Positions 1 to 64,000 of a stretch of DNA of 64,000 nucleotides are shown here, in pieces. The translations under genes were made by a program, and so were the position numbers. Under the pieces are notes generated by a model that saw nothing but the letters and a program-made list of their open reading frames with translations, did not search any database and was not told the origin of the DNA. Where the stretch lies: positions 18,004,001 through 18,068,000 of the forward strand of contig NC_088327.1 of NCBI RefSeq assembly GCF_036884655.1, read 5' to 3'. The DNA comes from Musa acuminata AAA Group. Its lineage: Eukaryota > Streptophyta > Magnoliopsida > Zingiberales > Musaceae. The stretch's first letter is position 1, and every line of letters begins with the position of its first letter.

Positions 1-1027
1 CAATCGGAAATAGAAAATTAAGCTCATGATACCTTATCATAATGAAGGACATTTACGAATTCAAGCATGATACTAGGAATAAAATATTTATAACTCATCA
101 TGCCCCATTCCGATATGTTTCAAGCAAAAATTTTGATATTTTTCAACTATGTATTTGACGATACCAATTATATTTAATCATATTTCAAGCATTCGCAAAA
201 CATTCAAGTATTTATGATACAATGCATTTTATCTAAGACATGTCAATTTGTCATTAATTTGCCACATTTCTCCCCCTTTGTCATCAACAAAAAGGAGAAT
301 AATTCAACAATGCAAGTATGGTAAAAATTCAAGCAAGTTTCACACCTATTTATCTAAGCCATAAAGGAAGATAACTTTTTGAAAAGCTAACATTTTTACT
401 CGAGGGCTTTTTGGTTCTTCTTGTGCAAGTTTCTTTCTTCCTTTGTCATAGAAAAATAAGAAGAGGAAGAAGGGTAAGGAAAGAATCCATCAAGAACCAA
501 ATTTCATGAAAGGATTTGAACCAAGTCAAATTCAAAACAATATATGAGTTTTATTAAATCATGCTTTAACTTTATCAAAGAGAAGGGATTTATGGAAAGG
601 ATCAAGTGTATCATAAATCAAATCCGTTACACGCTAAATCAAATCGCCTTTTTTGCAAGTGATCATTACACACTAAAAATTCATAAAGTTTTTCTTTCAT
701 GAGAAAAGTAAGGAAGAAGCATCAAATGAAGGATTAAATTTTTTTAAATAAGTAGCATCAAATGAAGGATTAAAAATTCTTAAATAAGTATTCATAAATC
801 AAATATGTTTCTTATTAAAAATTCATAAGAGTGAATTCCGTGAAAGATGCATTTATCAATGAATTCAATGGGTGAAGAGACTAAGTGTATCAAACATCAT
901 TTCGTGATGGAGCAAAGGTACGGAGTAAACTTGATACCAAGGAAGATAAAAATAAAATAGATTCATGAAAGCTCCATTCATGAAATACATTAAGAGAAAG
1001 ATAGTCCGGAAAAGAAATACAACAAAC
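1..1027 (-). other. S1 3' non-coding region with polypurine-like tract
   Basis: This AT-rich stretch has no convincing ORF. It lies between the RNase H end and the off-window 3' LTR of S1. At 269-292 it holds a TCTCCCCCTTTGTCATC motif, on the minus strand a purine tract. The same motif recurs in the 3' regions of S2 to S7, so it is a family feature and not chance. Confidence 0.7.
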
Positions 1028-4000
1028 TCATGCATTCAGACAATTTAACATGCATATCTCTCTTCTAATAAAATCAAATTGTTCTTCATTTAAAGGTTTT
1101 ATAAAGATATCTATCAATCGATATTTCGTATTAATGAATTCTAAGATTACATCATGATTATTAACATGATCTCTTATAAACTGATGTCTAATGTCAATAT
1201 ATTTAGTTCTAGAGTGTTGAATATAATTTTTTGTTAAACATATTGCACTTGTGTTATCACATTTTATGGAAATATTCTTAAGATAAATTCTATAATCTTC
1301 TAAAGTATATTTCATCCATACGACTTGTGCACAACATGCACTAGCCACTATATATTTGGCATTGGTCGTAGATAGTGTAACTGAGTTTTGTTTCTTGGAA
1401 GACCAAGAGACATGTGCATGACCTAAGAATTGACATGTTCCAGATGTGTTTTTTTTATCTAATCTACATCTAGCAAAATCTATATCAGCATAAGCAATTA
1501 ATTCAATTTTTTTAGATTTTGGATACCATAATCCTAGATTAGTGGTTCCTTTAAGATATCTAAGAATTCTTTCAATTACTTTACAATGAGATAGCTTAGG
1601 ATTAGATTGAAACCTAGCATAAAGTCCTATGCTAAACATGATATTCGGTCTTGTTGCGATGAGGTATAGTAAACTACCTATCATACATTTATAGGTTTTT
1701 TTATCAAAGCTTTCTCTACTTTTGTCAATGTTTAACTTAGTGGAGGTACTCATAGGAATATTGATAGCATTTGAAATATCCATATTAAACTGTTTTAGCA
1801 AGTCTAGTGCATATTTTATTTGACTAAGAAAAGTACCATTACTAAGTTGTTTGATTTGTAAGCCTAAAAAGAAAGATAAATACCCATTAAACTCATTTCA
1901 AACTCTAGGCTCATACTCTTGGCAAACGATTCACATAGAGATTCATTTGTAGAACCAAAAATAATATCATCCACGTAAATTTGAACAACAAAAAAATTAT
2001 TTTCAAAATTTTTAATAAACAATATAGTATCGACCTTGCCTTTAGAGAAATTATTACAAATAAGAAAGGAGCTAAGTCTCTTATACCAAGCACTTGGGGC
2101 TTGTTTTAATCCATAGAGAGCTTTAGTCAATTTAAATATATGATTCAAAAATTATCATTCTTAAATCTAGGAGGTTGTTTAACATAAATTTCTTTGAAAA
2201 TAAAGCCATTAAGAAAAGTACTTTTAACATCCATTTTAAATAACTTAAAATTATTACTACTAGCATAAACAAGGACCATCCTTATAGCTTATGATCGGGC
2301 TACAGGAGCGCAGGTTTCTTTATAATCGATACCTTCTTCTTGGTTGAAACCCTTTCATACTATACTAGATCCAATGCATTCGATTGGAATTGAGCGAATA
2401 ACCAAAATTTTTTTTTGATGAGTCTTAGTCTTAGTATTTTTATTAGTATTTTTATAAATTTCGGGTCCAAGGTCTTTTGTTCTTCTTGGCATCTGTTATT
2501 TTGGCACAAGTTTTTTTGGTTCTTAAAAAGAAACAGGCCTTTCAACCAATCAATACGACCTCGTAGAGCAGCTTTTGCTAAGCCACTAATCTAGCATTGT
2601 TTCTAACCATGATACCAAATTTATCTTGCTTGTTTCTAAAGACTCATTTAGTACCAATAACTAAATGATCATTTGGCCTCGGAACAAGCTTCCACATCTC
2701 ATTTTTTTCAAATTTGTTCAACTCTTCTTGTATTGTGATAACCCATGAATCACCTTTCAAGGCCTCATCAATGCATTTAGGTTCAATTTGAGAAAGAAAA
2801 GCAGCGTTGGCACAAAAATTCTTAAGAGAAGAACGACTTTGAACCCTTTTTGATATGTCTCCTATGATTAGCTCCTTAGGATGAGCATCTACGTACTTTC
2901 ATTCCTTGGGTAAGGATATTTCGGAAGAAGATGCATCCAAGTTTCTAGTTAAAGGAGAAGGTTCATTTAAATTCAAAGCATCAAAATTAAGATCATCATC
3001 AAACTCATTTTTCTTGTATTCGGAAACATAATTAAAGACAACATGAATGGATTCTTCTATAACTAAAGTTCTTTTGTTAAAAATATGAATGACTTTAGAA
3101 ATAAAAGAATAGCCAAGAAAAATCCCTTGATCAGATTTTGTATCAAACTTTCCTAAGGCATCTTTTTCATTCAAGATAAAACATTTACAACCGAAAACTT
3201 TAAAATATGAAACGTTGGGATTTTTATTGTTCCATAATTCATAAAGGGTTTTGGAAAGTAATAGTCCTACTAGAACTCTATTCATGAAATAGCATGCCGT
3301 ATTAACGGCTTCGGCCCAAAAATATTTGGGTAAGCTATGTTCGTTCAACATGGTTCTTGACATTTCTTATAAGTTTTTATTTTTCCTTTTTACTACTCCA
3401 TTTTGTTGAGAATTTCTCGGAGTATAGAAATTATGGTTGTATCCATTATATTCATAAAAATTTTGAAAATCATGGTTTTGAAATTCACCACCGTGATCAC
3501 TCCGAATTGATGAAATCATAAAGCCTTTTTCAGTTTGAACAAGTTTATAAAACTTTGAAAAATACCTAAAGCAATCATTTTTGTGTGTCAAGAAGTATGT
3601 CCAAGTATATCTACTATAATCATCCATAATTATAAAGGTGTATTTGCTATCTCCTAGACTTAATGTATCAATTGGTCCAAACAAATCCATATGGATCAAT
3701 TGCAATGGTCTAGAGGTACTTATTTGATTCTTTGGTTTGAAACTATCTTTTATTTGTTTTCCTAGTTGACATGCATCACACACATTGTCTTTAACAAACT
3801 TAATGTGAGGAATATCTCTTATAAGTTCTTTAGATGAGATTTGACAAATTAGTTTCATGCTAGCATAACCTAATCTTCTATGCCAAAGCCAAGCATCGTC
3901 ACTCAAAACTGAAAAACATATTTCATTACAAAGATCATCAATGTCGATAGTGTATACATTATTTTGTTTTAGGGCAATCGTAGATATATTTTTGTGTAGT

Positions 4001-4302
4001 TTTACAATAATGTAAGCATTAGATTCAAATCTAATGATGTATCCTTTATCACACAATTGACTAATGCTTAAAAGATTATGCTTTAAGCCATCAACCAACA
4101 ACACATCTTCAATTAAAAAGTTAGATTTGTTACTTATGATTCCTTTGTCAATGATTTTACCCTTGTTATTGTCTTTGAAGGTGACATACCCTTCATCTAG
4201 GCTAGTGAGCTTAGAGAATTGAGATGGATCTCAGGTCATGTGCCTTGATCATCCACTATCAAGGTATCATCTCTTACTCATAGCTTGTGATGGTAAATAT
4301 TT
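1028..4302 (-). pseudogene. S1 pol pseudogene (PR-IN-RT-RNase H)
   Basis: Recognisable blocks, 5' to 3' on the minus strand, are as follows. A protease trace (YLDSG followed by a stop) lies near 4240. GAG-pre-integrase and integrase core lie at 3367-4104, with the zinc-finger HRRLG and CDAC motifs. The integrase C-terminal part is at 2899-3363. Reverse transcriptase with YVDD is at 1864-2148, and RNase H at 1028-1801 with YADID and the C-terminal IFIKPLNEEQF. Stops and frameshifts separate the blocks. The third catalytic residue of the integrase DDE triad is Lys in GVVKRKN where S6 has GVVERKN, so the enzyme would be dead even without the breaks. It is homologous throughout to intact S6 pol at 41284-44322. 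Confidence 0.9.
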
Positions 4303-5893
4303 CTACAAAAAAGGGTAAACTTTAGGTACCCATTTGACCTTGGATGCTTAAAAAATTGATCTACACAACTTATCATATTGCATTAAGTCATTTGAGGTTC
4401 CTTTAGGAACCTAAATCAATATATGAGGACTATATCTCTTAAATGGATATTTGTACGTAACATGTCCAAATTTATAACAAAAGTTGCATTTGTTTCGGGG
4501 TGAAACATGTAAGGTAAGGCCTTTAACAAAGGTGGTTGGATTTTGGTGAGAGCTACTCATAAATCCAATTCCACTTCTTCTATGAACATGACCCTTATTA
4601 GCAAGGATCATGTTCATGGACTTGCTACCAACCGTAAACTTTTCTAAGGTTTCTTTGAGTAGCAAGTTTTTCTTTTTAAGCATTTCTAATTCATCGCATT
4701 TTGTGCAATGAGCTAAACTATCATCATGCTCAATTTTTAGTCTATCAAAATCACTAACAAGAGAAGCATGCTCCTTTTTTAACAATTTATATTTTTTACT
4801 AACTAATTTATATTCATCAAATAAATCATGAAAAGCACTTAAAAGCTCATCAAAGGATAAATTTGCATCTAATGAACTGCTTACCTCATCTCCGATAGCC
4901 ATTAGTGCGTAGTGAGTAACTTACTCTGTGTTGGTTGGCTCCTCTTCTTCTAATGCACTTGAATCGTCCCAAGTCATTTTAAGAGTATTCTTCTTCTTTG
5001 GTTGCTTCTTCTTTGCTTGGGGACATTCGCTTTTGAAATATCCTGGCTTTTTAAATTCGTAGCATATAACTTGTTCTTTCTTGGGTTCAAATTTATTTTT
5101 AGTATTATTTTTAAATTTATTTCTTTATATGAATTTTTTGAACTTTCTTGTCAAGAGTGCCAAGTCATCATCATAGTCCTCATTACTTAAATTTTCTTTC
5201 AAGTGGTCTTCTTGAGTTCTTAGTGTCATATCCTTCTTGTTCTTTGGAAGGTTGTTCTCAAGCTCTTCATGAGCATTGCAAGTCATCTCATAGGTCACTA
5301 GTGACCCGATTAGTTCTTTGAGAGGAAAGTTATTTAAATCCTTGGCCTCTTGAATAATCGTTACTTTAGGGTCCCAACTCTTTGGAAGGAATCTTAAGAT
5401 TTTATTAACAAGTTCAAAGTTTGAAAAGCATTTGCCAAGAGTTTTTAAACTATTGATGACATCCATAAAACGGGTGTATATGTCGACAATAGTTTCGCTT
5501 AGCTGCATCCGAAACAATTTATAAGTGTGAACTAAAAGGTTTATCTTTTAATCCTTTACTTTACTAGTACCTTCGTAAGTGACTTCAAGTGTGTGCCAAA
5601 TATCAAAAGTCATTTAATAAATAGACACTCGATTAAACTCATTTTTATCTAATGCACAAAACAAGGCATTCATAGCCTTAGCATTTAAAGCGAAAGTCTT
5701 CTTCTCCAACTCATTCCAATCGCTCATTGGAAGAGAAGACTTTTGAAAGCCATTTTCTATAAGATTCCATAACTCAAAATCTATTGAAATTAGAAAGATC
5801 CTCATTCTAGTCTTCTAATATATGTAATCCATCCCATTAAACATGGGGAGGACATGTGATTGAATGACCCTCTTGATTGCCAGCAAATACCAT
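4303..5893 (-). pseudogene. S1 gag pseudogene
   Basis: The start is placed at an ATG at 5893, matching the position of the S6 gag start. The DUF4219/UBN2-type capsid region is spread over 5614-5805 and 5125-5517 in different frames. The C-terminal third (4411-4902) keeps a coiled-coil-like Lys/Glu/Leu segment and the second zinc motif CNFCYKFGH. The first knuckle is only a trace near 5050. The reading ends in TAG at 4303-4305, exactly where S6 gag ends, and protease-like sequence continues in the same frame. Multiple stops make it non-functional. Confidence 0.85.
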
Positions 5894-5928
5894 CTCTCTT
5901 GAGTTTTAAACCAAATGAGAGTGACCTC

Positions 5929-5940
5929 GCTCTGATACTA
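5929..5940 (-). promoter_or_regulatory. S1 primer-binding site (tRNA-iMet)
   Basis: The minus strand reads TAGTATCAGAGC, one mismatch from the TGGTATCAGAGC complement of the plant initiator tRNA 3' end. It sits two bases from the LTR edge, as in the other copies. Confidence 0.85.
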
Positions 5941-5942
5941 AT

Positions 5943-6795
5943 TGTAAGGATCAAGAGCGGCACTAAGGAGGGGGGGGCAGTGAATTAATGCAGCAAAAAA
6001 ATCATTGATTTCGAAAATATTCATTTTGATTAAATCTATTTCGAAAAGATATTAAATTTGAAGGCATTCATAAGAGTGTAAAGAGAAAGTTAAGGAAGAT
6101 TGTAGTAATGTAAATTACTCAAATAGAAATGCATACCATAATTTAGAGTAGTTCGGTCGTTGTGACCTACATCCACTTTCAATTCTTCCTTCGTCAAGAT
6201 CACCAATGTCTACTAATGGTCTTTCTTCAATAGGCGAAAACCAACTATCTTTTATAGCTCTTTCTCCTTTTACCGGGTTTAGGAGATAACCTTTACAAGC
6301 CTCACTCCTCTTTCTTAGATGGTTACAAAGCTAAGAGAGGGAGGGAAGGACTCTTTCTTACTTTTAAAATACTTTAACACCTAAAGAATTCAAGACTATA
6401 TTAAAACTTTCATGCCCTTTCATGCAGAAAAGGGTGGGGTATTTATAGGCCCTAATGACTTTAGAATTAGAGCCAAAAAGTGTCGCATCCTTGGATTTCG
6501 GGGTACTAGCGGTACCACTACCATTATTGGGCGGTACTACCACCTATAGACTGACACTAGGTGGTACCACCACTCAGTCTGGGTGGTACCATCGTCTGAC
6601 AGCACGGAGACCGAGCTCTGGCAGTACCACTACCTAATAGGGGTGGTACCACTGCTAGCAGCATTAACTGCTGGCGGTACCACCGCCCAGACTACTTGGG
6701 AGACTAGGTCACCAAGCGGTGCCACCGTCGGTCATGATTTCAGGTGCTTAATGGGCTATTCAATTCGGCCCAATTCAGCCTTGTTAAGAGTCCAA
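5943..6795 (-). repeat. S1 5' LTR, first segment
   Basis: It begins TGTAAGGATC next to the primer site and has the family layout: a G-run followed by TGAATTA, a TTCGGTC block, a TATA box at 6440-6447 (minus TATAAATA) and a GC-palindrome block of GCGGTACCACC type from 6500. It stops abruptly at 6795, where S2 begins. The remainder is at 26513-26979. Confidence 0.85.
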
Positions 6796-8462
6796 TGTTA
6801 GGAACGTGTCGGCACTAAGAAAAGGGGGGGGGGGGGTGGTGAATTAGTGTAGCGATAAAAACGTCAGTTCAATTCAATTCGTTATGATTAAAACCATTTC
6901 GGAAGATGTTAACTTGAAAGCATACGGAAGCATGTAGTGGATGTAAAGCAAGTAAGATAGTTTGCAGTTTAAAGTAAATTGCTTAAAAGAAATGCAAATT
7001 GAGTTTATAGTGGTTCGGTCATCGTGACCTATATCCACACTCGATTCCTCCTCCGTTGAGGCCACCGGCATCCATTATCGGTCTTTCTTCAATGCGTGAA
7101 GACCAACTACCCTTTTACACACCTCTTCTATTTTTCACTGGTTTAGGAGACAACCTTTACAAGCATTCACTCTTCTCTAAACAAAGCTAACACTTAGACT
7201 AGAAGAGGAGGATTCTCACAAGAGATTACTACAACGTTTTTCCCTTTTTAAATTCTTTGTGCTTGTATATATTAACCAAAGATGAGAGGGGTCTTTATAG
7301 GCCTCAAGTTGATTCAAACTTGGAGCCTAAAAATGTCTCACTCGGGCTTCCGGGGTACGGGTGGTACCAACGCCTGCATTGGGTGGTACCACCGCCTACA
7401 GCCTGACACTGGATAGTACCACCCCCTAGTCTAGCGGTACCACCACCTGGCAGTCTCTCGAAGACTGTCTCTAGGTGGTACCATCGTCCAGACTAACGGT
7501 ACCACCGCCTGATATAGTCTCAGAGATTGTGCCATGACAGTGCCACTTATTGGGTCACTGTTTGGGCCTTTCATTGTGCCCAACACAGTCCATACATGGG
7601 CCCAACTAGCCCCTAATTATATTGGTCCAATTCTAATCCCAATTATGTGCTAACTACAAAATTAAGACATTTACTAAGCTAAACAAGTCCGTAAATCTAG
7701 GTTTCTTCCGGCGAGCTTCCAACGAACTTCCGACGATCTCTCGGCAATGTTCCAGTGGACTCCTGGCAAGCTCCTGGACTTCATGACGATCTTCTTGGTG
7801 AGTTTCGATGAGCTTCTTTGGCAAGCTCCTGGACTTCTCAATCAATTCCGGCAGAACGTCTGTACTTCCGACGAACTCTCGAACTCCTAACGAAATCGCG
7901 TTCTTGACTCTGAGACTTCATTTTGTTTTATGCCTTGCTATTACAGTTAATCTTGCATAGTTAAAACCCACTTCGATCTAGACAATTATTACTAAGCTAA
8001 TCAAATATTGTTCGGCATGTCATTGGTTCATCGATACTTCGTCTGATTCTTCGGCGCATCGTCCTCTCTTGCGTCCAATTGCATAATCGGCTAGTTGACT
8101 TCCGCAACTTCGATTTCCTTTGCGCAATATCCGCTCTTCTTAGCCCGATGCCCGAACTCATGGCACAAAGCCTTTTGTCCATACATCGATCGATTCTTCG
8201 GTTCGATGTCCAATCTTCTAACATGTTTTTCTCCGACCCAACATGATTCTTCCTGCTTTAATTGTCTCTCCTTGATCGAAGCAATACGTCGACTGATTCT
8301 TCGGCTCAACATCTAATCTTCTAACATGTTTTTCTCTAGCCCAACATAATTCTTCCTGCTTTAATTGTCTCTTCTTGATCAAAGCATCCTGCGTCACTCA
8401 AAATGTAAATCAAATCATAAAAACTATCAATTGGTTTTATCATCAAAATCCAAGATTCAATA
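6796..8462 (-). repeat. S2 3' LTR
   Basis: It runs from TGTTAGGAAC to ATTCAATA, with a terminal TA in place of CA, and is followed at once by the polypurine tract. The TATA-like motif is at 7292-7299 (minus TATAAAGA). The GC block uses GGTGGTACCACC-type palindromes. After it comes a 550-bp block rich in TTCCGGC/GAACTTCCG motifs that D-type LTRs (S4, S6) have in shorter form. Confidence 0.85.
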
Positions 8463-8690
8463 ATCTCCCCCTTTTTGATAATGATAACTAATTGATGATA
8501 GAGTTAACCTTAACTCCCCGTATCAATATACCATATTGATAGAACTCTTGGATTAAAAAATCCAAACAACATGTTATCATAAACTTATGCATAACATCAT
8601 CATACTTCTCCTCCTTTGTCATCAACAAAATGGAGAAGTTCTACTATCAAGTGTTTAGATATACAAGTTCAAATTATTGCATGAATTTAT
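8463..8690 (-). other. S2 polypurine tract and 3' non-coding fragment
   Basis: The plus strand ATCTCCCCCTTTTTG directly after the LTR is the polypurine tract on the minus strand. A second, weaker tract with TCATCAACAAAATGG follows near 8605. The region is cut at 8690 by S3; the TSD tttat is 8686-8690. Confidence 0.85.
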
Positions 8691-10036
8691 TGTTAGGATC
8701 GAGAGCACTAAGACGGGGGGGGGGGGGTGAATTAGTGCAGCGGAAAACTTTCTGCAATTAAAACAAAACTGCGTTCGAATGATAAAAACAATTTCTGTGT
8801 AAAATCCGATTCTAAGCAAGATGATATTAAAGTTAATATATGCAGGCAGGTTGCAGCTATGATGAAAACCATAATATAGGCGCAAACTGAAATCCGACGT
8901 TCATACGAAGATGCTGATTTACGTTTAAATGTTGATTCCTAAATCACTTGATTAGGCAAGATGCAGTTTAAGCAAGAGTATGAAGGCAGTTTGTAGTTAT
9001 GGTAAAGCTCAAAACATAAACGCAATCTGAAATATGATGATCGTACAAAAAAGCAGATTTACGTCTAAATGCTGATTCGAAAAGTAAAAGGATTGAAACC
9101 CAATCGTAAAAGCGCAGAAGGCAGTAAGCTTCAGAGGAGGTTTACAGTAAAGATAATATGCTCAAAGTAAATGCAAACCGAGATTTAGAGTGGTTCGGTC
9201 AATCTTGACCTACTCCACTTTTGGCTTCCTCCACCGACAAGGTCACCGACGTCAACTAGAGGCCTTCCTTCAATAGGTGAAGGCCAACCACCCTTTTACA
9301 GTTTCACTCCTTTTGACGGGCTTAGGAGACAACCCTTACAGAAATTTTGTCTCCTCTCTTTACAACTTTGAACTTGGAAGAACAGAGGGAGAAGAACTTT
9401 GGGCTTTACAACAATTTTGAGCTATAAGAATCACAGAAAAGGATCAAAATTTCGATGTTGAATTGCTACCTTTCATTGCTGAATGGGTGGGGTATTTATA
9501 AGCCCCAACCCAGTTCAAATTTGGAGCTCAAAACTGTCAATTCCCAGAATTTCGGGATCAGGCGGTTGCACCTCCTGATTGGAGCGGTTGCACTGCCTGG
9601 CAGAGCTCGAAGACTAAGCCTCTGGGCGGTGCCACCTCCTGTCAGGGGCGGTTGCACCTCCTGCCAAAGCTCGAAGACTGAGCTCAGGCGGTTGCACCTC
9701 TTGACTGAGGCGGTTGCACTGCCTGGTAGAGCTCGAAGACTGAGCTCAAGCGGTGCCACCTCCTGTCATGGGAGGTTGCACCGCCCAGTCTCGCTCGGAG
9801 ACTGAGCCCCAAGCGGTGCCACCGCCTGGCTGGGGTGGTTGCACCTCCCAGTCTCGCTCGGAGACTAAGCCCAGGCTGGGGTGGTTGCAACTCCCAACGT
9901 GATCATTGTCATGACTCCGGCGCAACTCCTGCTGCATGTCTTACTTTCATCGTAGTTAATCCTGCACACTTATCTCAACATATAGGTTAGACAACAAATG
10001 GCAATTGACTTCATCATCAAAATTCGAGATTCAACA
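8691..10036 (-). repeat. S3 3' LTR, internally deleted
   Basis: TGTTAGGATC to ATTCAACA, 1346 bp, with TATA at 9493-9500 on the minus strand. It is about 390 bp shorter than its partner at 20566-22305. The GC block jumps straight to CAACTCCCAACGTG, skipping everything between the block and the matching CGAACTCCCAACGTG of the 5' LTR. The shared AACTCCC suggests a microhomology deletion. Confidence 0.85.
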
Positions 10037-10955
10037 ATCTCCCCCTTTTTGATGATGACAATCAATTGATAATGGAGTTAACCTTAACTCCCCCTGTCTA
10101 CATGCCATACTTGAGATAAGTCATTCTTGAATTCAAGACCTAAGAATTCAAGTGACATCTCTGAAGATGATGTCAAGGCTTGACATTCATTTTCAAATCT
10201 TACATAACAATTTTGAATGATGGTAATTGAAGCAAATCATCATATTGTAAGATATCAACATGTAAAGCTGTGAAGTAAGATTTTGATATCATTACATGAT
10301 GTACACATTTCAAATATTTTAGCAAGTGTTGCATTTATGTTCATATATGGCATCTGTTCATATATCTCTTGATGATGCAGGCATGGCATAATCATAGCAT
10401 CAGTGTTTATAGCATCAATTCATATATTTCTCCCCCTTTGTCATCAACAAAAAGCATGGTAGATGTGATACCAGGAGAACAATATAAGCAAATTTTGAGC
10501 ATAAGTGCGATGATTGTTTCATGCCTTTACTTGATTCATGTTATTTCCAATAGTAAATTATAGGAAATTAAGCATATAAAGGAAAGCATGATTCATAGAT
10601 TGCTTTGAATACTTCTTCGTTTGTTATAATCTTTTTGCATGAAGGAGGAAAGCCATTTGTGATACCAGCGATTTGCGAGTTTACTTTGAGTCAAGATATG
10701 TGTGTGAAACAGCTTTTTGCAAGTAAAAATACTATCATCCATGGAATTCATAAGCAGGAATCATTTCATCAAATCCATTTCAGAAAAAGTTAAAGTCTGA
10801 TTTTTAGCATTCGGACAAGACTATGCTGCAGATTTTCAAATGAAGACAAAACATTTTTGTTTTCAACACATAATTTCCAACATGTTATTTAGGCATGTAA
10901 TGACAATCAAGTGATTTGATCATTCAATAAAGTCCGAAAAATAATTTTTACTAGT
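10037..10955 (-). other. S3 polypurine tracts and 3' non-coding region
   Basis: The main tract follows the LTR directly. Further copies lie near 10090 (AACTCCCCCTG) and at about 10432 (TCTCCCCCTTTGTCATC). No ORF here is supported. Confidence 0.75.
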
Positions 10956-11065
10956 TTATGTATTCGGACACATCAACATTCCTAATTCTCTTCTTATGAA
11001 ATCAAATTGTTCTTCACTTTGAGGTTTTGTAAAAATGTCAGCTAGTTTAGTATCATGGCAATGTC
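10956..11065 (-). pseudogene. S3 RNase H C-terminal remnant
   Basis: About 35 codons on the minus strand match the end of copia RNase H (LADIFTK, then [14 protein letters not shown]) and close with TAA at 10956-10958. Nothing of pol precedes it: 11066-11314 is unrecognised and the accessory ORF begins beyond that. It is therefore a stranded tail joined to a different interior. Confidence 0.8.
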
Positions 11066-11314
11066 ATGACTTATCAACTACATTGGTGTATCACTTTCTC
11101 AAATTATATTTATCATGGAAATCAAGGCACAAGGTTTTCAAAACATTTAGTTTCAATGTAAAATCCGAGATAAACAATGAGAGATGTTTGTAACTCTACA
11201 TATGCTCACAAGAAAAATATATCAGGTAACCATATCAAGGATCAAGGCAAAGCCCATCATGGTGAGTAATATAAGGAGTTTACAATAACAATAGATGATT
11301 GTATTCATACAAGC

Positions 11315-12874
11315 TCATTCATGACGTGGAAAATTAAAGTGCCTAAGTAAGGAGTCAAATTGACGATGAATTTGCTGCAGCTCAGATAGGATTTGATCTT
11401 GTTGTTGTTCAAGCCGTTCTTGTCTTTGTTCGAATCGGTCCATCCGAATCCCAATATCTTTGACAAATGATGTATGAGTTTGCTTAAATGGATGTGTTTC
11501 CTCAAAGGGACAAATCGGAGTAGATTGGGTACCCCTAAATACTAGTGTTTCCGGTTTTGGTTCAGGTTGAGGGGGATCAGTTCTTCTTGGCATTCTAACC
11601 CAGTTACCGTTTCTATAAAAACATCTTAATCGGTGAAGTAGATTTTTATTTATTATGCTAAATCTATCTACTTTTATTACTTCTTCTTCCGGTGGTATTA
11701 GAATATCGTAGGCTTTCATTATTCTAGTGATTATACCACCATATGGGAGCATCATGTCTTTCTTAGATAGTTCTAACATGTTTTGTTGGATAAGATAACC
11801 AAGACAGATGTCATGTCCTTTCATGATCAAATACATAGTTCCTAATTCTAATTGGCTTACTTCATCATGATGGTATTGTTTAGGGAGAATGATGCTAGTT
11901 AGGATATGATGAAGTACCTTAGTGTTTAGAGGCAGTATATGTTCACAACTTTTAGGAACAAATGCTAAGTTGGGATTGGCAAAAATTGTTCCTAAGGCTT
12001 CAACATATTGTCACGGACAAACTTCGAAACAGGGTGTTTGATGTGATGCTTATGTATGTCCGTGTCTTTTGGCATGTTCATGCCTTGTACAACATATAGA
12101 GGGGCGGCCGAATGCTTAATAGTCCCATTTTAGTTGGGTTGGTGGCCTCTTTAGGCTTGTAAATAAAGGTTGTGTCATGTGGACACGTGTGAGAGATTTT
12201 CGGTCTGTAATGGACCATTTTACCCTTTGTTGTGCCACTATTCAAAGCTTGTAAAGTCTGTTTGTAATTTGCATTGTCTATGAAGTGTTTTTCGGACATG
12301 TCTGCTTGTGGATCCCGATTGAGGCGTTCTTTTTAACCCGTTCTCTCTTTGGTTAGTCCTAAGGGACAATGGGAGGCTTCGGGAAGGCTGACCTTTGCGG
12401 ACGGACACGCAAGGGTGCCGCACGACTTAGGCAAATCCAGCTAAGTCCGTGTCAATATGTTGTTCCAACAGTTTCATCATCCCATGATCCTCTAAAGTAA
12501 AGTCCTCTACTTTTCATGGGAATGCCTATCATGTCGCAAATGAATCTATCCGTAATTGAGATGTATTGTCCTAAAAGATAGGTGGACATTCTTGCTTCTT
12601 CATCTATTTGTATGTTGTTGTAAAACAATCTAACAAGTCTTGGATAGATGGGTTCGTTAATTTGCAAAATTGGAAGTAGATCTAAGTTTGCAAACCATTG
12701 GATTGTCTCTAAGTCTCTTAGTTCATTTAAATCTATGTATTTTCCCTTATTGACACTCCTAAGTTCGAAAGAGGAAAATTTTTCAGCATGGTATTTTGAA
12801 TCGAAAAGGGTGAGATCAAAATCTTCTACTAATCTCCTCTTTCCTTTGTCCCTTGAGGATCTTCTAGATCCCAT
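11315..12874 (-). pseudogene. S3 accessory ORF, disrupted by a 446-bp insertion
   Basis: The N-terminal part is at 12455-12874 and the C-terminal part at 11315-12004. Both are open in themselves and homologous along their length to the 364-residue protein of S4 at 16857-17951, including PIYPRLVRLFY and the LPYG and RRTDP motifs. The C-terminus is Gln/Glu-rich and coiled-coil-like (about the last 45 residues). The inserted element at 12009-12454 is the only obvious break, so the ORF was probably intact when it landed. Its position downstream of gag-pol matches the extra or envelope-like ORF reported in many Sireviruses. No signal peptide or membrane segment is evident. Function is unknown. Confidence 0.8.
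12009..12454. mobile_element. 446-bp TG...CA insertion (solo LTR or small LTR element)
   Basis: The ends are TGTCACGGAC and GTCCGTGTCA, a 10-bp inverted repeat with one mismatch, flanked by 4-bp repeats atat (12005-12008 and 12455-12458). Removing it and one repeat restores continuity with S4 DNA. TG...CA ends and a short TSD favour a solo LTR. The long inverted ends leave a small terminal-inverted-repeat element possible. It carries no credible ORF and no relative elsewhere in the window. Confidence 0.7.
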
Positions 12875-13763
12875 AACTACTGATGTTTAGAAGAATAGTG
12901 ATGAGCAAGAGTAAATGAATAAAAAAAAAAAAACAAAGTTTAAGGGCTTCTTAGAGAGTACCTTATTGAGATCTTCAAGAGAGGGAAGGATTGTTGATGT
13001 TTTGCTTCGAAATGAGGGGTATTTGGGATGCTAAGAGGGGAGAAATGGGGATAGAGGAGGCTTGGAAGAGTAGAGGAGGGAAGGGAGTGAGTTGGGGTCA
13101 GTTTCACCGCCGGCCCTAGCTTGGGTTAAAAAGGGAAGAGTTGTGGGCGGTTGCACCTCTGGCTGGAGCGGTGCAACCGCTTGCAACACGTGACAGCTGG
13201 AGGTGCTACCTCCAGTTGGGGCGGTGCCACCGCCTGCAGGCGGTGAGCACTTGTTCTGATTAGTGTGATCCGATCTGAGAGTTTTTTGTCTTGAGAAGAA
13301 TTTTCATTCAGAGCAATCAACTTTACTTACGTAATTACATAAGAGTTTTCATTTTAAGGCAAGGACTTTTGCACGATCAAGATAGATCTTTTAACGTGCA
13401 TACTCTCAATGTCGTACACATGTTTGTGATAGTTTGTTCAAGTTGGTAAGCCTTGCAAGTTCATGACAGACTTGGTCACTTAATGATACAGAGTTGGATT
13501 CGAAGGTTATGAACGGATGAAATTGATGGGTTCGAAAATCCAGAGGATATGTGAATTTGGGAATCATACGTTTTTAATTCTGAGAAGTCAAATAAGGTTG
13601 TATCTAAATCGCATTTGTGATTTTAAATTTATAATTTCCATCTGTTATTTAGGCTAGAGAGCATTGCGAGTTCCTTTTTGGATCTTGGGTCATGAATATC
13701 GAGAATCAAGGAGCAGAATATTATTTCTTGCTCCAGCCTAAAATTTTTATGTTTTTAATGTTT
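12875..13763 (-). other. S3 spacer between gag end and accessory ORF, with GC-palindrome block
   Basis: At 13138-13245 there are GCGGTTGCACC/GCGGTGCAACC-type palindromes like those in the LTR promoters. Between this block and the accessory start is a splice-donor-like AAG|GTACTC (minus, near 12960). From about 13270 to 13763 I recognise nothing; in a complete element pol would stand here. Confidence 0.65.
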
Positions 13764-15033
13764 TTACAGGAAGGGATGATTTTTAGGTACCCATTTGCTT
13801 TTGGATGCCTCACAAATAGATCTACATTGTCTATCATGTTGCATAGAATTTATCGTGGTTCCTTTAGGAACCCAAATCAATTTGTTTGGACTAATTTTCT
13901 TGAATGGACAATAATGCGTCTTATGTCCAAATTTGCAACAAAAGTTGCATTTGTTTTGGTGTCGAATATGTAAGATGGTGCCTTTTATGAAGGTGGTTGG
14001 ATTTTGGTGAGAACTTCTCACAAATCCAATTCCACTTCTTTTGGGAACATGACCCTTGTTTGCAAAGATCATGTTCAATGACTTACTACCAACCTTGAAT
14101 TTCTTCAAGGTGTCCTTAAGTAGCAAGTTTTCTTTTTTGAGAGTTTCTAGATCATGGCATTTGATGCATGAATTTAAACTATCATGATATTCAGTTTTTA
14201 ACTTATCAAAATTACAAGTAAGACTATCATGCTCCTTTTTTAGCAATTTGTATTTTCTATTGATAATCTTGCATTCATCAAATAAGTCATGGAAGGCATT
14301 TAATAATTTATCAAATGATAAATCTGGATCTATTAAATTTGTTACCTCATCTCCGATAGCCATTAAGGCATAATGAACAACTTGCTCGGTGTTGGACGCC
14401 TCTTCGTCGGATGCGCTCGAGTCATCCCATGTTGCTTTGAGCGCCTTCTTCTTTGATGTTCTCTTTTTGACTTGGGGACAATCATTCTTGTAGTGTCCTA
14501 GCTTTTTGCATTCATAGCAAATAACTTGGTCCTTTTTGGGTTCAAGTTTATTTTTTGCGTCATTCTTAAACTTGTTTCTTTTAAAGAATTTTTTAAATTT
14601 TCTTGTTAGAAGTGCCAAGTCATCATCACAGTCCTCATCACTTGAGTTTTCTCTCAAGTGGCCTTCTGAAGTTTTAAGTGTCATATCCTTCCTGTTCTTT
14701 GGAAGGATGTCTTCTTGCTCTTCATGAGCTTTACAAGTCATCTCGTAGGTCATTAATGACCCGATTAGTTCTTCAAGAGGAAAGTTGCGCAGATCTTTTG
14801 CCTCTTGAATAGCAGTGACTTTAGGATCCCAACTTTTAGGAAGGGATCTAAGAATCTTATTTACGAGCTCAAAATCCGAAAAGCTTTTTCCGAGTCCTTT
14901 TAGACCATTGACGACATCTGTGAAACGGGTAAACATGTCGCCAATGGTTTCACTCGGTTTCATCTGTGAAAGAATGTAACAGAAGATTGATTTTTGACTC
15001 TTTCACTCTACTTCTGCCTTCGTGAGTCACTTC
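13764..15033 (-). pseudogene. S3 gag, 3' part (two zinc motifs)
   Basis: This is the downstream part of S3 gag, separated from its start by S4. It holds the rest of the UBN2 capsid region, an acidic patch, the CCHC knuckle CYECKKLGHYKNDC, a Lys-rich linker, a coiled-coil-like region and the second zinc motif CNFCCKFGH. It ends VPKNHPFL followed by TAA, at the same place as the S6 gag stop, but no protease follows. Near 14975 it is about 8 bp shorter than S6, which shifts the frame, so gag was already damaged apart from the S4 insertion. Confidence 0.85.
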
Positions 15034-16232
15034 TGTTAGGATCGGAGCGGCACTAAGAGGGGGGGGTGAATTAGTGCAGCGGATTAAAACTTCGATTTTA
15101 ACAAAATCTTTCGTACGTTAAGAACGAAACTTGAGAAATTTAACTTGAAGGCGTATTCTTGAAGTTGTGCAGCAAGAGTAATAAGGAACTAAAGCAGTAA
15201 GAAGATTTGCAGTAATGTAAATGACAATAATAAAGAGCAAACCAGAGATTACGCCGATTTTTAGAGTGGTTCGGTCAAATGACCTACTCCACTTGCGAGG
15301 CCCCTCTTCGATGAGGCTCCCACCTTCCACTAGCAAGTCTCTTGAAATGGAAGGGTAAACACCCCTCTTACAACCTTTTACAAGCAACTCAACCTCTTAC
15401 AAATTTTCAATAAGAAAGAAGGAGGAGAACTCTCTAGCAAATTGAAAACAAGACTTGCTAAGACTTTCTAAGACTTTTCTCTCAATCAAAATGCTTCTCA
15501 AAAGTTGTAACCTCAGCTGAGATTTGAGGGGTATTTATAGGCCTCAAGAGGATTCAAATTTTGGGCTCCAAAATTTGAATTCTCTTAGGGTTCCCGGTGC
15601 TGGAGGTTCCACCGCCCAGCCAGGCGGTGCCACCGCCCAACGCTCGGGTGCTGGACGGTGCAACCGCCCAGCCAAGGAGGTGTCACTGCCCAGCCAGGCG
15701 GTGCCACCGCCTGGCTTTCCGATTCATTGGTTTGGCTTAATTTTAGCCCAAACCAAATCTGACTTTGGGCCCAGTTGGCCCCTAACCAGGATATAGGATT
15801 ATCTCTTAATCCTAATCCTAATTACAGGTGAACTACATAACACAAAGAAACATCCTAAGCAAGTTTTTTTTTAACCGCGAACGTCGAGTCTTGTTCCGGC
15901 GAGCTTTCCGACGAACTTCTTCCGACGGACTCCCTGCAAGCTCCCAATCTTTGTGATGACTTTAACGAGTAGCCGAGCCTTCTTGGTGATCTCCGCAAGC
16001 CTCCGACGATTTCTTCGGCGAACTTCCGACACGTTCCCGATTTCTTCTCGGATGGTTCCGGCAGCATCTCCGATGATTCTTCGGTCTCTTAAACGTCCAT
16101 CGAGCTTGACTCCGGTATCCTTGCTTTATGTTTTCTGGTTATCGTAGTTAATCTTGCACACTTAACTCAATAATATGGATTAGATCAATTAACCCACCAA
16201 TTGATTATATCATCAAAATCCAAGATTCAACA
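15034..16232 (-). repeat. S4 3' LTR
   Basis: 1199 bp, TGTTAGGATC to ATTCAACA, closely related to the S6 LTRs. TATA is at 15532-15539 (minus TATAAATA), preceded in element direction by an inverted repeat ATTCAAATTTTG...CAAAATTTGAAT and by GC palindromes at 15603-15716. It has one fewer palindrome unit than S6. Confidence 0.9.
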
Positions 16233-16856
16233 ATCTCCCCCTTTTTGATGATGACAATTAATTGATGACGGAGTTAAACATAACTCCCCCTATCTATATG
16301 CCATATTATGAGAAGATAAAAAACACTTGAATTCCATCCCATTGGATTCAAGCATAACCCGATAAGTTCTAATCGTAGAACTTTTTCGTTATCCTCATTA
16401 AACAATAGTAAGTACGAAACTTCGATGAAAATCATAAGTTAAATGATACGGGACGAATTTTGCTACGATAGAAGATAAAGATTTTCAATATAAATTTCAT
16501 GATATCAATCTTGTGATATTTTCAAGGATTTGCAAGTCATATAAGACATTCATATCACACAGAAGATAAATATTTTTGTAATTCATATTAGCCATGCTAT
16601 CGTTCTGGTGTAAGTCATCACTTCTCCCCCTTTGTCATCAACAAAAAGAGACAAGCTAGCTAATTGATGATCATAGAAAAAGGTTTATCAAAGTTCATCA
16701 TTCAAATTTGCCAGAAATAGTTTATCCAAAAGACATCATCATCTATGCAGATTAAGACAGTAGTTATCTAAAGGAAAGATCAGTTATCGTACAATCGATG
16801 ACAAACATGAACTTGTTTTTAAAAGCAAACAGAACAGAATAAAAAGATACTTCAAT
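16233..16856 (-). other. S4 polypurine tracts and 3' non-coding region
   Basis: The main tract ATCTCCCCCTTTTTG abuts the LTR. Others are near 16282 (AACTCCCCCTATC) and 16621 (TCTCCCCCTTTGTCATC). The region separates the accessory ORF stop from the LTR and is matched by S6 39983-40590. Confidence 0.8.
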
Positions 16857-17951
16857 TTAATCCTTAGGAGGTAATCCACAGTGCTGATACATGATATCTA
16901 TTTTTTCATTCATCTGTCGTAGTGTCTTCAAAATTTCAACTTGTTGATTCTGAATTTGTTCTTGCTGTGATTTGATCTGAGATAGCTCCGCCATAATGAT
17001 ATCTTCAGAGGAGGAAACAGGAGCTGAAGGTGCTGCTCCAAAGGGACTAGGAGGAGGAGATTCACTTCCCATAAGAATTGGTGTTTCGGGTTGTTCTATT
17101 GGTGTAGGAATTGGATCCGTCCTTCTAGGCTGCCTAACCCATATGCCATTGCTAAAAGTGCACCTAAGTTTTTTCAGCAGGTTTTTATTTATTATGTTAT
17201 ATCGATCATTTTGAATAGATTCTTCATCGGGTGGAATGCAAATGTCATAGGCATGAAGAATTCTAGTGATTAACCTCCCATATGGCAATATAGTATCTTT
17301 AGTCATAATTTCCTGCATGTGTTGGCGAATCAAGTACCCAAAACAATTATGCTGACCGGTCATAATCCAATACATGGTTCCTATCTCTAATTGACTTACT
17401 TCGTCAAGATGAAATTGTTTGGGGAATATGATGCTTGTGATAATGTGATGAAGAATTTTAGAGTTGAAAGGCATTAAGTGTTCACAGCTCTTGGGTAGGA
17501 AGTCAAGGTTTGGATTTGCAAAAATTGTTTTCACGGCTTCGGAATAGGTTGCTCCTATTTTTTTGACGTCCCATTTACCTTTAAAATAGCATCCCCTATC
17601 TTTTTCAGTTATGCCAATTAGCTCACAAATGGTGCTGTAAAAAATTCTAATGGGTGTTCCTAGAATGTAAGTGCTTAGGCTATCATTGTCTTCATATAGG
17701 TTGGCATAGAACAATCTCACTAACCGTGGATAGATTGGTTCATCTATTTGTAGTAGAGGTAGAGCTTCTAGTTGAGCAAACCACTTAATGGGATCTAAGT
17801 CCTCTAGTTCATCCAAATCAACGTATTTTCCCTTATGGACACATCGTGTTTCAAATTTTGGAAAGCTAAGGGCTACCTCTTTTGATCTAAAAAGGTCATG
17901 GTTATATGAATCTCCTTTAATCCTTATTCCTTTTGATCTCTTTGGAGCCAT
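16857..17951 (-). CDS. Sirevirus accessory (envelope-position) ORF, intact, 364 codons
   Basis: An uninterrupted ORF lies between pol and the 3' LTR on the element's coding strand. The N-terminus is basic (MAPKRSKGIR). Residues about 40-270 form a compact mixed region with KGKYVDLDELEDLD, PIYPRLVRLFY and LPYGRLITRI. Residues 275-312 are Pro-rich, and 316-355 are a Gln/Glu-rich heptad-like segment that should form a coiled coil. I see no signal peptide, membrane span or catalytic motif. From memory it resembles the proteins annotated as putative plant transposon protein or Sirevirus envelope-like, but no function is established by the sequence. The start is supported by the homologous S6 and S3 ATG positions and by a splice-acceptor-like TCTAG just upstream. 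It is open while its host element is wrecked, so it is either recent or under some constraint. Confidence 0.8.
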   Translation of the reverse strand: MAPKRSKGIRIKGDSYNHDLFRSKEVALSFPKFETRCVHKGKYVDLDELEDLDPIKWFAQLEALPLLQIDEPIYPRLVRLFYANLYEDNDSLSTYILGTPIRIFYSTICELIGITEKDRGCYFKGKWDVKKIGATYSEAVKTIFANPNLDFLPKSCEHLMPFNSKILHHIITSIIFPKQFHLDEVSQLEIGTMYWIMTGQHNCFGYLIRQHMQEIMTKDTILPYGRLITRILHAYDICIPPDEESIQNDRYNIINKNLLKKLRCTFSNGIWVRQPRRTDPIPTPIEQPETPILMGSESPPPSPFGAAPSAPVSSSEDIIMAELSQIKSQQEQIQNQQVEILKTLRQMNEKIDIMYQHCGLPPKD

Positions 17952-18461
17952 TTTCTAGACAAGATGATGATGAAATTGTGAAAAATAAGCAAGAGAAAGA
18001 GAAAAGAAAGGAGGGATTTCAAGTGTTACCTTGTGGAGATTATGTTGAGAGATGGAAAGCTTGGACCACCAAGAATCCTTCTCCAATGTTTCTAAGAGTT
18101 AGAATGAGGGTTAGAGGGAATGGGAGAAGGTTTTGGAGAGGTCTTTCTTTGGGTTGGGGGCAGTGTCACCGCCGGCCCTAACCCCTCGGGTTAAAAGGGT
18201 GACTCGGTCGGTGTCACCGCCAAACTGGTCGGTGTCACCGCCTGGCGCCCGAGCGCCAGTCGGTGCAACCGCCGGATCTGGCGGTGCCACCGCTGGCATC
18301 ACGCGGAGGAAAGAAAAAAAATTTTCTTCCTTCCTTTTGTTTAGCTTCTTCCCTCAAGATCATAATTTATACTTTAATGGATCATTTTGAATTGAAGAAG
18401 AAGGAAGAATTCAAATTTATAAACGAAGGGAAAAGAACGAGTCCTTTTTGTGAAGTTCATT
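17952..18461 (-). promoter_or_regulatory. S4 spacer with LTR-like GC-palindrome block upstream of accessory ORF
   Basis: Reading the minus strand from the RNase H stop, there is an AT-rich lead, then GCGGTGGCACCGCC-type palindromes at about 18160-18300, then CCCTTTTAACCC, a C/T-rich tract, a donor-like CACAAG|GTAACA near 18030 and an acceptor-like TTGTCTAG before the ATG. S3 and S6 keep the same order. This resembles a promoter with a 5' UTR intron, but no transcript evidence is available from sequence alone. Confidence 0.5.
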
Positions 18462-19814
18462 TTAGGGACAATTTAGCATGCCTAATTCCCTTCGGATGAA
18501 TTCAAATTGGTCTTCATTCAAAGCTTTTGTAAATATATCTGCTAATTGATGCTTTGTGTCAATGAATTCTAGAACAACATCATTGTTAAGAACATGATTG
18601 CGTATGAAATGATGCCTAACGTCGATGTGCTTAGTTCTAGAGTGCTGAATTGGATTTTTAGTAAGGCATATGGCACTAGTATTATCGCATTTTATGGGAA
18701 TATTTTCAAGGTGAATTCCATAGTCTTCTAATGTATTTTTCATCCAAATTACTTGTGCACAACATGCACTTGCAGCAATGTATTCGGCTTCCGCCGTAGA
18801 TAGTGCAACTGAATTTTGTTTCTTGGAAGTCCAAGAAACAAGTGCATGTCCTAAAAATTGGCATGTTCCGGATGTACTTTTTCTATCTATCCTGCATCCG
18901 CCAAAATCGGCATCTGCATAAGCTATTAGATCGAATTTTTCAGATTTTGGATACCACAATCCTAAATTTGGAGTTCCTTTAAGATACCTAAATATTCTTT
19001 TAACACTCTTAAGATGAGATAATTTAGGATTAGATTGAAATCTAGCGCAAAGTCCTACACTAAACATAATATCCGGTCTAGTCGCAGTGAGGTAGAGTAG
19101 ACTACCTATCATTCCCCTATATGTTTTTTGATCGAAACTTTCACCATTTTCATCCATATCTAACTTAGTCGCAGTACTCATAGGGGTGTTTATTGCTTTT
19201 GAATTATCCATGTTAAATCGTTTTAACAATTCTAATGTATATTTCGATTGGTTAAGAAATATACCATCACTAAGTTGTTTGATTTGTAATCCCAAAAAGA
19301 AAGTTAATTCACCCATTAAACTCATTTCAAATTCAAGACTCATACAATTGGCAAATGATTCACATAGTGATTCATCCGAAGAGCCAAACACAATATCGTC
19401 AACATAAATTTGCACAATAAGAAAATTATTTTTAAAATATTTAATAAACAATGTAGTATCAACCTTGCCTTTGGTAAAATTATTTAAAATAAGAAAGGAA
19501 CTAAGCCTTTCATACCAAGCTCTAGGAGCTTGTTTTAAGCCATAGAGAGCTTTAGTCAATTTGAATACATGATTAGGAAGAAGAGAATTTTCAAATCCAG
19601 GAGGTTGTTTGACAAATACTTCTTCGGAAATAAAACCATTCAAGAAAGCACTTTTAACATCCATTTGAAATAGTTTAAAATTATTACTACTAGCATAGGC
19701 AAGGAGCATCCTTATGGCTTCTAATCGAGCCACGGGAGCGAAGGTTTCTTCGTAATCGATACCTTCTTCTTGGTTGAAACCTTTGGCCACTAATCTAGCC
19801 TTGTTTCTAACCAC
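18462..19814 (-). pseudogene. S4 pol 3' fragment (RT and RNase H)
   Basis: 450 codons, open throughout, cover most of reverse transcriptase ([15 protein letters not shown] at residues 137-140) and all of RNase H ([23 protein letters not shown] and a C-terminal [12 protein letters not shown]). It is about 97% alike by eye to the end of S6 pol. The upstream 540 or so residues including protease and integrase are absent: the DNA switches near 19829 to about 13 bp of filler and then LTR sequence. The first Met is simply internal. Confidence 0.88.
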
Positions 19815-19832
19815 AATACTGGATTTAGGAGC

Positions 19833-20204
19833 AAGTTTTTTTTTAACCGCGAACGTCGAGTCTTATTCCGGCGAGCTTTCCGACGAACTTCTTCCGACGG
19901 ACTCCCTGCAAGCTCCCAATCTTTGTGATGACTTTAACGAGTAGCCGAGCCTTCTTGGTGATCTCCGCGAGCCTCCGATGATTTCTTCGACGAACTTCCG
20001 ACACGTTCCCGATTTCTTCTCGGATGGTTCCGGCAGCATCTCCGATGATCCTTCGGTCTCTTAAACGTCCATCGAGCTCGACTCCGGTATCCTTGCTTTA
20101 TGTTTTCTGGTTATCGTAGTTAATCCTGCACACTTAACTCAATAATATGGATTAGATCAATTAACCCACCAATTGATTATATCATCAAAATCCGAGATTC
20201 AACA
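19833..20204 (-). repeat. S4 5' LTR, truncated
   Basis: It matches the last 370 bp of the S4 3' LTR, from GCAAGTTTTTTT to ATTCAACA, with roughly 7-8 differences, about 2%. The promoter, GC block, R/U5 part and primer site are deleted. The TSD acttc follows. Confidence 0.87.
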
Positions 20205-20515
20205 ACTTCGAGTGTGTGCCAAATATCAAATGCGGTTTTACAAGTTGAAACACGGTTAAACTCGTTTTTATCAAGTGCACAAAATAAAGCATTCATAGCC
20301 TTTTCATTAAGAGCGAAAGCCTTCTTCTCCAATTCATTCCAATCGATCATTGGAAGAGAAGACTTCGAAAATCCATTTTCAATAAGATTCCAAAGTTCAA
20401 AATCCATAGAAATAAGAAAGATCCTCATTCGGGTCTTCCAATAGGTGTAGTCCGTCCCACTGAACATGGGTGGACGTGTAATAGAATGGCCCTCTTGGTT
20501 TCTGGCGTATGTCAT
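20205..20515 (-). pseudogene. S3 gag, 5' part
   Basis: This is the start of S3 gag, beginning MTYARNQEGHS at 20515. It covers the DUF4219-like N-terminus (FSGTDYTYWKTRM) and the first part of the UBN2 capsid region up to DIWHTLEV. It breaks at the S4 insertion and continues at 15033. The start matches S6 gag at 45888. Confidence 0.87.
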
Positions 20516-20551
20516 ATCTCTTAGGTTTTAATCCGTTAGAGAGTTAACCCC

Positions 20552-20563
20552 GCTCTGATACCA
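20552..20563 (-). promoter_or_regulatory. S3 primer-binding site (tRNA-iMet)
   Basis: Perfect TGGTATCAGAGC on the minus strand, two bases from the 5' LTR. Confidence 0.92.
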
Positions 20564-20565
20564 AT

Positions 20566-22305
20566 TGTTAGGATCGAGAGCACTAAGAGGGGGGGGGTGA
20601 ATTAGTGCAGCGGAAAACTTTCTGCGATTAAAACGAAACTGCGTTCGAATGATAAAAACAATTTCTGTGTAAAATCTGATTCTAAGCAAGTTGATATTAA
20701 AGTTAATCTATGCAGGCAGGTTGCAGCTATGATGAAAACCATAATATAGGTGCAAACTGAAATCCGACGTTCATACGAAGATGCTGATTTACGTTTAAAT
20801 GCTGATTCCTAAATCACTTGATTAGGCAAGATGTAGTTTAAGCAAGAGTATGAAGGCAGTTTGTAGTTATGGTAAAGCTCAAAACGTAAACATAATCTGA
20901 AATATGATGATCGTACGGAAAAGCAGATTTACGTCTAAACGCTGATTCGGAGAGTAAAAGGATTGAAACCCGATCATAAAAGCACAGAAGGCAGTAAGCT
21001 TCAGAGGAGGTTTGCAGTAAAGATAATATGCTCAAAGTAAATGCCAACCGAGATTTAGAGTGGTTCGGTCAATCTTGACATACTCCACTTTTGGCTTCCT
21101 CCACCGACGAGGTCACCGACGTCAACTAGAGGCCTTCCTTCAATAGGCAAAGGCCAACCACCCTTTTACAGTTTCACTCCTTTTGACGGGCTTAGGAGAC
21201 AACCCTTACAGAAATTTTGTCTCCTCTCTTTACAACTTTGAACTTGGAAGAACAGAGGGAGAAGAACTTTGGGCTTTACAACAATTTTGAGCTCTAAGAA
21301 TCACAGAAAAGGATCAAGATTTCGGTGTTGAATTGCTACCTTTCAGTGCTAAATGGGTGGGGTATTTATAAGCCCCAACCCAGTTCAAATTTGGAGCTTA
21401 AAACTGTCAATTCCCGGAATTCCAGGATCAAGCGGTTGCACCTCCTGACTGGAGCGGTTGCACCGCCTGGCAGAGCTAGAAGACTGAGCCTCTAAGCGGT
21501 GCCACCTCCTGTCAGGGGCGGTTACACCTCCTGCCAGAGCTCGAAGACTGAGCTCAGGCGGTTGCACCTCCTGATTGAGGCGGTTGCACCACCTGGCAGA
21601 GCTCGAAGACTGAGCTCAAGCGGTGCCACCTCCTGTCAGGGGAGGTTGCACTACCCAGTCTCGCTCGGAGACTGAGCCCCAGGTGGTGCCACCGCTTGGT
21701 TGGGGCGGTTGCACCTCCCAGTCTCACTTGGAGACTGAGCCCAGGCGGTGCAACCTCCTGCCTTGGGCGGTTCAACCGCCTGGCAGAAATCAGGGTCCGA
21801 ATGGGTTGATCCATTCGGCCCGATTTGGGTTTTTCAGGGGCCCAATTGCCCCAAGATTAAGTTAATGGGATCACCTCCCATTTCCAACTTAATCAATGTG
21901 CTAACTATGATTATTCCTTAGACATTTACTGCAGCTTGCTCCGGTGCATCAATCGCTTCTTCCGGCGAGCTTCCGGCGAACTTCCGTCGATCATCCAATG
22001 AACCCTCGGTGATGCTCCTGCGGACTTCCGGCAAACTCCTGGACTTGCGACGATACACTTGGCGAGTTCCGACGAGCTTCTTTGGCAAGCTTATGGACTT
22101 CTCGGATTTGTTCCCGCAGAATCTCCGACGACTGTCCGAACTTCCGTCGAGCTCTCGAACTCCCAACGTGATCATTATCATAACTCTGGCGCAACTCTTG
22201 CTGCATGTCTTACTTTCATCGTAGTTAATCCTGCACACTTATCTCAACATATAGGTTAGACAACAAATGACAATTGACTTCATCATCAAAATCCGAGATT
22301 CAACA
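20566..22305 (-). repeat. S3 5' LTR
   Basis: 1740 bp with TGTTAGGATC and ATTCAACA ends. TATA is at 21363-21370 (minus). The R/U5 side holds two diverged tandem units of about 145 bp (GATTTACG... GTTTGTAGTTATGG) from about 20660 to 20945. The U3 side has a long GC-palindrome block at 21425-21785. It is followed by TSD tttat. Confidence 0.88.
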
Positions 22306-23971
22306 TTTATATTCTTTTAGATTATGTAAGCTAGCAATTTTACACATATTAAAGTTAGTAAAATTTTACATCTTTTGAGATGTGCAAGATAGCACTTCTT
22401 GCTTCTATTTTGAGATGAGCAAGCTAGCAAGTTTGCCTCTTTTCGTGATATGCATGCTAGCAATTATTTCTCCCCCTTTATCATTGGCAAAAAGAGGGGA
22501 ATAACAATACAATAATGTAATTCATTTTTCTTTACTACAATCTTCAAATCATGACAAGGATAAATTGTCATTCTTATTTCAAAATGCCATAATTAAGATA
22601 AACCTTAAATTCAAATCAAGGCAATTTTAATCATGATTCACATCATATGCAATATATCATATATACATCATCATAATAAAATCATAAGTATTGCATGCAT
22701 CATTCCAAATCAGATATATTTCAAATCAGGATGGTATCAAAATGTCAAATTATATTATATCCTACCATGAAAGATCAAAACTTCTCATTTGTATGCATCA
22801 ACATAATATCATGAGTATTTCATGCATAATTTCAAATCATCACATTCATTTCATCGTATGAAGAATATCAAGAAAAATTAATTGGGTGATGAGATATACA
22901 CTAAATGAATTCAAGGGAGTATCATAAATAAATCATGACATGAAGGATATGATCATGTGTATACCAAAATACATGATTCATTTTATCAAATCTCCTAACG
23001 AAATCTTAGGAGATCAAATGATATAATATCTTGATTCATGCATAAAAAATTTTAAATTATAAATAAAAAAATTAAGATAAAAATTATGATTTTTTTTTTA
23101 TAACTCAAATAGTGAAAAGGAGAATCATATTGAACAATATGAATTCATAAGAGATCTCATGTTATAAATCCAAGAATTGACAAGAAAAATCATGATTCAT
23201 TTAGAAAATCTCCTCTTAAGAAATTACCAAGTAGAATTGTAGGAGAACAATTAATGAAAATCTTGATTCATAATAAATCTTAATTTATAAATATCAAGGG
23301 ATCAAGATCATAATTTGGATAAAAATTTATACAAATTTAAATTATCAAATCATCAAAATTACTTTCATAGTTTAATAGATTCAAAATAACATAAATAACT
23401 TTATCAATCTCTTAGTGAAAAATTGATACGATAGAGAAAAAGAAATTTTCAAGAAAAATACTTTTTTCTTTTTAGTTGTTTCAATACAAGTGATTTATTT
23501 CATGGAAGTATGCCTTTTTCATTTATGCTAAATAAAAACATACATCAACGTTTAGGATCAAAAAATAAATTTTGTCATAAAAACCATCCATCTTATTTAT
23601 AACCGAAAAAGCAACTTTCATTACGACAAAGATCAATAAGTCATGAATCACAAAAGTCATCATGCATAATTTTAAAATATAAACTTATTAAGTATGATTA
23701 TTATGCATGACATCAAAACATGGTTTCAATGAACATAAAGCATCTTCAATCGAAAAGTAATACGAAAATCAACATGAAACATATTATTGCTTATTAAAAA
23801 TATACATAGGATTATCATTAGATTTAAATCTAACATTTTGTTCCTTTACCATAAAACGTGTAATTTTTATTATCATTTTTAAAATTAGCAAGAAAAAAAA
23901 AGCATGATCCCATTTTATTTATTTATTTTTTATATTTTATATATTAATTTAAAAATAAAATATGAAATGCA
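22306..23971 (-). other. S2 AT-rich 3' non-coding region
   Basis: No ORF is supported. It is homologous to S5 31500-34029: both have AAGCTAGCAA-type motifs (22320-22470), a TCTCCCCCTTTATC tract at about 22470, and a TAAATAAAAACAT/CGTTTAGGATC block (23525 in S2, 33530 in S5). In the non-autonomous copies this region stands where pol would be. Confidence 0.65.
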
Positions 23972-24934
23972 TTAAGTAATTTCAAAGTAAATTAAGGGGG
24001 TTTCGGGTGAGTCATTTACCTCATCGTCGAAAGCCGTTAAGACAAAGTTTGTCGATTCGTCTTAATTGGTTTGCACCTCGTTATCGGATGAGCTCGATTC
24101 AATCCCAAAGTGCTTCCTTCTTCTTGCGTTCATAGCAAGTAGTTGTGTTATTTTTAAATTTATTTTTTTCTTTGATTCTTGTTTTAAGAATTTTTTAAGC
24201 TTGAGAAGTTCAAGGTCATCATCATCATCACTTAAGTCATCACTCAAGTGGTATTCTATTGTTTAAAGTGTCAAATCCTTCTTGTTCTTTGGAAGGTGGT
24301 TCTTATGTTCGTCAAGTGCATCATGAGTCATTTCATAGGTTATCAAGGCCGATAAGTTCTTCAAGTGAAAATTTATTTAAATCCTTTGTTTCTTGTATTG
24401 CCATTATTTTCGATTCTCAATTTTTAGAAAGATCTTAAGATCTTGTTAACGAGTTCAAAATTAGAAAAGTATTTGCTAAGAGCTTTTAAACCATTGATGA
24501 CATCCGTAAAACGGGTGTACATGTCAACAACAATTTCACTTGGCTTTATTCAAAAAAATTTATAATCATACATTAAAAGATTTTATCTTTGAATCTTTTA
24601 CTCTACTAGTGCCTTCGTGTGTGATTTTGAGAGTGTACAATATATCGAAAGTCGTTTCGCAAGTAGAAACCTGATTAAACTCAGTTTTATCCAAAGCGCA
24701 AAATAGAGCGTTCATAGCTCTAGCATTTAAGGAAAAAGTTTTCTTCTCCAAATCATTCCATTCTTTCATTGGAGTAGAAGACTTTTAAAAACCACTTTCG
24801 ATAATATTCCATAAATTCAAATACATAGAAAGCAAGAAAACTCTCATTCGAGTTTTTCAATAAGTGTATTCCGTCCCATTGAACATGGGAGGACGAATGA
24901 GATAGTAACTCTCTTGAAAGCCGAAAAGAGTCAT
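23972..24934 (-). pseudogene. S2 gag-like pseudogene without a working zinc knuckle
   Basis: ATG at 24934 in the family position, followed by the DUF4219-like start and pieces of UBN2 (NALFCALDKTEFNQVS), with several stops and shifts between 24280 and 24600. The knuckle region keeps TGCTATGAACGCAAG, the Cys-Tyr-Glu part, but in another frame and without the His and last Cys. After FDDEV the protein departs from autonomous Gag and ends LIYFEIT, as in S5 and, nearly, S7. Confidence 0.8.
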
Positions 24935-24969
24935 TTCTCTTGGGCATTAAACCGAATGAGAAATACGTG

Positions 24970-24981
24970 ACTCTGATACCA
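24970..24981 (-). promoter_or_regulatory. S2 primer-binding site (tRNA-iMet)
   Basis: TGGTATCAGAGT on the minus strand, one mismatch at the last base, two bases from the LTR. Confidence 0.87.
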
Positions 24982-24983
24982 AT

Positions 24984-26512
24984 TGTTAGGAATGAGTCAG
25001 AACTAAGAAGGGGGGTGAATTAGTGCAGTGGTAAAAACATCAGTTCAATTCAATTCGTTGCGATTAAAACTGTTTCGGAAGATGTTAACTTGAAAGCATA
25101 CAGAAGTGTGTAGAGGATGTAAAGAAAGTAAGGTAGTTTACAGTTTAAAGTAAATTGCTCAAAAGAAATGCAAACCGAGTTTATAGTGGTTCGGTCGTCG
25201 TGATCTACATCCACTCCTGATTCCTCCTCCATTGAAGCTACCAGCATCCACTATTGGTCTTCCTTCAATGGGCAAAGACCAACTATCCATTTACACCCCT
25301 CTTCTTCTTTTCACAAGTTTAGGAGACAACCTTTACAAGCACTCACTCCTCTCTAAACAGAGCTAACACTTAGACTAGAAGAGGAGGATTCTCACAAGAG
25401 ATTACTATAGTATTTTCAGCTTTTTAAATTCTCTGTGCTTGTATATGTTAACTAGGGATGAGAGGGGTATTTATAGGCCTCAAGTTGATTCAAACGTGGA
25501 GCATAAAAATATCTTATCCTGGGTTTCAAGGGTATGAGCGGTACCATCACCTACACTGGGCGATACCACTGCTTGCAGCTTGACACTAAGTGGTATCATT
25601 GCCTGACAGTCTCTCGGAGACTATGTCTGGGTGGTACCATTGCCCAGACTAGTGGTATCACCAACAAACATAGTCTCAAAGACTGTGCCATGATGGTGCC
25701 ACCTGTTGGGTTACTGTTTGGGCCTTTCATTCGACCTAACACAGTCCATACATGGGCCCAACTAGCCCATAATTGGTTTGGCCCAATTCTAATCTCAATT
25801 ATATGCTAACTATGAAATTTAAGACATTTACTAAGCTAAACATGTCCATAAGTCTAGGTGTTTCTTCCGGTGAGCTTCCGGTGATCTTCCGATGAACTTC
25901 CGATGATCCCTCGGCAATGTTCTAGCGGACTCCCGATAAGCTCCTAGACTTCACGATGATCTTCTTGGCGAGTTCTGATAAGCTTCTTTGGCAATCTCCT
26001 GGAATTCTCAGTCAATTCCGGCAGAACGTTCAGACTTCCGACAAACTCTCGAACTCCCAACGACGCTTGTCATTGGTTCATCGACACTTCATCTGATTCT
26101 TCGACGCGTCATCCTCTCTTACGGCTTATTGCCTAACCGACCAGTTGACCTCTGCAACTCTGATTTCCTTGGTGCAATATCTGCTCTTCTTGGCCTAATG
26201 CCCAAACTCATGGCTCAAAGTCTTGTGTTGATATGTCGACTGATTCTTCGTCTCGACGTCCAATCTTCTGACATGTATTTCTCCGGCCCAACATGATTCT
26301 TCCTGCTTTAATTGTCTCTCCCTGATCGAAGCAATACGTCGATCGATTCTTTGGCTCGATGTCCAATATTCTGACATATTTTTCTCTAGCCCAACATGAT
26401 TCTTCCTACTTTAATTGCCTCTCCCTAATCAAAGTATCGTACGTCACTCAAAACATAAATCAAATCATAAACACTATCAATTGGTTTCATCATCAAAATC
26501 TGAGATTCAACA
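24984..26512 (-). repeat. S2 5' LTR
   Basis: 1529 bp, TGTTAGGAAT to ATTCAACA. It pairs with 6796-8462 through the distinctive ATCAGTTCAATTCAATTCGTT block near the start. TATA is at 25468-25475 (minus). The GC block is more decayed than in younger copies, with many C-to-T and G-to-A changes. Confidence 0.86.
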
Positions 26513-26979
26513 CCTAGTTAGCCCCTAACTGAGTTAGTGGGATTACCTCCCAATCCTAACTCACTTAAGGTCTAACTATAATAATTTAAACATTTAACAA
26601 AGCATTCTTGTGCCGGTACGTCAATTGTTCTTCCGGTGAGCTTTTAGCGATCTTTTGGTGAACTTCCGATAATCTCTTGACAATGTTCTGGCAGACTTCT
26701 GGCAAGCTCCTAGACTTCATGAGGATCTTCTTGGCAAGTTCCGATGAGCTTCTTTGGCAAGCTCCTAGACTTCTCAGTTGGTTCCAGCGGAACTTCCAAC
26801 GAACGTCCGATCTTCCGATGAATTCTCGAACTCCCAACGAAATCTCAATCTTGACTTCGGCATAACATTTGCTTTATGTCTTACTATTATTGTAGTTAAT
26901 CCTATATACTTTTCTTAATATATAGATTAGATCAAAAAATTTATCAATTAATTTCATCATCAAAATCCGAGATTCAACA
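26513..26979 (-). repeat. S1 5' LTR, second segment
   Basis: It starts CCTAGTTAGCCCC, which continues the TCAGCC...GTCCAA end of the first segment at 6795 when compared with complete LTRs. It ends with the family terminus GAGATTCAACA. The next bases, ggtcg, should be one copy of the S1 TSD; the other lies off-window. Confidence 0.82.
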
Positions 26980-28407
26980 GGTCGTACCTAGGCTAAGCCT
27001 ATGCACTCCCTAGTCATGCACCTCAGCATGAAGATCTGAGACCTACACTTAGGCTGAGCCCATGCAATCCCTAGCCATGCACCTCGGCATAAAGACCTGA
27101 GGGTGGAATCTTGGATGAATAAGAGTTAGAAAGGACTCGCTCCCGAGCTATGCATCTCAGCATAAAGCTTCGAGGGTTGTACCTAGGCTGAGCCTACGCG
27201 CTCCCTAGCCGTGCACTTGGTATGAAGACTCGAGGGATGCACCTAAGCCGAGCTTATATGCTCCCTAGTCATGCACCTTAATGAGAAGCCCCGAGGGCTG
27301 AACCTAGGCTGAGCCTACACGCTCCCTAGCCATACACCTTGGTGAAAAGACCTGAGGGCTACATCTAGGTTAAGCCTACTCACTCCATAGCCATGTACCT
27401 TGGCATTAAGACCCCAGGGTTGCACCTAGACTAAGCATACACACTCCCTAGCTGTGCACTCAATTTGAAGACCCGAGGCCTACACCTCGGATGAGTAAGA
27501 GTTGAAAAAGACTTGCTCCCGAGCTGCACCTAGGCCGAGCCTACGTGCTTCCTAGCTGTGCACCTTAGCAAGAAGCCCCAAGGGCTGCACCTAAGTTGAG
27601 CTTACGCGCTCCCTAGTCATACACCTTGACGAGAAGACTCAAGGGATGCACCTAGGCTGAGCTTACATACTCCGTATCTATGCACTTGGCATGAAAACCC
27701 TAGGACCATACCTTATCGGACCGATGTGTTCCCAACACCTCAACCAATAGACTTTCATTAGAGCACACATCCAACAAAAGAGCACACAAGTGCCCCTCCG
27801 GAGAAAGGCCCCGAAGAATGCCCTTCCGAGGGGGGACAAATAATATGGATGGTTTTGCCCCATGCCAAGTTATATACCATCGAGATTGACACCTAAGTAG
27901 GGTTCCAAGTCACCAGCCCCAAAATGGCACCATAAGGCGTCCGGATATGCCTCGCTAGCAATAACCACCCAACCTTATCTAGATCAGAGAATGATTAGAT
28001 AGTTCACCTAATCTTATCCCAAGCCATATAGTAAGAAGACCCAAAGATCAAGTATAAAAAGGAACCCATCAGCTCGCGCTAAGGGGATTCTCTATACACT
28101 AACTTAGTGGCCGCATTGGGTAACCCCCGACACCGACTTGTCATGCAAGATCATCGACTGCTCGAGGACACTAGGATGGCCCAACCATAGGGAGGAACCT
28201 TGCAACCAAGAAGATCCTGGTCTGCCTACATTGTCATCTCGAACTGGGTCCCCACCAACAGAACAACTTCCGACCGGATAGCCTATGCGGTCTCACCTCA
28301 CCAAGCCTCCCACGTTAGCTAGGAAAAGGTACCTGGATGAGCCTGCACCTTCGATAGTGGACCAATCATGAAAACTCATCAATCAGATGGTGCTCATGAC
28401 ACCATCA
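26980..28407 (+). repeat. Y LTR fragment (probable Ty3/gypsy-type), right part
   Basis: A different repeat family begins exactly at the S1 edge. It has a tandem-repeat block, then a stretch with a TATA-like GTATAAAAAGG at 28037 and an end ATGACACCATCA. From about 28030 on it matches 37085-37504 (GGAACC, CTATGCGGTCTCA, CCCACGT). No primer site follows, so it is a solo or 3' LTR. Assignment to gypsy rests only on the style of the repeat and the gag-like start at 37529. Confidence 0.6.
26983..27715 (+). repeat. Tandem repeat of about 60 bp in the Y LTR
   Basis: About ten to twelve diverged units are built around CACCTAGGCTGAGCCTA, CTCCCTAGCCATGCAC and GAAGACCCGAGGG. Two variant units carry GATGAGTAAGAGTT and GACTCGCTCCCGAGC (about 27115 and 27490). 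The same repeat recurs at 47485-47913. Confidence 0.8.
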
Positions 28408-29362
28408 AATATCATTAAAAAGTCTATGGAGTTAAAAATGCAAAGCATTTTACAAAATTTACTTTGATTTTTTCTGCAGAAAATCATACATAATTCTCTC
28501 TGTCGAGATTAAAGTTCTTCTCAGATGACTTTTAGTTATTCAATGAGTTATTAATTAGTTATTATTTATTTTGATCATAAAAATGAAAAATAATTAACAT
28601 ACGTGAAGAGTTGTTCTAAGTGAACCACTATATATACCACAATGTGTAAGTGTCCGAGAGACGAGTGTCTTGAGTACAATTTTTGCTTCTTAAAAGATAT
28701 TATCCTTCTCACATAACTCTATCTTGTTTGATAGATTTCTCATATGGTAAAATCCTGGAAGTTTTATCCCTAGATAGACTCCTTTAGATATTAACTTATT
28801 TATCTATCCTTCAAACTATTTCACTTATTTTCCCTTTATTAAAAATGAATCATGAACCAAATGGTTTGGTTTCTTATAAATCCCCAAGATTTTGTTGAGG
28901 TATTAATCAAAAAATAATAAAATTATCCTTATACCCTAACTTTAAATGCCTTGAGATTTATGTACGCTTTCTTCACTTCCCATCTGATGCTATCTTCTCA
29001 CTCCATTATGTCCGTTGTTGTTACATTGGTAGCCAGCAAACATGCCAGGTGGCATGTTGCTGCACAAAAAATATTCCATAATGATCTCTCATCGAGTGTC
29101 AACAATGAGGGCTTAGGAAATACGCTTAGGAGAACGTTTGTCGCACTTTCGAGTTATATTGTTTTATATTTTTACTTAGTTTACTTAGTTAAATTATTTT
29201 CCTTTTCCGACATATTAACTCCAGATCATAGGGCCACCTCAATACACAGCGAGACAGAGCTCTTGGGATTGATGTAATAAATAATATATTTTTGATAATT
29301 GTTTATTTATTTTAAAAAATACTTGTCTAGATATTAAACTTTATTTATATTAAAATAAATAT
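28408..29362. other. Unassigned AT-rich DNA
   Basis: No homology to the other repeats of the window. A 108-codon ORF at 28951-29277 (plus) has no recognisable motif, and I do not call it a gene. This could be the old flank of a Y element or single-copy DNA. Confidence 0.5.
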
Positions 29363-31285
29363 AAGAAAGCCGATTCGTAAGAAAGTCGATTCGTAAATCA
29401 CTTTAACTTTTAAATAAGCGAGATGCAGCAAAGACATAAATGCAGTTTGTAGTTATGGTTCAAATCAGATAGTAAGATAGTAGGCGCAAACTGAAATATG
29501 ATATTCGTACGAAAAAACTGATTTGCGTCTAAATGCTGATTCGTAAATCACTTGATTAAGCGAGAAGCAGTTAAAGCAAAGATATAAAGGCAGTTTGCAG
29601 TTATGATAGAAATCAAAACGTAAACGTAAACTGAAATATGATTATCGTACGATAAAACTGATTTACGTCTAAACGCCGATTCGAAAAGTGCAAAGCTTGA
29701 AACCCAATCGTATATGCACAGAAAGCAGTATGCTTTTGAGGAGGTTTGCAGTAAAGATAAGATGCTCAAAGTAAATGCAAACCGAGATTTAGAGTGGTTC
29801 GGTCAATCTTGACCTACTCCACTTTTGGCTTCCTCCACCGATAAGGTCACCGACGTCAACTAGAGGCCTTCTTTCAATAGGCGAAGGCCAACCACCCTTT
29901 TACAGTTTCACTCATTTTGACGGGCTTAGGAGACAACCCTTACAGAATTTCCTTTCCTCTCTTAACAGATTAGGACTTAGAACAAAAGAGGAAGAAGAAC
30001 TTTCAACACATACAACACTTTTGAGCTCACAAAATCACAATGTAAAATCAGAATTTCGGTGGTTTCTGGGTACCGTATCAGCACTGAAAGGGTGGGGTAT
30101 TTATAGGCCCCAACCCAGTTTGAATTTGGAGCTCAAAACTATCAATTCCCGGAATTCTGGGATCTGGCGGTTGCACCGCCTGGCAGAGCTCGAAGACTGA
30201 GCCTCTGGGCGGTGCCACCTCCTGTTAGGGGTGGTTGCACCTCCTGCCAGAGCTCGAAGACCGAGCTCAAGCGGTGCCACCGTTTGACTAAGACGGTTGC
30301 ACCTCCTGCTAGAGCTCGAAGACCGAGCTCAAGCGGTGCCACCTCCTATCAGGGGCGGTTGCACTGCCCAGTCTCGCTTGGAGACTAAGCCTAGGCGGTA
30401 CCATCGCCTGGCTGGGGCGGTTCAACCGCTTGGCAGAAATCAGGGTCCGAATGGGTTGATCCATTCGGCCCAATTTGGGTTTTTCAGGGGCCCAATTGCC
30501 CCAAGATTAAGTTAATGGGATCACCTCCCATTTCCAACTTAATCATTGTGCTAACTACGATATTTCCTAAGACATTTACTGCAACTTGCTCCGGTGTATC
30601 AATCGCTTCTTCCGGCGAGCTTCCGGCGAACTTTCATCGATCATCCGATGAACCCTCGGTGATGCTCCTGCGAACTTCCGGCAAACTCCTGGACTTAGGA
30701 CAATCCACTTGGCGAGTTCCGACGAGCTTCTTTTGGCAAGCTGGACTTCTCAGATTTGTTCCCGCAGAACCTCCGACGATCGTCCGGACTTCCGTCGAGC
30801 TCTCGAACTCCTAACATGATCATAGTCTTGACTCCGGCATAACTCCTACTGCATGTCTTACTTTCATCATAGTTAATCCTGCACACTTATAACAAAACTT
30901 CGATCGAGACAATTAATCCTAAGCAATTAACCAAGTTGTCTGGCATGTCATTGGTCCCTCGACGCTTCGTCCGATTCTTCGGCGCATCGTCCTCTCCTGC
31001 GGCCTATTGCCCAATCGGCCAGTTGACTCCGCAACTCCGATATCCTAGGCATAATACTCGCTCTTCTTGGCCCGATGCCCGAGTCCACGGCCCGAAGCCT
31101 TCTGTCGATACGTCGACCGATCCACCGGCCCGACATCCAATCTTCTGACATGTTCTTTCGGCACAATATGATTTTTCCTGCTTTAATTTTCTCATCCTGA
31201 TCGAAGCATCCTGCGTCACTCAAAACGCAGATTAAAACATAAACACATATCAAGTGGTTTCATCATCAAAATATGAGATTCAACA
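29363..31285 (-). repeat. S5 3' LTR, 5'-edge truncated in plus view
   Basis: Alignable to the 5' LTR from AAGAAAGTCGATTCG onwards. The first 110 bp or so (TGTTAGGATC and the G-run) are missing and AAGAAAGYCGATTCG is doubled at the junction. TATA is at 30098-30105 (minus). It ends GAGATTCAACA next to the polypurine tract. Confidence 0.82.
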
Positions 31286-34029
31286 ATCTCCCCCTTTTTG
31301 ATGTTGACAACCACTTGATGACGGAGTTAACCTTAACTGCCGGAGTTTAAACAAACTCCCCCTATCAATATGCCATATTGATAGAACCTTGAATTCAAAC
31401 TGAATTCAAGTCATTGCAATATTCATCGTGAATACTTGCAACACGTGATCATGAACTTATGCATAACATCATACTTCTCCCCCTTTGTCATCAACAAAAA
31501 GGAGAAGTCCAACTATTCTTGTGTTTGGAATATAGGTTCAACTTATTGCATGAAAAACATAATATCAAGTTTTATCATCATGCAATTTTGAAGCTAGAAA
31601 ATTTAGCAAGTGCTACATCATGCTTAGAACATTCGAGCTATCAAGTTTTAGATATGCAAGTTTTATAGCATACAAGATAGCACTTTTGGTAATATTCAAG
31701 ATATCAAGTTCCACAACATCAAGTTAGCAAATTTTATAATATTTTAGAACATGCAAGCTAGCAGTTTTGAGATGTTCAAGAAAGCAACTCTTGCTTCTTG
31801 AAATATGCAAATTTGTCAAGTTTTGCAAGATGTGCAAGTTAGCATTTTTGTCTTTTGAGATAGGCAAGATAGCACATTTGCTTCTTTTGAGATAGCAACT
31901 TTTTGCTTCTCTTTAGACTACAAGCTAGCAATTTTTACGATATGCAAGTTTCACAATATATAAGCTAGCAAAAATTTCGAAAGCAAATGCAAGATAGCTT
32001 TCTTGTGTAAGCTCATGATTCTTGCTTCCTATTGCAATGTGCAAATTGCAAGTTTTGCTTCTTGAGATAGGCAAGATAGCACTTTTGTAATTTTTGTTTC
32101 TTAAGATAGGTAAGCTTGTGATGTTCAAGATAACAAACTCTTTTTTCTCTTTTGAGAAGTGTCATTTTTGCTTTCTTTGCAAAGTGCAAGCTAGCAAAAT
32201 GCCAAACTAGCAAGAGATAATGTTTTACATGAGGCAAGCAAACAATTTGGCAAATGTTACATTTGCATCTTCTCTTTTGAGAAGTGCAATTTTTGCTTTC
32301 ATCTTGAATTATGCAAGCTAGCTAGTTTGCCTCTTTTCATGATGTCCACGCTAGAAATTCTTGCTCCCCCTTTTTCATTATCAAAAAGAAGGGAAGACCC
32401 TTGTATCAATTTTCATATTATGACAAAGGTAAGTATCAATCTTATTTGTGCATCATTATATATTCAAATTAAAACAAACACAATTTCAAAAACTTTATTT
32501 TTCATACATGATACTGAAAAATAAATCAATCATCATTAATGGGCATATCATACATGATACTCAAACATTAAAATTTTTAAGCATTTATCAACATGTTGAT
32601 CATGATACCAAACATTCAACATTTAAAGTATTCATGATACATCATATGTAATACATCACGTACATCATTATCATAAGTATTGCATACATCATTTTAACTT
32701 CATGAATATTTCATCATTGCATGCATCATACCAAAACATTTCAAACCATGCAAGCCATAAATACAAAGAAATCATGTCATGAAGGATAAAATCATTTGAA
32801 TACCAAAAGACATGATTCATATAGTAAATATATTTTTTAAATAAAATATCAAGAAAAATCATAGGAGTACAAGGAAGAGATCTTGTTTTAAAAGAAAATC
32901 AAGTAATAACTCCAAGAACTCACAAGGAAAAATCATGATTCATTTAGAAAATCTCCTCTCAAGAGAATATCAAGTAAAATCGTAAAAGATCGATTAATGA
33001 GAAATATTGATTTATAATAAAATCTCATGTATCGAATGTTGAGAAATCAAATGATGATTTATATAAAAAAAAATATCACAAGTTATATTCAAGAGAAAAA
33101 TCATCATTCATATTCAACTCATTCAATTTATCACATCAACATTTCTTAGATATGCATGATACCAAAACATGGTTTCAAATCTTCAACATATAACATGCAT
33201 AAATTCAAAATTTGAAAGGAGAAGGGAAGAATTCAAAGGTACAAATATTTCAACCATCTCATAAACAAATGTAAGACCAAGTCATGAATCCAAAATTCCA
33301 TGAATCAAAATAATCATCAAAGGTAATCTCATGTTATTCCAAGAAATCAATATCATGATTTTGATAAAACTCATTTCAAATTTAAATCATCAAAATCACT
33401 TTTATGGTTCACAAAATTCATAACATAGGTAGATTCATGATTTCATTGATAATATATTTTCCCCCTTTTTTAAGTATTTGGTTTCATGTTAGCATGCTTT
33501 TTTATTTATGTTAAATAAAAACATGCATCGACGTTTAGGATCGAAAAATAAATTTCGTCATAAAACCATCAAGATCAATTGATTCTCAAAAATGAATTGC
33601 TATGGTCAAGAAAATCCGAAAATAAAATTTAACACTTTCATGCATTCGGACATGGTTTTGCCATATGTTTTTCAAATACACTCATGAAAATAACACATGC
33701 TTATTATCATGTATAACTTAAAATCTCATGCATAAAATTGTCAATCATTGTATAAAAAACATTTAATATTTTCATTATATCATTATGCATTACTTCAAAT
33801 CAAACATGATTTCATTCAACAATGTTAATCAAACATGATACACATTATTACTTCTTAACCATGATTTCATATTTTCAATCAAAATCATTTTTTTGTTTAT
33901 CATAAAATATGCAATATTATCATTTTCGAAATTACTAGCATGATCATAATTTTTGTATTTTTATTTTTAATCATGTAATTTTCAAGGAAATTAATTCTAA
34001 ACTAGACAAGAAAATATATCATGAAAGCA
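31286..34029 (-). other. S5 polypurine tracts and long 3' non-coding region
   Basis: The main tract ATCTCCCCCTTTTTG is followed by further tracts at about 31355 (AACTCCCCCTATC), 31476 (TCTCCCCCTTTGTCATC) and 32365 (GCTCCCCCTTTTTC). A GCTAGC-rich repeat block follows (separate entry). From 32360 to 34029 it is AT-rich with many ATCATG/CATGAT words and no supported ORF. Confidence 0.7.
31560..32350 (-). repeat. Imperfect GCAAGCTAGCAA repeats (S5)
   Basis: Dozens of irregularly spaced words such as GCAAGCTAGC, GCAAGATAGCA, and TTTTGCTTCTTGAGATA, roughly 30-50 bp apart. The S7 block at 53346-54010 is the reverse-complement counterpart, and a short version is in S2 (22320-22470). The unit is too loose for a classical satellite. 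Confidence 0.7.
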
Positions 34030-34989
34030 TCAAGTAATTTCAAAATAAATCAGGGGGATTTCGATTACCTTATCATTAAAAGCGGTTAAGGCGTAGTTTG
34101 CCACCTCGCCTTTCTTGATTTTCTCCTCGTCTTCGGAGGAGCTCGATTCATCCCACTTTGTGTTCTTTTTCTTTGGCCTCTTCCTCCGTTCAAGTTCATT
34201 GTTTATTTTAGATTTTTGTTTAATAAACTTGTTAAGATTTAGTGTTCGAAGTTCAAGTTCATCATTGTCCTCATCACTTGAGTCATCGCTCAAGTGGTAT
34301 TCATTTGTCCGGAGTTCCAAATCCTTCCTGTTCTTTGGAAGGTTGTTTTGTTCATCATGTTCATCATGTGCATTGTGCATCATTTCATATGTCATCAACG
34401 CACCAATTAGTTCTTCAAGTGGTAAGTTGTTTAGGTTTTTAGCTTCTTGTATTGCAGTTACTTTTGAATCCCACTTCTTAGAAAGAGAACACAAAATCGT
34501 GTTTACGAGTTCAAAATCCGAAAAACATTTGCCAAGAGCTCTTAAACCATTGACGACATCCGTAAAACGGGTGTACATGTCACCAATGGTTTCGCTTGGC
34601 TTCATTTGAAAAAGCTCGAAATCACGCATCAAAAAGTTGATTTTCGAATCTTTAACTCTAGAAGTGCCTTTGTGTGTGATTTCAAGAGTGTGCCATATGT
34701 CAAAAGCCGTTTCGCACAAAGAAACCCGATTGAACTAATTTTTGTCCAAAGCGCAAAATAAGGCATTCACAGCCTTTGCGTTTAAAGAAAAATACTTCTT
34801 CTCCAAATCTGACCATTCATTCATCGGTTTAGAGGGAAGTTGAAAATCGTTTTCAACAATATTCCATAAACCCAAATTCATAGAAATCAAGAAAACTCTC
34901 ATTCGAGTTTTCCAATAAGTGTAGTCCAATCCGTTAAACAACGGTGGATGAACAACCGATAAGCCCTCTTGAAAGCCATGAAGAGCCAT
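34030..34989 (-). pseudogene. S5 gag-like ORF, zinc knuckle missing, one premature stop
   Basis: It starts MALHGFQEGLS at 34989. The DUF4219-like region and UBN2 capsid region are well kept, broken by a single TAG at 34735-34737 where relatives have Glu in DKNEFN. An acidic SDDSSDEDNDE segment follows, then a basic stretch, where S6 has the CCHC knuckle, running straight into KWDESSSS. After FNDKV it ends IPLIYFEIT. It would supply capsid-type interactions but lacks the RNA-binding knuckle. With one stop in 320 codons it has decayed far less than S2. Confidence 0.82.
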
Positions 34990-35024
34990 TTCTCTCGGGT
35001 GTAAATCCGAAATAAGAAATACCA

Positions 35025-35036
35025 GGCTCTGATACC
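35025..35036 (-). promoter_or_regulatory. S5 primer-binding site (tRNA-iMet)
   Basis: Perfect TGGTATCAGAGC (minus), extended by CT, two bases from the LTR. Confidence 0.92.
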
Positions 35037-35038
35037 AA

Positions 35039-37066
35039 TTGTTAGGATCAAGAGCACTAAGAGGGGGGGGGGGTGAATTAGTGCAGCGGAAAACCTTTTA
35101 CGATAAAAAAAACTACGTTCGTTCGATAAAAGTGATTTCAGTAAGAAAGTAGATTCGTAAATCACTTTAACTTTTGAATAAGCGAGATGCAGCAAAGATA
35201 TAAATGCAGTTTGCAGTTATGGTTCAAATCAGATAGTAGGCGCAAACTGAAATATGATATTCGTACAAAAAAACTGATTTACGTCTAAATGCTAATTCGT
35301 AAATTACTTGATTAAGCGAGATGCAGTTAAAGTAGAGATATAAAGGCAGTTTGCAGTTATGATAGAAATCAAAACGTAAACGCAAACTGAAATATAATGA
35401 TCATACGATAAAACTGATTTACGTCTAAATACCGATTCAGAAAGTGCAAAGCTTGAAACCCAATCGTATATGCACAGAAAGCAGTAAGCTTTTGAGGAGG
35501 TTTGCAGTAAAGATAAGATGCTCAAAGTAAATGCAAACCAAGATTTAGAGTGGTTCGGTCAATCTTGACCTACTCCACTTTTGGCTTCCTCCACCGACAA
35601 GGTCACCGACGTCAACTAGAGGCCTTCCTTCAATAGGTGAAGGCCAACCACCATTTTACAGTTTCACTCCTTTTGACGGGCTTAGGAGACAACCCTTACA
35701 AAATTTCCTTTCCTCTCTTAATAGATTAGGACTTGGAAGAAAAGAGGAAGAAGAACTTTCAACTCATACAACACTTTTGAGCTCACAAAATCACATTGTA
35801 AAATCAGAATTTCGGTGGTTTCTGGGTACCCTATCAGCACTGAAAGGGTGGGGTATTTATAGGCCCCAACCCAGTTTGAATTTGGAGCTCAAAATTATCA
35901 ATTCCCGGAATTCCGGGATCTGGCGGTTGCACCGCCTGACTGGGGCGGTTGCACCGCCTGGTAGAGCTCAAAGACTGAGCCTCTGGGCGGTGCCACCTCC
36001 TATCAGGGGCGGTTGCACCTCCTGCCAAAGCTCGAAGACCGAGCTCAGGCGGTGCCACCGCCTGATTGAGGCGGTTGCACCTCCTGCCAGAGCTCGAAGA
36101 TCGAGCTCAAGCGGTGCCACCTCTTGTCAGGGGCGGTTGCACCATCCAGTCTCGCTCGGAGACTGAGCCCAGGCGGTGCCACCGCTTGGCTGGGGCAGTT
36201 CAACCGCCTGGCAGAAATCAGGGTCCGAATGGGTTGATCCATTTGGCCCAATTTGGGTTTTTCAGGGGCCCAATTGCCCCAAGATGAAGTTAATGGGATC
36301 ACCTCCCATTTCCAACTTAATCATTGTGCTAACTACGATATTTCCTAAGATATTTACTACAACTTGCTCCGGTGCATCAATCGCTTCTTCCGGCGAGCTT
36401 CCGGCGAACTTTCGTCGATCATTCGATGAACCCTTGGTGATGCTCGTACGGACTTCCGGCAAACTCCTCGACTTGCGACGATCCACTTGGCGAGTTCCGA
36501 CGAGCTTCTTTTGGCAAGCTCCTGGACTTCTCGGATTTGTTCCCGCAGAACCTCCGACGACCGTCCGGACTTCCGTCGAGCTCTCAAACTCCCAACATGA
36601 TCATAGTCTTGACTTCGGCGCAACTCCTACTGCATGTCTTACTTTCATCATAGTTAATCCTGCATACTTATAACAAAGCTTCGATCGAGACAATTAATCC
36701 TAAGCAATTAACCAAGTTGTCCGGCATGTCATTTGTCCCTCGACGCTTCGTCCGATTCTTCGGCGCTTCGTCCTCTCCTGCGGCCTATTGCCCAATCAGC
36801 TAGTTGACTCCGCAACTCCGATATCCTTGGCACAATACCCGCTCTTCTTGGGCCGATGCCCGAGTCCACAGCCCGAAGCCTTCTGTCGATACGTCGACCG
36901 ATCCACCGGCCCGACGTCCAATCTTCTGACATGTTCTTCCGGCACAACTTGATTTTTTCTACTTTAATTGTCTCATCCTGATCGAAGCATCCTACGTCAC
37001 TCAAAACGTAGATTAAAACATAAACACATATCAAGTGGTTTCATCATCAAAATACGAGATTCAACA
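35039..37066 (-). repeat. S5 5' LTR
   Basis: 2028 bp, the longest complete LTR here. TATA is at 35854-35861 (minus). A tandem duplication of about 145 bp lies at about 35130-35450, and a GC-palindrome block at 35925-36200. A distal block (36720-36960) with TTCGTCCGATTCTTCGGCG is shared with S2 and S8 but absent from S3, S4 and S6. Confidence 0.88.
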
Positions 37067-37504
37067 AAGCTAACCAATAGAAGGCCTAGGGATTAGGTAT
37101 AAAACGGAACCTATCAGCTCACGCTGAAGTGGACTCTCTACACACTAACTCAGTCATACAGCTTACACTACTGTCTTCTTCCCTTCGCTAACTTAAGCAT
37201 CGAAGGGGCCACGCCGGGCAACCCCTAGCATTGGTTGTCATACACGATTGTCGGTCGCTAGAGGACACCAAGACGACCTAGTCCCTAGGGAGGAACCTTG
37301 CAACCAGGAAGATTCCAGTTCGCCTACTCGGCCATTCCAACCCAAGTCCTCACTAATAGAACAACTTCTGACCAAACAGTCTATGCGGTCTCATCTCACT
37401 GAGTCTCCCACGTCAGCCAAGAAGAGGCACCTAGATGAGCTTGCACCTTCGGTAGTGAACCAACCGTGCTGACTCACCAGTCAACGGTACTCATGACACT
37501 ATCA
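37067..37504 (+). repeat. Y 5' LTR, right part
   Basis: It resumes exactly at the S5 edge. TATA-like GGTATAAAACGG is at 37091, then the same downstream sequence as 28030-28407, ending ATGACACTATCA. Unlike the left copy it is followed by TTCTGGTGCTAGAAAGAGG, a possible primer site, and an ATG, so it is a 5' LTR in plus orientation. Confidence 0.6.
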
Positions 37505-38758
37505 TTCTGGTGCTAGAAAGAGGGCCAAATGGTGGAGGCACATCCTTTTATTACTCCTCCCAACGAATGTTTCAGCGAAGAGATGTTACCTCCAGTCCTA
37601 AGCCCCCTCGGGAAGAGAAGGCACGTACCACATTTCAATAAAATGATGCCTCCACCTTAGCTCAGGCATAGGGGCCCTATTAGCACCTACTCAATGATCC
37701 AAGGCTCCCCCCCCTCCAGGGACCGGAGATAAGCCCCTTGCTCATCTTATTAGAAGCATTCCTAAGCCTCACTCAGCAAGTCCAAACACTTACTAGCATG
37801 ATGTAAATTATCACCCCACTTCTCCCTTAGTTGACTCAGCCGATAACCCTAGTGCAACGACTCGCCCTCGAATCACCAACTGCACCTCTTCTTCTCAAAG
37901 TCTAACCAAGGAGTCCACATCTCATCTTCCAAGGATCTCTTCAGCCAAGAGGGACAAGTGGCCCCATGCCACACCTTCCGATGGCTTAGTGCAGCATACC
38001 ACCAAGACATGTCATGGCCCTATGCCTTCGCCTCATCCTCGGCAACACCAAGGACAACCCAGGAGACCAAGCTTCGGCAGCCCTGTGCCTCCGTCTCATC
38101 CTTGGTAGCGTTAAGGAGAGCCCAGGGACCCAGGCTTCAGTAGCCCTGTACCTCATCCTTGGCAGCGCCAAGGACATGCTAGGAAACTAGGCTTCAGCAA
38201 CCTAGTGCCTTCGCCTCATCCTCGGTAGCACCAAGGATAGCCCAAGGAACCAGGCTTCAATTGCCCAACGCCTCTGCCTCATCCTCGATAGTGCTAAGGA
38301 TAGCCTAGGAAACTAGGCTTTAGCAACCCAACGCCTCCGCCTCGTCCTTAGTAACACGAAGGACAACCCTGGGAACCAGGCTTCAACAACCCTACACCTC
38401 TGTCTTGTCCTCGGTAAAACCCACCGGGCCTCCTCAAGCCTCTGTTCAACCTCCTTTGCTAGGCCTCAGCAACCCTGTGCCTTCACCTCATCCTCGGCAA
38501 CTTCCTTCGGGCCTTTGCAAGCTTATGTTCAGCTTCCATTGCTCATAGCTCCAGGAGCAGCTAAGCGGCCCGAACCTCAGCAACGCTACACCCCGGTATC
38601 CACTGTTGGAGAAAATGCCACAGTCAAAGTTGTTAAGGCAGATCCATTCCTCAGCCCATGGTGACCAAATTCAGACCCACCATGGAAGCCACACCTCCAA
38701 TTACCACACACCAGTGGAACCTAAAGAGGAGCATGACCCCCTAAGCGAATCAAACCTT
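37505..38758 (+). pseudogene. Y leader and decayed gag-like start
   Basis: An ATG at 37529 opens MVEAHPFITPPN. The frame then meets repeated stops, while Pro/Ser-rich coding character persists to about 38500. The style is that of plant Ty3/gypsy gag beginnings, but no CCHC, protease or RT motif is present. It is cut at 38758 by S6, and no pol follows on the far side. Confidence 0.5.
38015..38420 (+). repeat. Tandem repeat of about 66 bp in the Y gag-like region
   Basis: Five to six diverged units share CTCATCCTCGG, CACCAAGGA and CCAGGCTTC. Unit length near a multiple of three suggests an original in-frame Pro/Ser-rich peptide repeat; stops now interrupt it. Confidence 0.7.
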
Positions 38759-39982
38759 TGTTAGGATCGGAGCGGCACTAAGAGGGGGGGGTGAATTAGT
38801 GCAGCGGATTAAAACTTCGATTTTAATCAAAATCTTTCGTACGTTAAGAACGAAACTTGAGAAATTTAACTTGAAGGCGTGTTCTTAAAGTTGCGCAGCA
38901 AGAGCAATAAGGAACTAAAGCAGTAAGAAGATTTGCAGTAATGTAAATGACAATAATAAAAAGCAAACCAGAGATTACGCCGATTTTTAGAGTGGTTCGG
39001 TCAAATGACCTACTCCACTTGCGAGGCCCCTCTTCGATGAGGCTCCCACCTTCCACTAGCAAGTCTCTTGAAATGGAAGGGTAAACACCCCTCTTACAAC
39101 CTTTTACAAGCAGCTCAACCTCTTACAAATTTTCAATAAGAAAGAAGGAGGAGAACTCTCTAGCAAATTGAAAACAAGACTTGCTAAGACTTTCTAAGAC
39201 TTTTCTCTCAATCAAAATGCTTCTCAAAAGTTGTAACCTCAGCTGAGATTTGAGGGGTATTTATAGGCCTCAAGAGGATTCAAATTTTGGGCTCCAAAAT
39301 TTGAATTCTCTTAGGGTTCCCGGTGCTGGCGGTTCCACCGCCCAGCCAGGCGGTGCCACCGCCCAGCGCTCGGGTGCTGGACGGTGCAACCGCCCAGCCA
39401 AGGAGGTGTCACCGCCCAGCACTCGGGTGCTGGGCGGTGCCACCGCCCAGCCAGGCGGTTCCACCGCCTGGCTTTCCGATTCATTGGTTTGGCTTATTTT
39501 TCACCCAAACCAAATTTGACTTTGGGCCCAGTTGGCCCCTAACCAGGATATAGGATTATCTCTTAATCCTAATCCTAATTACAGGTGAACTACATAAAAA
39601 AAACATCCTAAGCAAGTTTTTTAACCGCGAACGTCGAGTCTTGTTCCGGCGAGCTTTCCGACGAACTTCTTCCGACGGACTCCCTGCAAGCTCCCAATCT
39701 TTGTGATGACTTTAACGAGTAGCCGAGCCTTCTTGGTGATCTCCGCGAGCCTCCGACGATTTCTTCGGCGAACTTCCGACACGTTCCCGATTTCTTCTCG
39801 GACGGTTCCGGCAGCATCTCCGATGATTCTTCGGTCTCTTAAACGTCCATCGAGCTCGACTCCGGTATCCTTGCTTTATGTTTTCTGGTTATCGTAGTTA
39901 ATCCTGCACACTTAACTCAATAATATGGATTAGATCAAATAACCCATCAATTGATTTTATCATCAAAATCCGAGATTCAACA
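38759..39982 (-). repeat. S6 3' LTR
   Basis: TGTTAGGATC to ATTCAACA. TATA is at 39258-39265 (minus). Six GC palindromes lie at 39327-39472 (GGCGGTGCCACCGCC and variants). The differences from the 5' LTR that I can see are transitions near 38838, 39499 and 39686. Confidence 0.93.
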
Positions 39983-40590
39983 ATCTCCCCCTTTTTGATG
40001 ATGACAATCAATTGATGACGGAGTTAAACGTAACTCCCCCTATCTATATGCCATATTATGAGAAGATAAAACACTTGAATTTCATCATTGAATTCAAGTA
40101 TAAACCTATAAGCTCTAACCGTAGAACTTATCGTTATTCTCATTAAGCATAATGTAAATGCGAAACTTTGATGAAAATCATAAGTTAAATGATACGGGAC
40201 GAGTTTTGCCACGATAGAAGATAAAGATTTTCAATATAAATTTCATGATATCAATCTTGTGATATTTTCAGGGATTTGCAAGTTATATAAGACATTCATA
40301 TCACAAATTCATATTAGCCATGCTATCGTTCTGGTGTAAGTCATCACTTCTCCCCCTTTGTCATCAACAAAAAGAGACAAGCCAGCTAATTGATGATCAT
40401 AGAAAAAGGTTTAGCATTTATCAAAGTTCTTCATTCAAATTTTCCAGAAATAGTTTGTCCAGAAGACATCATCATCTATGCAGATTAAGACAGTAGTTAT
40501 CTAAAGGAAAGATCAGTTATCGTACAATCGATGACAAACATGAACTTGTTTTTGAACAGCAAACAGGACAGAATAAAAAGATACATCAAT
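39983..40590 (-). other. S6 polypurine tracts and 3' non-coding region
   Basis: The main tract, minus strand CAAAAAGGGGGAGAT, abuts the LTR at 39983-39997. Secondary tracts are near 40034 and 40350. It is homologous to S4 16233-16856. Confidence 0.85.
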
Positions 40591-40775
40591 TTAATCCTTA
40601 GGAGGTAATCCACAGTGCTGATACATGATATCTATTTTTTCATTCATCTGTCGTAGTGTCTTCAAAATTTCAACTTGTTGATTCTGAATTTGTTCTTGCT
40701 GTGATTTGATCTAAAAAGGTCATGGTTATATGAATCTCCTTGAATCCTTATTCCTTTTGATCTCTTTGGAGCCAT
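40591..40775 (-). pseudogene. S6 accessory ORF remnant after 910-bp deletion
   Basis: The first 20 or so codons (ATG at 40775) and the last 35 or so codons match the S4 accessory ORF. The middle is missing. The junction holds a single TTTGATCT (40705-40712), whereas S4 has this 8-mer at both 16971-16978 and 17881-17888. The deletion is not a multiple of three, so the tail is out of frame and the ORF is dead. Confidence 0.88.
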
Positions 40776-41283
40776 TTTCTAGACAGGATGATGATACCAA
40801 TTGTTAAAAATAAGCAAGAGAAAGAGAAAAGAAAGGAGGGATTTCAAGAGTTACCTCGTGGAGATTATGTTGAGAGATGGAAGGCTTGGACCACCAAGAA
40901 TCCTTCTCCAATGTGTCTAAGAGTTAGAATGAGGGTTAGAAGAAATTGGGAGTGGGTCTTGAGAACTCTCTCTTCGGGTTGGGGGCGGTGTCACCGCCGG
41001 CCCTAACCCTTTGGGTTAATAAGGGTTGCTCGGTCGGTGCCACCGCCAAACCGAGCGGTGTCACCGCCTGGCGCCCGAGCGCTCAGGCGGTGCAACCGCC
41101 AAATCTGGCGGTGCCACCGCTGGCATCCCGTGGAGGAAAAAAAATTTTCTTCCTCACCCTCCCCTTTTTTGTTTGCTTCCCTCAAGATAATAGATTATAC
41201 TTTAATGGATCATTTTGAATTGAAGAAGAAATCAAATCCATAAAGGAAAGGAAAAGAACGAGTCATTTTTCGTGAAGCTCATT
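40776..41283 (-). promoter_or_regulatory. S6 spacer with GC-palindrome block upstream of the lost accessory ORF
   Basis: It has the same layout as S4 17952-18461. Palindromes of GCGGTGCCACCGC and GCGGTGTCACCGCC type lie at about 40985-41125, with a donor-like GAG|GTAACT near 40855. It is retained although the ORF it precedes has been deleted. Confidence 0.5.
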
Positions 41284-44200
41284 TTAGGGACAATTTAACA
41301 TGCCTAATTCCCTTCTAATGAATTCAAATTGATCTTCGTTCAGAGCTTTTGTGAATATATCTGCTAATTGATGCTTTGTGTCAATGAATTCTAGAACAAC
41401 ATTATTGTTAAGGACATGATCGCGTATGAAATGATGCCTAACATCGATGTGCTTAGTTCTAGAATGCTGAATTGGATTTTTAGTAAGACATATGGCACTA
41501 GTATTATCACATTTTATGGGAATATTTTTAAAGTGAATTCCATAGTCTTCTAATGTATTCTTCATCCAAATGACTTGTGCACAACATGCACTTGCAGCTA
41601 TGTATTCGGCTTCTGCCGTAGATAGTGCAACTGAATTTTGTTTCTTGGAAGTCCAAGAAACAAGTGCATGTCCTAAAAATTGGCATGTTCCGGATGTACT
41701 TTTTCTATCTATTCTGCATCCGCCAAAATCGGCATCCGCATAGGCTATTAAATCAAAATTTTCAGATTTTGGATACCACAATCCTAAATTTGAAGTTCCT
41801 TTAAGATACCTAAATATTCTTTTAACACTTTTAAGATGAGATAATTTAGGATTAGATTGAAACCTAGCGCAAAGTCCTACACTAAACATAATATCCGGTC
41901 TAGTCGCAGTGAGGTAGAGTAGACTACCTATCATTCCCCTATATGTTTTTTGATCGAAACTTTCACCATTTTCATCCATATCTAACTTAGTCGCAGTACT
42001 CATAGGGGTGTTTATTGCTTTTGAATTATCCATGTTAAATCGTTTTAACAATTCTAATGTGTATTTAGATTGGTTAATAAATATACCATCCTTAAGTTGT
42101 TTGATTTGTAATCCTAAAAAGAAAGTTAATTCACCCATTAAACTCATTTCAAATTCAAGACTCATACATTTGGCAAATGATTCACATAGTGATTCATCCG
42201 AAGAGCCAAACACAATATCATCAACATAAATTTGCACAATAAGAAAATTATTTTCAAAATGTTTAATAAACAATGTAGTATCAACCTTGCCTTTGGTAAA
42301 ATTATTTAAAATAAGAAAGGAACTAAGCCTTTCATACCAAGCTCTAGGAGCTTGTTTTAAGCCATAGAGAGCTTTAGTCAATTTGAATACATGATTAGGA
42401 AGAAGAGAATTTTCAAATCCGGGAGGTTGTTCGACAAATACTTCTTCGGAAATAAAACCATTCAAGAAAGCACTTTTAACATCCATTTGAAATAGTTTAA
42501 AATTATTACTACAAGCATAGGCAAGGAGCATCCTTATGGCTTCTAATCGAGCCACGGGAGCGAAGGTTTCTTCGTAATCGATACCTTCTTCTTGGTTGAA
42601 ACCTTTGGCCACTAATCTAGCCTTGTTTCTAACCACAATACTATTTTCGTCTTGCTTGTTTCTAAAGACCCACTTAGTACCTATGACTAAGTGGTCACTT
42701 GGTCTAGGAACAAGCTTCCATACCTCATTCCTCTCAAATTGGTTCAATTCTTCTTGCATTGCAATGATCCAAAAATCATCTTTTAAGGCTTCGTCAATGC
42801 ATTTAGGTTCAATTTGAGAAAGGAAGGCGGCGTTAGCACAAAAATTTTTGAAAGAAGAACGAGTTTGAACCCCTTTTGATGTATCTCCTATAATTTGCTC
42901 TTTTGGATGAGCATCTACATACTTCCATTCTTTTGGTAAAGAAATTTCGGAAGAAGATGCATTCAAATGGCTATTTTGAGGAGAGGGTTCATTTAAATTC
43001 AAATTATCAAAACCAAGATCATCATCAAAATCATTTTTCTTTAAATCGGAAATTTCATTAAAAACTACATGAATAGACTCTTCAATTACTAAAGTTCTTT
43101 TATTAAAAACCCGAAAAGCTTTAGAAACGGAAGAGTAACCAAGAAAGATGCCTTCATCGGATTTAGCATCAAATTTTCCTAAAGCATCCCTTTCATTTAA
43201 AATAAAGCATTTACAACCAAAAACTTTAAAATAGGAGATGTTTGGTTTTTTGTTATTCCATAATTCATAGGGAGTTTTGGATAAGGATGGTCTTATTAGG
43301 ACTCTATTCATGATGTAGCAAGCCGTATTTACAGCTTCGGCCCAAAAGTACTTAGGTAAACTTTGTTCATTCAACATAGTTCTTGCCATTTCTTGTAGGT
43401 TTCTATTTTTCCTTTCAACTACTCCATTTTGTTGAGGATTTCTTGGAGTTGAGAAGTTGTGATTGTACCCATTACTTTCGCAAAAATTTTGAAATTCACG
43501 GTTTTGGAATTCACCACCGTGATCACTCCGAATTGATGAAATCATGAAGCCTTTTTCGTTTTGAGTGAGTTTACAAAATTTAGAGAAACACTTGAAGCAA
43601 TCACTTTTGTGAGCTAAGAAATAGGTCCAAGTATATCTAGAGTAGTCATCCACAATCACAAAAGCATATTTGCTTCCACCTAGACTTGTTGTATCAATTG
43701 GTCCAAATAAGTCCAAATGGATCAATTGTAATGGTCTAGTAGTGCTAATTTGATTTTTTGGTTTGAAGCTTGTTTTTATTTGTTTGCCTAGTTGACATGC
43801 ATCGCATACTTTGTCCTTAATAAACTTTAAATTTGGAATTCCTCGTACTAATTCTTGAGATGAGATCTTAGATATTGTTTTCATGCTTGCATGGCCTAAT
43901 CTCCTATGCCAAAGCCAAGCATCATCATTTACGACGGAGAAGCACATTTCATTACTTAGTTCATCAAGATTGATGGTATAGACATTATTTTGTTTTAAAG
44001 CAATCATAGTCATGTTATGATTTGGTTTTTCAATAATGCACATATTTGATTCAAATCTAACGATGTAACCTTTATCGCATAGTTGACTAATACTCAAGAG
44101 ATTATGTTTCAATCCATCAACTAGTAAGACATCATCAATGGAAAAATTAAATTTGTTACCAATAGTTCTCTTGCCAATGATTTTGCCCTTGTTGTTGTCT

Positions 44201-44322
44201 CCGAAGGTAACGTACCCTTCTTCTTTGCTAGTGAGCATAGAGAAATGAGATGGATCTCCAGTCATATGTCTTGAGCATCCACTATCGAGATACCATCTCT
44301 TGCTCCTAGCTTGTGGGTTTGT
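41284..44322 (-). CDS. pol: S6 pol (protease-integrase-RT-RNase H), intact
   Basis: The frame opens right after the gag TAG. Nineteen codons before the first Met (44265) contain the protease active site in [10 protein letters not shown], so the true product does not start at that Met. Numbered from that Met: the integrase zinc finger is H120, H125, C154, C157; the integrase catalytic triad is D185, D248, E284 (D-D35-E); the RT has [11 protein letters not shown] and YVDD at 680-683; RNase H has YADADF at 842-847, STAEAEYIA and D920. No stop or shift is seen through 993 residues. Pol is in the same frame as gag, separated by one TAG, so expression probably needs readthrough or a separate message. 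Substrates would be its own RNA and cDNA, in cytoplasmic particles and then the nucleus. Confidence 0.93.
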
Positions 44323-45888
44323 CTACAAAAGAGGATGATTTTTAGGTACCCATTTGATTTTGGGTGCCTCAAAAATTGACCCACTAACTTTGTTATTTAT
44401 GATTGAATTCTTTATAGTTCCTTTAGGAACCCATATTAATTTTTGTGAACTAATCTTCCTAAATGGGCATTTGTAGGCAATATGTCCGGATTTGCAACAA
44501 AAGTTGCATTTCATATAAGAGGAAACATGTAATGTAGGTCCTTTTATGAAAGTGGTAGGATTTTGATGCAATCCTTTTACAAATCCAATTCCATTTCTAT
44601 TTGCGATGTGACCCTTGTGTGCAAGGATCATATCTAATCCTTTGCTACCAACCTTAAACTTGTTTAAGGTTTCCTTAAGAAGCAAATTTTCATTTTTTAT
44701 TGCTTCTAAGTGCTCACACTTAGAGCATGGAGGAGTTTGAATATTATCAAACTTATCTTGTAGCAAAGCATGCTCTTTCTTTAAGATACTTAACTTCTTG
44801 CTAACAGTTCTACATTCATCAAATAATTCATGAAAAGCGATAGAGAGTTCTTCAAAAGATAAATCTTCATTAAGTAAATCACATACCTCTTCTCCTAAAG
44901 CCATTAGCGCGTAATGAGCAACTTGCTCGGTGTTGAACTCCTCTTCTTCGGATGTGCTTGAATCATCCCACGTTGCCTTGAACGCCTTTTTCTTTGATGT
45001 CCTCTTTTTGGCTTGAGGACAATCGTTCTTGTAGTGTCCCGGTTTTTTGCATTCATAGCAAATCACTTGGTCCTTCTTTTGTTCAAATTTATTTTTTGTA
45101 TTATTTTTAAATCTGTTCTTTCTTAAATATTTTTTAAACTTTTGAGTCAAAAGTGCAATGTCATTGTCACTGTCCTCATCACTTGATGTTCCTTTCAAGT
45201 GGTCTTCTTGTGATTTGAGTGCCATATCCTTCCTGTTCTTTGGAAGGGGGTTCTCGAGCTCGTCATGAGCTTGACATGTCATTTCGTAGGTCATTAGAGA
45301 CCCAATGAGTTCTTCAAGAGGGAATGCTTTAAGGTCTTTGGCCTCTTGAATGGCCGTAACTTTTGGATCCCAACTTTTAGGGAGGGATCTTAAGATTTTA
45401 GTTACTAGTTCAAAGTTAGTAAAATCTTTACCAAGAGCTTTGAGTCCATTGATGACATCCGTAAACCGGGTGTACATGTCTCCAATGGACTCACTTGGTT
45501 TCATTCGGAAAAGTTCGTAAGAGTGCACAAGGATGTTGATTTTGGACTCTTTCACTCGGCTAGAGCCTTCATGAGTGACCTCAAGAGTTCTCCAAATATC
45601 AAAAGCCGAATCACACATTGAAACACGATTAAATTCGTTTTTGTCTAGTGCACAAAACAAGGCATTCATAGCCTTTGCATTTAAAGCAAAAACCTTCTTC
45701 TCCGATTCATTCCATTCGCTCATCGGAAGAGAAGATTTTTGAAATCCATTCTCGACAATAGACCAAAGCTCAAAGTCCATAGAAATGAGGAAGATTCTCA
45801 TGCGAGTCTTCCAATATGTGTAATCCGACCCATTAAACAAAGGTGGTCGTGCAATAGAATGGCCCTCTTGCATGCCGGAGTAAGTCAT
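44323..45888 (-). CDS. gag: S6 gag, intact, 521 residues
   Basis: The structural protein of the virus-like particle. The start MTYSGMQEGHS follows the primer site by about 40 bp. Residues 1-40 are DUF4219-like (FNGSDYTYWKTRM). About 60-205 are the UBN2 copia capsid region. An acidic patch lies near 233-243. The CCHC knuckle is C277, C280, H285, C290, followed by a Lys-rich linker. About 350-415 is coiled-coil-like. The second zinc motif is C461, C464, H469, C474. The two zinc motifs and the long C-terminal half are typical of Sireviruses. It ends NHPLL then TAG (44323-44325), and the frame continues without another stop into protease. The stop is at the same position in S1 (TAG) and S3 (TAA). 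Confidence 0.93.
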   Translation of the reverse strand: MTYSGMQEGHSIARPPLFNGSDYTYWKTRMRIFLISMDFELWSIVENGFQKSSLPMSEWNESEKKVFALNAKAMNALFCALDKNEFNRVSMCDSAFDIWRTLEVTHEGSSRVKESKINILVHSYELFRMKPSESIGDMYTRFTDVINGLKALGKDFTNFELVTKILRSLPKSWDPKVTAIQEAKDLKAFPLEELIGSLMTYEMTCQAHDELENPLPKNRKDMALKSQEDHLKGTSSDEDSDNDIALLTQKFKKYLRKNRFKNNTKNKFEQKKDQVICYECKKPGHYKNDCPQAKKRTSKKKAFKATWDDSSTSEEEEFNTEQVAHYALMALGEEVCDLLNEDLSFEELSIAFHELFDECRTVSKKLSILKKEHALLQDKFDNIQTPPCSKCEHLEAIKNENLLLKETLNKFKVGSKGLDMILAHKGHIANRNGIGFVKGLHQNPTTFIKGPTLHVSSYMKCNFCCKSGHIAYKCPFRKISSQKLIWVPKGTIKNSIINNKVSGSIFEAPKIKWVPKNHPLL

Positions 45889-45926
45889 CTCTCTTGGGTA
45901 TTAAACCAAATATGCGAGATAACCTT

Positions 45927-45938
45927 GCTCTGATACCA
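45927..45938 (-). promoter_or_regulatory. S6 primer-binding site (tRNA-iMet)
   Basis: Perfect TGGTATCAGAGC on the minus strand, two bases from the LTR. Confidence 0.95.
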
Positions 45939-45940
45939 CT

Positions 45941-47164
45941 TGTTAGGATCGGAGCGGCACTAAGAGGGGGGGGTGAATTAGTGCAGCGGATTAAAACTTC
46001 GATTTTAATCAAAATCTTTCATACGTTAAGAACGAAACTTGAGAAATTTAACTTGAAGGCGTGTTCTTAAAGTTGCGCAGCAAGAGCAATAAGGAACTAA
46101 AGCAGTAAGAAGATTTGCAGTAATGTAAATGACAATAATAAAAAGCAAACCAGAGATTACGCCGATTTTTAGAGTGGTTCGGTCAAATGACCTACTCCAC
46201 TTGCGAGGCCCCTCTTCGATGAGGCTCCCACCTTCCACTAGCAAGTCTCTTGAAATGGAAGGGTAAACACCCCTCTTACAACCTTTTACAAGCAGCTCAA
46301 CCTCTTACAAATTTTCAATAAGAAAGAAGGAGGAGAACTCTCTAGCAAATTGAAAACAAGACTTGCTAAGACTTTCTAAGACTTTTCTCTCAATCAAAAT
46401 GCTTCTCAAAAGTTGTAACCTCAGCTGAGATTTGAGGGGTATTTATAGGCCTCAAGAGGATTCAAATTTTGGGCTCCAAAATTTGAATTCTCTTAGGGTT
46501 CCCGGTGCTGGCGGTTCCACCGCCCAGCCAGGCGGTGCCACCGCCCAGCGCTCGGGTGCTGGACGGTGCAACCGCCCAGCCAAGGAGGTGTCACCGCCCA
46601 GCACTCGGGTGCTGGGCGGTGCCACCGCCCAGCCAGGCGGTTCCACCGCCTGGCTTTCCGATTCATTGGTTTGGCTTATTTTTCGCCCAAACCAAATTTG
46701 ACTTTGGGCCCAGTTGGCCCCTAACCAGGATATAGGATTATCTCTTAATCCTAATCCTAATTACAGGTGAACTACATAAAAAAAACATCCTAAGCAAGTT
46801 TTTTAACCGCGAACGTCGAGTCTTGTTCCGGCGAGCTTTCCGACGAACTTCTTCCGACGGACTCCCTACAAGCTCCCAATCTTTGTGATGACTTTAACGA
46901 GTAGCCGAGCCTTCTTGGTGATCTCCGCGAGCCTCCGACGATTTCTTCGGCGAACTTCCGACACGTTCCCGATTTCTTCTCGGACGGTTCCGGCAGCATC
47001 TCCGATGATTCTTCGGTCTCTTAAACGTCCATCGAGCTCGACTCCGGTATCCTTGCTTTATGTTTTCTGGTTATCGTAGTTAATCCTGCACACTTAACTC
47101 AATAATATGGATTAGATCAAATAACCCATCAATTGATTTTATCATCAAAATCCGAGATTCAACA
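45941..47164 (-). repeat. S6 5' LTR
   Basis: 1224 bp, same length as the 3' LTR. In element direction: GC palindromes (46509-46654), inverted repeat around 46460-46490, TATA, then R/U5 with a G-run near the end. It is followed by the TSD acctt. Confidence 0.93.
46440..46447 (-). promoter_or_regulatory. TATA box of the S6 5' LTR
   Basis: TATAAATA within GGCCTATAAATACCCC on the minus strand. It is conserved in every LTR of the group at the same place relative to the GC block and the AAATTT inverted repeat. It would drive the genomic RNA of S6. Confidence 0.8.
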
Positions 47165-47913
47165 ACCTTAAGACGGCAGAAAGCTCCCCCCATAAATAAG
47201 TACAAAGTAATATAAATCCTAAGGGCAAGAAAATGCATCACGTCTTAGGCAAAGCACTTTAGCAATGACAAATGCCACCCGTCACAACATCATCCACCAC
47301 CACTAGTCAAGTATTATGGTAGGTCCAATCTACTACTTCAACATGGTCAAACCCTTTGGCGGGTCCAACCTATCGCTTCAACGTGGTCAAACCCTTTGGC
47401 GGGTCCAACCTACCACTCCAATGTGGTGCGGGTCCAACCTACTGCTTTAACGTGGTCAAACCCCTTGGCTGGTCCAATCTACCTGAGGGCTGCACCTAGG
47501 CCAGGCTTATATGCTTCCTAGCTATGCACTCGACATAATGACCCAAGGGATGTGCCTAGGTCGAGCTTACACACTTCCTAGTCATGCACTCGGCGTGAAG
47601 ACCCGAGGGTGGCACCTCAAATGAGTGGAGTTAAAAAGGATTCACTCCTGAGCCAAGCACCTCAGCGTGAAGACTTGAGGGATGCACCTAGGATGAGCTC
47701 ACATGCTCCCTAGCCATGCACTCAGCATGAAGACTTAAGGGCTACACCTAGGTCGAGCTTACACACTCCCTAGCCGTGCACTTAGTGTGAAGACCCAAGG
47801 GATGCACCTAGGCTGAGCTTACATGTTCCCTAGCTGTGCACTCGGCATGAAGACTCAAGGGTGTCACCTTAGATGAGTGGAGTTAAAAAGGACTCGCTCT
47901 TGAGCCAAGCACC
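47165..47913 (+). repeat. Y sequence beyond S6, with two tandem-repeat blocks
   Basis: After the TSD, 47170-47325 is unrecognised. At about 47330-47475 four units of about 45 bp (GGTCCAACCTA, CTTCAACGTGGTCAAACCC) follow one another. From 47485 the 60-bp repeat of 26983-27715 returns (CACCTAGG, CTCCCTAGCCATGCAC) and is cut by S7 at 47914. This is probably the start of the Y 3' LTR, so the Y interior is only about 1.5-2 kb and lacks pol. Confidence 0.65.
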
Positions 47914-49045
47914 TATTGAATCTCGGATTTTGATGATTAAATCAGTTGATGAGTTTGTGATCTAATTTGCATTTTGAGTAACACAAGACTAGCTTCGATC
48001 ATGAAGAGACAATAATATAGGAATAATTAATGTTGGGCCGGAGTGGAATATATCAAAAGATTGGACGTCGAGTTGGAGGATCGATCAACATGTCAGTAGA
48101 AGGCTTCATGCTATGAGTTTGGGCATCAGGCCTAGAAGAGTGAACATTGAGCCAAGGAGATCGGGTGTTACGGAGGTCAACATGTTGATTGGACAATACA
48201 TCGTAAGAGAGGACGATGCGCCGAAGGTTCAGACAAAATGTCGGATGAACTAATGACATGCCGGACAACTTTGTATTCTTGCTTGTAATAATTTATCTAT
48301 ATCGAAGTAATTTAGAGGACTAATTGAGTTAGTTTAGGGTATAACCATGCAAACTCAGTTATGTGCCAACTAGGCCCAAAGTGGGGCTGTTTTGGGCTAA
48401 GAGAAAGGCTCATTCAGTGACCCAAGCCACGTCAAGCGATGGCACCGTCGGAGCTCTCAATGGAACCGCCGAAGTTGGTGGTAGAACTGCTTGAGGCTCA
48501 ACCTCACAGGTGGTCTAGGCAGTGGTACCGCAAGACTAGGCAATGGTACCGCCCATTGTCAGTATGACAAGCGGTGGTACCGCCTAGTGTTAGACTAGCA
48601 GGCGGTGGTACCACCAGTACCTCGAAATCCCAAGGATTCAAATTTTAGGCTCCAAATTTGAATCCATTTGGGGCCTATAAAAATCCCACTCATCCCTACT
48701 CAGTACACACATCAACTGAGAACAAAAAAGAAGGAAAATGGTATTGTAATATTGTGAGAACTCCTCTCAAGCTCTAAGTGTTGGGTGAAGTTTAAGAGAG
48801 GGGTGAGTAGTTATAAGGGTTATCTCCTAAACCTGTGAAAAGAAGAAAAGGGGTGTAAAAGGATAGTTGATTTTCATCCATTGAAAGAAAATCGGGTAGT
48901 GGAAGCCAGTGGCCTCGAGTGAAGAGGAATCGAGAGTGGACGTAGATCATAATGATCGAACCACTATAAAACTTAGTTTGCATTTCTATTTTGCTTTTCA
49001 TTGTCATTCTCATATTGCAAATTGATTTACTTCCTTACTTCTTTC
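47914..49045 (+). repeat. S7 5' LTR, left segment
   Basis: Plus orientation. It begins TATTGAATCTCGG (TG changed to TA). GC/AT palindromes of GGTGGTACCGCC type lie at 48440-48615, an inverted repeat GGATTCAAATTT...AAATTTGAATCC at about 48636-48668, and TATA at 48677-48684. It is interrupted at 49045 by S8. Confidence 0.83.
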
Positions 49046-50641
49046 TGTTGAATCTCGTATTTTGATGATGAAACCACTTGATATGTGTTTATGATTTAAA
49101 CTGCATTTTGATTGATGTAGGTCTACTCGATCAGGATTAGACAGTTAACGCAGGAGGAATTGACGTTGCGCCGGAAGAGATCACGTCAGGATATTGAACG
49201 GTAGAAGGCTTCGGACGTGGGGCATCGGGCCAAGGAGAGCGGAATTGCACCAAGGATATCGAGGTTACGGAGGTCAACCGCTGATTGGGCAACAAGCCGT
49301 AAGAGAGGACGATGTGCTGAAGAATCAGATGAAGCGACAACCAATGATGTGTCAGGCAACAGAATGTCAATTCGCGTTGTAATAATTATCTAGATCGGAG
49401 TAGAGTTTTTTGCTTGTGTGTGCAGGATTAACTACGATAATGATGAAGACATAAAGCGAAACAAAGTGTCGGAGTCAAGCACGAAGGATTTGTTGCGAGT
49501 TCGAGAGTTCGACGGAAGTCCAAAGGTTCGTCGGGAATGCTGCTGGAACTAGCCGAGAATGAGTAGGGAGCTTGCCGAAGGGTTTTTCGGAAGCTCGCCG
49601 GAAGGTTCGTTGGAAGTTCACGGAGCTCACCGAGAAAGATCGGAGCTTGCCGAAGAAGCTCATCGGAACTCGCCAAGATCAAATCGTGAAGTCTAGGAGC
49701 TTGCCGGGAGTCCGCAGAATGGTTTCCGAGAGTTTATCGGAAGACCGCCGGAAGTTCGCCGGAAGCTCGCTGGAAGAAGTCTTGACTTACGGACTTTGTA
49801 ATAGCTTAGAAAATATCTTTAAATTTGTAGTTAGAATATTAATTAGGTTTAGGATTAGGTGTTAATCCTATAACCCAAGTAGGGGCCAATTGGGCCCGAG
49901 TTTGGACTGGTTTGGGCCAAGTTTGGAGCCCAACCAGTGAGCTGAATTGGCCTAGGCGGTGGCACCGCCCAGCACCTGAGAGCTGGGCGGTGGCACTGCC
50001 AGTCCACTGTCAGTGTGACACTGATAGGCGGTGGCACCGCCAGCCTCGGAAACCCAAGAGAATTCAAATTTTGGAGCCCAAATTTGAATCCTCTTGGGGC
50101 CTATAAATACCCCTCAATTCTCAGCAGAGAAGACAACCTTTTGAGATGCTAGAAGTTGAGAAAAGCTTTAGGAAAAGTCTTGTTTTCAATAGCTTGAGTG
50201 TTCACCTCCTTTCTTTTCATTGAAATCTTTGTAAAAGGGTGAACCACTTGTAAGAGGTTGTAAGAGGGGTGTAAGAAGGAGGTTTATCTTCGCCTAGTAA
50301 AGGATGATCATTAGTGGATGCCGGTGGCCTCGACGGAAGAGGAATCGGAGGAGTGGATGTAGGTCACGATTGACCGAACCACTATAAACTACCGTCTTCT
50401 CTGGTTTGCATTTATCTTATTGTCATTTATATTACTGCAAACCATCTTCATTTTGATGCTCTACTTCTTTGTCTCCTTCTTACATATGCCTTCAAGTTAA
50501 AACGCAATCGAAACGATTTCAAACAAAACGTTGCTTTTATCGTACGAAGTTTCCGTAAGTGTTTAAATCGTCGAAAGTTTATCATACTTTACCATTGCAC
50601 TAATTCACCCCCCCCCTCTTAGTGCCACTCCGGTCCTAACA
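49046..50641 (+). repeat. S8 solo LTR inside the S7 LTR
   Basis: 1596 bp from TGTTGAATCTCG to GGTCCTAACA, flanked by a perfect 5-bp repeat ctttc (49041-49045 and 50642-50646). TATA is at 50102-50109. It has the LTR body of the S5/S8 subtype. With no interior of its own, it is a solo LTR left by recombination. Confidence 0.88.
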
Positions 50642-50779
50642 CTTTCACTACGCTTACAAATCTGCTTTGAAGTCAAGCATCTTTCCTATATGATTTTATT
50701 GAACAAGAAATTTGAATCGTTGAGGTTTTTACGTAAGCACTAATTCACCCCCCCTCTTAGAGTTGACTTGGTCCTAATA
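50642..50779 (+). repeat. S7 5' LTR, right segment
   Basis: It continues the S7 LTR after S8 and ends GGTCCTAATA. What follows (GTTGATACTTTACGGC) is a decayed primer site; the copy at 56059-56071 keeps TGGTACTAGAGTC. A second copy of this segment lies at 55919-56056. Confidence 0.8.
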
Positions 50780-50864
50780 GTTGATACTTTACGGCTCTTT
50801 ACGGCTTTCAAGAGGGTCCTCTCAGAGCCACGTTTTTCTACTTTGGTTTAACACCCAAATAGAA

Positions 50865-51809
50865 ATGACTCTTTACGGCTTTCAAGAGGGTCACTCTCTC
50901 ATTTGTCCTCCATTTTTCAATGGGACGGACTACACTTATTGGAAAACTCGAATGAGAGTTTTCTTACTTTCTTTGGATTTGAATTTAGGGTACATAGTCG
51001 AAAATGGATTTGAAATGTCTTCTCTTCCAATGAACCATTGGAATGATTCGGAGAAAAAGATGTTTTCTTTAAACGCAAAGGCTATGAATGCCTTATTTTG
51101 TGCTTTGGACAAAAATGAGTTCAATCGGATTTCAACGTGCGAAACGGCTTTTGATATTTGGCGAACACTTGAAATCACGCACGAGGGAACTAGTAGAGTC
51201 AAAGACTCGAAAGTTAACATTTTAATACATGATTTCAAGCTTTTTCGAATGTAGCCGAGCGAAACCATTGTTGATATGTACACCCATTTTACGGATGTCG
51301 TTAATGGTTTACAAGCTCTTGGCAAATGTTTCTCGAATTTTGAACTTGTTAGTAAAGTTTTACGATCACTTTCTAAAGCTTGGGAATTAAAAGTAACGGC
51401 AATACAAGAAACAAAAGATTTAAATATTTTTCCACTTGAAGAACTTATCGGCTCATTGATGACATATGAAATGGTGCGCAATGCACATGATGAGCACAAT
51501 GAACACTTGAACCACCTTCCGAAGAACAAGAACGATTTGGAACTCCAGACAAATGAATACCACTTGAGCGATGACTCAAGTGATGAGGACAATGATGAAC
51601 TTGAACTTCGAACACTAAATCTTAATAAGTTTATTAAACAAAAATCTAAAATAAACAATGAACTTGAACGGAGGAAGAGGCCAAAGAAAAGGAACACACC
51701 CAAGGATGAATCAAGAACTTCCAAAGGTGAAACGACGAATTGGGCTTTGACGAGCTTCGACTACAAGGTAAGTAACTCAACTCTTTTGAATTATTTTGAA
51801 ATTACATAA
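50865..51809 (+). pseudogene. S7 gag-like ORF, zinc knuckle missing, one premature stop
   Basis: It starts MTLYGFQEGHS at 50865. The DUF4219-like and UBN2 regions are well kept. A TAG at 51252-51254 replaces the Lys of MKPSE. The acidic SDDSSDEDNDE segment, LNKFIKQKSKINNELERR and a Lys/Arg stretch follow, with no CCHC, then it ends LLNYFEIT. It matches S5 residue for residue over long stretches, including the exact absence of the knuckle. Where it leaves autonomous Gag the DNA reads AAG|GTAAGT, a perfect splice-donor consensus. Part of the leader (CTCTTTACGGCTTTCAAGAG) is duplicated at 50791 and 50869. Confidence 0.84.
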
Positions 51810-53345
51810 TACTTTTCATGAGTTATTTTTAATTTAATTTAGGATTAATTACATGAAAATAAAAAATTAAAAATCGTGCTTATCGTTCTAGTAATTTTAA
51901 AAATAATCATGAAAATTGTATGTTTATGATAAATAAAATGATCTTGATTAAAAATGCCTTATGAAATGTGATATCATGCCTAATAAATTTATTTTTTGAA
52001 GCTATGCATGATGATGATGAGTTTTGGGTAATTTATAGTTTATTGATTATTGATGATTTCCATAATGATCTTTTACGATTTATGGATTATCGATTTATAC
52101 CATGATGAAAGTTGCTTTCGAAAATGATGCACGACCTTTGTATGCAAACTAAGCATGAAAAGATAGATTCACCTAAAAAGAAAAATGTATGACTACAACA
52201 AATAACAAATGATTTTGGTTGAAAATACTTTATACTCAATGAAACCATCATTAATGAATATACTTTATGTTTAATAGTTTCTTTGGCTTATATGCTCTAT
52301 CGTGATACATATTTTGAAAATGAATAAAATCATGTTTGATTTGAAATAATGCATAATGATCATGCTTAATAAATTTCGAAATTATGCTTGATGAATCTTG
52401 TGATTTATGGATTATTGATTTTTACCAAAATGAAAGTGCCTTATTAATCTTTATTGTAATAAATCTTACACTTTCGTTTTTAAACATGATACATGTTTTT
52501 ATTTGGTATAAGTAAAATAAAATCATATGAATTGAAACAACTAAAAAGAGGAAAATATTTTTTCCTTGAAAATTTATTTTTCTCTATCCTATTGATCTTG
52601 ATGTTTATTATGATAAATCTATGTATACCATTTTGAATCTCTTGAAATTAATGTTGAGATTTTGATGAATTTGACGATTTGAATTTAAATGAGATTGTAT
52701 TCAAATTATGATCTTGATTTCTTGGATTTACTACTTGAGATTTTTTTTAATCACAATCTTTTCTTTGTACACCTACAATTTTTGTTATTTATAAAAAGAA
52801 GTGATTTGATAAAATGAATCATGTCTTTTGTAATTCAAGAGGTCTTATCCTTCATGACATGATGCCATTGGATTTATGGCTTGTATGCCTTGAAATAATT
52901 GAAATATTATGCATTATGTTGTTCTTCCCTTATTCTTTCTTGTTTACAATGATAAAATGGGAAAAAGTTATGATCATGCATGGCATGATGCAATTTGACA
53001 GATTAATACCATGATGATTTGAAATGTTTATTATTTACAATAATGCATACAATACTTGTGCTTTCTAATTATGATGTGATGTATTACATATGATGTAAAT
53101 CATGATTTAAAATACTGAGTTGTTGCTAAAATGATGTATTATAAATATTGATTTAATGTTTTGTATCATGAATACTCTAAATAATGAATGTTTGGTATCA
53201 TGATCAAAATGTTGATAAATAGTTAAAAATTTTAGTATCATGTATGATATCCTCATAATGTTGATCAATTTATTCAATATCGTGCATTAATGAATATAAG
53301 ATTTATACTTACCTTTGTCATAATTGATGTAAAGGGTCTTCCCTT
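51810..53345 (+). other. S7 AT-rich 3' non-coding region
   Basis: No supported ORF. It is rich in TGATG/CATGAT words and similar in character and position to S5 32400-34029 and S2 22480-23971, in reverse orientation. Confidence 0.65.
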
Positions 53346-54010
53346 CTTTTTGACAATGACAAAGGGGGAGATAGCTAGCTTGCACAAGTCAAGAAGATGC
53401 AAAAACTTGATTGCTAGCTTGCCTATCTTAAGTAGCAAAGATTGCTAACTTACTTATTTCGAGAAGCAAAAGTTGTCTTCTTGAACATCACTATCTTGCC
53501 TATCTCAAGAAGCAAGACTTGCAACCTGCACATTACAATAGGAAGCAAGAATCGATAGCTTACACACTTCAACAAGAAAACTATCTTATATTTGCTTTCG
53601 AGATTTTTGCTAGCTTGTATGTGGCAAAACTGGCTCACTTTTTCAAACACTTTGCTAGCTTGCACTTTGTAAAAGAAGTGAAAAATAGCACTTCTCAAAA
53701 GAGAAGAAAGAACTTACTATCTTGAACATCACAAAAATTGCTACCTTGCATGATATAAAATTTACTAAGATCACTATCTTAAAAGAGTTGCTATCTCAAA
53801 AGAAGCAAATGTGCTATCTTGCCTATCTCAAAATACAAAACATGCTAACTTGTTACGGAAGCAAAATTGCTAGTTCAAACTTTGCAAAGGAAGCAAAAAT
53901 TTGCTAGCTTGCAACTTGCATATCATGAAAATTGCTAGCTTGTAGTCTAAAGAGAAGCAATTAGTTGTTATCTCAAGAAAAGCAAACATACTAAACTTAC
54001 ACATCTTTAA
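53346..54010 (+). repeat. Imperfect GCTAGCTTGC repeats (S7)
   Basis: About fifteen loose units such as TTGCTAGCTTGC, CTATCTTGCCTATCTCAAGAAGC follow one another at 30-50 bp spacing. This is the counterpart of 31560-32350 in S5. Confidence 0.7.
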
Positions 54011-54301
54011 TTGCTAGATTGCATGATGATAAAATTTGATACTATGTTTTTCATGCAATGTATGAAACTTTTTAACTCTAAACACATAAGAGTAGGAACT
54101 TCTCCTTTTTGTTGATGACAAAGGGGGAGAAGTATGATGACATGACATGTTATGCATAAGTTTATGATGACATGTTGCTTGGATTCTTGAATCCAAGAGT
54201 TTCTATCAATAAGCCATATTGATAGGGGGAGTTTGTTTCAACTCTGGGAGTTAAGGTTAACTCTATCATCAAGTGGTTGTCATCATCAAAAAGGGGGAGA
54301 T
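54011..54301 (+). other. Polypurine tracts before the second S8-type LTR
   Basis: Three purine tracts lie in line: GACAAAGGGGGAGAAG (about 54117), ATAGGGGGAGTTT (about 54221) and AAAAAGGGGGAGAT (54288-54301) touching the LTR. A fourth, GACAAAGGGGGAGATAG, is at about 53357. Repeated tracts are a described Sirevirus trait. Confidence 0.85.
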
Positions 54302-55918
54302 TGTTGAATCTCGTATTTTGATGATGAAACCACTTGATATGTGTTTATGATTTAAACTGCGTTTTGAGTGATGCAGGTCTACTCGATCAGGATTAGACAG
54401 TTAACGCAGGAGGAATTGACGTTGTGCCGGAAGAGATCACGTTAGGATATTGAACGGCAGAAGGCTTCGGACGTGGGGCATCGGGCCAAGGAGAGCGAAA
54501 TTGCACCAAGGATATCGGGGTTACGGAGGTAAATCACCGATTGGGCAACAAGCCGTAAGAGAGGACGATGTGCTGAAGAATCAGATGAAGCGCCAACCAA
54601 TGATGTGCCGGGCAACAGAATGTCAATTCGCGTTGTAATAATTGTCTAGATCGGAGTAGAGTTTTTTGCTTGTGTGTGCAGATTAACTACGATATCGATG
54701 AAGACATAAAGTGAAACAAAGTGTCGGAGTCAAGCACGAAGGATTTGTTGCAAGTTCGAGAGTTCGACGGAAGTCCGAAGGTTCGTCAGGAATGCTGCCG
54801 GAACTAGCCGAGAATGAGTAGGGAGCTTGCCGAAGGGTTTTTCGGAAGCTCGCCGGAAGGTTCGTTGGAAGTTCACGGAGCTCGCCGAGAAAGATCGGAG
54901 CTTGCCGAAGAAGCTCATCGGAACTCGCCAAGATCAAATCGTGAAGTCTAGGAGCTTGCCGGGAGTCCGCAGAATGGTTTCCGAGAGTTTATCGGAAGAC
55001 CGCCGGAAGTTCGCCGGAAGCTCGTCGGAAGAAGTCTTGACTTACGGACTTTGTAATAGCTTAGAAAATATCTTTAAATTTGTAGTTAGCATATTAATTA
55101 GGTTTAGGATTAGGTGTTAATCCTATAACCCAAGTAGGGGCCAATTGGGCCTGAGTTTGGACTGGTTTGGGCCAAGTTTGGAGCCCAACCAGTGAGCTGA
55201 ATTGGCCTAGGCAGTGGCACCGCCCAGCACCTGAGAGCTGGGTGGTGGCACCGCTTGACTGGGCGGTGGCACCGCCAGTCCACTGTCAGTGTGACACTGA
55301 CAGGCGGTGGCACCGCTAGCCTCGGAAACCCAAGAGAATTCAAATTTTGGAGCCCAAATTTGAATCCTCTTGGGGCCTATAAATACCCCTCAATTCTCAG
55401 CAGAGAAGACAACCTTTTGAGAAGCTAGAAGTTGAGAAAAGCTTTAGGAAAAGTCTTGTTTTCAATAGCTTGAGTGTTCACCTCCTTTCTTTTCATTGAA
55501 ATCTTTGTAAAAGGGTGAACCACTTATAAGAGGTTGTAAGAGGGGTGTAAGAAGGAGGTTTATCTTCGCCTAGTAAAGGAAGATCATTAGTGGATGCCGG
55601 TAGCCTCGACAGAAGAGGAATCGGAGGAGTGGATGTAGGTCACGATTGACCGAACCACTATAAACTACCGTCTTCTCTGGTTTGCATTTATCTTATTGTC
55701 ATTTATATTACTGCAAACCATCTTCATTTTGATGCTCTACTTTTTTGTCTCCTACTTACATATGCCTTCAAGTTAAAACGCAATCGAAACAGTTTCAAAC
55801 AAAACGTTGCTTTTATCATACGAAGTTTCCGTAAGTGTTTAAATCGTCGAAAGTTTATCATACTTTACCATTTCACTAATTCACCCCCCCCCCTCTTAGT
55901 GCCACTCCGGTCCTAACA
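54302..55918 (+). repeat. S8-type LTR, second copy (3' LTR)
   Basis: 1617 bp, TGTTGAATCTCG to GGTCCTAACA, nearly identical to 49046-50641. It has one extra GC-palindrome unit near 55250. TATA is at 55378-55385. It follows a perfect polypurine tract and is followed by the same ctttc plus S7 LTR tail as the first copy. Confidence 0.87.
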
Positions 55919-56056
55919 CTTTCACTACGCTTACAAATCTGCTTTGAAGTCAAGCATCTTTCCTATATGATTTTACTGAACAAGAAATTTGAATCGTTGA
56001 GGTTTTTACATAAGCCCTAATTCACCCCCCCTCTTAGAGTTGACTTGGTCCTAACA
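55919..56056 (+). repeat. Duplicated S7 LTR tail
   Basis: It repeats 50642-50779 with few changes and ends GGTCCTAACA, the intact form. It reveals a tandem duplication of the S8-in-S7 compound. Confidence 0.82.
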
Positions 56057-56058
56057 GT

Positions 56059-56071
56059 TGGTACTAGAGTC
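56059..56071 (+). promoter_or_regulatory. Primer-binding site, degenerate
   Basis: TGGTACTAGAGTC, two bases after the LTR tail. It resembles the tRNA-iMet complement TGGTATCAGAGCC with several mismatches. Confidence 0.6.
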
Positions 56072-56106
56072 ACATTTCTCTCTATTTGGTTTAACACCCA
56101 AGAGAG

Positions 56107-56266
56107 ATGACTTTTTTTGGCTTTTAAGAGGGTCACTCTATTATTCATCCTCCTATGTTCAGTAGGAATGACTACACATATTAGAAAACTAGAATGAAGA
56201 TTTTTTTGCTTTCTATGAACTTTGATTTATTGAGCATTGTTGAAAGTGGTTTTGAAAAGTCTTCCA
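56107..56266 (+). pseudogene. Gag N-terminal fragment, second copy of S7
   Basis: It starts MTFFGF then a stop, and continues EGHSIIHPPMF with another stop before KTRMKIF. It is homologous to the first 53 or so codons of the gag at 50865. It is cut at 56266 by S9. Confidence 0.8.
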
Positions 56267-56490
56267 TGCTGAATCTCATATTTTGATGATGAAACCACTT
56301 GATATGTGTTTATAATTTAAATTACATTTTGAGTGATGCAGGTCTACTCGATCAGGATTAGACAGTTAATGCAGGAGGAATTGACGTTGCGCCGGAGGAG
56401 ATCATGCTAGGATATTGGATGGCAGAAGACTTCGGACGTCGGGCATCGGGCCAAGAGCGGAATTGCGCCACGGATATCGGGGTTGCGGAG
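56267..56490 (+). repeat. S9 Sirevirus LTR fragment
   Basis: It begins TGCTGAATCTCATATTTTG, a variant LTR start, in plus orientation inside a gag fragment. It matches the first 220 bp or so of the S8 LTR (GATCAGGATTAGACAG) and is interrupted by T1 at 56491. The rest lies beyond the window. Confidence 0.82.
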
Positions 56491-57982
56491 TGTTGGGAAA
56501 TCATTGGGGGTGACATCATATGCACAGCGGAAGAACAAGAAAACAAAATCCCCGATTCCCAAAAGATGTTCGTCGTCGTGCGAAGATTGGTACGCAAAAA
56601 TCCGCAAAACACAAAACTGCGTATAGAGATTGTGTTACCTAGGGAGATCGTATATCCCTGTTTTCTTGCAGATCCTTAGGAGAGGGTGAAGGAGGTCAAG
56701 CGTCCTCCTCTCTAGCGGTGATCCACACAGCAGGGTTGCGACGATGCTCCTCAAAACTCCAAGACTACTCTGAGGTGGAGAGGGAGAGGAGAATAGGAAA
56801 GGCAAGCAAAGACTCTAGCCTATGAGGATGTGAATCCCTCCTATTTATAGAGATCCCGTGTCAAACCCTAATGGGTCCTTCCCTAGTGGGTATTGGATCT
56901 GCATCCAATAAGACAAGGGCTCCGTCGGATATCTCATATCCGAACCTCTACTCATCGCAATGCCTACCATATGTGTGTGACCCTCTAGGCCCAATATCGA
57001 GCTGGCCGTGAGTCATACCTGTCAGAACTCCTTCTAACTCAATGAATTATTATCTCTGTAATAATTTACTCGACTCATCGACTACGGACGTACTAGGCCA
57101 CTACGCCGTAGTCCCCAGACGATACAGGGGAATCCAATCCATTGGACTTGTCTGTCCTCAGTTACCATGTACCTATAGTCCCTCATCCATCTAATATCCC
57201 AGAGACCGTATATCGAGCATGGTGCTGTCAGACCCATACGGTTTCTACTCGAGTCTCGCTCTAATCGGATTCTCCCGGAGAACTCTTTCTCTCTCAACCC
57301 GAATGACCCTGGCCAAGGATTTGTCTGAGCAAGAACACATAGGATATTCCTCTCATGACGCCGAGAGTGGATGATCCTCTATTGACACTCAATAGCCCTC
57401 GTAAGGTCGACTACCACTCCCAATGACCAGCTGTACTAGATCTGGGGACAGCCAAACCTATAAGTCTGGTATCAAAGAATGGAGCACTCATACAGGACAT
57501 CCTTGGTGTCTCAAGTCTAAGGACCAGATACACCACTAGGACTACGGAATCACTGTCTGACAATAAGGCATCATCAACCATCCAGCATTCCGTAAGCGGA
57601 TCAATCAGTGAACTCATTCTCCAATGAGCACCTGTATTGTATCCCTAGTGTCCCTACACGAGCAGCTATGAGACCAGCTGCATCCATTATATGGACGGGT
57701 ATACAACACACCAGTCTATCCGGTTATCACGATGTCCCTCTCGAGTAACCTATGACCGGGATTATTTAGGATATGTGTTTAAAGGTGAATCGATCTCATT
57801 ATCGTGATCTCATCACGATCCGATTCCCATTGCACAAATCCAAGGACATCACAATATATATATGCATTTATGCAATAGTTATAAAGTGATATACGCCAAA
57901 ATATAATAAGCAAAAAGATTCTGTATCAAGTCACACGTGCCATCACTCACGTGATTGGCTTGCTGGGCACCTATGACTAGCA
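56491..57982 (-). repeat. T1 3' LTR
   Basis: 1492 bp. TATA is at 56842-56849 (minus TATAAATA). It ends at TGACTAGCA, followed at once by the purine tract. Confidence 0.88.
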
Positions 57983-57993
57983 ATCTCCCACTT
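57983..57993 (-). promoter_or_regulatory. T1 polypurine tract
   Basis: Minus strand AAGTGGGAGAT, directly beside the 3' LTR: the plus-strand primer for reverse transcription. Confidence 0.8.
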
Positions 57994-57996
57994 GAC

Positions 57997-60153
57997 CTAA
58001 AGCCAATCACCTATGTGTCTGATCCCCATCAGACTCCTGTGACGCTCATAGACAATCTGAGACAACGGCTTTGTCAGTGGATCTGCAATGTTATCTTCGG
58101 ATGGAACTCTTTCCACTACTACATCTCCTCGGGTTACGATCTCTCTTATATGCTGGAACCTCCTCAGAACACTTCTGATGAGACCCAAGTTCCCTTATTT
58201 GAGTAATCACCCCATAGTTGTCGCAATATAAGGAAGTCGACTTGTCGCTATCTATATCGACTCCCAAATCTGTGATGAACTTCTTCACCTAGACTCCCTC
58301 CTTTGCTGCATCTAATGCGGCAATGTACTCCGCCTCTATGGTCGAGTCAGCAGTGGTATCTTGCTTGGAACTCTTCCAGCACACTGCTCCTCCATTCAAT
58401 GTGTACACATACCCTGAATTCGACTTGCTATCATCGACATCAGACTGAAAACTTGGGTCAGTGTAGCCTTCAACCTTAAGGCTATTACCTCCATATACTA
58501 GTAAAAGATCCTTAGTCCTTCTCAAGTACTTAAGGATACACTTTACTACTTTCCAATGCTCCAAGCCTGGATCCGCCTGATACCTGCTTGTGACACTCAG
58601 AGTATGCGCTATGTCAGGCCTAGTACATAGCATGGCATACATGATAGACCCTATTGCTGAGGCATAAGGTATCATATTCATGTTTGCCCTTTGGAATTTT
58701 CCATGCCAAACCTTTTGACAATGGTTTCTATGTACCTGGACTGGGACAAGCCAAGCATCCTCTTGGATCTATCTCTATAGATTCTAATCCCCAAGATATA
58801 GGATGCTTCCCCTAAGTCCTTTATGGAGAAGTGTCTAGATAACCAAGACTTTACTGTGGATTGCATTCCTACATCATTCCCAATGATGAGGATGTTATCC
58901 ACATATAACACCAAAAAGGTGATAGCGCTCCCACTTACCTTCCTTTATACACAAGGCTCATCTTCGTTCTTAACGAAGTCATAAGATCTGATTGACTCAT
59001 CAAATCTTATGTTCCAACTTCGGGAAGCTTGCTTTAGTCCATAAATGGATCTAAGCAACCTACACACTTTATCTGGGCAGTTCTTGGACACGAATCCCTC
59101 AGGTTGCATCATATACACCTCCTCCTCGAGGTTCCCGTTGAGGCATGCGGTTTTCACATCCATCTGCCAGATCTCATAATCATAGTGTGCTGCAATAGCC
59201 AATAGAATTCTGATGGATTTTAGCATTGCTACGGGTGAGAAAGTTTCGTCGTAGTCAACACCTTGCCTTTGACGATACCCCTTAGCCACTAGCCTTGCTT
59301 TATAGGTCTCTACCTTTCCATCTACTCCGATCTTTTTCTTAAAGATTCATTTGCAACCGATGGGTACAATACCTTCGGGCGTATCAACTAGGTTCCAAAC
59401 CTTATTGGAGTACATAGAATCCATCTCAGAATTCATGGCTTCTTGCCACTTCCCGGAGTCTATACTCATAATAGCCACCTCGTAGGTCTGAGGATCAATA
59501 TCCTCTACATCATCTCCTCTAATATGTCCCACATATCTCTCAGGAGAATGAGATACTCTATCAGACCTGCGTAAAGTTGAAACTTGTGTATTAGGTACCT
59601 GAACAGACTCGGGCTGTAGAGTGGTGCTTGAGCTTGGTTCTCTAACTTCGCTCAACTCTATCATTCTCCCACTGTCTCCGCCAAGAATGTGTTCCTTCTC
59701 AAGGAACACTGCTCTCTTAGCTACAAAGACCTTTTGGTCCTCGGGATGATAGAAGTAATACCCACAAGTTTCCTTGGGGTATCCCACAAATATGCATCGC
59801 TTTGTCCTTGATTCTAACTTATCGGGGTTGTGTCTTTTAACGTGGGCAGGGCAGCCCCAAATCTTAACAACCTTAAGATCAGGCTTCTTCCCTTTCCATA
59901 TCTCATATGGTGTAGACACTACCGACTTAGTTGGAACTCTGTTCAGAAGGTAAGCTGCGGTTTCTAGGGCATATCCCCAGAATGAGATGGGTAGGTCAGC
60001 AAAACTCATCATGGACCGTACCATATCTAATAAAGTACGATTTCTCCTTTCAGAGACACCATTGAGCTGAGGTGTGTAAGGAGGTGTCCATTGGGATAAT
60101 ATCCCATGGTCCTTGAGGAACTGAGTAAACTCTGTACTTAAGTACTCACCTCC
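57997..60153 (-). pseudogene. T1 pol, 3' part (integrase end, RT, RNase H), broken
   Basis: It continues in frame from the upstream ORF after a TGA. The integrase C-terminal part includes SERRNRTL, which keeps the catalytic Glu. RT starts MAKGYRQRQGVDYDETF with QMDVKTACLNG. The catalytic box reads YVDN where YVDD is required, so the polymerase is dead. RNase H has YTDPSF and STIEAEYIA. Breaks are a TGA at 59347-59349 (Trp expected), a TAA at 58945-58947 (Tyr expected), a deletion with frameshift near 58680, a TAG at 58289-58291 and a frameshift near 58190. The frame closes at 57997 after DPLTKPL. Confidence 0.88.
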
Positions 60154-61812
60154 TCATTCTGATCGAAGAGTTTTGATACTCTTTCCAGTCTGGTTCTCCA
60201 CCTCATTCTTATACTCTCTGAATTTCTCAAAGGCCTCGGACTTGTACTTCATTAAGTACACATATCCATACCTTGAGAAATCATCAGTAAATGTAATGAA
60301 GTAGGAGTAACCTCCAATGGCATGAGTTGACATGGGTCCACATACATCACTATGTATGAGTTCCAACAACTCAGTGGCTCTCTCTCCAGTTCCACTAAAT
60401 GGAGAGTTGGTCAATTTTCCACGAATGCAAGGCTCACAAGTTTCATAAGACACATAGTCGAATGGATCTAGATATCCATTATTTAGCAACTTTTGAATCC
60501 TTCTTTCATGGATGTGACCTAGCCTACAATGCCACAGGTATGCACTGTTCAACTCATCTCGTTTCCGTTTGGACACATTTACATTCATGATATGTGGAGT
60601 GGTGTCTAACATAAATAAACCATAATGCAATGTTCCTTTCGTGATGATCTTATCATCTAATAATATCGAACAACCATTGTTCTCAAAAATAAATTTATAT
60701 CCACTAACTGTTAAACATGAAATGGAGATAATGTTTTTGATAATAGAAGGAACAAAATAACATGCATCTAATGCAATAAAAGCTCCACTAGGCAGATGTA
60801 GGGCGACCTCGCCAACAGCTAATACAGTAACTTTTGCTCCATTACCCATCTTGAGGTCCATCTCGCCTCTCTCTAGTCTCGTAGGCCTTGCCAGAACCTG
60901 CAACGAATTGCATATATGATAAGCACTACCGGTATCCAATACCCATGTGTTATCATAAGAGTCTGACAAATGGAGACTGATCATGAATGTACCTGAAGCT
61001 TCATCAAGCTTTTGTTTCGCCCTTTCTGCAAGGTACTCTTTGCAGTTTCTCTTCCAATGCCCATCTTTACCACAGTGGAAGCACTGGCCTTTGTCCTTTA
61101 CTGGGTCTTTCTTAGCAACCTTTGCTTTACCTTGTTTGCCCTTGCCCTTTCCCTTCTTAAGGGACCTTTCTGCTTTCCTTTTCTTTCTGGTCTCACCAGT
61201 GTAGAGAACTGGCTTCTCTTTCTTAATAGTACTCTCTGCCTCCCTCAACATATTGAGGAGCTCCGGGAGAGTCACCTCTAGCTTGTTCATATTAAAATTC
61301 ATTATGAACTGTGAAAAGGAATCTGGTAGGGATTGAAGCACAATGTCCACACACAAGTTATCCTCTAGGACCATTCCTAGACCTGTGAGTTTCTCTATCC
61401 ACTCAATCATCTTTAGGACATGGTTCTGAACCGGTGTCCCCTCAGTCATCCTAGCGCGGAAAAGGCTCTTGGATATCTCATATCGTTGAGTCCTTCCCTG
61501 TTCCTCAAACAATTTGCGGACATGTAGGAGAATGGATCTGGCATCCATCTTTTCATGTTGTCTCTGTAACTCTGGAGTCATAGAGCCCAACATATAGCAC
61601 TGAGCAAGAGTGGAATCATCAATGTACTTCACGTAGCGAGCGATCTCATCCTCGCTTGCCCCTTCTTCGGGCGTAGGCATCACTGTATCAAGGACGTACA
61701 CGATTTTTTCCGCTGTGAGAACAATTCTCAAGTTACGGAGCCAATCCGTATAATTTGGACCAGTGAGGCGGTTGACATCAAGTATGCCACGTAAGGGATT
61801 TGAAAGCGACAT
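60154..61812 (-). pseudogene. T1 gag-protease-integrase, 5' part, 552 codons open
   Basis: The gag UBN2 region covers about residues 10-200 ([17 protein letters not shown]), followed by a strongly basic [11 protein letters not shown] linker. The CCHC knuckle is C244, C247, H252, C257. The protease has DTG at 293-295. The integrase zinc finger is H428, H433, C459, C462, and the first catalytic Asp is D489. The frame stops at TGA in LRSE-stop-GGE. Relatives have Arg (CGA) there, so a C-to-T change explains the stop. The preceding residue, normally the second catalytic Asp, is Glu. The leader upstream is non-coding. Confidence 0.87.
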
Positions 61813-61951
61813 TTTCTGAAAATAAAGATGTAGCAGAAATGAATAACATGCAGATTTTGCAAGAAATAAACTATCAAGATATGGACTTCTATCTTAATAT
61901 GCTCCCACTATTTTACTATCGAGTCACGCGACACCCTCAGCACGTAAAACG

Positions 61952-62310
61952 GAAGTCTCCGGCAGACTTCTAGTGGGGATCAGGATCCAATCAGCGTCTT
62001 AGTGTAACCTCGAGGGACTCGACCAATCACACTAAGCCTAAAAGGTAGGCAACTCTTGCCGATCACAACTCCTTGTGATTCCCGTCCTGTTCGGCCTCCG
62101 AATCACCATGGTCTCGATGGACTCGACCAACCATGATGCTCGGTTAAGTCAACACCTTCGTTACAAGATGAGTCTGATTTGATGATATACCCTCGAGGGA
62201 CTCGACCAAGCATACCATGCCCTCAGGTCACCGGTGACATCTCTATGTCATAAGCAAGATAGCGAATCGCGATATAGGTGAGTCTCGAGGGACTCGACCA
62301 ACTCAACCTA
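61952..62310 (-). ncRNA. Cluster of RNA hairpins with a repeated 19-nt apex in the T1 leader
   Basis: Four copies of the RNA apex TTGGTCGAGTCCCTCGAGR (R = A or G; plus positions 62008-62026, 62112-62130, 62191-62209, 62283-62301) are each abutted on both sides by arms that pair with each other but differ between copies. The stems are 61998-62007/62027-62036, 62104-62111/62131-62138, 62183-62190/62210-62217, 62275-62282/62302-62310. Inside the apex TCGAG can pair with CTCGA. Between them lie simple hairpins with CTC-type loops: 62048-62060, 62062-62079, 62235-62250, and 61952-61970 with a five-base loop. Function is unknown; packaging, dimerisation or translation control are possible. Confidence 0.65.
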
Positions 62311-62475
62311 CACCGGGAATCGGTTCCTACTCATAACGATGGAAGGCCACGTGGGTCAATCTAATTGCCTCACGTTTACCGACTTAATATTATCGAGAGA
62401 TGTTTCTATAATTTGGTCTCCTAATATGACATGTCACACATATACATATTTAATATATATCTACATCGCATGCAA

Positions 62476-62497
62476 ATATATATATATATATATATAT
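62476..62497. repeat. AT dinucleotide microsatellite
   Basis: About eleven AT units in the T1 leader. Confidence 0.95.
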
Positions 62498-63102
62498 CTA
62501 GTATGTGTATAAGCAATCACACCAGATGATCATGGACCACAACCTAATATGATTAGGCCCGAGCTAGTAGGCCTAATCACTCACATCAAGATCTATGTGT
62601 GCAACGGTGCATCTCCATGCCCTGTGATCATCCATCTCGTCCTCGTCAGTTTCGTCGACATCTTGATGCATCTCCATGCAACACGATCGTCCGAGTCGTG
62701 GGTCCCGCTATCGCATCCACGCTCCCGCTGCGCCTCCTCATGTGATTACAACTTAATCATAGGCATGCAGGCCCGACAATAAACGAGAAATATAATGGAG
62801 GTTCGCATACCTCAATAATAATAATCACAAGTACACACATCACACGGTCCATGATCATCCGTCCACACATCATACATCACATGTATAAATAATCATCATC
62901 ATGTAGGACTACTAGATAATAATAAAAATAATAATCAACTAAACCTTTTAATTAATTAATATTTTTCTGAAATCAGGGACATGTAGGGAATTTCTCAATT
63001 CCTAAGGGTATTTTCGTAATTTAGACAAAAGACAGAAATTGGAATTTCTCAAATTCCGAGGGGTAAAAATGTCTTTTTCCCAGAAAACCCTAATTCCCTC
63101 TT

Positions 63103-63545
63103 TCCGCTGCCGCTGCCGCCGCCACCACCCTGCTGGCGGCGGCCTGTGCGGCGGGGCGAGGGCGCTGCCCTCGCCTGCAGGCGGCACGCCCGCTGGCGGC
63201 GATGCCGCTGCGGGTGGGTGCCCCCTTCGGGCCCCGTTGCCTCCGCAGGCGGTGCTGTCCCGCCGGGCGGCCGCCCCTGTGGCGGGAGTTCCGCCCGCGG
63301 GAGCAGCGGCGGCAAGCGTCGCTGCCCTGCGGCGGCAGACGCCGCTGCCCTTCGGCGGCAGGCGCCGCTGCCCTACGACGCCTCTGCCCGCGGGCTGCCA
63401 GCCCCGCCAACAGCAAGCCTGCTGCAAGCAGACCACCGGCCGGCTGCTGCAGGCACAGCGCTTGCGCATGCGCCGGCGTTGTGCTGCCTGGCTGCTGCTG
63501 CGGCTGCAGGTGGCTGCAGGCATGCAGATCGAGGGCAGCAACTGT
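63103..63545 (-). repeat. GC-rich tract in the T1 leader
   Basis: A sharp island of GCCGCTGCC/GGCGGCAGG words, many as near-palindromes, in otherwise AT-rich DNA. Long ORFs appear in nearly all frames on both strands, a composition effect. It may be strongly structured as RNA. Confidence 0.8.
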
Positions 63546-63644
63546 TGCTGCCCTTCCTCGCTTTTGCGTCAACGATTTTGACGTCAAAATTCTTCCTAAA
63601 CACAATCCACGCAGTTCAAAACCAATCTTTCGCACGAACAACCT

Positions 63645-63657
63645 GGCTCTGATACCA
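63645..63657 (-). promoter_or_regulatory. T1 primer-binding site (tRNA-iMet)
   Basis: Perfect TGGTATCAGAGCC on the minus strand, one base from the LTR. Confidence 0.93.
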
Positions 63658-63658
63658 C

Positions 63659-64000
63659 TGTTGGGAAATCATTGGGGGCGACATCATATGCGCAGCGGAA
63701 GAACAAGAAAACAAAATCCCTGATTCCCAAAAGATGTTCGTCGTCGTGCGAAGATTGGTGCGCAAAAATCCGCAAAACACAAAACTGCGTATAGAGATTG
63801 TGTTACCTAGGGATATCGTATAACCCTGTTTTCTTGCAGATCCTTAGGAGAGGGTGAAGGAGGTCAAGCGTCCTCCTCTCTAGCGGTGATCCACACAGCA
63901 GGGTTGCGACGACGCTCCTCAAAACTCCAGGCCTACTCTGAGGTGGAGAGGGAGAGGAGAATAGGAAAGGCAAGCAAAGACTCTAGCTTATGAGGCTGTG
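63659..64000 (-). repeat. T1 5' LTR, partial at window edge
   Basis: TGTTGGGAAATC start, about 97% alike to the first 342 bp of the 3' LTR. Confidence 0.9.

Follow-up and report, generated by a model that had tools for sequence, protein, structure and literature searches.

The leader of a Ty1/copia LTR retrotransposon contains four RNA hairpins that, shortly before gag, present one nearly invariant 18-nt apex on four unrelated, self-pairing lower stems. The element, labelled T1, lies on the minus strand at the right end of the 64,000-nt stretch of Musa acuminata DNA analysed here (the window). The array is more than chance, and its best reading is a multivalent RNA-binding array. A specific function is put forward with more reserve: we give about even chances that the array is the signal by which Gag packages the element's own RNA. 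The predicted structure is strongly supported between the four copies, is supported by one distant family and is unsupported by variation within the genome.

The host element and its leader

T1 can be placed among Ty1/copia elements by its copia-type gag, CCHC knuckle, copia-type pol domains, LTRs and tRNA primer binding site (PBS). Its gag-pol frames in the window match the Pfam families Retrotran_gag_2, zf-CCHC, gag_pre-integrs and SH3_retrovirus; the frame is broken by stops, so the window copy is not intact. A relative whose sequence is 98% identical to the T1 polyprotein (P0001) is listed with rve and RVT_2, in a list that carries no domain order. P0001 stands for a cluster of 178 members on a short 'ena' contig, a hint that metagenome data include DNA of T1's plant. 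From the order of gag, PBS and LTR, the element RNA corresponds to the minus strand of the window, referred to below as the sense strand.

The PBS (TGGTATCAGAGCCA) is presumably of the initiator-Met tRNA type. The long leader and the Met-type PBS fit the Angela/BARE lineage, but a Met PBS is common across copia groups: most of them have one in the part of a plant element survey that gives lineages and PBS types (PMC6317226). Long leaders are not general in the window, since in a neighbouring copia element (41284-45900) the gag frame lies near the PBS and the LTR. One part of the T1 leader (63096-63580) is very GC-rich, holds copies of a 28-nt repeat that are partly 23 nt apart and, unlike the remaining leader, has long open frames on both strands. 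At its other end, the 3' LTR directly adjoins a segment (56267-56490) that recurs at 49040-49272 and 54302-54528 with 89-90% identity; T1 thus seems to be inserted in another repeat. The coordinates of the element and its hairpins are collected in Table 1.

Table 1. Parts of T1 and of its hairpin array, in window coordinates.
Feature	Position	Strand	Remarks
3' LTR	56491..57982	-	upper limit set by eye from polypurine tract and TG start (putative)
gag-pol region	58289..61812	-	gag, CCHC zinc knuckle, beta-barrel, GAG-pre-integrase, SH3-like domain
gag start codon	61810-61812	-	
Leader, PBS to gag	61813..63643	-	1831 nt, 40 ATGs
Splice-acceptor-like tract, candidate only	61816..61838	-	ends CAG 3 nt before gag start codon
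Hairpin D, nearest gag	61998..62036	-	apex 62009-62026; lower stem CTTAGTGTGA / (G)TTACACTAAG; 10 bp beyond U pairs
Hairpin C	62098..62143	-	apex 62113-62130; lower stem centred on CCATGG; one bulged A
Hairpin B	62182..62218	-	apex 62192-62209; 9-bp lower stem, two G-U pairs
Hairpin A, 5'-most in RNA	62270..62315	-	apex 62284-62301; 13-bp lower stem, one bulged U
Primer binding site	63644..63657	-	TGGTATCAGAGCCA; follows 5' LTR
5' LTR, 3' part	63659..64000	-	cut by window end; 96.8% identical to 3' LTR over 342 nt

Sequence and predicted fold of the array

On the plus strand of the window, the apex reads CTCGAKGGACTCGACCAA and begins at 62009, 62113, 62192 and 62284, with spacings of 104, 79 and 92 bp. 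The sequence-only reading from which this analysis started had described four copies at these spacings in a retrotransposon leader, which holds, and an identical apex of 19 nt, which needs correction: the apex is 18 nt long, and the copy at 62113 carries a G>T change (C>A in the sense RNA), the other three being exact. When up to three mismatches are allowed, the window contains four matches to the apex against 0.03 expected. The C>A change lies beside the loop of hairpin C, opens one pair and is private to the window row among 25 aligned rows.

In the sense strand, all four hairpins share one predicted fold: a variable lower stem, an unpaired GG on the 5' side, an upper stem UCGAG/CUCGA and a loop UCC. 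Both the self-pairing of the flanks and the folding of the apex on itself had been proposed from the letters, and both are borne out by this fold. The pairing of the flanks reaches further than had been described: in every hairpin G(A/G) pairs with UU in the apex, and the GG is left as a bulge. Each stem holds one or two G-U pairs. The heads begin 489, 397, 318 and 214 nt before gag.

A likeness of the apex to a shortened tRNA T-arm or B-box (GGTTCGANTCC, with a 5-bp stem and a 7-nt loop) had also been suggested, and this candidate was rejected. The T1 apex (GGTCGAGTCC) is one base short and has a 3-nt loop in the predicted fold, and the apex of a distant relative with a comparable array (locus L015, see below) is nothing alike. 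An Rfam search of the T1 leader gave seven weak matches, none over the hairpins and none to a tRNA, and the same search of L015 and of a second relative, L017, gave no match.

Evidence that the stems pair

The pairing of the lower stems was counted over nine levels, numbered 3 to 11 outward from the apex, allowing two single-base bulges (one in hairpin A and one in hairpin C). Within their own copy the arms pair in all 36 cells, and each level shows two or three types of pair, whereas arms combined across different copies pair at four to seven of the nine levels. Among the 24 possible assignments of arms to partners, that of each arm to its own partner is best (-50.3 kcal/mol, against -39.8 for the next). 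Compared with 2000 shuffles each, the arm duplexes of T1 gave p values of 0.0005, 0.022, 0.0005 and 0.0015.

Folding of the 391-nt array region gave z scores of -5.0 for the sense and -2.2 for the antisense strand. Along the leader in 120-nt windows, the hairpin zone (sense z -0.9 to -3.1) is no outlier relative to some other leader parts. The sense duplex is stronger than the antisense duplex in all eight hairpins of T1 and L015, which hold one to four G-U pairs each. One property looked for in a packaging signal, folded sense RNA within the genomic RNA and upstream of gag, is present in T1 as a predicted structure.

The array across the genome

The exact apex occurs at 22,586 places in the 1.53-Gb assembly, against two for the same pattern read backwards. 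Seven of the first eight aligned places have all four exact copies at the spacing of the window, and the eighth has three exact copies. A pattern covering about one eighth of the possible flanks located the exact apex at only three places on flanks unlike those of T1, so that, as far as this pattern goes, the apex belongs to the T1 family. Places with a match return at intervals of 11 contig numbers (for example C9/C20/C31 and C11/C22), suggesting that the assembly is a haplotype-resolved triploid with 33 chromosomes. In the hairpin region the genome copies are approximately 82-99% identical, and an older subfamily (L084, L097 and L107), whose leader is approximately 82% identical, lacks hairpin D through deletion or replacement.

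Conservation of pairing in preference to stem sequence is supported between the four copies, and in L015, but not among copies within the genome, where the covariation that the sequence-only reading had expected above background among relatives is no higher than in shuffles. Two alignments were used. The first (A3) consists of the window, eight of the exact-apex places and 16 of the 20 loci of a later set, with 20 distinct rows; 96.5% of its cells are paired, and two pairs have changed on both sides, against 1.9 expected from shuffling. The second (A5) has 26 rows, made up of the window, ten earlier loci and 15 of 25 T1-like loci, the latter sitting among 30 loci drawn from 39 places. Of the distinct variants at its paired columns, 36/90 keep pairing with the majority partner and 38/87 with the partner in the same row, both below the approximately 48% expected. 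The proportion is 15/25 for variants present in at least three of the 26 rows. In A3, one old copy (L055) has exchanged a G-C pair of hairpin C for A-U by a double change. Most of the variation in A3 and A5 is probably decay after insertion; the covariation test is thus of low power, yet it gives no support.

A similar array in a distant family

Scanning bacterial and archaeal genome contigs with a gag-to-integrase alignment gave seven loci, three of which (L015, L016 and L017) are 43-52% identical and resemble plant copia elements; they are probably plant contamination of bacterial assemblies. Plant-like copia proteins with 43-52% identity to T1 or P0001 are encoded on the contigs of these three loci and on the plasmid records NZ_CP115454.1 and NZ_CP115302.1, all filed as Streptomyces, Geminicoccus, Solirubrobacter or Kitasatospora; the plasmid sequences too are probably plant contamination.

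L015 is 43% identical over query residues 5-552 (gag to integrase) and has its PBS at 624, its gag at 2336 and a leader of 1701 nt with 45 ATGs. This leader carries four copies of GGCCA(T)CCCTTCGGTGGA. In all four, the predicted hairpin consists of a lower stem, an unpaired GG, a 5-bp upper stem of CCACC or CCAUC with GGUGG, a loop of CUUC or CCUUC, and one unpaired A before the lower stem resumes. In this leader the heads start at 573, 479, 408 and 174 nt upstream of gag. The two apices are unrelated: T1 and L015 have the build and the place of the array in common, and the letters differ. The form of the L015 apex with T was found at no place in the genome of the window.

Three of the L015 copies look like recent duplicates of approximately 62 nt. 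Copies 2 and 3 differ by an A-U>G-C double change and by G-U>A-U changes, all of which preserve the stem, and the fourth hairpin has an unrelated stem with four G-U among its ten pairs. Shuffling of the L015 arms gave modest p values (0.034, 0.037, 0.026 and 0.155).

A third family, that of L017, offers a hint only. In one element CAAACGTTGGAA is present twice, on stems that differ from each other (p 0.0225 and 0.0065), another element of this family has a single copy of the apex, and L016 has one copy. These hairpins lack the unpaired GG, one having AA on both sides and another having none. The scanner for repeated apices had no valid null, as reversal keeps hairpins, and it also listed other repeats, the L017 apex being last of four. 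Recurrence of the array consequently rests on one clear relative, L015.

Other scans added no further family. Viral contigs gave 14 single-copy matches to the apex, which were taken as chance, and no confirmed gag; the two-copy apex pattern was absent from genome contigs; plasmids gave six records, leaders not included, and phages no match. A pattern for other gag families matched no place, and a GHWKRNC pattern with another arginine codon matched three places, all old copies of T1.

A candidate splice acceptor before gag

Tracts resembling splice acceptors end 3, 6 and 5 nt before the ATG in T1, L015 (2310-2335) and L017 (around 4765), where the L017 ATG is no more than the probable start codon of a gag frame that is itself incomplete. 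Under a score made ad hoc, after the CAG had been seen, these tracts rank 2/80 in T1, 1/61 in L015 and 3/84 in L017. Judged by eye, the AG is kept in 14 of 25 T1-like loci and lost in 11; a script that also required the ATG flagged 12. A search for splice donors gave no clear candidate, so splicing of the leader stays a lead.

Proposed function of the array

A repeated head, free stems, short spacing and four copies form the layout expected for a binding protein with several units. In the reading that we prefer, the sense RNA of T1 would present four equal heads shortly before gag, each with two unpaired G on its 5' side, an upper stem of 5 bp and a small loop of pyrimidines, and the lower stem would hold each head at its end, its sequence being free provided that pairing holds. 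A multivalent RNA-binding protein, most likely T1's own Gag with its CCHC zinc knuckle, could then grip the four heads together, and this binding would select full-length RNA for packaging into virus-like particles. Retroviral CCHC zinc knuckles bind unpaired G, and the retroviral packaging signal is placed behind the splice donor. If the T1 leader were likewise spliced out before gag is translated, for which the acceptor-like tract is a slender indication, the array would be kept only in the genomic RNA. The differing stems would allow each hairpin to fold with itself and not with its neighbours, and may limit the loss of copies by recombination between repeats.

The same anatomy would suit any multivalent RNA-binding protein. 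A host protein could bind the heads and govern how unspliced element RNA is exported from the nucleus, stabilised or localised, as the long leader with its 40 ATGs and the acceptor-like tracts before gag in three families might suggest. The site of a host factor should be conserved, however, and the apex differs wholly between T1 and L015; a binder encoded by the element and changing with it explains the differing apices better. We therefore consider a host factor unlikely. Packaging by Gag is preferred because the head changes fully between families and the build stays, which fits a partner encoded by the element.

Dimerisation, which the sequence-only reading had named beside packaging, has become less likely. 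The palindromic parts of the T1 apex (UCGA and CUCGAG) are self-complementary and could pair between two RNAs, and palindromes act in the dimerisation of Ty1 RNA in the part of that work available to us (PMC8396678). In the predicted fold, however, the upper stem buries the T1 palindrome, and the loops that would have to meet, UCC in T1 and CUUC or CCUUC in L015, are not self-complementary; a kissing-loop signal was rejected on this ground, and we hold pairing between two RNAs to be quite improbable.

We rate no higher an element for translation that carries ribosomes past the upstream ATGs to gag by internal entry or shunting. Such ATGs are numerous (40 in 1831 nt in T1, 45 in 1701 nt in L015), and both arrays stand shortly before gag. 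Four copies of one head would, to our knowledge, be an unusual layout for internal entry or shunt elements, no relevant Rfam match covers the array, and splicing of the leader, if it occurs, removes the need.

That the hairpins are functionless remains of duplication, carried along by a successful family, would agree with the result of the covariation tests within the family and with a subfamily (L084) that does without one hairpin. The decay of dead copies can mask selection, however, and four unrelated stems that all pair, together with a like array at the same position in a distant family, are hard to account for without selection, which makes this reading very improbable. Least credible is a role in DNA, as repeated palindromic sites for transcription factors of the sort proposed for Sirevirus motifs, whose palindromic symmetry is described, in the section available, as often marking transcriptional activators (PMC2829016): those motifs sit in LTRs and near the ENV gene, the T1 stems are unrelated to one another, and DNA sites do not need the better sense pairing found in 8/8 hairpins.

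We make a wider proposal tentatively and regard it as doubtful: plant copia elements with long leaders may carry, at one and the same place before gag, a class of multivalent RNA tag of about four hairpins, with a fixed build (5' GG bulge, upper stem of 5 bp, small loop), a head that is private to each family and changes with its Gag, and a place in a removable leader, so that the tag would stay only on genomic RNA. In plants, such a class would correspond to the packaging signal that retroviruses place behind the splice donor and would, at the same time, be a code of self-recognition between element families. How plant LTR retrotransposons choose their own RNA for packaging is poorly known, though these elements make up a large share of plant genomes. 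A repeated, family-specific head of about 18 nt gives binding and probing tests a concrete object, and a descriptor of repeated head, stems that pair with themselves and short distance to gag can be used to survey other families.

Comparison with known systems

In the titles and abstract openings of the open-access literature, a scope outside which most subscription journals lie, no description of such hairpin arrays was found. The barley Ty1/copia element BARE has separate pools of packaged and translated RNA, and packaging and dimerisation signals are mentioned for it (PMC3735527). BARE is like T1 a copia element with an untranslated leader before gag; compared by description only, it differs in that the account, in its accessible part, includes no repeated hairpins (PMC3735527). 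Sirevirus motifs are, like the T1 apex, repeated short palindromes in non-coding parts of plant copia elements, but in the available part of their description they lie on the LTR and ENV side, have a proposed role at the DNA level and are without variable self-pairing stems (PMC2829016). For Ty1, the portion of the account consulted names two palindromes besides a pseudoknot, and puts a proposed packaging signal at +230-580 (PMC8396678). The packaging and dimerisation regions of retroviruses and Ty1 are, like the T1 array, structured 5' genomic RNA near or before gag, and T1 differs from them in setting one head four times on unrelated stems approximately 90 nt apart, with binding that is putative.

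The nearest known layout is found in a host mRNA. The iron-responsive elements of the transferrin receptor mRNA form an array of several hairpins bound by one protein. They combine a conserved head, a 5'-side bulge and an upper stem of 5 bp with lower stems that vary, and these features recur in the predicted T1 fold. These elements have a one-C bulge, a six-base loop and a variable upper stem and lie in a 3' UTR, whereas T1 has a fixed upper stem and a GG bulge and carries its array in the leader. By analogy, the T1 array may work like the array of iron-responsive elements, without being a member of that family.
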